This document shows positions 1 to 64,000 of a stretch of 64,000 nucleotides of DNA, piece by piece (the stretch's first letter is position 1; every line of letters starts with the position of its first letter). Under the pieces are notes generated by a model, which was given only the letters and a program-made list of their open reading frames with translations, had not been told where the DNA came from and did no database searches. The translations under genes were made by a program, and so were the position numbers. Origin of the DNA: Nocardioides marinus (lineage in GTDB: Bacteria > Pseudomonadota > Alphaproteobacteria > Rhodobacterales > Rhodobacteraceae); contig JAHVJD010000001.1 in NCBI GenBank assembly GCA_019801415.1, forward strand, positions 558,001 to 622,000, given 5' to 3'.

Positions 1-206
1 CCGGCCCCGGTCATCGGCAGCTTTGGCCCGTCTCCTCATTGGATGTCTATATCTGGTGGGGCTGTCGAAGATTTTCAACTGCCCTGCTGCCAGGTTGGGG
101 CTCACCTTGCCCGCACCGACGCCGGATCACAAGGGCGCAAATGGGGAAACGGTGAGCAAAGCAATAACGAGACCGTCAAGCGGGCATGTCGCCTGCGACT
201 TGCGCA
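1..206. other. Window-edge stretch without a supported gene
   Basis: This stretch lies downstream of the first minus-strand gene. Short open frames exist on the plus strand, but none has a clear ribosome binding site or a recognisable protein. Its base composition is slightly less GC-rich than the neighbouring genes. It may hold the decayed end of a gene lying outside the window. I see nothing else in it. Confidence 0.4.
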
Positions 207-878
207 TCAGGGGCGCTCCAGCGTCACCAGGCCACGGGTGATGTGACCTGCGGGGCCGGTTTCACGGTACGTGCCGCTGATGCGCGTGGCGTCGATCAGG
301 AACAGGCGATAATCGGCGCGCCGGGGCTCGAGGGTGGCCGTATCCAGCGCCGCTTGCAACCGGAATTGCAGCAGCTGATCCGGGCCGCAGGGCAAACGCC
401 CGATCGCCACCTCGTCGAGAAACACCTCCGCCCCTTCCGGCAGGTCACCGCGTCCGACGCTGGCTGCGCGCAAACCGCTGCCCGGCTCCGGAGGGGCGCG
501 ATCCCGGACCGAGATCGGCAGTATCCCGGCCACCGGGGAATCCACCACGAGGCGACCGTTGCGGAAGGTGAGGTTCACCAGCTCGCCACTGCGCTGCGGC
601 ATGGGTTCCATGTGGATGCGGCCCGCCGCCGACACGGCCATCTCGCCCGGCCCCTTGCGCAGGATCCACTGCCCCCGCAGCGCCTGCGCACCGCCTTTGA
701 CCAGATCCTCGAGGGGTATGCGGCACCCATCGAGGGCGGGTGCCTTGAAGAAGCTGGACGCCTCCGCCAGCGACCCCGGCGCCGTCTGCACGGTCTGTGC
801 GGTCTCTGCGGTTTGCGCAAGACCGGCTGAACTGCCGCCCAGCACAGCCGCAACGACCAAGGCCTGATACCGGAACAT
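207..878 (-). CDS. Exported protein of unknown function
   Basis: The protein is 223 aa. I chose the ATG at 878 because a GGAGGATT ribosome binding site lies just before it; the longer open frame to 947 adds residues that do not look coding. Residues 1 to about 22 form a signal peptide (MFRYQALVVAAVL, then a small-residue region ending in LAQ). The mature part is rich in short beta-type stretches and has two cysteines, so it is probably periplasmic or attached to the envelope. I do not recognise a family. It is transcribed in the same direction as the pair upstream but is separated from it by about 100 bases. Confidence 0.65.
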   Translation of the reverse strand: MFRYQALVVAAVLGGSSAGLAQTAETAQTVQTAPGSLAEASSFFKAPALDGCRIPLEDLVKGGAQALRGQWILRKGPGEMAVSAAGRIHMEPMPQRSGELVNLTFRNGRLVVDSPVAGILPISVRDRAPPEPGSGLRAASVGRGDLPEGAEVFLDEVAIGRLPCGPDQLLQFRLQAALDTATLEPRRADYRLFLIDATRISGTYRETGPAGHITRGLVTLERP

Positions 879-977
879 CGCAATCCTCCCCGCTTTTGGC
901 GCAATACTACCAGCTGAGACCTTCACAACCGGTGAATGCAGGAGCAACGGAGCCAGTCCCTCCCCTGCCGCCCCCGG

Positions 978-1940
978 TCAATGCGCGGGCAGGATCAAAA
1001 GCGGCTGCTCCTCTTCCTGCGACAGCCGCTCCAGATAATCGCGTCCATGCACGCCCAATCCGGCGACCCGGTTTGACAGCGCGGGCAGAGCTGCAACCCG
1101 AGCTCGGATCTCTGCCATGTCATCAGACAGCGCCGCTGCGGTTGCGAATGCGTCCCCAGGATCCGCGGACATCAGCTTGTGCGCCAGCACATCTTGGGGA
1201 AACCGCAGCGAGAGGGCTTCGATCTTCTGGAACTGACGCTTTGCCTGCTGCTCGGCCTCGGCCAACTCATTCAGCCAGAACAGAGCCTTGATCTGCGCGG
1301 CACCGCACAGCGACACACCGGCAAGCAGGCTGCGCAGCAGGCCCGTATCGACCTTAGGCATCGCCAGCACAGCTTGAACCCCGTCGAGCAGCTTATCAAA
1401 GCCATAGTGCAGCTTTTCCTCGGCATTGCGCACCACCGGCTCCGGGTCGAGCCGGTTGGCAGCGTTGTCCAGCCGCTCCAGCGTTGTGCGAATACCCGTC
1501 AGCACGTCGCGCAGCCCCAGTTCGCGCAAGCGGTCGGGGAAACCGTCCATCTTGGCCTCAACTCTGTTGATCTGGCCGCCGATTCCGTCCAGGCGGTGCA
1601 GGATCATTGCAGTGCTGGCAGCGGTCACGCCAATCCCTGCCACCGAAGAGGCAATATTGACCAGCTGCAGCGATTGCAGTGTCCCCACCGTCTGCTGCAA
1701 CGCCGTCAGCTTGCTGCTGATCTGCGCGTTCTGCACGACACCGATAAGCCCGGTGGCGCCGGTCGGGTCAAACGACAGCCCGGTCTGCAGCAGATCGCCC
1801 AGCAGCCCGGTCTCCTGCACATGGCCGACAATCTTGCCCGTGGTCGTATCCTTCAGGATCGCGCCATACCGCTGCACTCCGCCAGTAGCAAAATTCAGCA
1901 TGTGCTCAGCGGGTATGGCAAAGGGAATAGCAACAGGCAT
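978..1940 (-). CDS. Unknown helical/coiled-coil protein, second gene of a coupled pair
   Basis: The 320-aa protein begins MPVAIPFAIPAEHML. Residues 1-70 are mixed. A hydrophobic Gly/Ala/Ser stretch at about 95-112 could be a membrane segment, and predicted helices with heptad-like spacing follow (about 115-170 and 225-300). There are no catalytic motifs I recognise. Its ATG overlaps the stop of the upstream gene by one base (TGATG), so the two are almost certainly translated together. The pair lies just downstream of tgt in the same direction. It could be a membrane-associated two-protein system, for example stress, defence or interbacterial, but that is inference from architecture only. Composition is slightly less GC-rich than the flanks. 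Confidence 0.6.
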   Translation of the reverse strand: MPVAIPFAIPAEHMLNFATGGVQRYGAILKDTTTGKIVGHVQETGLLGDLLQTGLSFDPTGATGLIGVVQNAQISSKLTALQQTVGTLQSLQLVNIASSVAGIGVTAASTAMILHRLDGIGGQINRVEAKMDGFPDRLRELGLRDVLTGIRTTLERLDNAANRLDPEPVVRNAEEKLHYGFDKLLDGVQAVLAMPKVDTGLLRSLLAGVSLCGAAQIKALFWLNELAEAEQQAKRQFQKIEALSLRFPQDVLAHKLMSADPGDAFATAAALSDDMAEIRARVAALPALSNRVAGLGVHGRDYLERLSQEEEQPLLILPAH

Positions 1941-2581
1941 CAGCCCAGCTCCTCCAGCCGTTTGGCCAGCAAGCCATCCAATTCAGAGAACAACGTCCCT
2001 TTGAGCGAAGGCAGATCCGGCTGCTCTGCATCGCCAAGCACCCGCAGCCGAAGATCGTCTTCGACGTTCTGAAGAAAGCCCTCCTGCAGCTTGCCCGCAG
2101 CCCAGCTGCGCATGCTCGGACCATAGCCCAGGGCCACCGCGCCCGCGCCCACAATCGCCGCAGGCACCACTGCAATCGAGGCCGCCGGAAACAATAAGCC
2201 ACCTGTGGTGATCACGCCGCCTACAAAAGGCAGCGCCGCCAGTGGCGCCACCGAAAACGCCGCCGCCGCGCCTACCGCCGCATAGTCGCTGCCCGACCAG
2301 CTGTGCCGGTCATCCCCGGTTTCGACCACCGCGGAAAAAGAACTGTCGATCCCGGCAGAAAAGCGGCGGTACTCCGCCTCGATCCACTGAACCGCCTCTG
2401 GCTCAATTTCCGTGCGGTAATATTCCTCCCGCCAGACGTAGGCGGACATCGGCATCTGTTCGATCTTTGCGCGCGCCTTGACCAGCAGCAGCGGCAGGCG
2501 TTCCTCCAGCTCTGCTGCGATGCGCCCGCGCTCAGCCGACCACCAATCGATCACCTCAGCCCGGAAAATTTCCTGCGTCAT
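1940..2581 (-). CDS. Unknown protein with membrane hairpin, first gene of a coupled pair
   Basis: This 213-aa protein has a charged N-terminal helical region (1-90, with several Trp, Glu and Arg residues), then two hydrophobic Gly/Ala-rich segments at about 100-118 and 120-150 that look like a re-entrant or transmembrane hairpin, and a short acidic C-terminal helix. A GGGGAATTTGA ribosome binding site precedes the ATG. The layout recalls membrane-inserting hairpins of dynamin-partner or pore-forming proteins, but I see no sequence motif that fixes a family. It is coupled by the TGATG overlap to the gene at 978-1940, and a hairpin at 2602-2626 separates it from tgt. Confidence 0.6.
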   Translation of the reverse strand: MTQEIFRAEVIDWWSAERGRIAAELEERLPLLLVKARAKIEQMPMSAYVWREEYYRTEIEPEAVQWIEAEYRRFSAGIDSSFSAVVETGDDRHSWSGSDYAAVGAAAAFSVAPLAALPFVGGVITTGGLLFPAASIAVVPAAIVGAGAVALGYGPSMRSWAAGKLQEGFLQNVEDDLRLRVLGDAEQPDLPSLKGTLFSELDGLLAKRLEELG

Positions 2582-2601
2582 TCAAATTCCCCGACGAAAT
2601 C

Positions 2602-2626
2602 AGGCTCCGGGAAAATTCCGGAGCCT
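2602..2626 (-). terminator. Hairpin between tgt and the unknown pair
   Basis: AGGCTCCGG and CCGGAGCCT form a perfect 9-bp stem around a 7-base loop, 30 bases beyond the tgt stop. Only a weak T-rich stretch follows on the minus strand, so termination is probable but may be partial. Confidence 0.5.
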
Positions 2627-2655
2627 CAACAATTCGGGTCAGTCTGCAACAATTA

Positions 2656-3786
2656 TCACAACCGCTCAATATCACCCTGGGCGCGGGTCTCGTGGAAATC
2701 CTTCTGCCAGGCCTCGAACGTGCCCGCCGCAATCGCATCCCGCATCCCCTGCATGATCTCCTGAAAGTAATGCAGGTTGTGCCAGGTCAGCAGCATGCCA
2801 GAGATCATCTCGTTGCTGCGGAACACATGGTGCAGATAGGCGCGGGAATAGCTGCTGCAGGCAGGGCAGGAACAGTTTTCATCCAGCGGCCGCGGGTCGT
2901 CCTGATGGCGGGCATTCTTGATGTTGACCACGCCGTAGCGGGTAAACGCCTGCCCCGTCCGCCCCGAGCGCGACGGCAGCACGCAGTCCATCATGTCGAT
3001 GCCACGAGCCACCGCGCCCACGATATCGTCAGGCTTGCCCACGCCCATCAGGTAGCGCGGCTTGTCCTCGGGCAGGAAACCGGGCGCATAGTCGAGGCAC
3101 TCGAACATCGCCTCTTGCCCCTCACCCACGGCGAGGCCCCCCACCGCGTAGCCCTCGAACCCGATCTTCTTCAGCGCCTCGGCGCTTTCCTCGCGCAGAT
3201 CCTGCTCCAGCCCGCCCTGCATGATCCCAAAAAGCGCGTGCCCCGGACGGTCGCCAAACGCCTCGCGGCTGCGCTCGGCCCAGCGCATCGACAGGCGCAT
3301 GCTGTCGGCGATGCGCTTGCGATCGGCAGGCAGCGCCGGGCATTCGTCGAAACACATCACGATGTCGGAACCCAGCAAGCGCTGGATCTCCATCGACCGC
3401 TCCGGCGTCAACTCGTGCTTGGAACCATCGACATGGGATTTGAAGGTCACGCCCTTCTCGGTCAGCTTGCGCAGCCCGGCCAGCGACATCACCTGGAAGC
3501 CGCCCGAGTCGGTCAGGATCGGGCGCTCCCAGTTCATGAACTTGTGCAGACCGCCCAACCGGTCGATGCGCTCGGCGGTGGGGCGCAGCATCAGGTGGTA
3601 GGTGTTGCCCAACAGGATATCGGCACCGGTGGCCCGAACGCTCTCCGGCAACATTGCCTTGACGGTGGCGGCGGTGCCCACGGGCATGAACGCCGGGGTG
3701 CGGATCTCGCCCCGTGGCGTGTTGATAACACCGGTACGCGCCTTGCCGTCGGTTGCCTTCAGTTCAAAGTTGAAAAGCTCTGCCAT
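2656..3786 (-). CDS. tgt: Queuine tRNA-ribosyltransferase
   Basis: The 376-aa protein is a full-length bacterial Tgt. It exchanges guanine 34 in the anticodons of Asp, Asn, His and Tyr tRNAs for preQ1, the first tRNA-borne step of queuosine formation. Visible signatures are the substrate-pocket sequence TDSGGFQ with the catalytic Asp at about residue 93, the region [12 protein letters not shown] holding the nucleophilic Asp, and a C-terminal zinc site CSCPAC with a following His. GGAAC lies before the ATG. No other queuosine gene is in view; the neighbours are the unknown pair downstream and the divergent RimB-RimK gene. Confidence 0.97.
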
Positions 3787-3855
3787 CTCGTGTTCCTGCC
3801 GTTACCATCACACCGGCAAACCGGTGATTCCCCCTAATGCCAAGGAGCCCCGCGC

Positions 3856-5262
3856 ATGTCCACAGCAGACCCGGCGCCGCAACTCAAACTGGGCTGGGAA
3901 GAATGGATCAGCCTGCCCGACCTCGGGTTGCCCGCGCTGCGGGCCAAGGTTGATACAGGCGCCCGGACCTCGTCCCTGCATGCCACCGAGATCGAAACCT
4001 TCGGCCCGGTTGCCGCACCAAAGGTGCGTTTCATCGTCCACCCCATTCCCGGCCAGTACGACCTGGAGATCCCCTGCTCGGCGGTCATCAAGGACCGCCG
4101 CGAAGTGACCTCCTCCAATGGGGAAAGCGAGATGCGTTTCGTCATCGAGACCGCCCTCGAGGTGGCCGGGCGCAGCTGGCCGGTCGAACTGACCCTGACC
4201 GACCGCCGCGGCATGGCCCTGCATATGCTGCTGGGACGCCAGGCGCTGGACAATGTGACGGTGGATCCCTCCGACCGCTTCTGCCAGCCGCAGCTGGACT
4301 ATTCCGTCTATGCCTCCGCCGACATCCGCAAGGCCGCGCCGCCGCGGGCCCTGCGCGTCGCCATCCTAAGCCGCGAGAGCAACTACTCCAACCGCCGCCT
4401 GATCGAGGAAGGCGAAAAGCGCGGCCACACGGTGGAGATCATCGACACCACCCGCTGCTACATGGCGATCAACACGCTGGCCCCCGAGATTCACTATGAC
4501 GGCCAGCGGTTGCCGCGCTTTGACGCGGTGATCCCGCGGATCGGCGCCTCGGTCACCCAATACGGCACCGCCCTGTTGCGGCAGTTCGAAACCCTGGGCA
4601 CCTTCTGCGTCAACGGCTCTGCCGGGATCACCGCCAGCCGCGACAAGCTGCACGCGCATCAGATCCTTGCGCGCCACAAGATCGGCATGCCTGCCACCGC
4701 CTTTGCCGCCTCGCCCAAGGACACCACCAATCTGATCGGCATCGCCGGCGGCGCGCCGCTGATCGTCAAGCTCTTGGAAAGCACGCAAGGCAAAGGCGTA
4801 GTGCTGGCGGAAACCAAGAAGGCCGCGGAAAGCGTCATCACCGCCTTCCGCGGGCTGCGCGCCAACTTCCTGGTGCAGCAATTCGTCAAGGAGGCCGCGG
4901 GCGAGGACATCCGCTGCTTCGTGGTCGGCCACAAGGTGGTCGCGGCGATGAAGCGCTCCGGCGCCGAGGGCGATTTCCGCTCCAACCTGCATCTGGGCGG
5001 CAGCGCGGTTGCGGTGCGCATCTCCAAGGAGGAACGCGCCACCGCGGTGCGGGCGGCACGGGCCTTCGGCCTCAACGTCGCAGGCGTCGACCTCCTGCGC
5101 TCCGAAAGCGGCCCCAAGGTGCTGGAGGTGAACTCCTCCCCCGGTCTCGAAGGCATCGAGAAGACCTCGGGCAAGAACATCGCCGGGCTGATCCTCGACG
5201 AGATCGAGGACCGGGTACGACCGGCCCCCCTGCGGCGGCGCAAGCCCGGGTCTGCGGGCTGA
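3856..5262 (+). CDS. RimB-like retropepsin-fold protease fused to RimK-type ATP-grasp ligase
   Basis: The 468-aa protein joins two families. Residues about 10-145 match the RimB / putative zinc-protease (DUF785) domain, with the aspartic-type motif DTGARTSS (Asp33) and LLGRQAL near the domain end. Residues about 165-455 are a RimK-type ATP-grasp: the N-terminal fold [13 protein letters not shown], the ATP-binding loop STQGKGVV and the metal-binding end [14 protein letters not shown]. RimK adds glutamates to ribosomal protein S6. In pseudomonads RimA, RimB and RimK act together from separate genes, so the fusion suggests addition and processing in one polypeptide, though the substrate here is inferred. 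It is divergent from tgt, with 69 bases between the two starts. Confidence 0.85.
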
Positions 5263-5471
5263 CAATCGCGCCGAATCCTGCGGTTGGGGGACATTTCCGG
5301 GCTTGCCAGTCCCCCGCCGCCACCGCCATAACTTGTACCCGGCAGAGGCAGAACACCGCTGCCGGGCACGCCCCCTCGGGGCCAGCCGATGCCAGCCTTT
5401 TCGGGCCTGACAGCCCCCGCTCCGCCTGCCGCCACCGGGCAGAGAACGCCCGGCAACCAAAGGACATCTGA

Positions 5472-6374
5472 ATGAACGATTTTCAAGCCGAAGACATTTT
5501 CCTCACCCTGCTGGCTGACAACATCCTCTACCTGCTGGGCGCGCTGCTGCTCGTCATCGTGGTGCTCAAGGGCATCCGCATCGTGCCCCAGTCGCAGAAG
5601 TTCGTGATCGAACGCTTCGGCCGCCTGCACGCGGTGCTCGGCCCCGGCATCAACTTCATCGTGCCGTTTCTGGACGTGGTGCGCCACAAGGTCTCGATCC
5701 TCGAACGCCAGCTGCCCAACGCCACCCAGGACGCGATCACCAAGGACAACGTGCTGGTCGAGATCGACACCTCGGTGTTCTACCGCATCCTCGAGCCGGA
5801 AAAGACCGTCTACCGGATCCGCGACGTCGATGGCGCGATTTCCACCACGGTGGCGGGCATCGTGCGCGCCGAGATCGGCAAGATGGATCTGGACGAGGTG
5901 CAGTCCAACCGCGCCCAGCTGATCGCCGAGATCAAGCGCAGCGTCGAAAGTGCCGTGGATGACTGGGGCATCGAAGTCACCCGCGCCGAGATCCTCGATG
6001 TGAACCTTGACCAGGCCACCCGCGATGCGATGCTGCAGCAGCTCAACGCCGAGCGTGCTCGCCGCGCCGAGGTGACCAAGGCCGAGGGCCAGAAACGCGC
6101 CGTCGAGCTGGCCGCCGATGCCGAGCTTTATGCCGCCGAGCAGACCGCCAAGGCGCGTCGCATCCAGGCCGAGGCCGAAGCCTATGCCACCGGGGTGGTG
6201 GCCAAGGCAATCGCCGACAACGGCATCGAAGCCGCGCAGTACCAGGTGGCGCTGAAACAGGTGGAAGCGCTGAACGCGCTCGGCAACGGTGACGGCAAGC
6301 AGACCATCGTGCTGCCCGCGGCCGCGCTGGAAGCCTTTGGCGATGCCTTCAAACTGCTGAAAGGCGGCAAGTGA
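5472..6374 (+). CDS. SPFH-domain (stomatin/QmcA-like) membrane protein
   Basis: This 300-aa protein has one N-terminal membrane anchor (about residues 13-33), an SPFH/prohibitin domain (about 35-210, with the family-typical ITKDNVLVEIDTSVFYRI) and an Ala/Glu/Arg-rich coiled coil (about 190-245). The family forms large ring or cage assemblies in the inner membrane and is linked to protease control and membrane microdomains. Its TGA stop overlaps the ATG of the NfeD-like gene, the partner normally found with SPFH proteins. Length is typical for the bacterial family. Confidence 0.93.
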   Translation: MNDFQAEDIFLTLLADNILYLLGALLLVIVVLKGIRIVPQSQKFVIERFGRLHAVLGPGINFIVPFLDVVRHKVSILERQLPNATQDAITKDNVLVEIDTSVFYRILEPEKTVYRIRDVDGAISTTVAGIVRAEIGKMDLDEVQSNRAQLIAEIKRSVESAVDDWGIEVTRAEILDVNLDQATRDAMLQQLNAERARRAEVTKAEGQKRAVELAADAELYAAEQTAKARRIQAEAEAYATGVVAKAIADNGIEAAQYQVALKQVEALNALGNGDGKQTIVLPAAALEAFGDAFKLLKGGK

Positions 6375-6652
6375 TGGCGGACCAGTTCTGGGCATTGTGG
6401 TGGGTCTGGGGCGCCGCGGCGCTCGTGCTCGCCATTCTCGAGGTCCTGGTGCCCGGTTTCGTGTTCCTCGGGTTTGCCATCGGCGCCGGAGCCGTGACCG
6501 CGCTTTTGCTGCTGGGCGGCGGCGGCATCGGCCTGTCGCCGCTGCTGCTGGTCTTCGCCGCCCTGTCCCTGGTGGCCTGGCTGATATTGCGGCGCCTGTT
6601 CGCCCTGCCCAAGGGGCAGGTCAAGACCTTCGACCACGACATCAACGACTGA
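6374..6652 (+). CDS. Short NfeD-like membrane protein
   Basis: The 92-aa protein has three hydrophobic segments (about 8-30, 33-52 and 55-72) and a short polar tail. I start it at the ATG at 6374, inside the SPFH stop (TGATG); a GTG at 6371 is the alternative. Longer NfeD proteins carry a C-terminal OB-fold domain, which is absent here, leaving only the membrane part. Genetic coupling to the SPFH gene supports a joint role in organising the inner membrane. Confidence 0.85.
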   Translation: MADQFWALWWVWGAAALVLAILEVLVPGFVFLGFAIGAGAVTALLLLGGGGIGLSPLLLVFAALSLVAWLILRRLFALPKGQVKTFDHDIND

Positions 6653-6662
6653 CAAACGCTCC

Positions 6663-6696
6663 GGCTGCCCCGCCCCTCGACACGGTGGGGGCAGCC
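6663..6696. terminator. Hairpin between convergent genes
   Basis: GGCTGCCCC and GGGGCAGCC form a 9-bp stem around a 16-base loop just after the nfeD-like stop. The following gene is convergent, so this may serve as a shared end. No strong T-run is present. Confidence 0.4.
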
Positions 6697-6752
6697 TGCC
6701 CGGGCGGCAGCTGGCCCTCACCCCGCGCACACCCGGGCGTCACAACCGGGCG

Positions 6753-7532
6753 TCAGAACCGGATCCCCACGCCGGCCAGCAGCCCGTGGCTGACGGTATC
6801 GTGACGGAAATAGCCCGCCGTACCGCGCTGGCCGTCCTCGTAGTTGACACCAAGAGCGCGATACATCACGTAGACCGACGCCCGCTGCCAGCGGTCGAAA
6901 ACGACGCCGCCGGTCGCCGACCAGCTGTGATCGCTACCGCCAAGCCCGCCGACATCGCCCTCCAGCAGCAGGCTCAATCCCGGCCTCAGGCGGCGCTGCC
7001 AGCGCAGCCCGACGATCGCATCGCTCCAGTCGGCGCTGCGGCGCAAACTGCCGGGAGCCGCCTCCTGCACATCCACGTCCCAATGGCGGATGCCCCCGAA
7101 CACCTCGAGGCGATCGCGGGCGCTGGCCGCCCCCGGGCCAATGCGGCCCAGCCGGTAGGTCACCACCGCCTCGCCGATGTTCTGGTCATAGTCGACCACC
7201 ACGCCGCCCCCGCCGCGCCCATCGGCATCCTGCACCGTGTAGCGCAGCCGAAAGCCGAGGCGGCTGCGATGGCGCGCCTCGAACTCAAGCACGCCTCCGG
7301 CCCGCAAAGGGTCCAGCATATCGCCCGGATCAATCGACAGGTCGCGGCCCAGCAGCCCCAGTTCGGTGACCCCCTCCACCGACCCGGCCTGCACCATCGG
7401 TGTCAGCTGAAACTGCCAGATCCGTTCCGCCTCTGCGCGCTCCGCGGCCAGTCCCGAAGCCACGATCACCAGCGCCGCCAAGGCGGGCCGCTTCGCTCGC
7501 CGGGCTCTGGATTGGACAACTGGCATGGTCAT
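6753..7532 (-). CDS. Outer-membrane beta-barrel protein, function unknown
   Basis: The start is placed at the ATG at 7532, just behind GGGAGGTGCC; the open frame extends further upstream without a binding site. The 259-aa product has a basic N-terminus, a signal peptide (about 11-35, ending AERAEA) and a mature chain of alternating hydrophobic and polar strands typical of small porin-like or OmpW-size barrels. It ends GVGIRF, the terminal aromatic residue used for outer-membrane assembly. Ligand and role are unknown. It is divergent from sufT, and 264 bases separate the two starts. Confidence 0.7.
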   Translation of the reverse strand: MTMPVVQSRARRAKRPALAALVIVASGLAAERAEAERIWQFQLTPMVQAGSVEGVTELGLLGRDLSIDPGDMLDPLRAGGVLEFEARHRSRLGFRLRYTVQDADGRGGGGVVVDYDQNIGEAVVTYRLGRIGPGAASARDRLEVFGGIRHWDVDVQEAAPGSLRRSADWSDAIVGLRWQRRLRPGLSLLLEGDVGGLGGSDHSWSATGGVVFDRWQRASVYVMYRALGVNYEDGQRGTAGYFRHDTVSHGLLAGVGIRF

Positions 7533-7796
7533 GGCACCTCCCGGTGCGGCGGCGCAATCGTCTCGCCGGAGCCGCCCCGTGGCACCCCGTTGGCTCTTGC
7601 CCGCACGCATCCCCCGCGCCGCCTGGCCCGATTGCCTGCCGGTTCAGCAGGGGGGCCACAATCTAGTGCTGCAACCCCCTGAAATCAAATTCCCGTCACC
7701 CGCCAGACAGGAAGTTCCCGCCGCGCCGCCACCACCACTGGACGCCGGAGCCGGTGTTTCCTATATAAACGGTCGGAAAACCAGACCGGAACACGC

Positions 7797-8159
7797 ATGA
7801 CCAACTCGTCCGAACCTCTCGAAGGTACCCCGCTGATCGCGCCCTCCTCCGTCGACCACCCGCTCTACGAAGCGGTGGCCGATGCCTGCCGCTCTGTCTA
7901 TGACCCGGAAATTCCGGTCAATATCTACGAGCTGGGCCTGATCTACACCATCGACATCAGCGAAGAGAACGAGGTCAAGATCATCATGACCCTGACCGCA
8001 CCGGGCTGCCCGGTTGCGGGTGAGATGCCGGGCTGGGTCGTCGATGCCGTCTCGCCGATCCCCGGCGTCAAGGATGTCGATGTGCAACTCACCTGGGAGC
8101 CGCCCTGGGGCATGGAAATGATGTCCGACGAGGCCCGGCTGGAACTGGGCTTCATGTAA
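7797..8159 (+). CDS. sufT: SufT, MIP18-family Fe-S assembly factor
   Basis: The 120-aa protein is a DUF59/MIP18 domain with the family signature DPEIPVNIYELGLIY (residues about 36-50) and the conserved cysteine in LTAPGCPV. SufT proteins help mature Fe-S proteins under high demand. In many bacteria the gene is in the suf operon; here it stands next to an A-type carrier gene. The upstream stretch at about 7755-7775 (cctatataaacgg) is a possible promoter. Confidence 0.92.
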   Translation: MTNSSEPLEGTPLIAPSSVDHPLYEAVADACRSVYDPEIPVNIYELGLIYTIDISEENEVKIIMTLTAPGCPVAGEMPGWVVDAVSPIPGVKDVDVQLTWEPPWGMEMMSDEARLELGFM

Positions 8160-8309
8160 CCTGCGCCCCGGGCCGCGGTTCCGCCCGTGGCCTTGCGCGC
8201 TGCCGCCAGCTCCGCAGTCCGCTGCGGGGCCCGCCCCGCCTCCCCCCCCTTGAGCCAGCACCACCCCGCGCCTAAGTTAGACGTAACGCGCGAAATTTGG
8301 AGATCTCTC

Positions 8310-8669
8310 ATGTTCGGCATCCCCGGCAAACAGGCGGTAACCATGACCCCCAAGGCAGCGGCCCAGATTGCCAAGCTGATGGAGAAAGACGGCCATGCCG
8401 GCCTGCGCATCGGCGTCAAGAAGGGCGGCTGTGCGGGTATGGAATACACCATGGAATACGTCGACGAAGCCGCCCCCAACGACGAGGTGGTGGAACAGGA
8501 CGGCGCCCGTATCCTGATCGCACCGATGGCGCAGATGTTCCTGTTCGGCACCGAGATCGACTACGAGGTGACGCTGCTGGAAAGCGGCTTCAAGTTCAAC
8601 AACCCCAACGTGGCCGAGGCCTGCGGCTGCGGTGAATCCATCAGCTTCAAGGAACAACCCGGCAGCTGA
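8310..8669 (+). CDS. sufA: A-type Fe-S carrier (SufA/IscA/HesB family)
   Basis: The 119-aa protein carries the three-cysteine pattern of the family: one Cys in GGCAGMEY (about residue 38) and CGC near the C-terminus in ACGCGES. These bind or pass on Fe-S clusters. A GGAGA lies 8 bases before the ATG at 8310; the longer frame back to 8187 has no binding site. It follows sufT by 150 bases in the same direction and ends at a strong terminator. Exact subtype (SufA, ErpA or IscA) cannot be decided by eye; the suf-type neighbour favours SufA. Confidence 0.9.
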   Translation: MFGIPGKQAVTMTPKAAAQIAKLMEKDGHAGLRIGVKKGGCAGMEYTMEYVDEAAPNDEVVEQDGARILIAPMAQMFLFGTEIDYEVTLLESGFKFNNPNVAEACGCGESISFKEQPGS

Positions 8670-8696
8670 CGCGGCATGCCAGGGCCGGACACGGGC

Positions 8697-8721
8697 GGGC
8701 GGGGTCTTCCCCGCCCTTTTT
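8697..8721 (+). terminator. Rho-independent terminator after sufA
   Basis: GGGCGGGG, a TCTT loop and CCCCGCCC form a perfect 8-bp GC stem, immediately followed by five T. Confidence 0.9.
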
Positions 8722-8810
8722 GCGTGCCGCCACAGGCGCGCAAGCGAATTGCGCCGCGCGCCCGCCGGTGTTACCTGTCTCCTCCAAACAGATCAGCGGA
8801 GGCTTTCCCC

Positions 8811-9560
8811 ATGCGGCGCAAACTGGCAGCAGGCAACTGGAAGATGAACGGCACCGGCGCAAGCCTGGCAGAACTGGCGGACCTCGGCGAGCGGCACGCG
8901 GATCCGGCGGTCGACATCCTGATCTGCCCCCCGGCCACGCTCTTGTCGCGGGCGGCAGAGGCGGTTCAGGGCGGTGCCATCGCCATTGGCGCCCAGGACT
9001 GCCACGCCGAGGCCGCGGGCGCCCATACCGGCGACCTGTCCGCCGCCATGCTCAAGGATGCAGGCGCCAGCGCCGTGATCCTGGGCCACTCCGAGCGCCG
9101 CGCGGACCACGGTGAAAGCGATGCCCAGGTCCGCGCCAAGGCCGAGGCCGCCTTTGCCGAAGACCTGATCGCCGTTATCTGCCTCGGCGAGACGCTGGAG
9201 CAGCGCGAGGCGGGTGAAACACTGAAGATCGTTGGCGATCAGCTCGCCGCGTCGGTGCCGGACAGCGCCACTGCCGCCAATACCGTAATTGCCTATGAAC
9301 CGGTCTGGGCCATCGGCACCGGCAAGGTGCCGACGCTGGAGCAGATCGGCGAGGTCCACAACTTCCTGCGCACCGAGCTGGTGCACCGTTTCGGTGCCGA
9401 GATCGCCGATGGCATCCGCCTGCTCTATGGCGGTTCGGTCAAACCCGGCAACGCGGGCGAAATCTTTGCCGTCGCCAATGTCGACGGCGCGCTGGTCGGC
9501 GGCGCCAGCCTGAAGGCCGCGGATTTTTCCCCGATCATCGAAACCCTGGAAAACGCCTGA
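8811..9560 (+). CDS. tpiA: Triosephosphate isomerase
   Basis: The 249-aa TIM-barrel enzyme interconverts dihydroxyacetone phosphate and glyceraldehyde 3-phosphate. It shows the N-terminal AGNWKMNG with the catalytic Lys, GHSERR with the catalytic His, [12 protein letters not shown] with the catalytic Glu and phosphate loop, and the C-terminal [12 protein letters not shown]. The start at 8811 is set by GCGGAGG 8 bases upstream and by the family N-terminus. It is monocistronic between two terminators. Confidence 0.97.
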
Positions 9561-9594
9561 CCCACACGCAGAGGTGCAAACCTGTGCAGGCATG

Positions 9595-9629
9595 AAAAAA
9601 CGCCCCGGTTTCCCGGGGCGTTTTCTTTT
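9595..9629. terminator. Bidirectional terminator between tpiA and dctM
   Basis: CGCCCCGG, a TTTC loop and CCGGGGCG form a perfect 8-bp stem with AAAAAA before it and TTTTCTTTT after it. The symmetry lets it stop transcription of tpiA and of the convergent dctPQM operon. Confidence 0.92.
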
Positions 9630-9646
9630 GGCACGAACATGTGCAC

Positions 9647-11023
9647 CTAGTTGGTTATGATCTCCGGCCCCATCACCGCGTTCGGCAGCACCGTCGACAG
9701 CCAGGGCACGTAGGTGATCAGGATCAGGAAGACGAACAGCACCGCCAGGAACGGCAGGGCCGCCCGCACCACGGACATCATCGGCATGCCCGCAACGCCC
9801 GAGGTCACGAAGAGGTTCAGACCGACCGGCGGAGTGATCATGCCGATCTCCATGTTCACCACCATGATGATGCCCAGGTGGATCGGATCGATGCCCAGCT
9901 CGATGGCAATCGGGAACACCAGCGGCGCCACGATCACCAACAGGCCCGACGGCTCCATGAACTGGCCGCCGATCAGCAGGATCACGTTGACGACGATCAG
10001 GAACATGACCGGGCCGAAACCCGCCGACAGCATGGCATTGGCGATATGCTGCGGCACCTGCTCGTCGGTCAGAACATGCTTCAGGATCAGCGCATTGGCG
10101 ATCACGAACAACAGCGTCACGGTCAGCTTGCCCGCCTCGAACAGCGTGTGCTTGGTGTCGCTGTGCAGAAACGCGGTCAGCAGCGCATGCGGCTTCTTCA
10201 GCAGCGATGTCTTGGCCTCGCCCTCGCCATTGGAGAGCGGCCCCATGTCCTTGTAGACAAAGCTCGCGATGAAGAAGGCATAGACCGCCGCAACAGCCGC
10301 CGCCTCGGTGGGCGTGAAGATGCCGCCGTAGATGCCGCCGAGGATGATCACGATCAGGAACAGGCCCCAACCAGCCTCCCGGCCCGACGCGATGATCTCG
10401 CCCCAGCCCTTCCACTCGCCCTTGGGCAGGTTCTTCACCTTGGCCATCACGTAGATGGTCACCATCAGGAACAGGCCGGCCATCAGGCCCGGAATCACAC
10501 CCGCCAGGAACATCCGCCCGACCGAGACCTCGACCGCCGCGGCATAGACCACCATCACGATGGAGGGCGGGATCAGGATGCCCAGCGTGCCCGCGTTACA
10601 GATCACACCGGCCGCGAACTCCTTGGAGTAGCCCACCTGGCGCATGCCCGCGATCACGATCGAGCCGATCGCCACCACGGTTGCGGGCGACGACCCGGAC
10701 AGGGCCGCAAACAGCATGCAGGCAAAGACGCCGGCAATCGCCAGACCGCCCGGCAGGTGGCCGACGCAGGCGATGGAGAAGCGGATGATCCGCCGGGCCA
10801 CGCCGCCCGTGGTCATGAAGCTGGAGGCGAGGATGAAGAAGGGGATCGCCAGCAGGGTGAAATGGCCTTCGAAGGCTTCAAACAGCGTGCCGGCGACCGA
10901 CGCCAGCGAGCTGTCGGAATAGATCAGCAGAAAGATGGTCGAGCTGAGACCCAGGGACACCGCGATCGGCACCCCGATCAGCAACAGGCCGATCACCATC
11001 GCAAAGAGGATTACCACTTCCAT
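9647..11023 (-). CDS. dctM: TRAP transporter large permease, DctM type
   Basis: The 458-aa integral membrane protein has about 12 or more hydrophobic segments and the DctM features GILIPPSIVMVVYA, FTPTEAAAVAAVYAF and GMITPPVGLNLF. It is the ion-coupled translocation subunit of a tripartite transporter. It overlaps the stop of dctQ by one base (TGATG). The long cytoplasmic loop at about 270-300 is usual for dicarboxylate-type permeases. The linked DctBD genes suggest C4-dicarboxylates as substrate. Confidence 0.95.
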   Translation of the reverse strand: MEVVILFAMVIGLLLIGVPIAVSLGLSSTIFLLIYSDSSLASVAGTLFEAFEGHFTLLAIPFFILASSFMTTGGVARRIIRFSIACVGHLPGGLAIAGVFACMLFAALSGSSPATVVAIGSIVIAGMRQVGYSKEFAAGVICNAGTLGILIPPSIVMVVYAAAVEVSVGRMFLAGVIPGLMAGLFLMVTIYVMAKVKNLPKGEWKGWGEIIASGREAGWGLFLIVIILGGIYGGIFTPTEAAAVAAVYAFFIASFVYKDMGPLSNGEGEAKTSLLKKPHALLTAFLHSDTKHTLFEAGKLTVTLLFVIANALILKHVLTDEQVPQHIANAMLSAGFGPVMFLIVVNVILLIGGQFMEPSGLLVIVAPLVFPIAIELGIDPIHLGIIMVVNMEIGMITPPVGLNLFVTSGVAGMPMMSVVRAALPFLAVLFVFLILITYVPWLSTVLPNAVMGPEIITN

Positions 11024-11700
11024 CAGTCATGCTCCCCGCGCTGCGCCTGCACTTCTGCAATTTCATCTTCGACTTCATGGCTGGCGACCAGCCGGTCGGC
11101 CTCGCCGCGGGCGATCTGGAACGCCGCCTGGATGAACCGGACCACCAGCAGCAGGGTCGACACCGGCAGCACCACGTAAGGCACCACCTTGGGCAGCTTC
11201 TCGTAGGAATCGCCGTAGTTGATCAGGTCTTCGAGAAACCGCAGGAAGCTCACCATCGGCACGTCCTGCACCTCGTAAAAGCTCTGGCTGCGAGCCTTCA
11301 TGTCAAAGCCGGTCGGGAACCACCGCCCCGAGGTCGGCGGCAGGTCGGCGAACACCGCCCAGTAGTCATAGGCGCCCTTCAGCAGCAGCAGCGAGAACAC
11401 GATGCAGCAGGCGGCGGCAAACAGCCCCACCGCCCGGCGTGCGCCCGGGTTCAGCATGTTGACGATGGCGTCCACACCCAGATGCGCATGTGCCTTCACC
11501 GCGTAGGATGCCCCCAGCAGCACCAGCCAGGCGAACAGGAACACGGTCAGCTCCAGCGCCCACAGGATGTTGGAATTGAACACGAAACGCGCGATCACAT
11601 TGGCAAAGGTGATGATGGTCATCAGCCCCAGCAGCAGTGCGATCAGGGTTTCTTCGAGTGAATTGAGTAGCCCGGTTGGGCCGGTTCTTGCCCCCGACAT
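11023..11700 (-). CDS. dctQ: TRAP transporter small permease, DctQ type
   Basis: The 225-aa protein has four membrane segments (about 14-36, 46-66, 88-108 and 165-188) and the family motif around ANVIARFVFN and HLGVDAIV. A loop of roughly 45 residues lies between segments three and four, as in other dicarboxylate DctQ proteins. GGGGGAC precedes the ATG. The 114 bases between it and dctP include overlapping stem-loops (GGGTGC/GCACCC at 11759-11787), a layout that often lowers permease expression relative to the binding protein. Confidence 0.93.
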   Translation of the reverse strand: MSGARTGPTGLLNSLEETLIALLLGLMTIITFANVIARFVFNSNILWALELTVFLFAWLVLLGASYAVKAHAHLGVDAIVNMLNPGARRAVGLFAAACCIVFSLLLLKGAYDYWAVFADLPPTSGRWFPTGFDMKARSQSFYEVQDVPMVSFLRFLEDLINYGDSYEKLPKVVPYVVLPVSTLLLVVRFIQAAFQIARGEADRLVASHEVEDEIAEVQAQRGEHD

Positions 11701-11814
11701 GATAGTCCCCCAAATTTTTGGATTGCTTGGTTGGGCCGCCGGTCAAAGCCGCGGCGCCGGGTGCAGGGCGCCCGCCAAGGGGCACCCTGCCTGTCTGAAA
11801 TTCCGCGGGCCGGA

Positions 11815-12816
11815 TTAGAAGCCTGCGTTGATCGCTTGGGCGGCGTCGATCTTGTCCTGGCCGACATCGCCTGCGAATTTCTCCCAAACCGGCTTCATCG
11901 CCTCGACCCAAACCGCGCGCTGCTCGGGCGTCAGCTCACGCACCACGCCGCCGGCATCGATGATCGCCTGCTTGGCCTCGTTGTTGACCTTGGTGGATTC
12001 CGCGTTCCGCACCGCGGTCACCTCGTTCAGGATGGTCAGGAACTGCTCGCGCACCTCCGGCTCGAGGCTGTCCAGCCAGTCAACGGAGGTCACCACCAGG
12101 TAGTCCAGCACGCCGTGGTTGGTCTCGGTCACACCGTCCTGCACCTCGAAGAACTTCTTGCCGTAGATGTTGGACCAGGTGTTCTCCTGGCCGTCCACAA
12201 CACCCTGCTGCAGGGCACCGTAAACTTCCGAGAAGGCCATCTTCTGCGGGCTGCCGCCGATCGCTTCCATCTGCGCGACCAGCACGTCCGAGGACTGCAC
12301 GCGGAACTTCAGCCCGTTGGCGTCTTCCGGCGCCAGCAGCGGCTTGTTCGCCGACATCTGCTTCATGCCGTTGTGCCAGTAGGCCAGACCCTGCAGGCCG
12401 CGGCGCTGCATCGAATCCAGCATCTCCTGACCGGTCTCGGAGGCCTGGAACGCATCCACCGCCTCGATGTTCTTGAACATGAACGGCAGGTCGAACAGGC
12501 GGAACTGCTTGGTGAACTTCTCGAACTTGGACAGCGACGGTGCCGCCAGCTGTACGTCACCCTGCAGCATCGCCTCCAGCACCTTGTTGTCGTTGTAGAG
12601 GGTGGAGTTCGGATAGACCTCCAAGCACATGGTGCCGTTCATTTCCTCGTTGATACGCTTTTCCAACAGCGACGCGGCGATCCCCTTGGGGTGCTTGTCG
12701 GTGTTGGTGACGTGGCTGAATTTCACCACGATCTCGCCGTCGTCGCAGGCAGCGCTTGCCGCACCAGCGGTCACGGTCAGCGCCATCGCGGTGGCGGCAG
12801 CAGTCAGCATCTTCAT
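11815..12816 (-). CDS. dctP: TRAP transporter periplasmic substrate-binding protein, DctP type
   Basis: The 333-aa protein has a signal peptide (1 to about 22, ending GAASA). The mature domain contains the family hallmarks IVVKFSHV, GLKFRVQSSDVLVAQMEAIGGSP with the carboxylate-binding Arg, and GQENTWSNI. It delivers a C4-dicarboxylate such as malate, succinate or fumarate to DctQM; this is inferred from the linked DctBD. GGGAGGAA precedes the ATG. The upstream region carries three DctD-type boxes. Confidence 0.93.
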   Translation of the reverse strand: MKMLTAAATAMALTVTAGAASAACDDGEIVVKFSHVTNTDKHPKGIAASLLEKRINEEMNGTMCLEVYPNSTLYNDNKVLEAMLQGDVQLAAPSLSKFEKFTKQFRLFDLPFMFKNIEAVDAFQASETGQEMLDSMQRRGLQGLAYWHNGMKQMSANKPLLAPEDANGLKFRVQSSDVLVAQMEAIGGSPQKMAFSEVYGALQQGVVDGQENTWSNIYGKKFFEVQDGVTETNHGVLDYLVVTSVDWLDSLEPEVREQFLTILNEVTAVRNAESTKVNNEAKQAIIDAGGVVRELTPEQRAVWVEAMKPVWEKFAGDVGQDKIDAAQAINAGF

Positions 12817-12867
12817 GTCATTCCTCCCAGAATTGCAGTGCTGTGTTCAGCAGCATGGCTGAAACCC

Positions 12868-12881
12868 GCACATAACATCCC
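12868..12881 (-). promoter_or_regulatory. Degenerate sigma-54-like promoter candidate for dctP
   Basis: On the minus strand the invariant GG (12881-12880) and GC (12869-12868) are exactly 10 bases apart, which would start the transcript near 12857. The match to TGGCACG is 5 of 7 and to TTGC 3 of 4, so it is weak. It may be fortuitous, or a relic. Confidence 0.25.
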
Positions 12882-12884
12882 AAG

Positions 12885-12902
12885 TTGCGAAAATCCGCTC
12901 AA
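12885..12902 (-). promoter_or_regulatory. Degenerate DctD-type box, promoter-proximal
   Basis: The sequence TTGCGAAAATCCGCTCAA shares the spacer AAAATC and most of both half-sites with the perfect box at 13031-13052. It abuts the sigma-54-like candidate, so a bound regulator here would touch or block polymerase. Confidence 0.5.
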
Positions 12903-12998
12903 TAGTTGATTCGAGAATCACGAGACACGCCAATTTCATATTGTTTTTCAACGCGTTTTCTGGCCACCCCCGGAAACCTCCGCCAGCGCCTGCACGCG

Positions 12999-13018
12999 CT
13001 GTGCGAAATCCCGCACAG
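12999..13018 (-). promoter_or_regulatory. DctD-type upstream box, 7-6-7 inverted repeat
   Basis: CTGTGCG and CGCACAG form a perfect inverted repeat around six bases. The half-site TGTGCG is the one I know from DctD upstream activating sites in rhizobia. It is centred about 190 bases upstream of the dctP start. Confidence 0.75.
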
Positions 13019-13030
13019 GCCATTTCGGGC

Positions 13031-13052
13031 TTTGTGCGAAAATCCGCACAAA
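13031..13052 (-). promoter_or_regulatory. DctD-type upstream box, 8-6-8 inverted repeat
   Basis: TTTGTGCG and CGCACAAA form a perfect inverted repeat around AAAATC. Its centre is 33 bases (about three helix turns) from the box at 12999-13018, so both lie on one face of the DNA, the usual arrangement for cooperative enhancer sites. Confidence 0.78.
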
Positions 13053-13438
13053 TGTTAGCGCATGACACCAGCCGTCGTTCCACTCGCAGAATCGCTCTGC
13101 CCGGTCTTTGGGCGAATGCTCGCGCGGTGCCTGTTGCACATGCAGCGTACGCCGCAGTGTCCGCTCCTTAACCCGGTCTTGCGATACTGGCTTTCGTCGC
13201 GACACCGGTGCGGACTGACACCCCGCACCAACAGGAGAACCGGACCCCTCAGACCACCTCCTCATTGGGTGCAGGGGTGTCCCGCAACGAAGGCTTCAGC
13301 GGACATGGGGGAAACGCCCCCATCCTGCCTCCGCCCATGCGCCCCCTTTGATCGGGGGGAGCGGCGGCGCCGCCTCCTTTACCACCGGCAGCCAGGCCGG
13401 ATCAGAACGAGCCGCACGGCTCCCCCCCCCTCTTCGCC
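13053..13438. other. Non-coding stretch between the dctP control region and dctD
   Basis: No supported gene lies here. It holds several GC hairpins: ATGGGGG/CCCCCAT at 13305-13323, which resembles the core of the repeat found at 26715 and 33206, and GAGCCG/CGGCTC at 13409-13422 close to the dctD stop. None is followed by a T-run, so their role as terminators is uncertain. Confidence 0.5.
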
Positions 13439-14668
13439 TCAGCGGCGATAATCCTCGGGGCGGATGCCATAGCGGGCCAGCTTGTCATAGAAGGTCTTGC
13501 GGGGCAGCTTCAGGGCTTGCGCCGCCACAGCCGCGCGCCCGTTGGCCCGCCCCAGCGCCGCGATCAGCAGCGAGCGCTCCACCTGCGCCATCTGCTCCGC
13601 AAGGCCAAGCCCCGCGCTCGCCGCCGCCTCCTCGGGCATGCCCAGCACGAACCGCATCGCCGCCGACATCAGGGACCGGGTATTGCCCGGCCAGTCCTGG
13701 GCCATCAGCGCCGCCAGATGTTCCTGGCTGATCTCCGGCGGCTGGATGCCCGCCTGTTCCGCCGCCTGCGCCACGTAGTGACGAAACAGCACCGGAATAT
13801 CGCCGGGACGTTCCGCCAGCGAGGGGATGCGCACCCGCATCACGTCCAGCCGGTAGAACAGATCGGCGTTGAAGGCACCCTGCTCCACCTGCCCGGCCAG
13901 ATCGGCGCTGGACCCCGCGATCACCCGCGTGCCCGCGCCCTGTTCCAACTGCCCCAACAGCGCATATTGCGCGGCCTCGGGCAGGCTCTGCACCTCGTCG
14001 AGAAACAGCGAGCCCCCGGCGGCGTCCTTGCACAGGCTGACGACATCGGCCTGCCCCAGCCCGGCAGCGGCGCGTTTCACGAAGGGGCCCTGGCCGACCG
14101 GGGACATCAGGTGGATGACCTCCGCCACCTTGGAAATGCCGCTGCCCGGCGGCCCCGAGACCAGCACCTCGGCCCCGGTCGGGGCCACCGTGCGCACCCG
14201 GCGGCGCAGCGCACTGGCCTGCGGCGAGCTGCCGAACAGCATCCGCGAAGCGGGATCGCCGGTCTCCAGCTGCTGTTTCAGACGGCGGTTTTCCAGCACC
14301 AGCGCGCGGGTCCGCAGGGCGCGCTCCAGCACCGGCAGGAAATCGGCGGCGACACAGGGTTTTTCCAGGAAATCAAACGCCCCCCGCGACATCGCCCGGA
14401 CCGCCATCGGAATGTCGCCCTCACCGGTCAGTAGCACCACCGGCAGCTCGGGGTCGACCTCATGGGCATAGTCCAGCAGGTGAAACCCGTCGCGCCCCGG
14501 CATCCGGATGTCAGAGACGATGATGCCGTCGAACTCCCGCGTGATCAGATCCTTGGCCGCCACGAAGGAGCCCGCGGTGACCGCGTCCAGCTCGTTCAGC
14601 TCCAGCGTCTGCGCCAATGCGGCGCGCACCGCCGCATCGTCGTCGACCAGCAAAACCCTGCGTGTCAT
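13439..14668 (-). CDS. dctD: DctD-family response regulator lacking sigma-54 activation motifs
   Basis: The 409-aa protein has the three-domain NtrC/DctD layout. A receiver domain (1-120) has the acceptor Asp53 in SDIRMPG and Lys103 in FLEKP. The AAA+-derived region (about 140-345) keeps the Walker B FLDEV (224-225) and DLFYRLDVMRVRIPSL. A Fis-type HTH lies at about 370-402. Two key elements are missing: the Walker A lysine is replaced (GPPGSGI, Ile178), and the segment that should carry GAFTGA is shortened to DVVSLCKDAAGGS. It should therefore be unable to remodel sigma-54 polymerase. Its ATG overlaps the dctB stop (ATGA); I chose 14668 over the longer frame for that reason. Confidence 0.85.
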   Translation of the reverse strand: MTRRVLLVDDDAAVRAALAQTLELNELDAVTAGSFVAAKDLITREFDGIIVSDIRMPGRDGFHLLDYAHEVDPELPVVLLTGEGDIPMAVRAMSRGAFDFLEKPCVAADFLPVLERALRTRALVLENRRLKQQLETGDPASRMLFGSSPQASALRRRVRTVAPTGAEVLVSGPPGSGISKVAEVIHLMSPVGQGPFVKRAAAGLGQADVVSLCKDAAGGSLFLDEVQSLPEAAQYALLGQLEQGAGTRVIAGSSADLAGQVEQGAFNADLFYRLDVMRVRIPSLAERPGDIPVLFRHYVAQAAEQAGIQPPEISQEHLAALMAQDWPGNTRSLMSAAMRFVLGMPEEAAASAGLGLAEQMAQVERSLLIAALGRANGRAAVAAQALKLPRKTFYDKLARYGIRPEDYRR

Positions 14669-16434
14669 GCCGCCTCTTCCTCTTTCCAATATTCCAGCTC
14701 CACCGTGAACACCGCGCCGCGCTCAGCGTTGGAGCCGCGAATGTTGCCGCCAAAGCTCTGCACCAGACCGTAGGAAATGGACAGCCCCAACCCCATCCCC
14801 TCGGAGGAGCCCACCGCCTTGGTCGAGTAGAACGGATCAAACACCTTTTCCGGCTCCTTCAGGCCGGGGCCGATGTCCTGCACGGTGACAGACAGCCGCG
14901 CGCCGCGGTGCACCTGCAGGCGGATCACCCGGTCCTCCTGGTCCAGCATCGCGTCCACCGCGTTGTTGATCAGGTTCACGAAGACCTGCGTGAGCCGCAC
15001 CTCGCCGCCGCGCACGAAAATCTCTCCGCGCGGCTGCGGCGCCCAGTCCAGGCGCACGGAACACTCGCGCAGCCGCGTCTGGGTCAGCTCCACCGCATCC
15101 TCCAGAACCTTGGCGAGGTCGACCTTTCCGACCGGCTCGCTCTCGTTGCGGGCAAAGGCACGCAGGTTCTTGATGATCCGCGCCATCCGCGCCGCCATGT
15201 CGGAGATCCGTGCCAGGTTCTCGCCCGTGCGCTCGGCCTTGCCACGGGCGAGGAAGGCGGCGCCGTTCTCGGCATATTGCTGGATCGCCATCAGGGGCTG
15301 GTTCAGCTCGTGGCTGATGCCCGCCGACATCTGCCCCAGCGCCGACAGTTTGCCCGCCTGCACCAGGTCCTGCTGCGCCCGCTTCAAGGCGGCCTCCGCC
15401 TCCTCGCGCTCGCGCACCTCGCGGCGCAGCTGCACGTTGGCGGCAGACAGCGCCTCGGTGCGCTGCGCCACCCGGCTTTCCAGCACCGCATTGGCCTCGG
15501 CCAGGGTGCGGCGGCGCTCCATCACGAAGAACAGCATGGCCCCGAAGGCAAGGCACACCGCCGCCAGCGCCGCCGCCTGCAGCGCGGCGATCCGCCGGGC
15601 CGGCGCCACATCCACCAGGATTTCTCCGGTCATGCCGATCACCGGCAACGCCACCGACAGATGCAAGGCGCGCGCGGGCAAATACGGGCTGCCCGCCAGC
15701 CGCCAGATCTCATGCGGGCCGATGTGCCATTGGGCCAGCACCCGGGGTCGACTCGCCGCCGCTTCCGGCCCCGGCCCCGCCGTGCCGCCCGCCACCGCCG
15801 CCTTGCGGTTCCAGAACAGCAGCTCGGACCGGTTGGCGATGAACACTTCGCCGCTGGCCACGGTAAAGAACACCGCCGGCAGGCTGCCGCGCCACGTCTG
15901 TTCCACGTCCTCGATATCCGCAACCACCACAAGCGCGCCGCGAACGCGCCCATCGCTGCCAAAGGCAGGCGCGGCGTAGAAATAGGCCCGCTGGTCGTCG
16001 GGCCGCAACACGCCATGGCCGGTGCCCAGCGCCCCCTGTTGCGCGCGCCGGAAATAGGCCTGGTCGGCCACGCTGCTGCCCACCACGCCCTCGGCTGCCG
16101 CCAGCACCCGGCCCGAGGAATCGGTAAAGAACACGTCCAGCGCCGCGGTCTTGTCCGCGATCGAGCGCAGCAGATCCGCCGCCGCCGCCCGGGCCACCGG
16201 CTCCGACAGGTCGCGCAGCACCGGGTGTTCCGCCGTCAGCACCGCCAGCTCCTGGTAGACTTCCAGCTGGGTGCTGACCCGGTCCGACGCCAGCGCCAGG
16301 TCGGCGGCGCTGCGTTCGGCCAGGCTGTCCAGCGCCTGCCGGTAGCCATAGGACCAGACCGCCAGCGCCAGCGCCGCGACGGCCAGCAGGAAGCCCACGG
16401 GCAGGCTCCAGCGGATCAGAGTTTGTGCTTTCAT
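14665..16434 (-). CDS. dctB: DctB-type sensor histidine kinase for C4-dicarboxylates
   Basis: The 589-aa protein has membrane segments at about 9-29 and 283-303 that enclose a periplasmic sensor region with tandem PAS-like folds (about 35-280), as in rhizobial DctB. A coiled coil (308-358) leads to the dimerisation/phosphoacceptor motif GISHELNQPL (His375), followed by N-box (NLINNAVDAM), DIGPGL and GMGLGLSI of the ATPase domain. It would sense periplasmic dicarboxylates and phosphorylate the adjacent DctD. All kinase motifs are intact, in contrast to the regulator. It is divergent from the P450 gene. Confidence 0.93.
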   Translation of the reverse strand: MKAQTLIRWSLPVGFLLAVAALALAVWSYGYRQALDSLAERSAADLALASDRVSTQLEVYQELAVLTAEHPVLRDLSEPVARAAAADLLRSIADKTAALDVFFTDSSGRVLAAAEGVVGSSVADQAYFRRAQQGALGTGHGVLRPDDQRAYFYAAPAFGSDGRVRGALVVVADIEDVEQTWRGSLPAVFFTVASGEVFIANRSELLFWNRKAAVAGGTAGPGPEAAASRPRVLAQWHIGPHEIWRLAGSPYLPARALHLSVALPVIGMTGEILVDVAPARRIAALQAAALAAVCLAFGAMLFFVMERRRTLAEANAVLESRVAQRTEALSAANVQLRREVREREEAEAALKRAQQDLVQAGKLSALGQMSAGISHELNQPLMAIQQYAENGAAFLARGKAERTGENLARISDMAARMARIIKNLRAFARNESEPVGKVDLAKVLEDAVELTQTRLRECSVRLDWAPQPRGEIFVRGGEVRLTQVFVNLINNAVDAMLDQEDRVIRLQVHRGARLSVTVQDIGPGLKEPEKVFDPFYSTKAVGSSEGMGLGLSISYGLVQSFGGNIRGSNAERGAVFTVELEYWKEEEAA

Positions 16435-16492
16435 GCAGGCAAGTTAACAGCGCAGCCCTTGCAAAGACCAGCCATGCCGGCAAAATCACCCC

Positions 16493-17674
16493 ATGCAGAT
16501 CCTGTCCCAATCCCCGACCGATCCCGGCTTCGTCCAGAACCCCTACCCGTTTTACGCGGCGGCCCGCGCGCAGGGCCAGCTGAACCGCTGGCAGGACTAC
16601 GGCATGGTTGCCGCCTTCGGTCATGCGGCGGTGCATATGCTGCTGCGCGACCGCCGCTTTGGCCGCGAACTGCCGCAGGAGATGCAGCAGGACGGCCCGG
16701 CCCACCTCGCGCCCTTCCTCGCCACCGAGGCGCATTCGATGCTGGACGCCGAACCACCCCGCCACACCCGCCTGCGCAAACTGGTGATGCGCGCCTTTAC
16801 CTCGCGCGGGATCGCGGCGCTGCAGCCGGGGCTGGAGACGCTGTGCCACCAGCTGATCGACGCGTTCCCGGACCACCCGTTCGACCTTCTCGAGGCCTAT
16901 TGCACCCAGGTGCCGGTGATCACCATCTGCCGCCTGCTGGGCGTGCCGACCGACATGGCGCCGCAGCTGCTGGACTGGTCGCACCGGATGGTGGCGATGT
17001 ACCAGGCCGCCCGCACCGAGGCGACCGAACACGCCGCCGCCGCCGCGGCGCAGGCGTTCACCGATTTCCTGCGCGGCTATATCGACGCGCGCCGCGACGA
17101 TCCCCGCGACGACCTCATCACCCGGCTGATCGCCGCCGAGGAAGAGGGCGAAACCCTGTCGACGGATGAGCTGATCGGCACCTGCATCCTGCTGCTGAAC
17201 GCGGGCCACGAGGCCACCGTGCATTCGCTGGGCAACGGCGTGAAGACGATGCTGCAGCAGGGCTGGCAGGCCGAGTGGCTGGCGCCCGAGGGCATCGAGC
17301 GGCTGGTCGAGGAGATCCTGCGCTACGACCCGCCGCTGCACATGTTCACCCGCTACGCCTATGAGGAGGCAGAGGTTTTCGGCCATACCTTCCAGCGCGG
17401 CGAGCAGGTGGCACTGCTGCTGGCCGCCGCCAACCGCGACCCCGCGGTTCTGGAGGAGCCGGAGCGGTTTGACCCGACCCGCCCCGCCAAGGTCAACAAG
17501 AGCTTCGGCGGCGGGCTGCATTTCTGCGTCGGCGCGCCGCTGGCCCGGCTGGAGATGCAGATCGCGCTGCCGATCCTGTTTGAGCGTTGCCCGGAGCTGA
17601 AACTGGCCGCCGCGCCGCAATACGCCAACACCTATCACTTCCACGGGCTGACCCGGCTGATGGTGACGGTCTGA
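16493..17674 (+). CDS. Cytochrome P450
   Basis: This 393-aa soluble bacterial P450 shows the I-helix oxygen-activating motif LLNAGHEAT (about 238-246), the ExxR motif EEILR and the haem-binding loop FGGGLHFCVGAPLAR with the ligand Cys345. The substrate cannot be told from sequence. There is no ferredoxin or reductase gene beside it, so it must use redox partners from elsewhere. The ribosome binding site before the ATG is poor. It is divergent from dctB and convergent with the lrp-type gene. Confidence 0.93.
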   Translation: MQILSQSPTDPGFVQNPYPFYAAARAQGQLNRWQDYGMVAAFGHAAVHMLLRDRRFGRELPQEMQQDGPAHLAPFLATEAHSMLDAEPPRHTRLRKLVMRAFTSRGIAALQPGLETLCHQLIDAFPDHPFDLLEAYCTQVPVITICRLLGVPTDMAPQLLDWSHRMVAMYQAARTEATEHAAAAAAQAFTDFLRGYIDARRDDPRDDLITRLIAAEEEGETLSTDELIGTCILLLNAGHEATVHSLGNGVKTMLQQGWQAEWLAPEGIERLVEEILRYDPPLHMFTRYAYEEAEVFGHTFQRGEQVALLLAAANRDPAVLEEPERFDPTRPAKVNKSFGGGLHFCVGAPLARLEMQIALPILFERCPELKLAAAPQYANTYHFHGLTRLMVTV

Positions 17675-17767
17675 GGCTACGCCCCGACTGTCCGCGCCGC
17701 TTGGGGCGCGGTCATGCGGGGCGCGCGCCTTCCGGGGAGCGCGCGTGCTGCGGGCGCGGTCAGGGGA

Positions 17768-18244
17768 TCAGACCGCCACGCTGTCCAGCGGCAGCATGGT
17801 GGTCGACTTGATCTCCTCCATCGACAACAGCGCGGTGACGTTGTGTACCTTCACCTCCGAGATCAGCGCCTGGTAGAACACGTCATAGGCCCGCGCGTTC
17901 TGTACCCGTACCTTCAGGATATAGTCGATATCCCCCGCCAGCCGGTGCGCCTCCTGCACCTCGGGGCGGTCGCGCAGGGCCTGCAGGAACTTTGCCTGCC
18001 ACTCCGCCTCGTGCTCCGAGGTGCGGATCAGGACAAAGAAACAGGCCTCGAACCCCAGCGCCTCGGCATCCAGCAGCACCGTCTGCTGACCGATCACCCC
18101 CGCCTCACGCAGCTTGCGGATTCGATTCCACACCGGCGTCTTTGACGAGCCCACCCGGCGGGCGATTTCATCCAGAGACTGGCTGGCGTCGCGTTGCAGT
18201 TCAGCCAGAATTTTCCGGTCCGTGCCGTCGATCCGCACCGTCAT
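17768..18244 (-). CDS. Lrp/AsnC-family regulator, likely of the sulfate assimilation operon
   Basis: The 158-aa protein has an N-terminal HTH (about 5-60, DRKILAELQRDASQSLDEIARRVGSSKTPVWNRI) and a C-terminal RAM domain (about 68-150). GGAGAAAACAG precedes the ATG at 18244. It is divergent from cobA-cysI-cysH, and the 149-base intergenic region carries a long inverted repeat (18322-18355). By position it probably controls that operon in response to a sulfur metabolite or amino acid; this is inference. The longer frame to 18403 runs into the promoter region. Confidence 0.88.
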   Translation of the reverse strand: MTVRIDGTDRKILAELQRDASQSLDEIARRVGSSKTPVWNRIRKLREAGVIGQQTVLLDAEALGFEACFFVLIRTSEHEAEWQAKFLQALRDRPEVQEAHRLAGDIDYILKVRVQNARAYDVFYQALISEVKVHNVTALLSMEEIKSTTMLPLDSVAV

Positions 18245-18321
18245 TCCTGTTTTCTCCTTGTCTGAGGACCAATCAGCCCGGCTTCGCGCCGCGCAGAAAC
18301 CAATGTTCTTATTTATCCGCC

Positions 18322-18355
18322 GATATAGCGCAATGGCGGGAATATTTCCTATATC
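18322..18355. promoter_or_regulatory. Inverted repeat in the lrp-cobA divergent promoter region
   Basis: GATATAG and CTATATC are perfect inverse halves separated by 20 bases, about 2.5 helix turns between centres. The spacing suits a dimer or tetramer of the adjacent Lrp-type regulator. It lies 39 bases before the cobA start. Confidence 0.45.
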
Positions 18356-18393
18356 TACAGCCAAGTCAAACACACACCACAGAGGGTACAGGG

Positions 18394-19212
18394 ATGTCCG
18401 CACCTACGACACATGCCGCTATTGCCACCGCTCACGTTCGCGGCGGCATGTGTTGCCTGGTTGCGGGCGAGGTTGCCTTTGCGGGCTCCGGCCCGGGCGA
18501 CCCGGAGCTGCTCACCCTCAAGGTGCTGCGCGCCCTGCAAGAGGCCGATGTCATCCTGCATGATCGCCTAGTGTCCGACGCCGTCCTGGCCCTGGCCGGT
18601 CCGCAAGCCGCGCTGGAAAACGTCGGCAAGGAAGGCTTTGGCCCGCAGGTCAGCCAGGAGGAGATCAACGCCCGCCTGGTGGCCCATGCCAAGGCCGGCA
18701 GGAAGGTGCTGCGCCTGAAGGCCGGCGATCCCACCATCTTTGCCCGCCTGGACGAAGAGCTGTCGGCGCTGGAGGCGGCAGGCATCGCCAGCCAGATCCT
18801 GCCCGGCATCACCGCCGCCTCCGCCGCCGTTGCCGCCATCGGCCAGAGCCTGACCCAGCGCGGCCGCAATTCCTCGGTGCGGTTCCTGACCGGCCACGAC
18901 ATGAAGGGCTTTGCCGACCACGACTGGGCCGCGCTGGCGCGCCCCGGTGCGGTGGCCGCGGTCTATATGGGCAAGAAATCCGCCCGCTTCGTGCAGGGCC
19001 GCCTGATCATGCACGGGGCCGACCGCGCCATGCCGGTCACCCTCGTCGAAAACGCCTCTCGCCCCGAACAGCGGGTGCTGGAAACCACGCTGGAACGCCT
19101 GCCTGCCGACCTCGACGCGGCCGGGCTGGACGGTCCTGCCCTCACCTTCCTGGGGCTCGCGCCGCGCAAAGCGGCCGCCGCCCTCACCGATCTCAAGACG
19201 GAGCTTGCATAA
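18394..19212 (+). CDS. cobA: Uroporphyrinogen-III C-methyltransferase (siroheme branch)
   Basis: The 272-aa SAM-dependent enzyme makes precorrin-2 for siroheme, the cofactor of the sulfite reductase encoded downstream. It has the SUMT signatures AGSGPGDPELLTLKVLRAL, LRLKAGDPTIFAR and PGITAASAAVAAIG. Compared with CysG it lacks the N-terminal dehydrogenase/ferrochelatase domain, so it is of the CobA type. AGAGGG lies before the ATG. The stop overlaps the next start (TAATG), placing it as first gene of the sulfate assimilation operon. Confidence 0.95.
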   Translation: MSAPTTHAAIATAHVRGGMCCLVAGEVAFAGSGPGDPELLTLKVLRALQEADVILHDRLVSDAVLALAGPQAALENVGKEGFGPQVSQEEINARLVAHAKAGRKVLRLKAGDPTIFARLDEELSALEAAGIASQILPGITAASAAVAAIGQSLTQRGRNSSVRFLTGHDMKGFADHDWAALARPGAVAAVYMGKKSARFVQGRLIMHGADRAMPVTLVENASRPEQRVLETTLERLPADLDAAGLDGPALTFLGLAPRKAAAALTDLKTELA

Positions 19213-19520
19213 TGCCTCGCGCCTTTACGCCCAAAGTCATCACCGCCAACGACCTGCTCGAGGGTGACGTGATCTATTTCACCGCTGACGACACCTGGAC
19301 CCGCGACATGTCCGAGGCCGAGCTGATCACCGATGAAGCCGAAGCCCAGCTGCGCCTGATCGAGGCGGAGAAGCAGAACCTCAAGATCGTCGGTGCCTAC
19401 CTGGCCGATGCCAAGGCGGGCCCGAACGGCCCCGAACCCACCCACTTCCGCGAGGAATTCCGCCGCACTGGCCCCTCGAACTACTTCCACGGCAAGCAGG
19501 AGGCGCAAGCCAATGTATAA
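19212..19520 (+). CDS. DUF2849 protein of the sulfite reduction operon
   Basis: The 102-aa soluble acidic protein begins MPRAFTPKVITANDLLEGDVIY, typical of DUF2849, a small family found almost only upstream of cysI in alphaproteobacteria. Its biochemical role is unknown; an electron transfer, assembly or stability function for CysI is a fair guess from position. It overlaps cobA by one base and cysI by eight. Confidence 0.88.
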   Translation: MPRAFTPKVITANDLLEGDVIYFTADDTWTRDMSEAELITDEAEAQLRLIEAEKQNLKIVGAYLADAKAGPNGPEPTHFREEFRRTGPSNYFHGKQEAQANV

Positions 19521-21177
19521 GTACAACGAGTTCGACGAAGCCTTCTTGGCAGAGCGCAACGCCCAGTTCCGCGCCCAGGTCGAGCGCCGCATCGACGGCT
19601 CGCTCACCGAGGAAGAATTCCGCCCGCTGCGCCTGATGAACGGTGTCTACCTGCAGCTGCACGCCTACATGCTGCGGGTGGCGATTCCCTATGGCACGCT
19701 GAACTCTGCCCAGATGCGGCAGCTGGCCCTGTTGGCCGAGAAGTGGGACAAGGGCTATGGCCATTTCACCACCCGCCAGAACATCCAGTACAACTGGCCC
19801 AAGCTGCGCGACATTCCGGACATGCTGGACGCGCTCGGCGAGGTCGGCCTGCACGCGATCCAGACCTCCGGCAACACCATCCGCAACACCACCGCCGACC
19901 ATTTCGCCGGTGCCGCCAAGGATGAGCTGATGGACCCGCGCCCCTATGCCGAGCTGATCCGCCAGTGGTCCACCGACCACCCGGAGTTCCAGTTCCTGGG
20001 CCGCAAGTTCAAGATCGCCATCACCGGCAGCCCCAACGACCGCGCCGTGACCAAGGCGCATGACGTCGGCCTGCGCATGGTGCAGCGCGACGGCGAGACC
20101 GGTTTCGAGGTCATCGTCGGCGGCGGCCTTGGCCGCACCCCGCTGGTCGGCAAGGTGCTGCGTGAGTTCCTGCCGCAGGCGGACCTGCTGCCCTATCTGG
20201 AGGCGATCCTCAGCGTCTACAACGTGCTGGGACGGCGCGACAACAAGTACAAGGCGCGCATCAAGATCACCGTGATGGAAAACGGCATCGACACCTTCCG
20301 CGCCAAGGTCGAGGAAGCTTTCCTGACCCTGCGCGCCCAGTTCGACGGCACCGACCAGGCGCTGTTGGAAGACATCAAGCAGCATTTCGCGGCGCCCGAC
20401 TTCCGCTCCGGCAGCACCGAAGCCTTTGACGCGGCCTATGACACCGACCCGGTGTTCCGCGCCTGGGCCGACACCAACCTGACCGAGCACCGCAAGGACG
20501 ATCACGCGATCGCCACCATCTCGATCAAGGCGCATGGCGCGACCCCGGGCGACGCCACCGCCGAGCAGATGCGCGTGATGGCGGATCTGGCCGAACAATA
20601 CGCCTATGACGAGCTGCGCATCAGCCACCAGCAGAACGTGATCCTGCCGCATGTCCACAAGAACGACCTGCCCGCGATCCACGCCAAGCTGAAACAGCAC
20701 GGCCTCGCGACCGCCAACGTCGGCCTGATCTCGGACATCATCGCCTGCCCGGGCATGGACTACTGCGCGCTGGCGACGGCCCGCTCGATCCCGGTGGCAC
20801 AGGAGATCGCGACCCGCTTTGACGAGCTGAAGATGGAGCACGACATCGGCCATCTGCAGATCAAGATCTCGGGCTGCATCAACGCCTGCGGCCATCACCA
20901 CGTGGGCCACATCGGCATCCTCGGGCTGGACCGCGCAGGGGTGGAGAACTACCAGATCACCCTGGGCGGCGACGCGACCGAGACAGCCGCCATCGGCACC
21001 CGCACCGGCCCCGGTTTCGCCTATGACGAAATCGTGCCCGCGGTGGAGCGCATCGTCGAGGTCTACATGGCGCAGCGCGAAAGCGCCGACGAGACCTTCC
21101 TCGAGACCTACCGCCGCATTGGCATGGAGCCCTTCAAGGCAGCCCTCTACCCAGAGGCCCAGAAAAAGGTCGCCTGA
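19513..21177 (+). CDS. cysI: Sulfite (nitrite)-reductase hemoprotein
   Basis: The 554-aa protein has the two-fold ferredoxin-like/sirohaem layout of the family and the four cluster ligands: Cys412 and Cys418 in CPGMDYC, Cys455 and Cys459 in GCINACG. It reduces sulfite to sulfide with six electrons. No cysJ flavoprotein gene follows, so electrons probably come from ferredoxin, and a ferredoxin-NADP reductase gene lies 1.3 kb downstream. The start at 19513 overlaps the DUF2849 gene by eight bases. Confidence 0.95.
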   Translation: MYKYNEFDEAFLAERNAQFRAQVERRIDGSLTEEEFRPLRLMNGVYLQLHAYMLRVAIPYGTLNSAQMRQLALLAEKWDKGYGHFTTRQNIQYNWPKLRDIPDMLDALGEVGLHAIQTSGNTIRNTTADHFAGAAKDELMDPRPYAELIRQWSTDHPEFQFLGRKFKIAITGSPNDRAVTKAHDVGLRMVQRDGETGFEVIVGGGLGRTPLVGKVLREFLPQADLLPYLEAILSVYNVLGRRDNKYKARIKITVMENGIDTFRAKVEEAFLTLRAQFDGTDQALLEDIKQHFAAPDFRSGSTEAFDAAYDTDPVFRAWADTNLTEHRKDDHAIATISIKAHGATPGDATAEQMRVMADLAEQYAYDELRISHQQNVILPHVHKNDLPAIHAKLKQHGLATANVGLISDIIACPGMDYCALATARSIPVAQEIATRFDELKMEHDIGHLQIKISGCINACGHHHVGHIGILGLDRAGVENYQITLGGDATETAAIGTRTGPGFAYDEIVPAVERIVEVYMAQRESADETFLETYRRIGMEPFKAALYPEAQKKVA

Positions 21178-21179
21178 CC

Positions 21180-21941
21180 ATGTTCGACACAGCCGGAAAA
21201 CAGCCCGCCGGGGGGGGCAACCCCACCCGCGACCGGGAGCTGGCCGCCAAGGCGGAGGCGCTGAACGCGCGCTTCCGTCATCACTCGGCCACCTCGGTGA
21301 TGGAAGGCGCCTTGAAGGACGCAGGCCACATTGCGCTGGTCTCCTCCTTCGGGGCGGAATCGGTGGTGCTTTTGCACATGGCCGCGGTCATCGATCCGAT
21401 GACGCCGGTCCTGTTCGTGGACACCGAGCTGCTGTTCACCGAAACGCTGATCTATCAGCAGGAGGTGAGCGAGCGGCTGGGCCTGCGCAACGTGCATATC
21501 ATCCGCGCCGACGACATCGCCGAGAAAGACCCCTATGGTGCCCTGCGCTTCAGCGACAAGGACGCCTGCTGCACCCTGCGCAAGACCATTCCGCTGCAAA
21601 AGGCGCTGGCGGGCTATGACGGCTGGATCACCGGCCGCAAGCGGTTCCAGTCCGGCTCCCGCGCCGCGCTCGATTTCTTCGAGGTCGAGGACGGCACCGG
21701 GCGGCTCAAGATCAACCCGCTGGCCCATTGGGCGCCCGAGGACGTGCGCGCCTACATGGATGAAAACCGCCTGCCCCGCCATCCGCTGGTGGCCAAGGGC
21801 TACCCGTCGATCGGCTGCGCGCCCTGCACCAGCCCGGTCAAGGAAGGCGAAGACCCCCGTGCCGGCCGCTGGCGCGGTGAAAACAAGGAAGAATGCGGCA
21901 TCCACGTGGTGGATGGCAAATTCGTACGCACAGGAGCGTAA
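21180..21941 (+). CDS. cysH: Assimilatory adenylyl-sulfate (APS) reductase
   Basis: This 253-aa enzyme reduces activated sulfate to sulfite with thioredoxin. The PAPS-reductase fold begins with LVSSFGAESVVLLHM. The cysteine pair C130-C131 and the CxxC at 213-216 are the ligands of the [4Fe-4S] cluster that marks APS-using rather than PAPS-using enzymes, and the catalytic Cys239 sits in ECGIH. It starts two bases after cysI. Confidence 0.95.
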   Translation: MFDTAGKQPAGGGNPTRDRELAAKAEALNARFRHHSATSVMEGALKDAGHIALVSSFGAESVVLLHMAAVIDPMTPVLFVDTELLFTETLIYQQEVSERLGLRNVHIIRADDIAEKDPYGALRFSDKDACCTLRKTIPLQKALAGYDGWITGRKRFQSGSRAALDFFEVEDGTGRLKINPLAHWAPEDVRAYMDENRLPRHPLVAKGYPSIGCAPCTSPVKEGEDPRAGRWRGENKEECGIHVVDGKFVRTGA

Positions 21942-21946
21942 GTGAG

Positions 21947-22342
21947 ATGACTGTTATCGTGACCGACACGGGTTTTGCCCCCGACGACTGGACCGGCGGC
22001 TTTGACGGCGCCAACGTGCTGGAGCTGGCCTCTGACGCCGACCTGAGCGACGTGTCGCTGGACGGGGTGGAACTGGTGCGGATCCAGTTCCCCAGCTTCG
22101 CCGACGGCCGCGGCTTCACCCTCGCCCGGCAGCTGCGGCTGAAGGGCTACGAGGGCCGCCTGCGCGCCTTTGGCCATGTGATCGCCGATCAATACGCCAT
22201 GGCCCGGCGCTCGGGTTTCGACGAGGTCGAGATCAGCGACGATCTCGCCGCGCGCCAGCCCGAGGATCAATGGCTTGCCCGCGCCAACTGGAAAGCGCAT
22301 AGCTACCAGGCCCGCCTGCGCGGCAGCACCGCTGCCCGCTGA
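21947..22342 (+). CDS. DUF934 protein of the sulfate reduction operon
   Basis: The 131-aa protein matches DUF934, a family found next to cysI/cysH in proteobacteria. Visible family features are RIQFPSFADGRGFTLARQLR and GHVIADQYAMARRSGFDE. Function is unproven; a small accessory role in sulfite or APS reduction is the common inference. AGGAGCG lies upstream, and it starts five bases after cysH. Confidence 0.88.
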   Translation: MTVIVTDTGFAPDDWTGGFDGANVLELASDADLSDVSLDGVELVRIQFPSFADGRGFTLARQLRLKGYEGRLRAFGHVIADQYAMARRSGFDEVEISDDLAARQPEDQWLARANWKAHSYQARLRGSTAAR

Positions 22343-22361
22343 GCCAGCCCCCTCGCAACCG

Positions 22362-22429
22362 GGAAAACCCCGCATCCTGCCCCGGCACCCGCGCCGCAGC
22401 GGGCAGGATTTGCGGAACAGGGGTTTTCC
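22362..22429 (+). terminator. Long two-tier hairpin at the end of the cys operon
   Basis: GGAAAACCCC pairs with GGGGTTTTCC (outer stem, 10 bp) and ATCCTGCCC with GGGCAGGAT (inner stem, 9 bp), with a GC-rich apical loop. It follows the DUF934 stop by 20 bases and precedes the reductase gene. It lacks a clear T-run, so it may be a terminator, an RNA-stabilising structure or a regulatory leader. Confidence 0.45.
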
Positions 22430-22485
22430 TGACCTGTATCAAAGACTAATCAGAGGTGCCGGCAGATCTTCCGGCAGTGCATGTG

Positions 22486-23352
22486 ATGAATGAGATGACC
22501 GCCGTGACCGAGACCGCAACCACCGCCGCGCCCGAAAAGGCCAAACCGGCCCTGCCCGACGCCCAGACCGTGACCTCGGTCAAGCACTGGACAGACAAGC
22601 TGTTTTCCTTCCGGGTGACCCGCCCCGCCTCGCTGCGCTTCCGCTCGGGCGAATTCGTGATGATCGGCCTGATGAACGATCCCGACCCCAAGACCGGCAA
22701 GCAGAAACCCCTGCTGCGCGCCTACTCCATCGCCTCGCCCTCCTGGGACGAGGAACTGGAGTTCTACTCGATCAAGGTCGAGGACGGCCCGCTGACCTCC
22801 AAGCTGCAGCACATCCAGCCCGGCGACGAGATCATCCTGCGCCCCAAGCCCGTCGGCACGCTGGTGCATGACGCGCTCTTGCCCGGTAAGCGAATCTGGT
22901 TCTTTGCCACCGGCACCGGCTTTGCGCCCTTTGCCTCGCTGCTGCGCGAGCCGCAGACCTACGAGGATTACGACGAGGTCATCATCACCCACACCTGCCG
23001 CACCGTGGGTGAGCTGCAGTACGGCCGCGAACTGATCGAAAGCCTGAAGGACGACGAGCTGCTGAACGAGCTGATCGGCGAGGGCTTCTGGAAGAAGATC
23101 AAATACTACCCGACCACCACCCGCGAGGAGAGCCCCAAGATGGGCCGCATCACCGACCTGATGCGCTCGGGCGAGGCCTTTGCCGACCTTGGCGTGCCGC
23201 CGCTGAACCCGGACACCGACCGCGCGATGATCTGCGGCAACCTGGCCTTCAACCTCGAACTGAAAGACCTGTTCGAGAACACCTACGGGCTGGAAGAAGG
23301 CGCCAACTCCAAGCCGCTGCATTTCGTGGTGGAAAAGGCGTTCCTGGACTGA
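22486..23352 (+). CDS. fpr: Ferredoxin-NADP reductase
   Basis: The approximately 288-aa flavoprotein has the FAD site LLRAYSIASP, the nucleotide-binding GTGFAPFASLLREP and the CGN motif (MICGNLAFNLELKDL) of the Fpr subclass. It moves electrons between NADPH and ferredoxin and would fit the supply of the nearby sulfite reductase. The start is uncertain: ATG codons at 22486 and 22495 and a GTG at 22456 are in frame, and none has a strong binding site. It ends in a clear terminator. Confidence 0.92.
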   Translation: MNEMTAVTETATTAAPEKAKPALPDAQTVTSVKHWTDKLFSFRVTRPASLRFRSGEFVMIGLMNDPDPKTGKQKPLLRAYSIASPSWDEELEFYSIKVEDGPLTSKLQHIQPGDEIILRPKPVGTLVHDALLPGKRIWFFATGTGFAPFASLLREPQTYEDYDEVIITHTCRTVGELQYGRELIESLKDDELLNELIGEGFWKKIKYYPTTTREESPKMGRITDLMRSGEAFADLGVPPLNPDTDRAMICGNLAFNLELKDLFENTYGLEEGANSKPLHFVVEKAFLD

Positions 23353-23379
23353 TCCGGCGCACCCGCGCCCCGGAACCAA

Positions 23380-23405
23380 GGCCGCCCCGCCCGGGCGGCC
23401 TTTTT
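23380..23405 (+). terminator. Rho-independent terminator after fpr
   Basis: GGCCGCCC and GGGCGGCC form an 8-bp stem with a 5-base loop, followed directly by TTTTT. Confidence 0.92.
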
Positions 23406-23549
23406 CTTTGCCACCGGGGGGGCACCGGGGGCGCGGCGGCATGCCTTGTTTTGGTCACGGTTTTGTCCGTGCCGCGCCTTCTCCCGTTTATCTTTTGTTG
23501 GGAATGTTTGCCTAATTCTGATGCTGACATCCAGAATGGAGCAGCACCG

Positions 23550-24107
23550 ATGCAGAACGATCCCACCACCGGGCAGGCGCCCATCTTCTCCTCTGTCCGC
23601 AGCGAAGCAGGCAAGGCCCGCGTCAAGGCGGCCCTGAACGGTTTCCAGTCCCGCCCGGACAAGGTGCAGCCCTCCATCCCCGACAAGATCGCCGCGGTCA
23701 AAGCCAGCTTTGACCTCACCGCCGTTTCGCCGCTCGACATCGACCGGATGTTCGACGCGCTGGTCGAAGCCGGCCAGCCGGTCACCGCGCCCATGCTGCT
23801 GTTGAATTCGATGGGGGCCGCGTTCCGCGGACGCCTTGCCGCGATCACCGGCAACCCCTTTGATGCGGCGCGTCCGATGGACCTGGTCGCCGTGGCGAAA
23901 CTGCAGATCCAGCGCGCCCGCAAGCAAGGTGGCAGCAGTGCCAGCTGGGAAGCCTTCCTGGCGTTCCTGGCCCCGCAGGCCGCAACGCCCGCCCCGGTCG
24001 CGGCAGCAGCGCCCGCCACCCCGCTGACCGAGAAGCCGACCCCGATGGCCCATATCAGCCAGTTGGCCCAGACCGCGCAGACCGGCGCACAGATGCACCC
24101 GCACTGA
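23550..24107 (+). CDS. Hypothetical protein with Pro/Ala-rich tail
   Basis: The 185-aa soluble protein has a helical N-terminal domain (1-140, with PLDIDRMFDALVEAGQPVTAPMLLLN and basic patches) and a disordered tail rich in Ala and Pro (140-170). GGAG lies 9 bases before the ATG. No family is recognised. A small inverted repeat, CACGG/CCGTG (23456-23471), lies in its upstream region. It ends in its own terminator, so it is probably monocistronic. Confidence 0.65.
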   Translation: MQNDPTTGQAPIFSSVRSEAGKARVKAALNGFQSRPDKVQPSIPDKIAAVKASFDLTAVSPLDIDRMFDALVEAGQPVTAPMLLLNSMGAAFRGRLAAITGNPFDAARPMDLVAVAKLQIQRARKQGGSSASWEAFLAFLAPQAATPAPVAAAAPATPLTEKPTPMAHISQLAQTAQTGAQMHPH

Positions 24108-24175
24108 CCGGCCACGCGCCCGCCGCCGCATCGCGCTGCCCAGCGATGCTGCCGCAAGGCGAGCCGGCAGACTCA

Positions 24176-24205
24176 ATCAGCCCCTTCCCGCCGGAAGGGG
24201 CTGAT
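24176..24205 (+). terminator. Strong hairpin after the hypothetical gene
   Basis: ATCAGCCCCTTCC and GGAAGGGGCTGAT make a perfect 13-bp stem with a CGCC loop. A weak T stretch follows. The next gene converges, so it may serve both. Confidence 0.75.
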
Positions 24206-24259
24206 CTGCGTTTTGCCATGTGGATCGCAGGGCGTCTTGCCCGATGCGGGCTGCCCGGA

Positions 24260-24904
24260 TCAGTTGCTCGCGGCGCTGTCCCCGGCGGAGCCTTCGACCG
24301 TCGCCTCTGCGCCAGCTTCCGCCTCGGTCGGCGCGCTCAGCAGCTTCTTGGCATTTGCAGCCGCATCATCCAGCGCCTGACCGGCATTGCCGGTCGCCGC
24401 ATCCGTGGCAGTTCCGGCCGCTTCCGCGGCCTCGGTTGCCGCCGCTCCGGCGGCATCAGCGCCCTTGGTGATCGCCTCTGCTGCCGCCTCGGCGGCGGCG
24501 TCAGCACCCGCCTCGGCAGAGCCCGCCGCGGCGATGCCGCTATCCAGCGCCTCGCTGGCGCTGTCGGCCGCGCTGTCGATCGCCCCTTCCACGGCCTCCT
24601 CAACGGCCTTGGCAGCCTGGTTCACCGTTTCACCCACCGTGGCGGCGGCTTCGCTCGCCACTTCGCCCGCGGCCTCGACGGCCTCGCCGAGCGCATCCGC
24701 AGCCTCATCCACGCTCTCCGGCAGGTCCGCTTCGGGCACCGTCTCCACCTGCACCTGCTCGGGCTCGGTCACGGGGGCTGGCTGGGGCGCATCCTCGCTT
24801 GTCGCCACCGGCGCGCTGTCCTGCGGCTGCTGGCCGCTGATCACCACATAGCCCCCCACCGCTGCGGCCCCCAGGGCCGCCAGGATCAATAGCTGTTTCA
24901 TCAT
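24260..24904 (-). CDS. Membrane-anchored Ala/Glu-rich helical repeat protein
   Basis: The 214-aa protein starts MMKQLLILAALGAAAVGGYVVI, a single N-terminal membrane anchor or signal. A Pro/Glu/Gln linker (25-60) follows, then about 130 residues of alanine-rich sequence with regular Glu, Asp and Thr (for example EAVEAAGEVASEAAATVGE) that should form one or more long amphipathic helices. Such composition resembles LEA-like or apolipoprotein-like repeats, though no homology is claimed. AGGAAGGAAAGC precedes the ATG. It probably sits in the periplasm. Confidence 0.65.
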   Translation of the reverse strand: MMKQLLILAALGAAAVGGYVVISGQQPQDSAPVATSEDAPQPAPVTEPEQVQVETVPEADLPESVDEAADALGEAVEAAGEVASEAAATVGETVNQAAKAVEEAVEGAIDSAADSASEALDSGIAAAGSAEAGADAAAEAAAEAITKGADAAGAAATEAAEAAGTATDAATGNAGQALDDAAANAKKLLSAPTEAEAGAEATVEGSAGDSAASN

Positions 24905-25243
24905 GCTTTCCTTCCTAGTTCCGGCCTCCGCCGCGCGGGCCGGCGGGATTTGCCCTGCCTGACCATGCACATCCGCAGATGCCTCACACCCGCCACATGG
25001 CGATGCGCGCGGCCTTCCTCAAGGGGGAAGTTTCCCGCCCACGCCTCATGCGCGCGCGACCGCCGTCGTCCCCGGGCCAACCGCGCCGCTCAGCCCCCTT
25101 CCACCCCCCTGTTTTGGCAGCAATTGCAACATGCGGCCTTGAAAAGCAGCTTTCCTGCCGCCATACCGCCCATAGGCCTTGAATCACAGGCGCGGGAGCA
25201 GTAGCTTTCCCGCACTTTTTGCAATGACAGAAGGATCACAGTC
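24905..25243. other. Divergent promoter region and infC leader
   Basis: No gene lies here. The stretch must hold promoters for the Ala-rich gene (minus) and infC (plus). Near infC there is an attenuator-like hairpin (listed separately) and a short direct repeat, GGCCTTGAA, at about 25133 and 25175. Confidence 0.5.
25192..25220 (+). promoter_or_regulatory. Attenuator-like hairpin in the infC leader
   Basis: GCGGGA and TCCCGC pair around a 10-base loop, followed after two bases by TTTTT, only eight bases before the infC ribosome binding site. It could terminate early or compete with another fold to control infC. Confidence 0.4.
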
Positions 25244-25792
25244 ATAGCCCGCAGACCTCATAACGCGCCGCCGCAACGTGACACCGGCCCGCGCGTCAAC
25301 GAAAAAATCCGTGCCCCCGAAATCCGCCTGATCGGTGCCGATGGCGAAAACGTTGGGGTCGTGCATCCCGCGAAAGCCATGGACATGGCGGCAGAGGCCG
25401 GATTGGATCTGGTTGAAATCTCGCCCAACGCCAACCCGCCCGTGTGCAAGATCATGGACTTTGGCAAGTTCAAGTACGAACAGCAAAAGCGCGAGAGCGA
25501 AGCCCGCAAGAAGCAGAAGATCATCGAGGTCAAAGAGGTCAAGTTCCGTCCCAACACGGACACTCATGACTATGATGTGAAGATGCGCAACGTCTACAAG
25601 TTCCTCGAGAACGGCGACAAGGTGAAAGTCACCCTGCGCTTCCGGGGTCGCGAGATGGCTCACCAGAACCTGGGCCGCGAACTGCTGGAACGCGTCGCCG
25701 AGGACATCAAGGAACTGGGCAAGGTCGAGAACATGCCCAAGATGGAAGGCCGTCAGATGATCATGATGATCGGCCCGCTGGCGAAGAAATAA
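25244..25792 (+). CDS. infC: Translation initiation factor IF-3, apparent AUA start
   Basis: The 182-aa protein is full-length IF-3. The N-terminal domain includes [17 protein letters not shown] and the IF-3 signature [15 protein letters not shown], and the C-terminal domain contains [18 protein letters not shown] and ends [11 protein letters not shown]-3 prevents premature subunit joining and checks the start codon. No ATG, GTG or TTG is available at the N-terminus: the frame opens with ATA at 25244, 8 bases after AGAAGGA. The family sequence runs without a gap from that codon. A non-AUG start allows IF-3 to repress its own translation, as with AUU in E. coli. The rpmI and rplT genes are not adjacent. 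Confidence 0.93.
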
Positions 25793-25826
25793 GCCGCAGC
25801 GCCCCCGCGGCGCCCGTACATAAAGA

Positions 25827-25858
25827 AAGCCCCGCTGGCGCTGCCGCGGGGCTTTTGC
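25827..25858 (+). terminator. Terminator after infC
   Basis: AAGCCCCGC and GCGGGGCTT form a 9-bp stem with a 10-base loop, followed by TTGCTTT. Confidence 0.88.
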
Positions 25859-25882
25859 TTTGGCACGGGCGCCCCGCAGGCG

Positions 25883-26668
25883 TCAGCCCGCCGCCGCCAC
25901 CGCGCGCTTGGTCATCACCGCGACCAGGTGCGCGCGGTACTCCTTTGAGCCGTGCAGATCGGCGATCATGCCCTCTGCATCCACGCTGAGCCCGTCCAGC
26001 GCGTCAGGCGCAAAATTGGCACTCAGCGCCGCCTCCGCCTCGCGCCAGCGGAACACGCCCTCCTCCGACGCGCCGGTGACCGCAACCCGCACCCCGTCAG
26101 CGAACCTGGCCACGAACACCCCCACCAGCGCAAAGCGCGACGCGGGCTGCACGAACTTCTGGTAGTTGGCTTTTTCCGGCACCGGGAAGCGCACCGCGGT
26201 GATGATCTCGCCCTCTTCCAGCGCGGTCTCGAACAGCCCCTGGAAATAGTCATCCGCTTCGATCTCGCGGCTATTGGTGACGATGGTCGCGCCGCTGCCC
26301 AGCGCCGCCGCCGGGTAGCAGGCGGCGGGGTCGTTGTTGGCCAGCGAGCCGCCGATGGTGCCGCGGTTGCGCACCGCCGGATCGCCGATGTGGCTGGCCA
26401 GCTCCGCCAGCGCCGGATAGCTGGCGGCCCCGGCGGCCACCGCCGCATGGGTCGCCGCCCCACCGATGGTCAGCACGCCACCGCTGTCGCTGATGCCCTG
26501 CATCTCGGTGATGCCCGACAGGCTGACCAGCCTGGACGGCATCGCCAGCCGCTGTTTCAAGGTCGGGATCAGCGTCTGCCCGCCGCCCAGCGCCTGGGCG
26601 TCCTCCTCCGCCAGCGCCGCCACCGCCTCACCCACGGTCGCAGGCTTTACAAACTCGAATTCATACAT
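25883..26668 (-). CDS. coxM: Molybdenum hydroxylase FAD subunit, CoxM type
   Basis: The 261-aa protein is the medium subunit of a xanthine-oxidase-family enzyme. It has the FAD-binding motifs GGGQTLIPTLKQRL (about 28-41) and RNRGTIGGSLANNDPAACY. It carries electrons from the Fe-S subunit to the acceptor. It is the last gene of the minus-strand cluster, separated from coxL by 86 bases that contain a palindromic repeat element. Confidence 0.92.
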   Translation of the reverse strand: MYEFEFVKPATVGEAVAALAEEDAQALGGGQTLIPTLKQRLAMPSRLVSLSGITEMQGISDSGGVLTIGGAATHAAVAAGAASYPALAELASHIGDPAVRNRGTIGGSLANNDPAACYPAAALGSGATIVTNSREIEADDYFQGLFETALEEGEIITAVRFPVPEKANYQKFVQPASRFALVGVFVARFADGVRVAVTGASEEGVFRWREAEAALSANFAPDALDGLSVDAEGMIADLHGSKEYRAHLVAVMTKRAVAAAG

Positions 26669-26714
26669 CGCGTGTCCTTTCCGAAAACCGGCACTCCGGC
26701 CTTCATCTTTCCGA

Positions 26715-26749
26715 AAATACTCCGGGGGTATGGGGGCAGCGCCCCCATG
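26715..26749 (+). repeat. REP-like palindromic element, copy 1
   Basis: This 35-base unit runs from AAATACTCCGGGGG to the palindrome ATGGGGGCAGCGCCCCCAT. It is repeated exactly, in opposite orientation, at 33206-33240. Both copies sit between consecutive genes of the same cluster. I know this type of sequence as a dispersed intergenic repeat of roseobacter genomes. Here it lies between coxL and coxM. Confidence 0.85.
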
Positions 26750-26754
26750 AACCC

Positions 26755-29124
<2,370 letters not shown>

Positions 29125-29237
29125 GTCTGAAGTCTCCTCCCTGGAGGCTGCGGCCATTGGCGCAGCTCTTGGTATTCACTCCTTTTGCAGGTCAGGCCGG
29201 GCACCGGCCTGCGGTCGTCGCATATGGGGGGCGGCGG

Positions 29238-29723
<486 letters not shown>

Positions 29724-29885
29724 AGTACCCTCCCTTAGCTTGTTCTTGTCTGGCTGAGCAGAGTTAAACACGCCCCGGGCGCGGTGCGAAGTGTTTTTGC
29801 CCTTCTGGTCTGGGTAAAATTCACGTCAGCGACGCTTACCTATGGTTGCAGAGCACCCTGCCCCGCCGACTTGTTCGCAATACGC

Positions 29886-30887
29886 TCAACCAGTGGCTTC
29901 GCGGCGCGGCATCGGACGGGTGGGAATTTCCTTCAGCAGCCCGCCGATGCCCATCGCGGCGATGTCGTCTGACGAGACCTCCACCCCGCAGATCACCCGC
30001 TCGAGCACCCAGTCGGCACCGTTCAGGGCGGGCGAGCGGGCGCAGCCCGGCAGGCCGATCACCGGGCGACCCTGGTATTGCCCCAGAAACAGAAGGTTGC
30101 CGGGATCCACCGGCATCCCGAAGCGGGTGACGCTGCCGCCCGCCTGACGCAGCGCCTGCGGTGCCACGTCCATCGCGTCAGAGGTGGCAGAGCCGGTCAG
30201 AACCAGCAAGAGCTCTCCCGGAGCCTCGGCAATCGCCGCCGCCAGATCCGCCTCGCGGTGCGGCACCACCACGCGGTCCGACAGGGCCACTCCCATGCGG
30301 TCGAGCCGCCCGGCCATGGCGGCGCGGCCCTTGTCCGGCGGGATATCCGCGCTGACGCGGGTTTCGATCAGCGTGGCGCTTGCGATCACCGGCGGCAGCA
30401 CCCGCAGCGCCCCGGCGGCATCGGCGCAGGCCTGACGGACCAGAGCCTCGGCCACCGCATAGGAGATCACCTTGATCGTCGCGATCATGCCCCCCGCATC
30501 GGCGCGGTGGTAATCCGGCACCGTGGCGATGGTCAGCATCGGGTCGACCGCGTTGAAGGTCTGCAGCCGGGCGCGGTCCAGCCGCACCAGCCCGGCGTGG
30601 GCGGCATAAAGGTTCACCCGCCCGGTGCCCGCGCCCGAGACACGGATGCCCTGCGCCTCCGGCTCCGGCACCAACGCCCGTGCCAGCGTCTCGGCCGCGG
30701 CGTCTTCGTGCAAATCGTCCGCTTCCAGCCGGGCAACGGTCAGGGTGTCATGGCCCGCCGCCGACAGCTCGGCCAGGTCAGCGGCGCGCAGCAGCGTGCC
30801 CTTGGCCACCTTGCGGCTGGCCCCCTGCAGCGAATGCGCCAGGATTGCACCCTCGGCCTGGGCGAGCGGAACGGGGCCGAATTTCAT
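29886..30887 (-). CDS. Molybdopterin-binding protein of the hydroxylase cluster
   Basis: The 333-aa protein belongs to the MoeA/MogA-like molybdopterin-binding group found in xdh/cox accessory sets. Features are an N-terminal region MKFGPVPLAQAEGAILAHS typical of the stand-alone form, the core LLLVLTGSATSDAMDVAPQALRQAGG and RPVIGLPGCARSPALNGADWVLER. The N-terminal nucleotidyltransferase domain of MocA is absent. It probably takes part in cofactor maturation or insertion. Its start overlaps the XdhC-like stop (ATGA), so the two are coupled. Confidence 0.85.
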   Translation of the reverse strand: MKFGPVPLAQAEGAILAHSLQGASRKVAKGTLLRAADLAELSAAGHDTLTVARLEADDLHEDAAAETLARALVPEPEAQGIRVSGAGTGRVNLYAAHAGLVRLDRARLQTFNAVDPMLTIATVPDYHRADAGGMIATIKVISYAVAEALVRQACADAAGALRVLPPVIASATLIETRVSADIPPDKGRAAMAGRLDRMGVALSDRVVVPHREADLAAAIAEAPGELLLVLTGSATSDAMDVAPQALRQAGGSVTRFGMPVDPGNLLFLGQYQGRPVIGLPGCARSPALNGADWVLERVICGVEVSSDDIAAMGIGGLLKEIPTRPMPRREATG

Positions 30888-31864
30888 TGCGACTTGCCCC
30901 GCAGCACCGCGGTCATTTCCGCAAGGATCGAGACGGCGATCTCGGCCGGGCTGGCCGCGCCGATGTCGAGGCCCACGGGGCCGTGAATGCGGGCGATCTG
31001 ATCCTCGGTGAACCCCGCCTGCTGCAGCCGGGCGACGCGGGCGGCGTGGGTCTTCTTGCTGCCCAGCGCACCGATATAGAAGACCTCGCCCCCCAGCGCC
31101 GCGGTGAGCGCCGGATCGTCGAGTTTCGGATCATGCGTCAGCAGCACCAGCGCCGTGCGGCTGTCGAGGCCGAGCTTTTCGACGGCTTCGTCGGGCCAGT
31201 CGTCCATCAGGGTTTCGCCCGGGAACCGCTCGGGCGCGGCAAAGGCGGTGCGCGGATCGATGATAACGGGATCATACCCGGCGATCCGCGCCATCGGCAC
31301 CAGCGCCTGGGTGATGTGGACCGCGCCGACGCAGACCAGCCGCAAGGGCGGGTTGTGCACAGCGACAAAGGTCTCGCCATCGTCTTCGATCCCGGAGCGA
31401 TCCATGCGCATCCGGTCGGCATGGCCCTCGAGGCAGAGCCGCCGCGCGCCGGTGGCGAGGTTCACCTCGTAGGCCACTGGCCGGCGGGCGGCGCGGGCCG
31501 CGACGAGGTCTTCCAGCATGTCCAGCGGCAGCGCGCTGCCGACCGGTTCCACCAGCACCTTGATGGTGCCGCCGCAGGCCAGCCCCACGGCAAAGGCATC
31601 GGCGTCGCTGACCCCGTATTCCAGCAGCCGGTGCTGGCCGTCCTGCAGCGCCTCCAGCGCCTCGGCCACCACCGCGCCCTCGACGCAGCCGCCGGAGACG
31701 GAGCCCGCGATGCGGCCATCGCCGGCGACCACCAGCTGCGAGCCCGCCCGCCGCGGCGCCGAGCCCCAGGTCTGCACCACGGTGGCCAGCGCGGCGCCGC
31801 TGCCAGCCCGGCGCCAGTCCAGCGCGGTTTCCGGGGCATTTTCAAAACGGGGCGGCTGCGGCAT
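30884..31864 (-). CDS. xdhC: XdhC/CoxI-family cofactor insertion factor
   Basis: The 326-aa protein has the two XdhC/CoxI blocks: N-terminal APRRAGSQLVVAGDGRIAGSVSGGCVEGAV, and a C-terminal Rossmann-type part with YIGALGSKKTHAARVARL and IHGPVGLDIGA. XdhC proteins bind the molybdenum cofactor, protect it during sulfuration and insert it into the apo-hydroxylase. GGAGACAGCCAG sets the ATG at 31864; the frame continues upstream to 31936 without a better site. Confidence 0.92.
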   Translation of the reverse strand: MPQPPRFENAPETALDWRRAGSGAALATVVQTWGSAPRRAGSQLVVAGDGRIAGSVSGGCVEGAVVAEALEALQDGQHRLLEYGVSDADAFAVGLACGGTIKVLVEPVGSALPLDMLEDLVAARAARRPVAYEVNLATGARRLCLEGHADRMRMDRSGIEDDGETFVAVHNPPLRLVCVGAVHITQALVPMARIAGYDPVIIDPRTAFAAPERFPGETLMDDWPDEAVEKLGLDSRTALVLLTHDPKLDDPALTAALGGEVFYIGALGSKKTHAARVARLQQAGFTEDQIARIHGPVGLDIGAASPAEIAVSILAEMTAVLRGKSQ

Positions 31865-31944
31865 CTGGCTGTCTCCGGCAAGGGGCTTGGGGGTCTGTCT
31901 AAGGTCGGCCTTAGCCCGCTGAATTTCAAGCCGCAACCGCGGCG

Positions 31945-33195
31945 TCAGCGCAGGCCCATCAGGCGGGCCTTTTCGCCGCTGTCGCCCGGGTCGGCGATCA
32001 CCTGCGCCAGATCCTGCAGCGAGGCGATGGAGTGGCCGGCGCGGAAGCTGTCCACATGCGGCAGCATCGCCCGGATGCCGGCCGCCTTGGGGGCAAAGCC
32101 GTCCCAGCGCAAAAGCGGGTTCAGCCAGATCAGGCGGCGCGCCGACAGCTGCAGCCGCTGCATCTCGCGCGACAGCGCCTCCGCATCGCCGCGGTCCAGC
32201 CCATCGGTGATCAGCAACACCACCGCCCCCTGCCCCAGCACCCGGCGCGACCAGTCGCGGTTGAAGGCGTGCAGGCAGTCACCGATGCGGGTGCCGCCCT
32301 CCCAGTCCTGCGCCTCGCTCCCCGCGGCAGAGAGCGCGGCATCCACATCGCGCTGATGCAGATGGCGGGTGATATTGGTGAGGCGGGTGCCGAAGGTGAA
32401 GCCATGCACCCGCGCCCAGCCCGCGTCCCTGGCGTTGGCGGCGGCGTGCAGGAAATGCAGGATGATGCGGCTGTATTGGCTCATCGAGCCGGAGATGTCG
32501 CAGAGCACCACCAGCGCCGGGCGGCGGATGCGGCGTTTGGCGCGGGCGATCGCCTGCAGCTCGCCGCCCTGCCGCGCGGCGGTGCGCAGGGTCCGGCGCC
32601 AGTCGGCGCGCGCGCCCCGCGGCGCGGCCATCAGGCGGCGCGACTGGATCGCCGGCACCGGCAGTTTCAGCTGCGCCAGGATGCGCTTGGCGGCGGCGGC
32701 CTCGGCGGTGGTCATCTGCTCGAAATCCAGCGTGCGTAGCCGTTCCCGGGACGAGGCGGTGCGCGCAGCGTCGATCTGGATGTCGCTGCCCTCGGGCTCT
32801 TCGGCCGGGATGTCGGGCTCGCTGGCCATGCCGTCCAACAGCGCCTCGGCGGCGCGCTGCTCGGCGGGTTTGGCGGCGCGGTCCTGCTGCACGCCGCGGA
32901 TCGCGGGCAGCATCGCCGCCATCATGTGTTCGAGATAGCGCGGATCCCGCCAGAACAGCCGGAAGACCTGTGCAAAGACCACGCGGTGCTCGGGCTTGGA
33001 GACGAAACAGGCGTGCAGCACCCAGTAGAAATCCTGGCGGCTGGTGAAACCCGCCGCCGCCACAGCCTCCACCGCATTCAGCACCCGGCCCGGGCCGATG
33101 GTCAGCCCTGCCTTGCGCAGGGCGCGGGCGAAATGGGCGATGTTTGCGGCCAGCCGGGGGGTATCCGGCAGCGGCAGCGGCGGATAATCCGGCAT
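31945..33195 (-). CDS. coxE: CoxE-like von Willebrand factor A protein
   Basis: The 416-aa protein has an N-terminal helical region (1-190) and a VWA domain (about 225-410) with the metal-dependent adhesion motif DISGSMS. CoxE works with the CoxD ATPase to mature the Mo-Cu centre in CO dehydrogenase clusters; here the pair probably activates the form II enzyme. The open frame can be read back to 33246, but those codons lie in the repeat element, so I place the start at 33195 behind GGAACC. Confidence 0.9.
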   Translation of the reverse strand: MPDYPPLPLPDTPRLAANIAHFARALRKAGLTIGPGRVLNAVEAVAAAGFTSRQDFYWVLHACFVSKPEHRVVFAQVFRLFWRDPRYLEHMMAAMLPAIRGVQQDRAAKPAEQRAAEALLDGMASEPDIPAEEPEGSDIQIDAARTASSRERLRTLDFEQMTTAEAAAAKRILAQLKLPVPAIQSRRLMAAPRGARADWRRTLRTAARQGGELQAIARAKRRIRRPALVVLCDISGSMSQYSRIILHFLHAAANARDAGWARVHGFTFGTRLTNITRHLHQRDVDAALSAAGSEAQDWEGGTRIGDCLHAFNRDWSRRVLGQGAVVLLITDGLDRGDAEALSREMQRLQLSARRLIWLNPLLRWDGFAPKAAGIRAMLPHVDSFRAGHSIASLQDLAQVIADPGDSGEKARLMGLR

Positions 33196-33205
33196 CAGCA
33201 GGTTC

Positions 33206-33240
33206 CATGGGGGCGCTGCCCCCATACCCCCGGAGTATTT
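33206..33240 (-). repeat. REP-like palindromic element, copy 2
   Basis: This is an exact 35-base inverted copy of the unit at 26715-26749, lying between coxD and coxE. The two copies are 6.5 kb apart and face opposite ways. Confidence 0.85.
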
Positions 33241-33256
33241 GTGCAAAGGTGAAGCA

Positions 33257-34165
33257 TCAGGCGCTGTCCAGACCGGCGCGGGCCTGGTCGAGGATGCGCT
33301 TGGCCTCGGAGCCGTGCAGGCGGGCGATGTCGTCCTGGTATTTCAGGATCGCGCCCAGGGTGTCGGCGATCACCTCGGGGCTGAGGGCGATGACGTCGAG
33401 CGCGAGCAGGCAATTGGCCCAGTCGACGGTTTCGGCCACCCCCGGCTTCTTGAACAGATCCTCGGTGCGCAGCGCCTGCACGAAGGCGACGATCTCGCGG
33501 CTCAGCGCCTCGCTTGCGCCGGGCGCACGGGCGTGCAGGATCTCCAGCTCGCGGGGGAAATCCGGGTAGTCGACCCAATGGTAGAGACAGCGGCGCTTCA
33601 GCGCGTCATGCACCTCGCGGGTGCGGTTGGAGGTGAGGATGACGATGGGCGGCGCGGGCGCGGTGACGGTGCCAAGTTCGGGGATCGTCACCTGGAAGTC
33701 GCTGAGCGCCTCCAGCAGGAAGGCCTCGAAGGGCTCATCGGTGCGGTCCAGCTCATCGATCAGCAGCACCGGCGGGCCGGCCTCATCCGGGCGCAGCGCC
33801 TGCAGGAGCGGGCGTTCGATCAGGTAGTCATCGGAAAACAGATCCGCCTGCAACGCGGCGCGGTCGGCGCGGCCCGTGGCCTCGGCGCTGCGGATGGCGA
33901 CCATCTGGGCGGCGAAGTTCCATTCATAGACGGCGCTGGCGGCATCGAGCCCCTCGTAGCATTGCAGCCGGATCAGGCGACGGCCGAGGGCAGCGGCCAG
34001 CGCCTTGGCGATCTCGGTCTTGCCGGTGCCGGCCTCGCCTTCGAGGAACAGCGGGCGGCCGAGTTTGAGCGACAGGAATACCACCGTCGCCAGCGCGCGG
34101 CCGCAGACGTAGCCCTGCTGTGCAAGCTGCTGCTGGACCTGTTCGATCGATTGCACTGGCGGCAT
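33257..34165 (-). CDS. coxD: CoxD-like MoxR-family AAA+ ATPase
   Basis: The 302-aa protein has Walker A GEAGTGKTE (about 42-50), Walker B VLLIDELDRTD and sensor-1 ILTSNRTRE, as in MoxR proteins that team with VWA proteins as metal-centre chaperones. GGGGAG lies 9 bases before the ATG at 34165; an upstream in-frame ATG at 34207 is less likely. As the first gene of the minus-strand cluster, it is divergent from the glycosyltransferase gene. Confidence 0.92.
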   Translation of the reverse strand: MPPVQSIEQVQQQLAQQGYVCGRALATVVFLSLKLGRPLFLEGEAGTGKTEIAKALAAALGRRLIRLQCYEGLDAASAVYEWNFAAQMVAIRSAEATGRADRAALQADLFSDDYLIERPLLQALRPDEAGPPVLLIDELDRTDEPFEAFLLEALSDFQVTIPELGTVTAPAPPIVILTSNRTREVHDALKRRCLYHWVDYPDFPRELEILHARAPGASEALSREIVAFVQALRTEDLFKKPGVAETVDWANCLLALDVIALSPEVIADTLGAILKYQDDIARLHGSEAKRILDQARAGLDSA

Positions 34166-34399
34166 TGGCGGTTCTCCCCATGGTTGCTGCGCATCCCATG
34201 CCGACAACAGGCCACGGCAACGCCCTTGCGGTCAAGAGATGTCCGGGCGGTTGTAAAACCCCGGCAGCACGGTAGACTCCGGCGCAACCGATGGTCCCAT
34301 GCGCATGGGGCCGCAGGCACGCAGGCAACAGGATACCCCCCGCATGACGCCCCAGCCCCTCCCTAGAATTGCAGCCCCCGGCTGCCGCAGGTGAGCGCG

Positions 34400-35446
34400 A
34401 TGCGTGCCCTGGCTGTTCTGTGCGTGCGCAACGAGGCTGCCTTCCTGCTGGAGTGGCTGGCCCACCACCGCGCTGCGGGGTTCACCGACTTCCTCGTGTT
34501 TTCAAACGATTGCCAGGACGGCACCGACCAGATGCTGGACCGGCTGGCGGAGCTCGGGCAGCTGACCCATGTGCGCAACGACGGTCCCTATGACCAGGGC
34601 GGAATCCAGTTCACCGCGCTGAAGGCGGCCGACAGGCACCCGCTGATGAAGGCGGCCGACTGGGTGATTGTGCTGGACATCGACGAGTTCGTCTGCGTCA
34701 AGACCGGCGGCGGGCAGCTGGCGGATCTGCTGGCGGCGCTGCCGCATGCCGATGCCGTGACGCTGACCTGGCGGCTGTTCGGCAATGGCGGCATCGTGCG
34801 CTACGAGGATCGCCCGGTGACGGAACAGTTCACCCGCTGCGCCCCGGAGGTGATCCACTGGCCGTGGCGCGCGACGATGTTCAAGACGCTGTACCGCAAT
34901 GATGGCACCTATCGCAAATGTGGCGTGCACCGCCCCCGCGATGCCCGGGACGCGGAGCGGCTGGCCCGGTTCCGCTGGTACGACTGCGAGGGGCGCGCGC
35001 TGGGGGAGGCCTTTCGCAAGCAACGCCTGTTCAACGACTACGGCCAGTCCAACACCCGCCTCGCCCAGCTGAACCACTACCCGCTGGGCGCGATGGAAAG
35101 CTACGTGCTGAAGGCCGATCGCGGCCGCGTCAACCGGCAGGCGGAGCTTGGCATGGATTACTGGGTCGAGCGCAATTACTGCAGCATCGAGGACGACGCG
35201 GCGCAGCGCCTCGCCCCGGCCCGTGCCGCGCTGCAGGCCGAGCTGATGGATGATCCGGCGCTGGCCCGGCTGCATCACGCGGCGGTGCAGTGGCGGCATG
35301 ATCGCTTTGCCCAGCTGATGGAGCAGGAGACCTATCGCGCCCTGTTCGCGCGCCTGCTGATGACGCCGCCGTCGCGCCCGATCAGCCCGGCGGCAGCGGG
35401 ATTGCTGCGCCGCTTTGCGCTGCGCGCGCCGCAGGGCAAGGATTGA
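34400..35446 (+). CDS. Glycosyltransferase family 2/92-like protein
   Basis: The 348-aa protein starts MRALAVLCVRNEAAFLLEWLAHHRAAGF and has the metal-binding DxD in VLDIDEFV (about residue 93), the pattern of the Glyco_tranf_2_4 group. It may transfer a sugar in surface polysaccharide formation, but the acceptor is unknown. There is no membrane segment. AGGTGAG lies before the ATG at 34400; a GTG at 34391 is possible. It stands alone between unrelated genes. Confidence 0.85.
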   Translation: MRALAVLCVRNEAAFLLEWLAHHRAAGFTDFLVFSNDCQDGTDQMLDRLAELGQLTHVRNDGPYDQGGIQFTALKAADRHPLMKAADWVIVLDIDEFVCVKTGGGQLADLLAALPHADAVTLTWRLFGNGGIVRYEDRPVTEQFTRCAPEVIHWPWRATMFKTLYRNDGTYRKCGVHRPRDARDAERLARFRWYDCEGRALGEAFRKQRLFNDYGQSNTRLAQLNHYPLGAMESYVLKADRGRVNRQAELGMDYWVERNYCSIEDDAAQRLAPARAALQAELMDDPALARLHHAAVQWRHDRFAQLMEQETYRALFARLLMTPPSRPISPAAAGLLRRFALRAPQGKD

Positions 35447-35616
35447 AGCGCCACGGGGGGGCGACGCGGCTGCGCTCTCGGCAGATCGCCGCCGAATGGG
35501 CGCTGCAAGGCCGCATTAACGCATGAGTTTTTCCAAATTTGGCCTTATTTCCAACCTAGCCTTTAACGGCAGGCAGCCCTGAAAGCGGCGCAGCGCGGGC
35601 AGTAAGGATGGCACAG

Positions 35617-36573
35617 ATGCAGGATGGACTTGAAAACCTGGACGAGGATCTTTCCGGGCTCGATACCGCCCAGTGGAAGGCCCGCATTGCCGAGCTGGCC
35701 GAAACCAACGGCATGTACCAGCCGCTGGGCAAGCGACATTTCGCGACCTTCATCGAACAGGGGGACACGCTGCTGGTCACCTTCGAGACCATGCAAGGCA
35801 TCCACAACCTGTCCGACCTGGCGCAGCCGCTGGGTTTCGACCTGGTCAAGAACCTGGGCTGGTCGCATATGTGCGTGGTCTCCGACGGCGACACCTGGTT
35901 CCGCGACGAGCAGATCTATGCCTTTTTCGACCAGCTGATCGACGATGGCTTCTTTGACGAATTCGACAACGTGATCTTCTACGGTGCCGGTCCCTGTGGC
36001 TATGCGGCGGCGGCCTATTCCGTTGCCGCCCCCGGTGCCTCGGTGGTGGCCGTCCAGCCGCAGGCGACGCTGGAGCCGCGGATGACCGAATGGGACGACC
36101 GTTTCACCGAGCAACGGCGGCTGTGCTTCACCGACCGCTATGGCTATGCGCCCGACATGCTGGACGCCGCCGAACGCGCCTATGTGATCTATGATCCACA
36201 GGAACGGCTGGACGCGATGCACGCGTCGCTGTTTGCCCGCAAGAACGTCACCCGCCTGCGCGCGATGCACATGGGCGAGGCCGTGCAGACCCGGCTGATC
36301 GAGATGGACATGCTGTACCACATCCTGTCGATGGCGGGCAGCGGCAAGCTGACGGCGACTGCCTTCTACAAGCTGTTCCGCAACCGGCGCAACAACTCCT
36401 ACTTCCTGCGCAACCTGCTGGCGCGGCTGGAGCGGGACGACCGCTGCTACCTGATGGCGCTGCTGTGCCGCAACGTGACCGAACGGATGCGCGCGCCCCG
36501 GTTCCGCCGCCGCCTGACCGATCTGGAACAGCGGGCCGCGAACGGCGAATTCCACCTGCCCGCAAAACGCTAA
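35617..36573 (+). CDS. Conserved Rhodobacterales protein, function unknown
   Basis: The 318-aa protein has a central segment NVIFYGAGPCGYAAAAYSVA (about 121-140) that looks like a Rossmann-type or hydrolase nucleophile loop, and a basic helical C-terminal third. I think homologs are sometimes labelled phosphoadenosine phosphosulfate reductase, but the sequence lacks that enzyme's cysteines and P-loop. AAGGA lies 8 bases before the ATG at 35617, so I prefer that start to the ATG at 35608. The AT-rich stretch at about 35525-35570 probably holds its promoter. Confidence 0.75.
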   Translation: MQDGLENLDEDLSGLDTAQWKARIAELAETNGMYQPLGKRHFATFIEQGDTLLVTFETMQGIHNLSDLAQPLGFDLVKNLGWSHMCVVSDGDTWFRDEQIYAFFDQLIDDGFFDEFDNVIFYGAGPCGYAAAAYSVAAPGASVVAVQPQATLEPRMTEWDDRFTEQRRLCFTDRYGYAPDMLDAAERAYVIYDPQERLDAMHASLFARKNVTRLRAMHMGEAVQTRLIEMDMLYHILSMAGSGKLTATAFYKLFRNRRNNSYFLRNLLARLERDDRCYLMALLCRNVTERMRAPRFRRRLTDLEQRAANGEFHLPAKR

Positions 36574-36684
36574 GGGCGCACGCCTCACAGCCCCCGGGGA
36601 TACGTCGGGAGACCCGCGCGCGGACGCCCCCTGCGGCGCATTGCGCGGCTTCTTTTTCGCCCGCCCCTGTGCTAGGCGAGCGGC

Positions 36685-37731
36685 ATGACCCAGGACCTGA
36701 CCATCCCCCGCCCCGACGACTGGCATCTGCATCTGCGCGATGGCGCGATGCTGGAGGCCGTGCTGCCCGAGACCGCCCGCCATTTCGGCCGGGCCATCAT
36801 CATGCCCAACCTGGTGCCGCCGGTGGTGACCTCCGCGCAGGCCGCGGCCTACCGGGACCGGATTCTCGCCGCCCTGCCCGACGGCATGAGCTTCGAGCCG
36901 CTGATGACCCTGTATCTCACCGAGGACACCGACCCGGAAGACGTCGCCGCCGCCCATGCCAGCGGGCTGGTCAAGGCGGTAAAGCTTTATCCGGCGGGGG
37001 CCACCACCAACTCGGCCTCGGGCGTGACCAATTTCGACAATGTCCGCCCGGTATTGGAGAAAATGGCCGAGATCGGCCTGCCGCTGTGCACCCATGGCGA
37101 GGTCACCGATCACGACATCGACATCTTTGACCGCGAGGCGGTGTTCATCGACCGGGTGCTGGACCCGATCCGCCGCGCCACCCCGGGGCTGCGCGTGGTG
37201 ATGGAGCATATCACCACCAGCAATGCCGCCGATTACGTGCGCTCGCAGGACAAGGATCTGGGCGCGACGATCACCACCCACCACCTGATCATCAACCGCA
37301 ACCACATCCTCGTCGGCGGCATCAAGCCGCATTACTACTGCCTGCCCGTCGCCAAGCGCGAGGAACACCGGCTGGCCCTGCGTGCCGCCGCCACCTCGGG
37401 CGATGCGCGGTTCTTCCTCGGAACCGACTCGGCGCCGCACACCGATTCCAACAAGCTCAGCGAGTGCGGCTGTGCGGGCTGCTTCACGGCCACCAACACC
37501 ATGTCGCTGCTGGCGCATGTGTTCGAGGAAGAAGGCGCGCTCGACAAGCTGGCGGGCTTTGCCTCGGAGAACGGCCCGGCCTTCTATCGCCTGCCGGTCA
37601 GCACGCAGCGCCTGACGCTGCGCAAGTCCGAGACTGCGGTCGAGTTCCCGGCCAAGATCGCCACCGCCGACGGGCCGGTGACGGTGTTTGACCCCGGCTT
37701 CGAGGTGTTCTGGGCCGTCGCCGACGACTGA
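36685..37731 (+). CDS. pyrC: Dihydroorotase
   Basis: The 348-aa zinc amidohydrolase closes carbamoyl aspartate to dihydroorotate, the third step of pyrimidine synthesis. It is of the E. coli class II type. The metal-binding [10 protein letters not shown], the carbamylated Lys in [12 protein letters not shown], the His sites THGEVTD and MEHITT, and FLGTDSAPH with the catalytic Asp are all present. The companion gene pyrE lies 1.75 kb downstream, interrupted by an RTX gene. Confidence 0.97.
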
Positions 37732-37745
37732 GCAAGACCCGCTGA

Positions 37746-37788
37746 ACAGCTGCGCGGGCGCGCCCCGGTCGCCCACCCGCGCAGCTGT
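37746..37788 (+). terminator. Hairpin after pyrC
   Basis: ACAGCTGCGCGGG and CCCGCGCAGCTGT form a perfect 13-bp stem with a 17-base loop, 15 bases past the pyrC stop. No T-run follows, so factor-dependent help may be needed. Confidence 0.6.
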
Positions 37789-37998
37789 CTGAAGACGGTC
37801 ACGCCCCCGCCGCGTTGCGGCCCCCATCCGCCGTGACTGCGCTGCCGGACAACTGGCCGAATTGCCACACGCGTTAACTATCCCGCCAACGATTCGGCTT
37901 TCGTCCTTGCAGGGAATCACCCCCAGAACGCAGGTTTCGCCCTATTGGTTTCTGTCGACAGATTGTGGCGGCAGCACTTCTAAAAAGGGCGCAAAAGC

Positions 37999-39360
37999 AT
38001 GACAACGGTTTCATTTAAAGGTATTCGGGCGGATTATGACGATGGCGAGGGTTCAGACGTCATCAGAACGATTGACGGCGCCCTCACGGTACCCTCCGCC
38101 TCCTCCACTTTCCGCTACCGGGTCGTGGGCGAAGACGACGGCATCGACATCGTCGAGATGGATGACGACGTCGTGCAGCCGATCCTCGACGACATCAACT
38201 TCGACAACTTGAGTAGCGAAATCCGGTCCGATGAAACCCTGATTACAGAGGTCAGCTGGAAAAGTGGTGGCTCCACGGTGATCTTGATCGTGTCGCTTGA
38301 AACCGGCGACTATACGGATACCGAGTTCTATATCGTGCTGGATGGCAAGCCGCTGCCAAGCATCAACTCGGCCGCAGACTGGGCAGCGGTGGAAGCCGAC
38401 ATTCAAGGTTTCTCGACGCCGACAGGTGCCTTCGCGCCCGGCGCCGACATCGCCTGGACGGACATTCCCGGCGCCACCACAACCGAGGAAGACGAATTCT
38501 ACGGCACCCCCGGCCGCGACAATTACAAGGGCGGCGCCGGGGACGATTATTTTGTCAGCTCCGACGGGCGTGACACCTATGACGGCGGCGCAGGCGGCTA
38601 TGACCAGGTGACCTTTGCGGGCGATCCGACCGGTGTCACCGCCAACCTGAAGACTGGCCGCGCCACAGATGGCTGGGGCAAGACCGACACGCTGAAAAGC
38701 ATCGAGATGCTGCGCGGCTCGGCCCATGACGACAAGTTCATCGGCAACGGCAAGGCGAACTACTTCCGCGGGCTGGCAGGCGAGGACACGATCAACGGGG
38801 GCGGCGGCCGCGACCAGGTGCGTTACGACCGCGACGAACGCCATGGCGGAAATGACGGCGTGACCGTCAAGCTGAACAAGAGCTTTGCCATCGACGGTTT
38901 CGGCGACCGCGACACGCTCAAGAGCATCGAGGACGTGCGCGGCTCCGAGCTGCGCGACAATATCACCGGAAACGGCGGCCGCAACAAACTGGAAGGCGAA
39001 GGCGGCTATGACAAGCTGTTCGGCCTTGGCGGCAATGACACCCTCTTTGGCGGCCGCGGCCGCGACACGCTGGAAGGCGGCGGCGGCGATGACCGCCTGC
39101 TGGGTGAAGAGGATGCCGACCGTTTTGTCTTCAACGACGGTTTTGGCAATGACATCATTGCCGATTTCCAGACCAGCGGCCGCAAGGAGAAGATTGACCT
39201 GGACGGGGTCAGCACCATCCGGAGTTTCCGCGACCTGAAGAATAACCACGTGACCGAAAACGGCGACGGCGACGTGGTGATCAGCGACAACCGCGGCAAT
39301 AGCATCACCCTCGAAGATGTCTCGATCGCCGACCTGTCGGCCAACGATTTCATCTTCTGA
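37999..39360 (+). CDS. RTX-type calcium-binding repeat protein
   Basis: The 453-aa acidic protein has no N-terminal signal peptide. An N-terminal domain (1-150) is followed by GGxGxDxLx-type nonapeptides in at least three groups (about 170-195, 250-275 and 325-375), for example GGNDTLFGGRGRDTLEGGGGDDRLLGEEDADRFVF, which would form calcium-bound beta rolls. It ends with a hydrophobic-aromatic tail ADLSANDFIF, the kind of C-terminal signal used by type I secretion. No ABC or membrane-fusion export genes are adjacent. It splits pyrC from pyrE. Confidence 0.88.
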   Translation: MTTVSFKGIRADYDDGEGSDVIRTIDGALTVPSASSTFRYRVVGEDDGIDIVEMDDDVVQPILDDINFDNLSSEIRSDETLITEVSWKSGGSTVILIVSLETGDYTDTEFYIVLDGKPLPSINSAADWAAVEADIQGFSTPTGAFAPGADIAWTDIPGATTTEEDEFYGTPGRDNYKGGAGDDYFVSSDGRDTYDGGAGGYDQVTFAGDPTGVTANLKTGRATDGWGKTDTLKSIEMLRGSAHDDKFIGNGKANYFRGLAGEDTINGGGGRDQVRYDRDERHGGNDGVTVKLNKSFAIDGFGDRDTLKSIEDVRGSELRDNITGNGGRNKLEGEGGYDKLFGLGGNDTLFGGRGRDTLEGGGGDDRLLGEEDADRFVFNDGFGNDIIADFQTSGRKEKIDLDGVSTIRSFRDLKNNHVTENGDGDVVISDNRGNSITLEDVSIADLSANDFIF

Positions 39361-39486
39361 CCAGCTTCGTCGGCGCGCGGGCCATTTTGCGGCCCGCGCG
39401 CTGCCACAAGCCATCTGCGGGGCTTCAAACCGGTCCGCATCCGGTTTATGGACAGCAAAACCGCTGCCGCAAAGGATGCCCTGCCC

Positions 39487-40167
39487 ATGATCCCCTCCTC
39501 CTATCCGTCGAAAGAAGAAATCGCCCGCCTGTCGGCCCGGATGCTGCTGGAAATCGGCGCGGTGAACTTCAACACGGATGAGCCCTACACGCTGGCCTCC
39601 GGCCTGCCCTCGCCCAGCTACATCGACTGCCGCAAGCTGATCTCCTTTCCGCGCATCCGCTCGACGCTGATGGACTTCATGACCGTCACCGTGATGCGCA
39701 ACGCGGGCTTCGAGGCGTTCGACAACATCGCCGGCGGCGAGACCGCGGGCATTCCCTTTGCCGCGCTGGTGGCCGAGCGCATGGCGCTGCCGATGACCTA
39801 TGTGCGCAAGAAGCCCAAGGGGTATGGCCGCAATGCCCGCATCGAGGGCGCGATGAGCGAAGGCGAGCGGGTGCTGCTGGTCGAGGATCTGACCACCGAT
39901 GGTGGTTCCAAGCTGTCCTTCGTGGATGCGATCCGCGAGACCGGCGCCAGCTGCGGCCATACCGCGGTGATCTTCTATTACGACATCTTCCCCGAGACCA
40001 CCAAGACGCTGGGCGACCACGGGGTGGAGCTGCACTACCTCTGCACCTGGTGGGATGTGCTGGCCGAAGCGCGGGCGCAGGGCGCCTTCAGCACCGAGAC
40101 GCTGGACGAGGTGGAGCGCTTCCTGAAGGATCCGCGCGCCTGGCAGGATGCGCATAAATCCGCCTGA
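39487..40167 (+). CDS. pyrE: Orotate phosphoribosyltransferase
   Basis: The 226-aa enzyme makes orotidine monophosphate from orotate and PRPP. The PRPP-binding motif [13 protein letters not shown] and the flexible-loop region [19 protein letters not shown] are present. I choose the ATG at 39487 because AAAGGA lies 10 bases upstream and the longer frame from 39448 has no binding site. The C-terminal extension after the PRPP motif, about 85 residues, is usual for alphaproteobacterial PyrE. Confidence 0.94.
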
Positions 40168-40203
40168 CGACACGTCAAGCTGACCGCGTTTCCCAGCGGG
40201 CGC

Positions 40204-40212
40204 TGTGGATAA
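40204..40212 (-). promoter_or_regulatory. DnaA box, exact consensus
   Basis: TGTGGATAA is the exact complement of the consensus TTATCCACA. It lies 222 bases before dnaB, among further near matches. Confidence 0.7.
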
Positions 40213-40258
40213 GCCACGCGCCCCGAATCGCACTCCAGAGACAAGAACCACAAGATAT

Positions 40259-40280
40259 GGGGGGCTTTCCTAAGCCCCCC
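40259..40280. terminator. GC hairpin between pyrE and dnaB
   Basis: GGGGGGCTT and AAGCCCCCC form a perfect 9-bp stem with a TCCT loop. It probably ends the pyrE transcript, although no T-run follows. Confidence 0.6.
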
Positions 40281-40328
40281 GCATCCTTTAGCCTGCCCGA
40301 AACCGGACAGCAGCCGAATGGCCCCCAG

Positions 40329-40369
40329 CCATCCACAGACAGACGCCGGATATGCACAGGGTATCCACA
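40329..40369 (+). promoter_or_regulatory. Pair of near-consensus DnaA boxes before dnaB
   Basis: CCATCCACA (40329-40337) and GTATCCACA (40361-40369) differ from TTATCCACA by two bases and one base; TATGCACA lies between them. They are 32 bases apart (about three helix turns), inside the 100 bases upstream of the dnaB start. Confidence 0.55.
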
Positions 40370-40434
40370 GAGATTCCCAGATAGGAGAACGCCTCCGCGC
40401 GCCCTATAACGCAGGCCTAACGACGAGAGCAGTG

Positions 40435-41955
40435 ATGAACGAGATTACCCCTTTCGACGGCGATATGCCCCCTCCGGCCCCGATGCCCGAGCCTGCACAG
40501 GCCGACAGCGCGATGCCGGACAACGAGCTGCCGCATTCGGTAGAGGCCGAGCAGCAGCTGCTGGGCGCGATCCTGACCAACAACGAGGTCTACGACAAGA
40601 TCGCGCTGATCATCGATTCTTCGCATTTCTACGACCCGGTGCATGCCCGCATCTTCGAGGTGGCCGCGGCGCGGATTTCCAAGAATGCGCTGGCCTCGCC
40701 GGTAACCCTGAAAGCCTTCCTCGAAGACCATGAGGGCCTGAAGGAACTGGGCGGCCCGGCCTACCTGGCCAAGCTGGCCGGTGCGTCGATCTCGGCCTTC
40801 GCGGTGCGCGACTATGCGCAGATGATCTACGACCTGGCGATCCGCCGCGAACTGATCGCCCTGGGCCAGTCGATCGCCGACAAGGCGCGGCGCGTCGACG
40901 TCGCCTCGGAACCGCGGGAACAGATCGTCGAAGCGGAACAGCAGCTCTATCAGCTGGCGGAACAGGGCCAGACCGAGAGCGGTTTCAAATCCTTCCTCAA
41001 GGCGGTGACCGAGGCGGTCAACGTCACCAACGAGGCCTACCAGCGTGGCGGCGGCATGGCCGGGATCTCCACCGGGTTGACCGACCTGGACAAGCAACTG
41101 GGCGGCCTGCACCCCTCGGACCTGCTGATCCTCGCCGGGCGCCCCTCGATGGGGAAAACCTCGCTGGCGACCAACATCGCCTTCAACGTCGCCAAGGCCT
41201 ACAAGCGCGGCATCAAGCCCGACGGCACCGAAGGCGCCATCGACGGCGGCGTCGTGGGCTTCTTCAGCCTCGAGATGTCGGCCGAGCAGCTGGCGGGCCG
41301 GATCCTGGCGGAAGCCTCGGAAATCTCCTCGCACAAGATCCGTCAGGGTGACATGACCGAGGAGGAATTCCGCCGCTTCGTGCAGGCCGCGAAGGATCTG
41401 GAAAGCTGCCCGCTGTTCATCGACGACACGCCGGCGATCCCGATCTCGCAGCTGGCCGCCCGGGCGCGGCGCCTGAAGCGGACCCACGGGCTGGACCTCT
41501 TGGTGATCGACTACCTGCAGCTCTGCCGCGGCATGTCCGACAACCGCGTCAACGAGATCGCCGAGATTTCGATGGGCATGAAGGCGATCGCCAAGGAGCT
41601 GAACATCCCGGTGATCGCCCTGTCGCAGCTGTCGCGCCAGGTGGAAAACCGCGAGGACAAGCGTCCGCAGCTGTCGGACCTGCGCGAATCGGGCTCGATC
41701 GAGCAGGACGCCGACGTGGTGATGTTCGTGTTCCGGGAGGAATACTACAAGGAACGGGAAAAGCCCGGCGATCACGAGCTGGAGAAGATGGAAGAGTGGA
41801 AGCAGGCGATGGAACGGCTGCACGCCAAGGCCGAGGTCATCGTCGGCAAGCAGCGTCACGGTCCCATCGGCACGGTAGAGCTGTCCTTCGAGGCGCAGTT
41901 CACCCGCTTTGGCAACCTCGCCAAATCCTGGCAACAGGGGCCTGAGGACTATTGA
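40435..41955 (+). CDS. dnaB: Replicative DNA helicase
   Basis: The 506-aa protein has a Pro-rich start, the N-terminal primase-interaction domain (about 30-140, PHSVEAEQQLLGAIL) and the RecA-like C-terminal domain with Walker A GRPSMGKTSLA, Walker B LLVIDYLQL, and the KQRHGPIGTVEL and FxxxFTRF region of the DnaB family. It unwinds the fork as a hexamer. The ATG at 40435 has only a weak binding site. The upstream DnaA boxes suggest cell-cycle or DnaA control. An insertion of about 15 residues (KAYKRGIKPDGTEGAIDGG) after the Walker A helix is common in alphaproteobacteria. Confidence 0.97.
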   Translation: MNEITPFDGDMPPPAPMPEPAQADSAMPDNELPHSVEAEQQLLGAILTNNEVYDKIALIIDSSHFYDPVHARIFEVAAARISKNALASPVTLKAFLEDHEGLKELGGPAYLAKLAGASISAFAVRDYAQMIYDLAIRRELIALGQSIADKARRVDVASEPREQIVEAEQQLYQLAEQGQTESGFKSFLKAVTEAVNVTNEAYQRGGGMAGISTGLTDLDKQLGGLHPSDLLILAGRPSMGKTSLATNIAFNVAKAYKRGIKPDGTEGAIDGGVVGFFSLEMSAEQLAGRILAEASEISSHKIRQGDMTEEEFRRFVQAAKDLESCPLFIDDTPAIPISQLAARARRLKRTHGLDLLVIDYLQLCRGMSDNRVNEIAEISMGMKAIAKELNIPVIALSQLSRQVENREDKRPQLSDLRESGSIEQDADVVMFVFREEYYKEREKPGDHELEKMEEWKQAMERLHAKAEVIVGKQRHGPIGTVELSFEAQFTRFGNLAKSWQQGPEDY

Positions 41956-42335
41956 TCCGACCTTGTCCCGGGCAGCGCGCGGCAGCTTAACTTGAATTCA
42001 AGCCGCGGCGTGCACACATAGCAGGCGTGCGACGGCCTTGCAGGGCTTGCCGCACGCCTCACGGCCACCTATGCTGGAACGCAGAGGCCAGACCGCCGGG
42101 CGACGGGCCAAAATGGGAGATCACGCATGAAACTGGGACCAGATCCGATCATCGTATGACCGCCGCGGCAACCGCTGCCGCCGCGCCCCTGCCTCTGGCC
42201 GAACGACACCGGCCCCTTTTGTCTTTTTGCAATCTGTCTTCCCGTAACCTTCCCTGACATTCCGGGATCTGTCCTGACGTTGCCCGATTGTGGCGGCGTG
42301 CTGCGGCGTACGGCGCCGCGTGCCCGCGTCCGACG
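41956..42335. other. Non-coding stretch downstream of dnaB
   Basis: No conventional gene is supported. A 10-codon open frame at 42127-42159 has a good GGGAGA binding site seven bases upstream (see findings). The right half is GC-rich with GCGGCGTACGGCGCCGC-like self-complementary stretches near the stop of the following minus-strand gene. Confidence 0.45.
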
Positions 42336-42905
42336 TCAGCTGTCTGCGGGTCGGCTCCGGTGTGGCGCCTTGTAGCGAGTCAGTTTCAGGCGCGGAAATG
42401 TCCGCCGGAAGGCCGCCATCAGCGCCTTGCCGCTGGTTTCGGCATCCGCACTGGTGGTGCGCAGCAGGTCCACCGCCCGCACCCGCCCGGCCAGCGACAG
42501 GGTCTTGTAGCTGTCGTAGTTCAGCCCCTCCACCTGCACCCGGATCTTCTCCAGCAGACCGTAGTAGTCGATCACCTGGTGCAGCAGGTGGCCGGGAATG
42601 AAATGCAGGCTGGCAATATGCTGCCGGTAGATCTCCGTGTGGCGCGCATCCGTCACATGCGGCACCAGGTCGGGATTTGCCCCCAGCGCCGCTTGCAAGA
42701 CCTCGCGACTGGGCGAGGAGCGGCGGAAGGTCTCCATGTCGCGGGTGTTGAAGTCGATCTCGGCAAACAGCGCCCGGATCAGCCGCCGCCGCGCAACGCT
42801 TTCGACATAGGCGCGGCGCAGGAACCAGCCCAGCAGGCCCGCCGCCAGCGAAAAGGGCAGCACTTGCAGGCGGATGCTGCCGAACAATTCTGCGATCCAC
42901 CCCAT
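42336..42905 (-). CDS. Membrane-anchored hypothetical protein
   Basis: The 189-aa protein has one membrane segment (about 12-31) near the N-terminus and then a largely helical, basic soluble region with FAEIDFNTRDMETFRR and an HxxxIYRQH stretch. GGGAGGG lies before the ATG at 42905; the frame extends to 42938 without improvement. No family is recognised. It is divergent from alr, with 135 bases between the starts. Confidence 0.7.
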   Translation of the reverse strand: MGWIAELFGSIRLQVLPFSLAAGLLGWFLRRAYVESVARRRLIRALFAEIDFNTRDMETFRRSSPSREVLQAALGANPDLVPHVTDARHTEIYRQHIASLHFIPGHLLHQVIDYYGLLEKIRVQVEGLNYDSYKTLSLAGRVRAVDLLRTTSADAETSGKALMAAFRRTFPRLKLTRYKAPHRSRPADS

Positions 42906-43040
42906 CTCTGCCCTGCCCTCCCTGGTTGTTGCTGCCAACCTGCGAAGCCCGCGGCAGATTCACAACCGTTTTCTTGCCCATGCGCGGGGGCCATGGGCTT
43001 TCCCCCTTGACCTGCGCCACACCCGTGTCAAGAACACCGC

Positions 43041-44078
43041 ATGAGCACGGGAAAACTGACAATCAACCTGGATGCGCTGGTCACCAACTGGCGGAATCTG
43101 GATGCGCTGACCGGCTGCGAGACCGCAGCCGTGGTCAAGGCGAACGGGTATGGCCTGGATGCAGGTCGCGTGGGCACCGCACTGGCCAAGGCGGGCGCGC
43201 GCAACTTCTTTGTGGCGGTGGCCGAGGAAGGTGGCGCGCTGCGCCGCGCCTTGGGTCCGGGACCGGGCATCTCGGTATTTTCCGGCCATATGGAGGGCGA
43301 CGCCAAGCTGTTGAAGGACTTCCAGCTGACGCCGATGCTGAACTCGCTGGACCAGATGCTGCGCCACTTCGAGACCCTGCCCGGCCATCCGTTCGGCGTG
43401 CAGCTCGATACCGGCATGAACCGGCTGGGCATGGAGCCCGGCGAATGGGCCGCGGTTGCGGAAATTGCGCTCGGCCAGAACCCGGTGCTGCTGATGTCGC
43501 ACCTGGCCTGCGCGGATGAGCCGTCGCACCCGATGAATGCGCATCAGCTGAAGACCTTCCGCGAGATGACCGACGGGCTGGACCTGCCGCGCTCGCTGGC
43601 GGCCACCGGCGGCATGCTGCTGGGGCCGGATTACCATTTCGACCTCTGCCGCCCCGGTGTCGGCCTGTACGGCGGCCTGCCGTTCAAGGATGCCTTGCCG
43701 GTGGTCCAGCTGGAGCTGCCGGTGATCCAGCTGCGCGACCTGGAGGTCGGCGAGACCGCAGGCTATGGCAACACCTGGACCGCCAAGCGTCCCAGCCGCA
43801 TCGCCACCGTGGCGGCGGGCTATGCCGATGGCCTGCACCGGGCCATGGGCAATGGCGGCATTCACCTCTACGCTGGTGAGACCCCCTGCCCCGTGGTCGG
43901 GCGCATCTCGATGGACCTGATCACCGTGGATGTCACCGATCTGCCCGAGGTGCCGGAGATGCTGGCGATTCTGAACGAACAGCAGACCGTCGACACGCTG
44001 GCCGATGCCGCGGGCACCATCGGCTACGAGATCCTCACCGCAACCGGCCACCGGCACGCACGGACCTACCAGGGATGA
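43041..44078 (+). CDS. alr: Alanine racemase
   Basis: The 345-aa PLP enzyme makes D-alanine for peptidoglycan. It has the PLP lysine motif [11 protein letters not shown] (about residue 33), [10 protein letters not shown], and the catalytic tyrosine in [20 protein letters not shown] is also conserved. The protein is slightly shorter than the usual 360 aa. Its stop overlaps the mlaE start (ATGA), so cell-wall precursor synthesis and lipid transport genes are translated together. Confidence 0.95.
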
Positions 44079-44857
44079 CACCGATCGCACTTCTGGCCCG
44101 GCTGGGGCGCACGGCGCTGTCTGCGCTGGCGGCGGTGGGACGGGCAGCGCTGTTTGCGCTCTCGGCTTTCAGCCACATGCTGCGGCCGCCCTTCTACCCG
44201 CGCGAGCTGTTCCAGGCGCTGCTCAACATCGGCTGGCTGTCGCTGCCGGTGGTGGGGCTGACCGCGATCTTCACCGGCGGCGCGCTGGCCTTGCAGATCT
44301 ACGCGGGCGGTGCGCGCTTCAACGCCGAGGCCGTGGTGCCGCAGATTGTCGCCATCGGCATGGTGCGCGAGCTGGGCCCGGTGCTGGTCGGCCTGATGAT
44401 CGCGGCGCGCGTCACCTCGTCGATCGCCGCCGAGATCGCCACCATGAAGGTGACCGAACAGATCGACGCGCTGGTCACGCTGTCCACCCATCCGATGAAA
44501 TACCTGGTCGCGCCGCGGGTGCTGGCAGCGCTGGTCACCGTGCCGGTGCTGGTCGCGGTCGGGGACATCATCGGCATCCTTGGCGGCTACACCGTGGCGA
44601 CCCAGAACCTCGGCTTCAACCCGGCGGCCTATCTTAAGAATACCGTCGACTTCCTCGAGGCGCACGACATCCTGTCCTCGCTGACCAAGGGTGCCGTGTT
44701 CGGCACCATCGCGGCGCTGATGGGCTGCTACTACGGCATGACCTCGGGCCGCGGCGCGCAGGGCGTAGGCCGCGCCACCAAGGGCTCGGTCGAGGCGGCC
44801 GCGGTGCTGATCCTGGCCGCCAACTTTGTCCTGACGGGGGTGTTCTTCTCGCTATGA
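44075..44857 (+). CDS. mlaE: Lipid-transport ABC permease, MlaE family
   Basis: The 260-aa protein has five to six membrane segments and the MlaE/YrbE signature [39 protein letters not shown] (about 105-142). It is the membrane core of an ABC system that moves phospholipids between the membranes. It overlaps alr and mlaF by four bases each. The mlaD, mlaC and mlaB partners are not in this operon. Confidence 0.95.
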
Positions 44858-45600
44858 TCCGCATGGAAAACGTCCACAAGTCCTTTGGCGACAATGCCGT
44901 GCTGAAAGGGCTGACCCTGGAAATTCCCAAGGGCACGTCGATGGTCATCATCGGCGGCTCCGGGACCGGCAAATCGGTGGCGCTGAAAAGCGTGCTGGGG
45001 CTGATCCAGCCCGACAGCGGCCAGATCTACGTCGACGGAAAACCGGCAGGCGCGGGCGACCGCGACGCGTTTCTGGCGCGTTTCGGCATGCTGTTTCAGG
45101 GCGCGGCCCTGTTCGACAGCCTGCCGGTCTGGCAGAACGTCGCCTTTCGCCTGCTGCGCGGCCGGCTGAAACGCCCGGCCGAGGAGGCCCGCGAGATCGC
45201 CATCGAGAAACTGCGCCGGGTCGGCCTGCGCGCGGCGGTGGCGGATCTGTTTCCCTCCGAGCTATCGGGCGGCATGCAGAAACGCGTCGGCCTCGCCCGC
45301 GCCATTGCCGCCGAGCCCGAGATCATCTTTTTCGACGAGCCGACCACCGGTCTCGACCCGATCATGTCCGGCGTCATCAACGACCTGATCCGCGAGATCG
45401 TGGTGGAGATGGGCGCGACCGCGATGACCATCACCCACGACATGTCCTCGGTCCGCGCCATCGCCGACAACGTGGCAATGCTGCACGACGGGGGGATCCA
45501 GTGGACCGGCCCGGTGAGCGAAATGGACCAGTCCGGCGATCCCTATATGGAGCAGTTCATCCACGGCCGCGCCGAGGGGCCGATTGAGGCGGTAAGGTAG
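44854..45600 (+). CDS. mlaF: Lipid-transport ABC ATPase, MlaF family
   Basis: The 248-aa ATPase has Walker A GGSGTGKS (about 34-41), the Q-loop MLFQGAALFDSL, the ABC signature LSGGMQKR typical of MlaF, and Walker B IIFFDEPTTGLDP. It drives the MlaE permease. It overlaps mlaE by ATGA. The next start lies only two bases after its stop. Confidence 0.95.
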   Translation: MIRMENVHKSFGDNAVLKGLTLEIPKGTSMVIIGGSGTGKSVALKSVLGLIQPDSGQIYVDGKPAGAGDRDAFLARFGMLFQGAALFDSLPVWQNVAFRLLRGRLKRPAEEAREIAIEKLRRVGLRAAVADLFPSELSGGMQKRVGLARAIAAEPEIIFFDEPTTGLDPIMSGVINDLIREIVVEMGATAMTITHDMSSVRAIADNVAMLHDGGIQWTGPVSEMDQSGDPYMEQFIHGRAEGPIEAVR

Positions 45601-45602
45601 AC

Positions 45603-45920
45603 ATGCAAATAGTTCCCAGCATCGTTGGCGTCATTGTTCTGATATTCACAGTCGGCGCGTGGATGGAGGTCGCAAAAGGCCCAAGTCTCAATGCGCCTCT
45701 ACTGCGTCGAAAGTTCCTCAGGAAAGCTATTCCACGGCTCATGGGGGCCATGTTCGCGGTACTTCTGCTATTCAAGCTCTGCTCTTTGGCAGCGCGTGTT
45801 CTGCTTCCGCAAACGGCGTGGGCTGGTTACGCGGCTGTCGTTTTCTGGGCGTCACTTTCTTGCATTGGACTGTGGTATGTGCGGCGTAACCTCTCGCGTT
45901 TGAGAAGCGAGCTGCGCTAG
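45603..45920 (+). CDS. Small membrane protein of atypical composition
   Basis: The 105-aa basic protein has three hydrophobic segments (about 3-22, 45-63 and 72-92) and Arg/Lys-rich turns. No family is recognised. By hand count, bases 45601-45900 are about 55% G+C, whereas nearby mlaE, mlaF and pqiA-like stretches are about 62-72%, and it uses many codons such as TTG, CTA, AAG and GTT that its neighbours avoid. It fits without space between mlaF and the PqiA-like gene, so it looks like a recent acquisition riding in the operon. Confidence 0.65.
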   Translation: MQIVPSIVGVIVLIFTVGAWMEVAKGPSLNAPLLRRKFLRKAIPRLMGAMFAVLLLFKLCSLAARVLLPQTAWAGYAAVVFWASLSCIGLWYVRRNLSRLRSELR

Positions 45921-45921
45921 A

Positions 45922-46365
45922 TTGTTGCTCCGGCTCCTCACCCTGTCGCTGCTGGTCCTTTATCCGGTGGCGTGGTTTGCGCCCCTGATGCGGGCGGGCT
46001 TGCTGCCGCTGTTTGGCCTGTCGGAGATCTCGGTGCTGACCGGGCTGCAGAGCCTGTGGGCCAGCGATGCGGCGCTGGCGCTGGTGGTCACCTTCTTTGC
46101 GATCTTTGCGCCCTACCTCAAGACCATCGGGCTGGCGCTGGTGCAATGGGACCTGCTCGACGCCAAGGTACAGCCGGTGCTGCATGTGCTGGGCAAGCTG
46201 GCGATGGCCGACGTCTTCCTGATCGCGCTTTACATCACCCTGGCCAAGGGCATCGGGCTTGGCACGATCGAGACCGCCTGGGGTCTCTACCTGTTCACCG
46301 CCTGCATCCTGACCTCTCTGGGGCTGGGCATGCTGACCGAACGCGGGCTGCGCAAAAACGCTTAA
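45922..46365 (+). CDS. PqiA-family membrane protein
   Basis: The 147-aa protein has four membrane segments and the PqiA-like stretch LSLLVLYPVAWFAPLM and FAPYLKTIGLALVQW. PqiA proteins work with MCE-type lipid transport, fitting the preceding mlaEF. It appears to start at TTG (45922 or 45925), one base after the stop of the small membrane gene; there is no ATG near the N-terminus. The cysteine zinc motif of E. coli PqiA is absent. Confidence 0.8.
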   Translation: MLLRLLTLSLLVLYPVAWFAPLMRAGLLPLFGLSEISVLTGLQSLWASDAALALVVTFFAIFAPYLKTIGLALVQWDLLDAKVQPVLHVLGKLAMADVFLIALYITLAKGIGLGTIETAWGLYLFTACILTSLGLGMLTERGLRKNA

Positions 46366-46507
46366 GCCCTTGATCCCGGGGCAAACCGCTCCAGTTGAAT
46401 GCAGAGAACTGTTCGGGATCGAGTCCCCGGAACCGGAATATCCTGCGGCAATCAGGTCTCCCCCGCCTGGCAGGACCGGGTCCGCGGATGTTGTCGGAGG
46501 GGGGCCT

Positions 46508-47290
46508 ATGGCCGGGTATAAGACATTCCTTTTCACCGCGCAGGCCGCGATGATGCGGCTGTGCTTCTGTGCAATCTGCCTTGTCGCGCTGGCGGCGCTG
46601 GTCGCGACCGCCCTGTCGGCCCTTGGCGTCTGGCCATGGCTCAGCCTGCAGGCGGGCTTTGGCGCGGAGCCCCATCCGCAGGCCGGAATGGCGGCGCAGA
46701 TCGGCCTGACGCTACTGGCGGTGATGCTGGTGTTCTTCCTGCCCGCCAACGGCCGCATCCTGGCGCTGGAGAATTCGCACCGGCGGTTTTCGCTGAACAT
46801 GGAAGATGTGCTGCACGCCTATCAGCTGGCCCATGCCGGGGACCGCGCCGGGGTGTTCACGCTGGCGTCCGAATTCGACGCGGTGAAGGAGCGACTGGCC
46901 TTCCTGCGCGACCACCCCGATCTTGCCGGGCTGGAGCCGGATGTGCTGGAGGTCGCGGCGCAGATGAGCCAGGTCAGCCGCGAGCTGGCGGAGACCTATT
47001 CGGATGACAAGGTTGCGCGCGCCCGCGCCTTCCTCACCCAGCGCCAGCAGGAGCTGGACACCTTCAAGACGCGGCTGGAGGATGCGCAGATCATCATGCA
47101 GGAGCTGCGCCAGTGGAGCCGCGACGTGGAGATCGAAGAAAGCATTGCCAAATCGCACCTCGGGCGACTGCGCGGCGAGCTGTTCGAGCTGTTGCCGGAA
47201 CTGTCGGCGCAGCTGCAGACACCGCCGGACGGGTCCGACCCGGAAACCGGCAGCGTGGTGCCGATCCAGCCGCCCCGCAGCGGCGGCTGA
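46508..47290 (+). CDS. Two-TM coiled-coil protein upstream of radA
   Basis: The 260-aa protein has two membrane segments (about 15-45 and 62-80), then a long helical/coiled-coil region (90-245) rich in Glu, Gln and Arg and a Pro-rich end. Homologs in this order are often called DNA repair protein, but I see no repair motif; the label may have spread from the neighbouring radA. GGAGGGGG precedes the ATG. radA follows 101 bases downstream. Confidence 0.75.
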   Translation: MAGYKTFLFTAQAAMMRLCFCAICLVALAALVATALSALGVWPWLSLQAGFGAEPHPQAGMAAQIGLTLLAVMLVFFLPANGRILALENSHRRFSLNMEDVLHAYQLAHAGDRAGVFTLASEFDAVKERLAFLRDHPDLAGLEPDVLEVAAQMSQVSRELAETYSDDKVARARAFLTQRQQELDTFKTRLEDAQIIMQELRQWSRDVEIEESIAKSHLGRLRGELFELLPELSAQLQTPPDGSDPETGSVVPIQPPRSGG

Positions 47291-47391
47291 GGCGCATCCG
47301 TGCAGCAGTTCCGCGCGTCGGCCGACGCCGCGCATCGACGGCACGCATGTGCACACTTGAACAAAACAGAAACATCTGCCAGTGATCCCAC

Positions 47392-48753
47392 ATGGCAAAA
47401 ACATCTTTCTCCTGCTCCGCCTGCGGAGCCAGCTTTTCGAAATGGTCGGGCCGCTGCGAGGGCTGCGGCGAGTGGAACACCATCAGCGAGGACAAGGGCC
47501 TGTCGTCCGGCCCCTCGAAGAAGTCGCTGGGCATCAAGCGCGGGCGCACGATCGAGCTGACGGACCTGTCGACCCGCGAAACCCCGCCACCGCGCAGCCT
47601 GTGCGGCGTGGGCGAGCTGGACCGGGTGCTGGGCGGCGGCCTGGTTGCGGCCTCGGCGATCCTGGTCGGCGGTGATCCGGGCATCGGCAAATCCACACTG
47701 TTGTTGCAGGCGGCGGCGCGCTTTGCCCAGAACGGGGTGAAGACCGTCTATGTCAGCGGCGAGGAAGCCTCGGCCCAGGTGCGGATGCGCGCGCAGCGGC
47801 TGGGGCTGGCGGATGCGCCGGTGCAGCTCGCGGCCGAGACCAACCTGCGCGACATCCTCACCACGCTTGAGGCGGAGAAGCCGCAGCTGGCCATCATCGA
47901 CTCGATCCAGACCATGTGGGCCGACCACGTCGACAGCGCCCCCGGCTCTGTCAGCCAGGTGCGCGCGGCGGCGCATGAGCTGACAACCTTTGCCAAGCGC
48001 CACGGCATTTCCATCATCATGGTCGGCCATGTCACCAAGGAGGGCCAGATCGCCGGCCCGCGCGTGGTGGAGCATATGGTCGACACCGTGCTCTACTTCG
48101 AGGGTGAGCGCGGCCACCAGTTCCGCATCCTGCGCGCCGTCAAGAACCGCTTCGGCCCCGCCGACGAGATCGGCGTGTTCGAGATGACCGGCGGCGGGCT
48201 GTCGGAGGTGGTGAACCCCTCGGCGCTGTTCCTGTCGGAGCGCGGCGAGCCGTCGCCCGGCTCGGTGGTGTTTGCGGGCATCGAGGGCACCCGGCCGGTG
48301 CTGGTCGAGATGCAGGCGCTGATCGCGCCCTCGCCGCATTCGCAGCCGCGCCGCGCCGTGGTGGGCTGGGATTCGTCACGGCTGGCGATGATCCTTGCGG
48401 TGCTGGAGGCGCGCTGCGGCATTCCCTTTGCCGGGTTGGATGTCTATCTGAACGTGGCCGGCGGCATGAAGATTTCCGAGCCTGCCGCCGACCTCGCCGT
48501 GGCGGCGGCGTTGCTGAGCGCCCGCGAGGACGTGGCGCTGCCCGCCGATACCGCGGTTTTTGGAGAAATTTCGCTGTCCGGCGCCCTGCGCCCGGCGCCG
48601 CAGACCGAAAACCGGTTGAAAGAGGCGCAAAAACTTGGTTTCACGGCGGCGATAGCCCCCAGCGGCGGCAAATCCATTGCGGTGACCGGCCTGAATCTGC
48701 GCCATACCACCGATCTTGCGGGATTTGTTGGCGAATTCTTCGGGGCCGGCTAA
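47392..48753 (+). CDS. radA: DNA repair protein RadA
   Basis: The 453-aa protein has the N-terminal zinc finger CSACGASFSKWSGRCEGC (about 8-25), a RecA-like ATPase with Walker A GGDPGIGKST (about 99-108), the RadA-specific KNRFG motif, and a Lon-protease-like C-terminal domain ending in IAPSGGKSIAVTGL. It helps branch migration in homologous recombination. It is followed by cvpA after 42 bases. Confidence 0.97.
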   Translation: MAKTSFSCSACGASFSKWSGRCEGCGEWNTISEDKGLSSGPSKKSLGIKRGRTIELTDLSTRETPPPRSLCGVGELDRVLGGGLVAASAILVGGDPGIGKSTLLLQAAARFAQNGVKTVYVSGEEASAQVRMRAQRLGLADAPVQLAAETNLRDILTTLEAEKPQLAIIDSIQTMWADHVDSAPGSVSQVRAAAHELTTFAKRHGISIIMVGHVTKEGQIAGPRVVEHMVDTVLYFEGERGHQFRILRAVKNRFGPADEIGVFEMTGGGLSEVVNPSALFLSERGEPSPGSVVFAGIEGTRPVLVEMQALIAPSPHSQPRRAVVGWDSSRLAMILAVLEARCGIPFAGLDVYLNVAGGMKISEPAADLAVAAALLSAREDVALPADTAVFGEISLSGALRPAPQTENRLKEAQKLGFTAAIAPSGGKSIAVTGLNLRHTTDLAGFVGEFFGAG

Positions 48754-48795
48754 AGTCGCAAAAAATTTGATATCGCAGGCAAACGGGCGAGGGAC

Positions 48796-49350
48796 ATGGA
48801 AGGTTTCACAATCATCGACGGGGTCGTGGCCCTTGTCATCGTCGTATCGGCATTGCTGGCCTATTCTCGCGGCTTCGTACGCGAGGCCATGGCCATCGCC
48901 GGCTGGGTTGCCGCCGGTGTGCTGGCGTTCATCTTTGCGCCGCAGGTCGAGCCGCTGATGGCCGAGATCCCGGTGGTGGGCGAGTTCATCGCCGACAGCT
49001 GCGAGATCTCGATCATTGCTGCCTTCGCCGCGGTGTTTGCGCTGGCGCTGATCGTGGTCTCGTTCTTCACACCGCTGTTTTCGACGCTGGTGCAGCGGTC
49101 TGCCCTGGGCGGGCTGGACCAGGGCGCGGGCTTCTTCTTTGGCGTGCTGCGCGGCATTCTTTTGGTGGCGATCGCGTTCTTCGTCTACAACGTGGTGATG
49201 ACCGGCCAGAATTTCACGATTGTTGACGAGAGCCGCTCGGCACGGGTGTTCGAGCGACTGATCGGCAAGATCGAAGAGCGCAACCCCGAGCAGGCCCTGG
49301 GCTGGATCGAAAGCCAATACGTGGCGCTGACCAGCGCCTGCGACCAGTAA
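48796..49350 (+). CDS. cvpA: CvpA-family membrane protein
   Basis: The 184-aa protein has four hydrophobic segments (about 5-25, 33-50, 68-92 and 112-135) and the family start FTIIDGVVALVIVVSALLAYSRGFVREAMAIAGW. CvpA is needed for colicin V production and envelope stress tolerance in enterobacteria and is usually next to purF. Here a Hint-type gene and a control region separate them. GAGGGAC precedes the ATG, and a strong terminator follows. Confidence 0.93.
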   Translation: MEGFTIIDGVVALVIVVSALLAYSRGFVREAMAIAGWVAAGVLAFIFAPQVEPLMAEIPVVGEFIADSCEISIIAAFAAVFALALIVVSFFTPLFSTLVQRSALGGLDQGAGFFFGVLRGILLVAIAFFVYNVVMTGQNFTIVDESRSARVFERLIGKIEERNPEQALGWIESQYVALTSACDQ

Positions 49351-49380
49351 ACCAACACAGCAGCAGCCTGGCTGTGACAC

Positions 49381-49411
49381 GGCGGGTGCCCATGGGGCGC
49401 CCGCCTTTTTT
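49381..49411 (+). terminator. Terminator after cvpA
   Basis: GGCGGGTGCCC and GGGCGCCCGCC pair over 11 bp with one G-T wobble and an ATG loop, followed by six T. Confidence 0.92.
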
Positions 49412-49434
49412 GTGGCGACAAAGCACTCACACAG

Positions 49435-49443
49435 TTATCCACA
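49435..49443 (+). promoter_or_regulatory. DnaA box, exact consensus
   Basis: TTATCCACA occurs 38 bases before the CtrA-type site and 296 bases before the Hint gene. A lone copy can occur by chance in 64 kb, but its nearness to a CtrA motif is notable. Confidence 0.5.
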
Positions 49444-49480
49444 GCCAAAACAAGCACTTCCTTAACCGCTTGCCGCAACG

Positions 49481-49496
49481 TTAACCTTTTGTTAAC
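49481..49496 (+). promoter_or_regulatory. CtrA-type binding site
   Basis: The sequence matches TTAA-N7-TTAAC exactly (TTAACCTTTTGTTAAC), the full CtrA site of alphaproteobacteria. It lies about 245 bases before the Hint gene start in an otherwise gene-free region. Roseobacters use CtrA for motility and gene transfer agent control. Confidence 0.7.
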
Positions 49497-49738
49497 CACA
49501 GAGAATCGTGATTCTGCCTGCGCCGGGAGAAGGCGCGCAATCTCCCCTGTCGCGGGAAAAATCCTCAGCCTGCGGGGGGAAAAGGTTAACATCCGCGGCG
49601 GAATCGGCGTTTTTTCCACCGGAATCCCGGCGCGTCCCGGAAGGGGCCGCACAGCTGCCCCAATTTGGTCCCAATTCGGGGGCGATATGGCTTCAACGGC
49701 AGGACGCCGGGTCACGACGCTTCAGAAGGGACGAAACA
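49497..49738 (+). other. Leader region of the Hint gene
   Basis: This gene-free stretch follows the CtrA site. It has a TTAAC half-site at about 49586 and a purine-rich ribosome binding site AGAAGGGACGAAACA directly before the ATG. A long open frame on the same strand begins at 49508, but its upstream part has no binding site and does not look like coding sequence. Confidence 0.45.
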
Positions 49739-50431
49739 ATGCAGCTGGATCACGTTACAAGCTTTGCTGACTTTCAGCCGGTTGACGCACTGCTGCTGAC
49801 CAATCCGCTGCCGCAAACCGCCGCCCCGGCTGCCAAGCGCGCCCGTCCGCGCAGCGGCGGCTTCCTGCCCGATACGCTGGTCGAGACCGAAGAAGGTTTC
49901 AAGCAGGCCCGCGACATCAAGCCCGGCGACAAGGTGTTTACCTTTGATGGCGGCGCGCAGGAAGTCAAAGCGGTGAAACACGCGGTGCCGCGCCTGACCA
50001 CCTGCATGCATGTTCCGGCCGGTGCCCTTGGCAACGACACCGACCTGATGCTGCCTTCGGACCAGAAGGTGGTTCTGGAGATGGACACCGCCGAGCGCCT
50101 GTTCGGCCTGCCCGTCGTGGTGACCAAGCTGATCGCCCTGGCCGGTTACAAGGGCATCACCCCGGCCGCGCCGGAACGCCTCGGCCGCATCCACTTCGAA
50201 TTCGAAGAAGAAGAACTGGTCTGGGCCGAATGCGGCATGCTGCTGCCTGCCGGGGACGTCGCCGAGGACAGCGCCTTTCACCAGCTGTCGCTGAGCGAAA
50301 CCCGCCAGGTTCTGGCCAGCGACGAAGGCCGCGCCCTGGCCGAAACCGGCATGGGCGAGGTCGATGCCCGCCTGCCCGGCCCGATGAACAACTTGCTGGA
50401 CAACCTTCTGGATCGCATCCTGGCGGCCTGA
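49739..50431 (+). CDS. Hint-domain-like protein lacking the catalytic cysteine
   Basis: The 230-aa protein has a short N-terminal lead (1-35) and then a hedgehog/intein-like fold: GGFLPDTLVETEEGFKQARDIKPGDKVFTFDGGAQEVKAVKHAV (about 37-82), followed by LPSDQKVVLEMDTAERLFG, which matches the later Hint block. Active Hint domains begin with Cys or Ser followed by xxGTxI; here the position reads FLPDT. Autocleavage is therefore unlikely. It has no signal peptide. It lies behind a CtrA-type box and ahead of a strong terminator. Confidence 0.8.
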   Translation: MQLDHVTSFADFQPVDALLLTNPLPQTAAPAAKRARPRSGGFLPDTLVETEEGFKQARDIKPGDKVFTFDGGAQEVKAVKHAVPRLTTCMHVPAGALGNDTDLMLPSDQKVVLEMDTAERLFGLPVVVTKLIALAGYKGITPAAPERLGRIHFEFEEEELVWAECGMLLPAGDVAEDSAFHQLSLSETRQVLASDEGRALAETGMGEVDARLPGPMNNLLDNLLDRILAA

Positions 50432-50498
50432 TTTCGCGCGGCGCTCACCCCACCCCCACCACCCAGCCGCGCCAAGATGATGGTTTGTCCCTGCCTCT

Positions 50499-50527
50499 GG
50501 CCCGCAGTTCGCTGCGGGCCTTTTTTT
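50499..50527 (+). terminator. Terminator after the Hint-like gene
   Basis: GGCCCGCAG, a TTCG tetraloop and CTGCGGGCC form a 9-bp stem, followed by seven T. Confidence 0.95.
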
Positions 50528-50869
50528 CGACAGCCGTCAGGCTGCCCGCTTCTGCCGCGCCCAGACGCCGCAGCGCAGAAGGGATGTGTGATCCTTTGAT
50601 GACAGCGCCCTGGAAAGGCACTATGTGAGGGCCGGAACAGGAAACGGATTCGGAGCCTCAGCCCTTGCCGCTGCTGCACGCCTGCCTAAGTGATGATGAG
50701 CCGACGCGCCACGCGCGCGCAGCCATGGACGCAGCTGGCCATCGGGGCCAGGCCCGTACAGCAGCCGGCGACCGCTTGACACCCCTGCCCTGGGCTGTGT
50801 CACACAGGTGCCCAAGCCGCTTCCAGCAGCAGTCGAACAGCAGAGCCTAAGTGGGATTGGAGCCAGCCA
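50528..50869 (+). other. Upstream region of purF
   Basis: No gene is supported in these 342 bases. GGAGCC lies 8 bases before the purF ATG. I looked for a purine riboswitch or a PUR-box-like repeat and saw none that I trust. Confidence 0.45.
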
Positions 50870-52390
50870 ATGTGCGGGATTTTGGGGATCGCAAGCCGGG
50901 ATACGGATGTCTTTGCGGAGATACATGACGGGCTCTTGATGCTTCAGCACCGCGGCCAGGACGCGGCCGGCATCGTCACCTACACCGGCGAGTTCTTCCG
51001 CGAGCGCAAGGCAAACGGTCTCGTCAAGGATGTCTTCGGTCCGCAGGATGCCGAGACCCTGACCGGACGGGTCGGCATGGGCCACGTGCGCTATCCCACC
51101 GCAGGCTCGCTGAGCGCGGCCGAAGCCCAGCCCTTCTTCGTCAACGCGCCCTATGGCATCTATCTGGTTCACAACGGAAATATCACCAACACCGCCGAGC
51201 AGCGCGAGAAGGTGACCGGCAAGTACAGCCGCCATCTGCGCACCACCTCGGACTCGGAAATCCTGCTGAACGTGCTGGCCGACAAGGTCGCGGACGCGAT
51301 CAAGGTCAACGGCAACGCGGATCCGATCCGCAACATCTTTGCCGGCGTCAAGATGACCATGGAACGGGTGCAGGGCGCCTATTCGGTTCTGTGCATGATT
51401 GCCGGCGTCGGCATGCTGGCCTTCCGCGACCCGCACGGCATCCGGCCGCTGTCGCTGGGCAAGCGCCCCGCGCAGGGCGAAGGGGATGACTACTGCGTGG
51501 CCTCCGAGGACGTGGCCTTTGGCATCAACGGCTTTGAGAAGGTCCGCGATGTGAAACCGGGCGAAGCGATCCTGATCGACCTGGACGGCAAGATGCACAC
51601 CTTCCAGGCGGTCGAGGGCAAGCTCACCCCCTGTATTTTTGAATACGTGTACCTGGCGCGCCCTGATTCGATGCTGGACGGGGTTTCGGTCTACAAGACC
51701 CAGCTCCGCATGGGCCAGGCGCTGGCCAAGCAGATCCAGGAATCGGGCCTGGAAATCGACAGCATCATCCCGGTGCCTGATTCGGCGCGCCCCGTGGCGC
51801 TGGAAGTGGCGAACGCGACCGGCATCCGCTACCGCGAGGGGCTGGTGAAGAACCGCTATGTCGGCCGCACCTTCATCATGCCCGGCCAGGCCGAGCGGCA
51901 GAAATCGGTGCGGCGCAAGCTCAACGCGATTCCGCTGGAGTTCAAGGACCTGAACGTGCTGCTGATCGACGATTCGATCGTGCGCGGCAACACCATCAAG
52001 AAGATCGTGCAGATGTGCCGCGAGGCAGGCGCCAAGAAGGTCTACATCGCCTCCGCCTCGCCGCCGGTGAAATACCCGAACGTCTATGGCATCGACATGC
52101 CCACCAAGCATGAGCTGATCGCAAATGGCCTGTCCATCGAAGAAATCCGCGATGAACTGGGCGCCGACGGGCTGTTCTACCAGAAGCTCGAAGACCTGAT
52201 CTGGGCGGCGCAGGAAGGCAACCCGGACATCCAGGGCTTTGACTGTTCCTGCTTTGACGGCAACTACGTCACCGGTGTGACCGAAGACTACCTGGCGGCG
52301 CTGGAAGGCAGCAGCCGCGTCAGCGCCAAGATCAAGGACATGCCGGTGCCCGGCGCCTCGTGGAACGCGTCCAAGCTGGCGCAGGGCTGA
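50870..52390 (+). CDS. purF: Amidophosphoribosyltransferase
   Basis: The 506-aa enzyme makes phosphoribosylamine, the first step of purine synthesis. The sequence begins MCGILGI, so Cys2 becomes the N-terminal nucleophile of the glutaminase domain after Met removal, without a propeptide. The glutaminase region includes GHVRYPTAG and the PRPP motif is VLLIDDSIVRGNT (about 363-375). The end GFDCSCFDGNYVTG resembles the E. coli type, without iron-sulfur cysteines. Confidence 0.97.
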   Translation: MCGILGIASRDTDVFAEIHDGLLMLQHRGQDAAGIVTYTGEFFRERKANGLVKDVFGPQDAETLTGRVGMGHVRYPTAGSLSAAEAQPFFVNAPYGIYLVHNGNITNTAEQREKVTGKYSRHLRTTSDSEILLNVLADKVADAIKVNGNADPIRNIFAGVKMTMERVQGAYSVLCMIAGVGMLAFRDPHGIRPLSLGKRPAQGEGDDYCVASEDVAFGINGFEKVRDVKPGEAILIDLDGKMHTFQAVEGKLTPCIFEYVYLARPDSMLDGVSVYKTQLRMGQALAKQIQESGLEIDSIIPVPDSARPVALEVANATGIRYREGLVKNRYVGRTFIMPGQAERQKSVRRKLNAIPLEFKDLNVLLIDDSIVRGNTIKKIVQMCREAGAKKVYIASASPPVKYPNVYGIDMPTKHELIANGLSIEEIRDELGADGLFYQKLEDLIWAAQEGNPDIQGFDCSCFDGNYVTGVTEDYLAALEGSSRVSAKIKDMPVPGASWNASKLAQG

Positions 52391-52524
52391 CGCTCGCCCA
52401 TGGCTGACGCGGGGGTTTGAACTTTCGCGCGCGTCGGCGTATGAGGGCGACAACACGGCAATAGGGAGGCGCTGGCCGCGATGGTCCGCGCCTTTTCCTA
52501 TGCCTTCTGACGAAAGGCCTCTTC

Positions 52525-53088
52525 TTGGATCCGCATCTTGCCCGCATGCTGAGTTCTCCGCGCAAGTGCCGCTGCTGCGGCGCCACCTTTGCGCAACTTC
52601 TCAGCCTCAGCTGTGACAGGCCCGATGTCTGCCCCGAGGATATGGAGGTCGAGGACAATTCAGCGGTTCTGGCCACCCGCGGTGACATCCTGACCGAAGA
52701 TTTCTGCCGCCTGGGTGATCTGCGCTTCATCCGCGCGGTGCTGGCGGTGCCGCTGACCAACAGTCGCGGCGAGGAATTCGTGCTGGGCACCTGGGCCAGC
52801 CTCAGCCGCGATGATTTTGACGCCTACCTCGACCTGTTCGAGATGCGCGAAGCGGACAAGCTTGGCGATCGTCCGGCCTGGCTGGCCAATGCGATTCCGC
52901 CGGATCTGGCGCTGCCCGCCGGCTGCATGCTGGAGATGCGCCCCGAAGGCCAGTACCCGGAGCTGAAGGTGAGCGAGCAAGGCCACCCGCTGTTCCCCTT
53001 GCAGCGCGACGGGGCCTCGCTGGAGGAGCTGCTGGAGCTGCTCTATGCCTATGGACACGACCTGCCTTCGCTGGTCTATGATGCCTGA
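52525..53088 (+). CDS. DUF2199 protein with N-terminal zinc-ribbon cysteines
   Basis: The 187-aa protein has Cys-rich residues CRCCG near the N-terminus and the DUF2199 pattern DRPDVCPEDMEVEDNSAVLATRGDILTEDFCRLGDLRFIRAVLAVPL, then LGTWASLSRDDFDAYLDLF. Function is unknown. The frame starts at TTG (52525) behind GAAAGG; an ATG at 52546 is the alternative but has no binding site. It lies 134 bases after purF. Confidence 0.82.
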   Translation: MDPHLARMLSSPRKCRCCGATFAQLLSLSCDRPDVCPEDMEVEDNSAVLATRGDILTEDFCRLGDLRFIRAVLAVPLTNSRGEEFVLGTWASLSRDDFDAYLDLFEMREADKLGDRPAWLANAIPPDLALPAGCMLEMRPEGQYPELKVSEQGHPLFPLQRDGASLEELLELLYAYGHDLPSLVYDA

Positions 53089-53261
53089 GCGCCGCTGAAC
53101 GGCCCGGCGTCGGCGTCTTTCCACCCAGTCCCCCTCCCCGGTTCGCGGCTTCCTGCCGAAGCGGGCGGGCGTATGCCGCACACCCTTGCCGCCCAACCGC
53201 CGAGCCGTCACACACGCCCCGACAGAGATCCACCTGTGATGGCCTTTTGGGGAAGGACGAC

Positions 53262-53534
53262 ATGGCAAATTCAGATACCACAGCCCGCACCTCTGCCAAG
53301 GTCGCCGGGCTTGCAACACAGAGCAATGCGGTGAACCGCAACAACCTGAGCCTGCTGGGGCTGTACGGTCCCGAGGACAGCATGACGGCGCTGGTGCGGC
53401 TGCCCTCCGGGCGGACCCGCACGGTGCAGCGTGGCAGCCGCCTGTCGGCGGGCCAGGTGGTCGCGATCGACGCGCGCGGGCTGGTGCTGAGCAGCCGTGG
53501 CGGTACCAAGCTGCTGGAGATGCCGGGCTCCTGA
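53262..53534 (+). CDS. Stand-alone PilP-like domain protein
   Basis: The 90-aa protein contains NRNNLSLLGLYGPEDSMTALVRLPSGRTRTVQRGSRLSAGQVVAID (about 25-70), which resembles the PilP/GspC homology-region fold found at the C-terminus of larger envelope proteins of this order. Here it has no membrane anchor or signal peptide. GGAAGG precedes the ATG at 53262. No pilus or type II secretion genes are nearby. Confidence 0.65.
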   Translation: MANSDTTARTSAKVAGLATQSNAVNRNNLSLLGLYGPEDSMTALVRLPSGRTRTVQRGSRLSAGQVVAIDARGLVLSSRGGTKLLEMPGS

Positions 53535-53688
53535 GCCGTCGGCCGACACCGACCACCGCCGAAGGCCGCGCGATGGCAGCGGCCGTGCGCGGAAAATCTG
53601 ACAGGCGCTGCCATAAATCGGCCCGGCAGCCGCGGCGCGCTGTCAGCGCCCCTTGACCTGCCTGCGCCCGCGGACCACAAGGTGGCCC

Positions 53689-54336
53689 ATGACAGATAAG
53701 ATCGCTCTCATCACCGGTGCCTCGCGCGGACTGGGCAGTGCCCTGGCCGAAGCCTTGGCTCCCACCCATCACATCGTCGCCGTGGCCCGCACCACCGGCG
53801 CTCTGGAAGAGCTCGACGACCGCATCAAGGCGGCCGGCGGCAGTGCCACGCTGGCGCCGATGGACATCACCGTGCCCGAAGCGATGGCGACCCTGTGCCG
53901 GGGTATCCATGACCGCTGGGGCAAGCTGGACCTGTGGCTGCACACCGCCATCCATGCCACCGCGCTGTGCCCGGCGCCGTCGGTCGCCCCCAAGGACTGG
54001 ACCAAGGCGCTGGCGGTCAATGCCACCGCGACGTCGGTGCTGATCCCCTATGTGGCGCCGCTGCTGGGCCAGTCGGGCCGGGCCGTGTTCTTTGACGACC
54101 CGAAAGCCGGCGAGAAGTTCTATGGCACCTATGGCGCGACCAAGGCGGCGCAGATGGCGCTGGCCCGCAGCTGGCAGGCCGAGACGGAACGCACCGGCCC
54201 GCAGGTCCGCATTCTGGAGCCGCGCCCGATGGCCACCGCGCTGCGCGCCCGCTTTCACCCCGGCGAAGATCGCGCAGCCCTGGCCAGCATCCAGGACGAG
54301 GCGCAGCGCCTGCTGCCCGAAATCCTGGCCGACTGA
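53689..54336 (+). CDS. SDR-fold protein with altered active site
   Basis: The 215-aa protein has the short-chain dehydrogenase dinucleotide motif TGASRGLGSALAEAL, the structural NATA motif (VNATAT) and YGATK with the catalytic Tyr and Lys. The serine expected 13 residues before the Tyr is replaced (VFFDDPKAGEKFYGTYGATK), so activity may be changed or lost. The substrate is unknown. AAGGTGG precedes the ATG at 53689. Confidence 0.85.
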   Translation: MTDKIALITGASRGLGSALAEALAPTHHIVAVARTTGALEELDDRIKAAGGSATLAPMDITVPEAMATLCRGIHDRWGKLDLWLHTAIHATALCPAPSVAPKDWTKALAVNATATSVLIPYVAPLLGQSGRAVFFDDPKAGEKFYGTYGATKAAQMALARSWQAETERTGPQVRILEPRPMATALRARFHPGEDRAALASIQDEAQRLLPEILAD

Positions 54337-54669
54337 CGACCACACATCTGGCCTGCCCGCCGCCCCCTTCCCGGGGCGGCGCGCGGCCCAAGGGGCGACC
54401 CTGCTTGCATGATGCGACACCGGGATGCGGTCCCTGTCCCGCAGGGGTGCTAGCCACCGGCCAAGCGGCTGGTCTCCCTCCCTCTTCCCTTCCCCGCGTG
54501 ACGCCCGTTTTCGACTGTCTTCGCCCTGCCTGCGACCGCCCCGCGGCCCAGTCTGTTGCCTCTCTGCCCGTCTTGGGGATCGATCCGGCGCGGCGGCGCG
54601 AAAGGCTTGCCCCGTCCCGGCGCAGGTCCTATTCAATCGCAAACCCGGCAAAAGACGGCAGGCAGACCC
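54337..54669. other. Intergenic stretch before surE
   Basis: No gene is supported in these 333 bases. They hold GC-rich inverted stretches (CCCCTTCCCGGGGCG around 54364) that may end the SDR transcript, and presumably the surE promoter, which I cannot place. Confidence 0.4.
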
Positions 54670-55476
54670 ATGCGCATCCTGATTACCAACGACGACGGCA
54701 TCAGCGCCCCCGGGCTGGCCGTACTGGACACCATCGCCCGACAGGTTGCAGGCCCGGACGGCGAGGTCTGGTGCGTGGCACCGGCGTTCGAGCAATCAGG
54801 CGTTGGCCATTGCATCAGCTACACCCGTCCGACCATGCTCAGCCAGCTGGACAGCCGCCGCTTTGCCGCCGAAGGCTCGCCCGCGGACTGCGTGCTGGCG
54901 GGCTTGCACGTGGTGATGCGGGATGCGCGGCCCGATCTGGTGCTGTCGGGGGTGAACCGGGGCAACAACTCGGCAGAGAACGCGCTGTATTCCGGCACGC
55001 TGGGCGGGGCGATGGAGGCCGCGCTGCAGGGCATCCCGGCGATGGCGCTGTCGCAATATTACGGCCCCGCCAACCGCGACACCGCTGATCCGTTCGAGGC
55101 CGCCGCCGTACATGGCGCAGCGCTGGTTCAGAAGATCCTGCGCCAGATGCCCGAAGACCGGCAGGATTACCGGCTGTTTTACAACATCAATTTCCCGCCC
55201 GTGCCCGCTGCCGCGGTGAAGGGCGTGCGCGCGGCCACCCAGGGGTTCCGCTCGGGCACCGGCTTCAGTGCCGAGGAACAAGTCTCGCCCACCGGGCGCC
55301 GTTGCCTCTGGGTGCGCGGTGGCAACCAGCAGGTGGAAACCGCGCCCGGCACGGATGCGGCGCTGAACATGGCCGGTTATATCTCCGTCACCCCGATGCG
55401 CGCGGATCTGACCGCCCATGACGCGATGGAGGCCCTGCAGGCGATCGAAACCGACGGTGAGAGACTCGGCGCATGA
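54670..55476 (+). CDS. surE: 5'/3'-nucleotidase SurE
   Basis: The 268-aa phosphatase begins [15 protein letters not shown], with the metal-binding Asp pair in NDDG, and has [28 protein letters not shown]. It hydrolyses nucleoside monophosphates and is linked to stress survival. Its stop overlaps the pcm start (ATGA). In gammaproteobacteria the order surE-pcm-nlpD-rpoS is familiar; here the first three genes are kept. Confidence 0.96.
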
Positions 55477-56120
55477 GCGGACCCGACGCCGAAACCAAGA
55501 TGCAGTTCCTGTACTCGGTCCGCTCGCGCGGGGTGACCGACGCCTCCGTGCTGGAGGCGATGGAGGAGATCGACCGCGGCTTGTTCCTGCGCGGGCTGTT
55601 CGCCGAACGCGCCTATGAGGACGTGCCGCTGCCGATTGCCTGCGGTCAGACCATCTCGCAGCCTTCGGTGGTGGGCATGATGACCCAGGCGCTGCAGGTC
55701 AGCCCCCGCGACAAGGTTCTGGAGGTCGGCACCGGCTCGGGGTACCAGGCCGCAATCCTGTCGAAGCTGGCGCGCCGGGTCTATACCATCGACCGGCACG
55801 CGCGGCTGGTGCGCGAGGCGCGGGCGGTGTTCGAGCAGCTTCAGCTGGCCAATGTGACCTCGCTGGTTGGCGATGGCAGCCACGGCTTGCCGGATCAGGC
55901 GCCTTTTGACCGCATCATCGTCACTGCCGCCGCCGAGGACCCGCCCGGCCCGCTGCTCGCCCAGCTGAAGACGGGCGGCATCATGGTGCTGCCGGTTGGG
56001 CAGTCCGACCACGTGCAGACCCTGATCCGCGTTCGCAAGACTGAAGACGGGCTGGAATATGACGAGCTGCGCCCGGTGCGCTTCGTGCCCTTGCTGGAAG
56101 GGCTCGGCAAGGAAGTCTGA
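55473..56120 (+). CDS. pcm: Protein-L-isoaspartate O-methyltransferase
   Basis: The 215-aa SAM-dependent enzyme repairs isoaspartyl damage. It has the substrate-region [22 protein letters not shown], motif [16 protein letters not shown] and motif [18 protein letters not shown]. It is translationally coupled to surE. The length is normal for the bacterial family. Confidence 0.96.
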
Positions 56121-56367
56121 CCGCGACGCGGGCCGCCAGTTCCCGGTCTGTCACGGCAAGGGCAGCCCGCGTCCCGCGACCGCTGCCGCATGCCTCTGCC
56201 GCCGCGATGCCCGGACCGGTCACATTTTCTCCAGCTGGTTTGATATTCCCCCGCGGGCCACGTATCATGCCGGCGGATTTCAGCCGGCCGCCCGGCGGCA
56301 TGGGCTATAATGATTGACGCGAGAGAATCCCCGCGAAAAAGGGGAGGCGTGTTTTGAGGAGAGCAAG

Positions 56368-57663
56368 ATGACCCGGACCCCCCACCCCCGGAAGGCCAGG
56401 CATGCGCTGCGCACCGACGGCCCGGCCCAGAGCGGGCCGACACGCGCCGGTCTGTCCCGCCGCACCCGACTGCTGGCGGCGCTGCCTCTGATCGGGGTAC
56501 TGGCCGCCTGCAAAAGCCCGCTGGACTACGATCTGCGCGGCCAGATTGGCGCCTTCAATACAACCAGCGCAGCCCAATCCGTGACCTCTGACCGCCCCCG
56601 TGCGGACAGCCGCGGGCTGATCACCTACCCCTCTTACCAGGTGGCCGTGGCCCGCCGCGGCGACACCGTGGCGGATGTCGCTACCCGCGTGGGCCTGCCC
56701 GCCGACGAGGTTGCCCGTTACAACGGCATGAGCCCGGGCGACAGTGTCCGGCAGGGCGAAATTCTGGCCCTGCCCCGCCGCGCCCCCGACGGGGTGCCCG
56801 CTGGCGGCACCGCCGCGCCCGGCTCGGTTGATATCGCCTCTCTTGCGGGTCAGGCCATCGAGACCGCGCCGCTCACCACGCCGAACCCGGGCTCCGTCAC
56901 CTCGACCGAGCTCAAACCCGCGCCCAAGCCGCAGCCGGCCAAGGTCCAGGCCGGCCCCGAGCCGGTGCGCCACAAGGTCAAACGTGGCGAGACCGCCTAT
57001 ACCATCTCGCGTCTCTACCGGGTGCCGGTCAAATCCTTGGCCGAGTGGAATGGCCTTGGCAGCGATTTCGCCGTTCGCGAGGGGCAATACCTGCTGATCC
57101 CGCTGAAGGAGGCCCCCGCCCCGAAACCGGAGGCGGAAGTCTCGGCAGCGGCGGCCCCGGTCACTGTCACCGAACCCGGCGAAGGCAGCGTCACGCCTGT
57201 TCCGCCGAGCGCCACCCGCCCCTTGCCCCGCGAAACGGTGGCGCCCGCTGCCGAGGCCGCCAAGCCCCCGGCAGAGGTCAAACCGGCGCTGCCCGAACCC
57301 AGCCGCCAAAGCGATGCGGCGATGTCCTATCCGGTGCAGGGCAAGATCATCAAGACCTACTCCAAGGGGCGCAATGACGGCATCGACATTGCGGGGCCTG
57401 CGGGCAGCCCGGTCAAGGCGGCCGAAGCCGGTACCGTGGCGGCCATCACCAAGGATTCCAACAACGTCCCGATCATCGTGATCCGCCATAGCCAGAAGCT
57501 GCTGACGGTCTATCAGAACGTCGACAACATCACCGTCAACAAGGGCGATACCGTCGCGCGCGGGCAGCGTATCGCCTCGCTGCGCGGGGGCGACGACGCC
57601 TATGTGCATTTCGAGGTGCGCGACGGGTTCGAGAGCATCGATCCGCTCAACTACCTGAACTGA
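56368..57663 (+). CDS. nlpD: NlpD-like lipoprotein with LysM repeats and degenerate M23 domain
   Basis: The 431-aa protein has a lipobox (LIGVLAAC, Cys at about residue 50), two LysM modules (about 89-135 and 211-255), Pro/Ala-rich linkers and a C-terminal LytM/M23 domain (about 325-430). The zinc-binding His of the HxxxD motif is absent (GRNDGIDIAG) and HxH reads VHFEV, so it is probably an activator of amidases rather than a peptidase, like E. coli NlpD. GAGGAGAGCAAG precedes the ATG at 56368. Confidence 0.92.
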   Translation: MTRTPHPRKARHALRTDGPAQSGPTRAGLSRRTRLLAALPLIGVLAACKSPLDYDLRGQIGAFNTTSAAQSVTSDRPRADSRGLITYPSYQVAVARRGDTVADVATRVGLPADEVARYNGMSPGDSVRQGEILALPRRAPDGVPAGGTAAPGSVDIASLAGQAIETAPLTTPNPGSVTSTELKPAPKPQPAKVQAGPEPVRHKVKRGETAYTISRLYRVPVKSLAEWNGLGSDFAVREGQYLLIPLKEAPAPKPEAEVSAAAAPVTVTEPGEGSVTPVPPSATRPLPRETVAPAAEAAKPPAEVKPALPEPSRQSDAAMSYPVQGKIIKTYSKGRNDGIDIAGPAGSPVKAAEAGTVAAITKDSNNVPIIVIRHSQKLLTVYQNVDNITVNKGDTVARGQRIASLRGGDDAYVHFEVRDGFESIDPLNYLN

Positions 57664-57692
57664 CGCTGACGCGTTTCCGCAGCTGACAGCAT

Positions 57693-57717
57693 GCCCGGCA
57701 GAGATGCCGGGCTTTTA
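57693..57717. terminator. Terminator between nlpD and the convergent ATPase gene
   Basis: GCCCGGCA, a GAGA loop and TGCCGGGC form an 8-bp stem, followed by TTTT on the plus strand. Confidence 0.85.
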
Positions 57718-57726
57718 CCTGTACTG

Positions 57727-58569
57727 TCAGCGCAGGCTGACCCCGTGGCGACCGGCCAGATCGGTGAAGAACTGCCAGGCCACCCGGCCCGAGCGTCCGC
57801 CACGGGTGGCCTGCCATTCCACCGCCTCGGCGCGCAGGGTCTCCGGTGCGACCTTGACGCCATAGGCGGCGCAATAGCCCTCGATCATCGCCAGGTATTC
57901 GTCCTGGTCGCAGGGGTGGAACCCCAGCCACAGGCCGAAACGGTCCGACAGCGAGACCTTTTCCTCGACCGCTTCGGACGGGTTGATGGCGCTGGAGCGT
58001 TCATTCTCGATCATGTCCCGCGGCATCAGGTGGCGACGGTTGGAGGTGGCATAAAACACCACGTTCTCCGGCCGCCCCTCGATACCGCCGTCGAGCACCG
58101 CCTTGAGGCTTTTGTAATGCTGGTCGTCATGGCTGAAGGACAGGTCATCGCAGAACAGGATGAAGCGGTGCGGCGCGCCGCGCAGGTGGTTCAAGAGCCG
58201 CCCGACCGAGGGCAGATCCTCGCGTTGCAGCTCGACCAGCTTCAGACCGGGGTGATCGGCTACCAGCGCGCCGTGCACGGCCTTGACGAGGCTGGACTTG
58301 CCCATGCCGCGCGCGCCCCAGAGCAGCGCGTTGTTCGCCGCAAACCCCTGCGCGAAGCGACGGGTGTTTTCCAGCAACGTGTCCCGAGACCGGTTGATGC
58401 CAACCAGCAGGTCCAGATCGACACGACTGACCTCGGCCACCGGCTCCAGCCGTTCCGGCCCCACGTGCCAGACAAAGGCGGAGGCCACGTCAAAATCGGG
58501 TGCCGCCAGGGGCGCGGGGGACATCCGCTCCAGCGCCTCGGCGATGCGGGTCAATGCGGTCTGGTCCAT
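57727..58569 (-). CDS. DUF815-family P-loop ATPase
   Basis: The 280-aa protein has Walker A LLWGARGMGKSSLVKA (about 81-96), Walker B RFILFCDDLSF, and the DUF815 stretch LKAVLDGGIEGRPENVVFYATSNRRHLMPRDM. It is an AAA-like ATPase of unproven role. GGAGG lies 7 bases before the ATG at 58569; the open frame to 58698 is not supported by a binding site. Confidence 0.92.
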   Translation of the reverse strand: MDQTALTRIAEALERMSPAPLAAPDFDVASAFVWHVGPERLEPVAEVSRVDLDLLVGINRSRDTLLENTRRFAQGFAANNALLWGARGMGKSSLVKAVHGALVADHPGLKLVELQREDLPSVGRLLNHLRGAPHRFILFCDDLSFSHDDQHYKSLKAVLDGGIEGRPENVVFYATSNRRHLMPRDMIENERSSAINPSEAVEEKVSLSDRFGLWLGFHPCDQDEYLAMIEGYCAAYGVKVAPETLRAEAVEWQATRGGRSGRVAWQFFTDLAGRHGVSLR

Positions 58570-58834
58570 GGGCGTGCCTCCGTCTGCCTGTGCGTTGGCG
58601 GTGTTCAAAGCACGTTCGTGGACGGGCGGCAAGAGGCGGGAGACGTGGGAGAAAGCCTGCCCGAAGGCCGGTGGCTCAGAATGCAGCGCGGCTGGCACGT
58701 GGCGCGGGACTTTGGCTGAGCGCCATCCCTGCCCCTTCTGTCCTGGCGTTTATGCCGCGGGCCCGGCCCTCCCCTGCGTGGTGGCAGGGAGATGGAAGTA
58801 TCTCGTTTCGGTAACAGTGACAGCGGGTGGCTCA

Positions 58835-58872
58835 CATCACGTGTCGGAAGCGGCCGCTGCCGACACGTGATG
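58835..58872. repeat. Near-perfect 38-bp palindrome
   Basis: The arms CATCACGTGTCGG and CCGACACGTGATG, with the self-complementary centre AGCGGCCGCT, form a 38-bp palindrome with one mismatch pair (58848/58859). It starts four bases beyond the stop of the small minus-strand gene. It has no T-run and could be a cruciform, operator or terminator. Confidence 0.8.
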
Positions 58873-58876
58873 GGCT

Positions 58877-59059
58877 TCAGCTTTTGCGGCTTTGCTCTTC
58901 GGCCTTCGGACTCCCTGCGGGGCCCTCATCCATCGTGTCGGTCGTGTTCTTCCACTCTTCCTTGATTTTCTGCCGGGGCTTGCCGTGACCATCCTGCGCA
59001 ACTTCCGGGCGGGCGTCCTGCTTGTTCGATTGGCCGTCGGCTTTTCTGTCTTCGGGCAT
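58877..59059 (-). CDS. Small hydrophilic protein
   Basis: The 60-aa protein is very polar (MPEDRKADGQSNKQDARPE at the N-terminus) and should be disordered, apart from a short KIKEEWKNTTDTM stretch. GGAGGATGCT just before the ATG at 59059 is a good binding site, which is the main support for the gene. No family is recognised. It sits between the tat terminator and the 38-bp palindrome. Confidence 0.55.
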   Translation of the reverse strand: MPEDRKADGQSNKQDARPEVAQDGHGKPRQKIKEEWKNTTDTMDEGPAGSPKAEEQSRKS

Positions 59060-59141
59060 AGCATCCTCCATGGCGCGATACAGAGCCAACGTTTGCCCCG
59101 TTGGAAAGTTCCGGCGGACCGCACGCTGCGCAAGGAGAGAC

Positions 59142-59171
59142 AAAAAAGGCGCGCCATCGCTGGCGCGCCTT
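59142..59171 (-). terminator. Terminator of the tatABC operon
   Basis: AAGGCGCGCC and GGCGCGCCTT form a 10-bp stem with a 6-base loop, followed on the minus strand by TTTTTT, 22 bases past tatC. Confidence 0.92.
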
Positions 59172-59192
59172 CATGTGTTTTATCGAGACGGT

Positions 59193-60110
59193 TTATTTGT
59201 CCTTGCCGTCCTCAGCGTCAAACTCAGCCATCAGCGGATCATCAGGATGGGCTTCCATCTCTGTCTCAACCGTGTCGTCCTCGTCGTCATAGTAGCCCTC
59301 GGCGCGCAGCTTGGCTTCGCGCTTGGCCTCGACCCGGCGCACCAGGAAAATCGAGACCTCATAGAGGCCGTAGACCACCACGAAGAGAATGATCTGGGTG
59401 ATCACATCCGGCGGCGTCACCAGCGCGGCGAGGACGAGGATCGCCACCACCGCGTATTTGCGCACAGACGCGAGCCCCTCGGCGCTGACCAGACCTGCCT
59501 TGCCCATCAGCGTCAGCAGAACCGGCAGTTGGAAGCAGAGGCCAAAGGCGACAATGAACTTGATCGTCAGGTTCAGATACTCCTGCGCGGAGCCCTGGAA
59601 CACAACGCTCAGCCCCTGGTTCACCTGCTCGCCGACGACGGCCTCGCCTTCGGCACCGAACTGCTGGAAGCCGAGGAAGAAGTCATAGGCCAGCGGCGTG
59701 ACCACGTAGAAGGCAAAGCTGGCCCCCAGCAGGAACATGAACGGCGAGGCGATCATGAAGGGCAGGAAAGCGCCCTTCTCGTTCTTGTAGAGCCCCGGCG
59801 CCACGAACCGCCACATCTGGAAGCCAATGTAGGGAAAGGCCAGGATGAAGCCGCCCAGGAAAGAGATCTTGATCGCCACAAAGAAACCTTCCTGTGGGCT
59901 GATGAAGATCAGGGAACAGTCCTGCCCGCTTTCGGCCAGCACATCGCACAGCGGCGCGGTGAGGAAATTGAACACCGGCGTTGCAACGGTGAAACAGATC
60001 ACCATGCCGATGACAAAGGCCACGACCGAATGGATCAGTCGGCTGCGCAGCTCGGCCAGGTGTTCGATCAACGGCGCGGTCGAGTCGTCGATCTCGTCCG
60101 TGTTGCTCAT
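59193..60110 (-). CDS. tatC: Twin-arginine translocase subunit TatC
   Basis: The 305-aa protein has six membrane segments, the N-terminal [12 protein letters not shown] (with the Glu and Arg of the signal-peptide site), [17 protein letters not shown], and an acidic C-terminal tail (about 270-305) that is longer than in E. coli. It recognises twin-arginine signal peptides of folded proteins. Its start overlaps the tatB stop (ATGA). Confidence 0.97.
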
Positions 60111-60571
60111 GATTTGGCCTCTCCGTCGGATTTCACCTCAGCCTCGGCGGCGGCAGCGCTGGCCTCGGCGGCTTCGGCCTCGCGCGCCTTGCGGTCGGCG
60201 GCAGCGCGCGCGGTGGCGGCCTGGATGCGCTTGGCGTCCTCGGCCCGCTCCGCGGCCAGTTTGCCGGTCTCGCTGTCGGGGTCGTATTTGGTCGGGTCGA
60301 TCGACGATGCCATCTCCTGCGCCGCCTGTTTGACCCCGTCCATGGCCGTGCCGACCGGATTGGTGGCGGTCTTCAGCCCCTTGGCGATGTCATTGACCCC
60401 GGCTTCATCCGCCGCATCATGCATCGCCCGGCTGAATTCGCGCGCCATCCCCTTGGCCTTGCCCACGAACCGTCCGACATTGCGAAACAGCACCGGCAGG
60501 TCCTTGGGGCCGACCACGATCAGCGCGACCACGCCGATGACCAGAAGTTCGGTCCAGCCAAGATCGAACAT
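60107..60571 (-). CDS. tatB: Twin-arginine translocase subunit TatB
   Basis: The 154-aa protein has the short N-terminal membrane helix and hinge [26 protein letters not shown] with the Glu of TatB, an amphipathic helix (about 30-60), and an Ala/Glu-rich coiled tail (110-154). It bridges TatC and TatA. It follows tatA by six bases. Confidence 0.95.
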
Positions 60572-60577
60572 AAGCGT

Positions 60578-60793
60578 TTAGACCTTGTCTTTTTCGGTCG
60601 CGGGGGTGACGTCCTTCGCCTCGGCGGCGGTGTCCTCTTCCAGCTCCTTGTTGCCCTCGCTGATGCCCTTCTTGAAGGACGTGATGCCCTTGCCGATCTC
60701 GCCCATCAGCGAGGAAATCTTGCCGCGGCCGAACAGGACCAGAACCACGACGGCGATCAGAAGAATGCCGGGAAGGCCGATGTTGTTGAGCAT
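60578..60793 (-). CDS. tatA: Twin-arginine translocase subunit TatA
   Basis: The 71-aa protein has one membrane helix (about 7-21), the FGRGKI hinge with its Phe-Gly and the amphipathic helix [18 protein letters not shown]. It oligomerises to form the transport path. It is the first gene of tatABC. AAGGAGAC precedes its ATG. Confidence 0.95.
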
Positions 60794-61020
60794 GAGTGTG
60801 TCTCCTTACATGGTCCGACGCGGCGTATGCGCGCCGGTAAATACGGTCACTTTCGGGTTTAGCGCGCCGACGACCTGCAGCGGAAGCTCCAAGCCCTCCG
60901 CGTAAGGCCCAGACACTGCTGAAAGTGCAGTTTTTCCGGGACGCCAAACCTCAACTGACAGGTTTATGTCAGTTGCTATCCGGTAAATCCAGCCCATCAC
61001 GACAAACAGGAGACAAAGTG

Positions 61021-61329
61021 ATGACCAACCATGTGGCGGAAATCGTGACCTTCCGACTGGCCGAAGGCGTGAGCGAGGCGGACTTTACCAGCCTGATGCG
61101 ACGCACCGAGAGCTTCGTGCGCGCCCAGCCAGGGTTCATTGCCCGGCGTCTGAGCCGTGGTGCCGATGGCAGCTGGACGGATCATGTGGTCTGGCAGGAC
61201 ATGGCCACGGCGCAACAGGTGGCGCAGACCTTCATGCAGCAGGACTTTGCCCCTGCGGTGATGCAGGCCATCGCCGATGGCAGCGCCCGGATGCGCCATG
61301 AAGAGGTGCAGTGGTCGATGCTGCCCTGA
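61021..61329 (+). CDS. Antibiotic-biosynthesis-monooxygenase-fold protein
   Basis: The 102-aa protein begins HVAEIVTFRLAEGVSEADFTSLMRR and has FVRAQPGFIARRLSRGADG, typical of the ABM/dimeric alpha-beta barrel group. The substrate is unknown; some relatives act on small quinones or haem. AGGAGAC lies before GTGATG, and the ATG at 61021 is taken as the start. A YafY-type regulator follows in the same direction 74 bases later. Confidence 0.8.
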   Translation: MTNHVAEIVTFRLAEGVSEADFTSLMRRTESFVRAQPGFIARRLSRGADGSWTDHVVWQDMATAQQVAQTFMQQDFAPAVMQAIADGSARMRHEEVQWSMLP

Positions 61330-61403
61330 GCCATCGCGGGCTGCGCCACATCTGATATGGCGCAGCCCTTGACCTCCTCGCGTTGGCAATCCAAGGCTGG
61401 AGC

Positions 61404-62084
61404 ATGCGCCGCACCGACCGCCTATTCGAAATCATCCAGATCCTGCGCGACGGCAAGCTGCACCGCGCACAGGACATTGCCGAGCGCCTCGAGGTCTCTA
61501 CCCGGACCATCTACAGGGACATGGACACGCTGGTTGCCTCGGGGGTGCCCGTCGAGGGGGAGCGCGGCGTCGGCTATATGGTGCGCGAACAGATCAGCCT
61601 GCCGCCGTTGACCCTGACCCCGGAGGAGCTGGAGGCGCTGAACCTCGGCATGGCCATCGTCGCCGAGGCCGCAGATCCCGACCTGAAGGCGGCGGCGCAA
61701 TCGCTGGCCGCCAAGGTGGACGCGGTGCTGCCCGAGCAGACGATAGCCGAAGCCGACGCGTGGAAATTCGCGGTCTACCCTTTTGCCGATGCGGCGCGCG
61801 GCTTTGGCCACATGCCGACGCTGCGCTCGGCGATCAAGGCGCGGCAGAAGCTGCGGCTGAGTTACCGGCGCATCGATGGCACCCTCACGCAGAGGACGAT
61901 CCGCCCCCTGCACATGGAGTATTGGGGACGGGTCTGGACGCTGACCGCCTGGTGCGAGACCCGCGAGGATTTCCGGGTGTTCCGCGTGGACCTGATCGAA
62001 GAGGCTGCTGCCCTGCCGGAACTGTTCGTTGATGAGCCCGGCAAACGACTGAAGGATTACCAACCCTACAAGGATAGGGGCTGA
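61404..62084 (+). CDS. YafY-type HTH/WYL-domain regulator
   Basis: The 226-aa protein has an N-terminal DeoR-like winged HTH (about 1-60, MRRTDRLFEIIQILRDG and LEVSTRTIYRDMDTL) and a WYL domain (about 130-215) in which the signature reads MEYWGRVWTLTAWCETREDFRVFRVDLI. WYL domains sense ligands or nucleic acid. It may control the preceding monooxygenase-fold gene. GGAGC lies directly before the ATG. Confidence 0.9.
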   Translation: MRRTDRLFEIIQILRDGKLHRAQDIAERLEVSTRTIYRDMDTLVASGVPVEGERGVGYMVREQISLPPLTLTPEELEALNLGMAIVAEAADPDLKAAAQSLAAKVDAVLPEQTIAEADAWKFAVYPFADAARGFGHMPTLRSAIKARQKLRLSYRRIDGTLTQRTIRPLHMEYWGRVWTLTAWCETREDFRVFRVDLIEEAAALPELFVDEPGKRLKDYQPYKDRG

Positions 62085-62132
62085 TCAGCTGTCCGCGGGG
62101 AGACCGGTCGGCGGGTTGCGCCCGGTCGGATA

Positions 62133-63224
62133 TCAGGCGGGAAAGACGAAACAGCGGTCGCGTCGCACCGTCAACCACATCACCCGGCCCTTTTCCGGCA
62201 GGAACACGTTCGGCACCGTCGCGCGCAGGATGGAGCCATCGAAGTCCATGCGGAATTCGACCAGGCTCTCGCGTCCCAGAAAGCGGGCGCGTTCGACCAC
62301 CGCGCGGGCCGGAACGCCGTCGCTGGAGGTGGGCAGCGGCCCCTTGCCGCCGCGGTCGAAATCGATGCGCAGGTGCTGCGGACGAAAGACGATCTCGACC
62401 TCGGTGCCATCGGCGACGCCCGGTGCGAGGAATTCCCCAAAGGCGGTGCGGGCCAGGGCGCCATTGACCTGCGCCTTCAGCACGTTGACATCGCTGAAGA
62501 AGGACAGCGCCGCCTTGTCGACCGGGTGGGTATAGACGTTGTAGGGCGCCCCCTGCTGCACGATCCGGCCGCCGCGCATCAGCGCGATCTCGTCGGCCAT
62601 GCGCATCGCCTCTTCCGGCTCGTGCGTGACCAGCAGAACCGCGGTGTCTTCCTCTTTCAGCAGGCTCAGGGTTTCGTCGCGGATGCCGTCGCGCAGCCGG
62701 TTGTCGAGACCCGAGAAAGGTTCGTCCATCAGCATGATGCGTGGCCGCGGCGCCAAGGCGCGGGCAAGGGCGACACGCTGCTGCTCGCCGCCTGACAGCT
62801 CGTGCGGGTAGACGTCGATGTAGCGGCCCAGCGACACCCGCGCCAGCAGCTCTTCGACACGGGCGCGTTTCTCGTCTTTGCTGCCATTCAGGCCAAAGGC
62901 GACATTGGCGCCCACGGTCAGATGCGGAAACAGCGCGAAATCCTGGAACATCAGCCCGATTTCGCGCCGTTCCGGTGGCACCCGGAACACGGTGTCGCAG
63001 ATCAGCTTGCCGTCGACATAGATCTCGCCGCTGTCCTGCATCTCGACCCCGGCGATCATCCGGAGCGTGGTGGATTTGCCGCAGCCCGATGGCCCCAGAA
63101 GGCAGGTCACCTGCCCCGCCTGAATCTGCAAGGAGACGTCATCCACCACCGTGCGGCCTTCGATGCGACGCTTGATATTGCGGATTTCAAGACGGGGGGC
63201 TGGAGTTTGGGTCTGCAATTGCAC
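62133..63224 (-). CDS. fbpC: ABC transporter ATPase, FbpC (iron(III)) type
   Basis: The 363-aa protein has Walker A GPSGCGKSTT (about 44-53), the Q-loop LMFQDFALFPHLTV, signature LSGGEQQRVALARAL, Walker B IMLMDEPFSGLD, and a C-terminal TOBE-like regulatory domain (about 270-363). It resembles ferric-iron or other small-ion importers (FbpC/AfuC). The start is GTG at 63224 behind AGAGGCGACAG. The permease and binding-protein genes are not in view; a symporter gene lies upstream in the same direction. Confidence 0.88.
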   Translation of the reverse strand: MQLQTQTPAPRLEIRNIKRRIEGRTVVDDVSLQIQAGQVTCLLGPSGCGKSTTLRMIAGVEMQDSGEIYVDGKLICDTVFRVPPERREIGLMFQDFALFPHLTVGANVAFGLNGSKDEKRARVEELLARVSLGRYIDVYPHELSGGEQQRVALARALAPRPRIMLMDEPFSGLDNRLRDGIRDETLSLLKEEDTAVLLVTHEPEEAMRMADEIALMRGGRIVQQGAPYNVYTHPVDKAALSFFSDVNVLKAQVNGALARTAFGEFLAPGVADGTEVEIVFRPQHLRIDFDRGGKGPLPTSSDGVPARAVVERARFLGRESLVEFRMDFDGSILRATVPNVFLPEKGRVMWLTVRRDRCFVFPA

Positions 63225-63277
63225 CTGTCGCCTCTTGCGGTCCCCGACGATTTTCGTCGGAATTTGCCGAAGCTCTA

Positions 63278-64000
63278 TCAGCCCGCCTGCCCTGCTTCAA
63301 CCCTGCGGCTGCCACGGGCCACTGCGGCAAAGCCGACCAGCAGCACAGTCACGCAGATCTGCAGCAGCTGCTCGTATTTGTGCCCGTCATACAAAAGCGC
63401 GGCCAAGGCGGGCAGATCCCGCAGCATGTAGGCCGCAGCCCCTGCCATCGCCGCGGCAAAGCTGACCAGATACGCCCAGAGCGCAACCTGTCGCCCTGCC
63501 AGCGCGGCCGCCAGCACCGGGGTCAGGAACATCGACGCGGTGCCAGAGACCGCCACCGCATCAAACAAGGTCTGATTGCCCCACAGCGTCAGCGCGCCGC
63601 CAGCCGCGGCAAACCCCAGCATTGCCACCCGACCGCCTGACAGCGTGCGCGGCAGCAGGCGCAATTCTTCGACCATCAGCCGCGCCGCGCTGCTGAGCGC
63701 CGAATCCAGCGTCGAGAGCGCCGACACAAGCAGCGACACGATCAGCAGCACGAAGACCCAACCGGGCAGGATGACGGCCCATGTTCCCAGCAGCTGACCT
63801 TCATAGGCCGCGCCCTCCAGCGAGGCCTGGATGCCGAAAAAACCGAAGCCCAGGATGCAGACTGCCGAAATCCAGAAGGCGTGCAAAAAGCTTTTGCGGG
63901 TGGTGGCGGGATCGGCGAGGAAGCCGCGGTCCATCATCACCGGATCATGCACCGGGTAGGAAAACACCTGCAGCGCGGCAACCGCCAAGAGCACCCAGCC
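63278..64000 (-). CDS. Sodium/solute symporter family, C-terminal part (runs off window)
   Basis: About 241 residues are visible, with six or so membrane segments and LLIVSLLVSALSTLDSALSSAARL, the conserved SSS segment that binds sodium. The N-terminal half lies beyond the right edge, so start, length and substrate are unknown. The stop is 53 bases before the fbpC start. Confidence 0.85.
   Translation of the reverse strand, partial: GWVLLAVAALQVFSYPVHDPVMMDRGFLADPATTRKSFLHAFWISAVCILGFGFFGIQASLEGAAYEGQLLGTWAVILPGWVFVLLIVSLLVSALSTLDSALSSAARLMVEELRLLPRTLSGGRVAMLGFAAAGGALTLWGNQTLFDAVAVSGTASMFLTPVLAAALAGRQVALWAYLVSFAAAMAGAAAYMLRDLPALAALLYDGHKYEQLLQICVTVLLVGFAAVARGSRRVEAGQAG

Follow-up and report, generated by a model that had tools for sequence, protein, structure and literature searches.

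The DctD protein encoded in the window, by which we mean the whole 64,000-nucleotide stretch of DNA that was analysed, belongs to a large clade of NtrC-family regulators which have lost both the GAFTGA loop and the Walker A lysine. Sequence comparison suggests that this DctD is a phosphorylation-controlled, ATP-independent activator of a sigma-70-type RNA polymerase at the transporter genes dctPQM, and we give this reading a probability of roughly 0.7.

The DctD protein and its locus

The dctD gene (13439-14668, minus strand) is an intact open reading frame of 409 amino acids that starts with an ATG at 14668 and overlaps the 3' end of dctB. A receiver (residues 5-109), a sigma-54-activator AAA domain, an AAA lid and a Fis HTH were all detected in this one protein, in agreement with the earlier note, which had listed receiver, AAA-derived and Fis-type HTH domains as kept. 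Its further claims of an isoleucine at position 178 in place of the Walker A lysine (GPPGSGI) and of a kept Walker B (FLDEV, D224 E225) were confirmed by the sequence. The sigma-54 activator model matched DctD in two parts (profile positions 2-60 and 89-167), indicating that the part with the GAFTGA loop is absent, and Walker B follows Walker A at a distance of 45 residues, compared with 64 in the GAFTGA-bearing relative L220, so that the loss of the loop described in that note also holds. The first Arg finger is replaced by N267. Thus, the features of a sigma-54-dependent bEBP are incomplete in DctD, the GAFTGA loop being absent and the Walker A GxxxxGK and both Arg fingers not all being present. 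DctD agrees with the Rhodobacter capsulatus NtrC type in being an NtrC-family protein without GAFTGA, but it has not kept the ATP-binding residues of that type.

The dN/dS values of the AAA domain were 0.10-0.22 in seven pairs that included the window protein and 0.03-0.11 in six other pairs. Such values indicate that the AAA domain, like all domains of DctD, is under purifying selection.

The adjacent dctB (14665-16434, minus strand), which shares 4 bp with dctD, encodes a sensor histidine kinase of 589 amino acids. HisKA and HATPase domains were present and the H, N and G box strings were kept, so the kinase partner is intact, as had been claimed. Downstream of dctD, on the same strand and after a gap of 622 bp, are dctP (11815-12816), encoding a TRAP solute-binding protein and predicted to be the target gene of DctD, dctQ (11023-11700), encoding the TRAP small membrane protein, and dctM (9647-11023), encoding the large one. 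A DctB-type kinase gene and dicarboxylate transporter genes therefore adjoin dctD, as expected for a DctD orthologue. A cytochrome P450 gene (PF00067; 16493-17674, plus strand) is divergent from dctB, and relatives of it were found by tblastn in 120 of 227 fetched loci. An Lrp/AsnC-type regulator gene is also located near dctB (17768-18403, minus strand); such a gene was found in 77 of the 227 loci, many of those stretches ending short of its position.

Functional evidence comes from Ruegeria pomeroyi DSS-3, in which OD on fumarate was reduced by 99.1% for the mutants of SPO2626 (dctM), 96.7% for SPO2628 (dctP) and 96.9% for SPO2630 (PMC10130141, Table 1). The available part of the same paper gives dctPQM as the only fumarate uptake route of this species. 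SPO2630 is named a sensor protein in an excerpt of PMC4809877 and a regulatory protein in a table of PMC10041152; based on these names and on how the genes are arranged in R. pomeroyi SZCCDBG043 (L107), it was taken as dctB. The DctD of SZCCDBG043 reads GPAGSGI and has no loop, and the strain has RpoN. Since the SPO2630 mutant resembles the dctP and dctM mutants, the DctBD system is needed for dctPQM to function. The published dctB mutant thus supports positive control of dctPQM in DSS-3, from which we infer activation by DctD. Among the matches listed for open-licence PMC articles, no title or abstract beginning dealt with a DctD lacking GAFTGA or the Walker A lysine, and no experiment on the DctD of the window was found.

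Relatives of DctD, RpoN and the order of the losses

At E 1e-40, 286 of 295 family genomes matched the window protein. A total of 227 loci were examined: 30 from the family-genome search, 80 named ones that ranked best among 546 and were in many cases kin of Leisingera, Ruegeria, Tritonibacter, Phaeobacter and Roseovarius, and 117 fetched further. Three genes were left out of the fetch, namely those of G220, which runs into a contig end, G079, which is partial (50%), and G165, which has an internal stop; L122, which has an internal TAA, was counted through its 318-amino-acid open piece only. The short-DctD set consists of 204 fetched relatives with more than 51% identity to the window protein, representing 193 distinct proteins.

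The earlier note had proposed a comparison across relatives, and the loss turned out to be clade-wide. No GAFTGA-like string was found in the 204 relatives, and neither the Walker A lysine nor the first Arg finger (R267) occurred in any of the 193 distinct proteins. Position 178 was occupied by I (124), T (36), V (23), N (4), L (3) or, once each, F, M and S. The distance between Walker A and Walker B was 45 residues in 192 of them and 44 in one. Other residues were kept: the Walker B DE and the second Arg (273) each in 168/193, the sensor-II R331 in 191/193, the phosphorylation site D53 in 192/193, and K103 as well as R390, T392, D395 and K396 of the HTH in all 193. An assembly or frameshift error, which had been named as a possible refutation, was rejected because the 204 relatives show the same state. 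K180 (190/193), G252 (190/193) and M334 (189/193) are conserved in the short clade and differ in relatives of the GAFTGA or GAFPGA type; a new contact surface may lie at these three positions.

Across the class, 289 genomes were sampled, and six of them matched at E 1e-75. Four of these, the window's genome included, belonged to its own family with at least 63% identity; the other two matches, from other families, were L244, a DctD with GAFTGA, and L245, a DctD that lacks Walker B. L245, from another alphaproteobacterial family, is absent from the tree described below and was assigned by its Walker-B-less look. More distant DctD-like proteins (L226-L228, L230-L232, L235 and L237) carry GAFPGA or GAYPGA, in which Pro takes the place of Thr, and their genomes include some that have RpoN and some that do not. 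Proline at that position is described as common among deviating homologues in an excerpt of PMC3162934.

The window's genome (3.89 Mb, judged 100% complete) gave no match to RpoN with the families PF04552 and PF04963; the same two-family searches were positive in 4 of 14 control genomes. Ten PF00158 matches were detected in this genome, two of them in Clp-type ATPases by their look and the rest in six NtrC-family proteins. As judged by eye, GAFTGA is intact in none of these six: one (L001) carries GAVPGA, and the others have shortened loops. The Walker A lysine is lost only in the DctD of the window, the five other NtrC-family proteins keeping it.

Across the family, RpoN was above the cut-off in 92 of 295 genomes, and 203 had no match above it. 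RpoN was present in 26 of 124 genomes with a short DctD vs 65 of 171 without one (Fisher p 0.002, uncorrected for kinship). In these counts G075 (23.2 bits over 41 amino acids) was taken as negative, and the partial matches of G021, G026, G027 and G031, the last with an internal TAG, as positive. The match of G031 (G031:C54:1297-1632), with a 118-amino-acid open frame, is possibly a decaying rpoN, and this genome has a short DctD. The presence or absence of RpoN across Rhodobacterales has already been tabulated for another module, AprX, according to the available part of PMC11999139. That the loop was simply lost as a result of RpoN loss was rejected, since the link is not tight: 26 of the 124 short-DctD genomes carry RpoN, and loop loss therefore does not require RpoN loss.

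Phylogenetic analysis covered 70 rows, from which the columns of Walker A and of the loop had been taken out, and used a quick search with SH-aLRT as the only support; the own-genome rows formed long branches and the outgroup did not fall on one side of a branch. L220, which has GAFTGA and the Walker A lysine, was outermost in the DctD-dctPQM group (support 99), so that the short clade grouped with a GAFTGA-bearing, dctPQM-adjacent protein, as DctD orthologues should. It was followed by L216 (93) and then by L215 and L217 (98), without GAFTGA and with the Walker A lysine. Next came two sister clades (98). One, with 42 rows (99), has lost the Walker A lysine. In the other, with eight rows (100; L218, L219, L221-L224, L229 and L233), Walker B is replaced by K-containing stretches such as SLKNL, the Walker A position is K in six rows and R in two, and dctP is divergent and located upstream of dctB. 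Walker A and Walker B come closer in steps, from 64 residues apart in L220 to 54 in L215-L217 and 45 or 44 in the short clade; in the Walker-B-less clade they are 44 residues apart (39 in one row). The tree order and the stepwise distances indicate that the loop was lost first and the ATPase motifs later, twice and by opposite routes, Walker A in the clade of the window and Walker B separately in the sister clade.

DNA between dctD and dctP

Two palindromes are located on the minus strand between dctD and dctP, UAS1 (13033-13050, TGTGCGGATTTTCGCACA) and UAS2 (13000-13017, TGTGCGGGATTTCGCACA), 33 bp apart and centred about 174 and 141 bp upstream of the predicted dctP start, which is placed near 12867, some 51 nt before the ATG. 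Both are candidate DctD sites. No dctP was found downstream in the stretch examined for 14 of the 204 short-DctD loci, which leaves 190; two TGTGCG-N6-CGCACA palindromes (at most four mismatches over both) were present upstream of dctP in 179 of these, with start-to-start spacings of 32, 33 and 34 bp in 88, 88 and 3 loci, respectively. The exact site pair occurs in the own genome only at dctP. A wider DctD regulon, searched for by exact sites only, was rejected: one further exact palindrome was found (contig C10), which is probably due to chance since a reversed-pattern control gave the same count (1).

An unsupervised motif search in 169 distinct sequences identified TTGAGC-N17-xxxxxT, whose start lies 95-99 bp downstream of UAS2 in 135 of them. 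In the window, this corresponds to a predicted -35 (TTGAGC, 12897-12902, minus strand) and a weak predicted -10 (GATGTT, 12874-12879, minus strand) separated by a 17-bp spacer. The EM score was 16.8 for all 169 sequences vs 6.9 for shuffled sequence, with 15 starts for the real sequences and 8 for the control; the shuffles used here and in the IHF and -24/-12 comparisons keep base composition only. In a nearly one-per-genus set, the motif was located 94-100 bp after UAS2 in 78 of 101 loci with the UAS pair, including the TTG in 76 and the last T of the -10 in 70 of those 78, and the fixed -35 was missing in the other 23. A scan with an E. coli-type consensus found no sigma-70 promoter in the region, the conserved -35 and -10 departing from that consensus. 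Tandem sites and a conserved TTG-N17-type element thus precede dctP, whose start is a predicted one. A possible third DctD half-site lies over the -35 in the window (GCGGATTTTCGC, by eye).

With identical stretches counted once and dctP downstream, the UAS pair was found in 18 of 23 RpoN-positive and 83 of 89 RpoN-negative loci. The fixed -35 was rarer in RpoN-positive genomes (11 of 18 UAS-bearing loci vs 67 of 83).

Between the palindromes and the -35 there is a conserved IHF-like element (12945-12959, minus strand in the window), YAA-N4-TTGA followed by A-rich DNA. In 123 of 139 sequences, the start of the corresponding 20-bp motif, YAA-N4-(T)TGA with A-rich DNA, lies 57-59 bp upstream of the -35. 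The IHF consensus with at most one mismatch was found in reverse orientation in 40 of 139, compared with 7.9 in shuffles, and showed no clear excess in forward orientation (10 of 139 vs 6.9).

A hidden -24/-12 promoter at dctP was rejected, as the 190 short-DctD loci showed no excess over shuffles (mean best score 19.9 vs 19.8), scored with our own weight scheme on the -24/-12 consensus. L220 has a -24/-12-like sequence (TGGCATGGATTCTGCA) together with a UAS pair 32 bp apart with one and two mismatches, and this single locus suggests that the ancestral promoter was a sigma-54 one. Downstream of the GAFTGA-bearing L244, no site pair could be recognised and no strong -24/-12 match was found, so that this locus is uninformative on the ancestral promoter. 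In the eight Walker-B-less loci of the tree, no pair spaced 25-40 bp was found upstream of the divergent dctP. At least one palindrome with no more than one mismatch is present in seven of them, and in three of these seven a second one (0-2 mismatches) lies at a distance of 41 bp; in L224, the only one carries two mismatches.

Regulation of dctPQM and comparison with known systems

We infer the site binding, the role of IHF, the sigma factor, the ATP independence and the activation step of DctD as follows. DctB would phosphorylate DctD, which would be a dedicated activator of dctPQM and no longer an ATP-driven sigma-54 activator. Phospho-DctD would bind the two palindromes, and IHF or an intrinsic bend between would bring it to an RNA polymerase with a factor of the sigma-70 family, located at the weak TTGAGC-N17-xxxxxT promoter. 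There it would contact or recruit the polymerase with no ATP being hydrolysed, and its AAA domain would persist as a folded, selected scaffold for oligomerisation or RNA polymerase contact and not as a motor. The sigma-54 independence is strongly supported by the lack of an RpoN match in the genome, the clade-wide loss of the loop and of ATP-site residues and the lack of a -24/-12 excess. The use of sigma-70, which the earlier note had put forward, is supported by the conserved -35/-10-like element, its 17-bp spacing and its fixed distance from the palindromes; on the other side stands the negative E. coli consensus scan.

Another sigma-70-family factor, RpoH-like or ECF, may read the promoter in an otherwise identical mechanism, as the weak -10 allows. 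Both the conserved -35, (C/G)TTGAGCG, and the -10, which is poor, deviate from the E. coli consensus, but the 17-bp spacer and the TTG...T pattern fit the sigma-70 type, and we regard this sub-case, whose odds overlap with those of the main reading, as unlikely. It is also unlikely that DctD retains a non-canonical mode of nucleotide binding, or assembles into mixed rings with a paralogue that is ATPase-competent, and still needs ATP binding at a sigma-70 promoter, as does R. capsulatus NtrC. The Walker B DE counts against a fully dead site, which need not keep it; the sensor-II Arg and K180, two residues past position 178, are also retained, and five NtrC-family proteins in the genome could offer a Walker A lysine. 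ATP independence is not to be presumed, since the GAFTGA-less NtrC proteins of Caulobacter and R. capsulatus need the Walker A lysine and ATP binding, respectively (available part of PMC10274813). However, no protein of the short clade retains the Walker A lysine or the first Arg finger, all eight rows of the sister clade lost Walker B instead, as expected were ATP turnover dispensable, and a mixed ring would require a partner in every genome.

If DctD were a repressor of dctPQM released by DctB-dependent phosphorylation, it would stay bound without DctB and keep the promoter shut, and a dctB insertion would likewise abolish growth on fumarate, provided that it was not polar on dctD. Some GAFTGA-less bEBPs are repressors as well, and repression by NtrC at sigma-70 promoters has been described (PMC10274813, in part). 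But UAS2 is 97 bp from the -35 in the window, far from the core promoter, and dctB and dctD overlap, so that a dctB insertion would likely lower DctD and, with a repressor, lead to derepression. The -10 is also weak, as is often the case in activated promoters. The repressor or anti-activator that the earlier note had offered as an alternative has become less likely, given the distal palindromes and the R. pomeroyi dctB mutant, which behaves on fumarate like those of dctP and dctM (PMC10130141, in part); we consider the repressor improbable. That DctD is a decaying pseudo-regulator is hardly credible: its catalytic motifs are lost, but the frame is intact, all domains are under purifying selection, and sites and gene order are conserved.

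On a larger scale, we give even odds to a family-wide rewiring from sigma-54 to sigma-70, in which the enhancer pair and the bending site were kept, the promoter class changed, GAFTGA was lost stepwise and the ATPase motifs were lost twice in opposite ways, giving a large clade of long-range, ATP-free activators with a dead AAA domain. In textbooks, activation at a distance through enhancer-like sites is linked to sigma-54 and the hydrolysis of ATP. The proteins form a graded series, from GAFTGA with ATPase motifs, over ATPase motifs without GAFTGA, to no GAFTGA with one ATPase motif gone, and share the kinase type, the target type and partly the DNA sites; the role of the ATPase at sigma-70 promoters is therefore directly testable in this natural series. 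For annotation, it matters that sigma-54 interaction domain models still match these DctD proteins in a family in which most genomes gave no RpoN match above the cut-off.

The DctD of Sinorhizobium meliloti, which has GAFTGA, is a sigma-54 activator of the classical kind, and its target is dctA instead of dctPQM. R. capsulatus NtrC has tandem sites more than 100 bp upstream, as do the candidate sites of DctD, and its regulon differs from that of DctD. It is likewise of the NtrC type without GAFTGA, and it is reported to activate through sigma-70, as the earlier note had stated, once phosphorylated (PMC10274813, in part); according to the same source it needs ATP binding, whereas the DctD clade has lost the Walker A lysine in 193/193 proteins. 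Caulobacter NtrC, also a GAFTGA-less bEBP, acts at sigma-70 promoters and needs both Walker motifs; its K178A (Walker A) and D235A (Walker B) alleles gave no growth with ammonium as nitrogen source (PMC10274813, in part). The nucleotide site of Brucella NtrX (5m7n) appears to work, since the protein was crystallised with ATP and with ADP, according to the structure titles. Vibrio cholerae VpsR binds c-di-GMP (PDB title) and is said not to require phosphorylation in an excerpt of PMC10274813; it is also said not to need ATP. The DctD clade would sit with VpsR on ATP independence but has retained its kinase partner and tandem sites acting at long range. GAFTGA-less bEBPs acting with sigma-70 are already known, including R. 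capsulatus NtrC, HupR, TyrR, DhaR, VpsR and Caulobacter NtrC (PMC3162934 and PMC10274813, both in part), and the DctD clade would add to them a form without the Walker A lysine that has a kinase and distal tandem sites.
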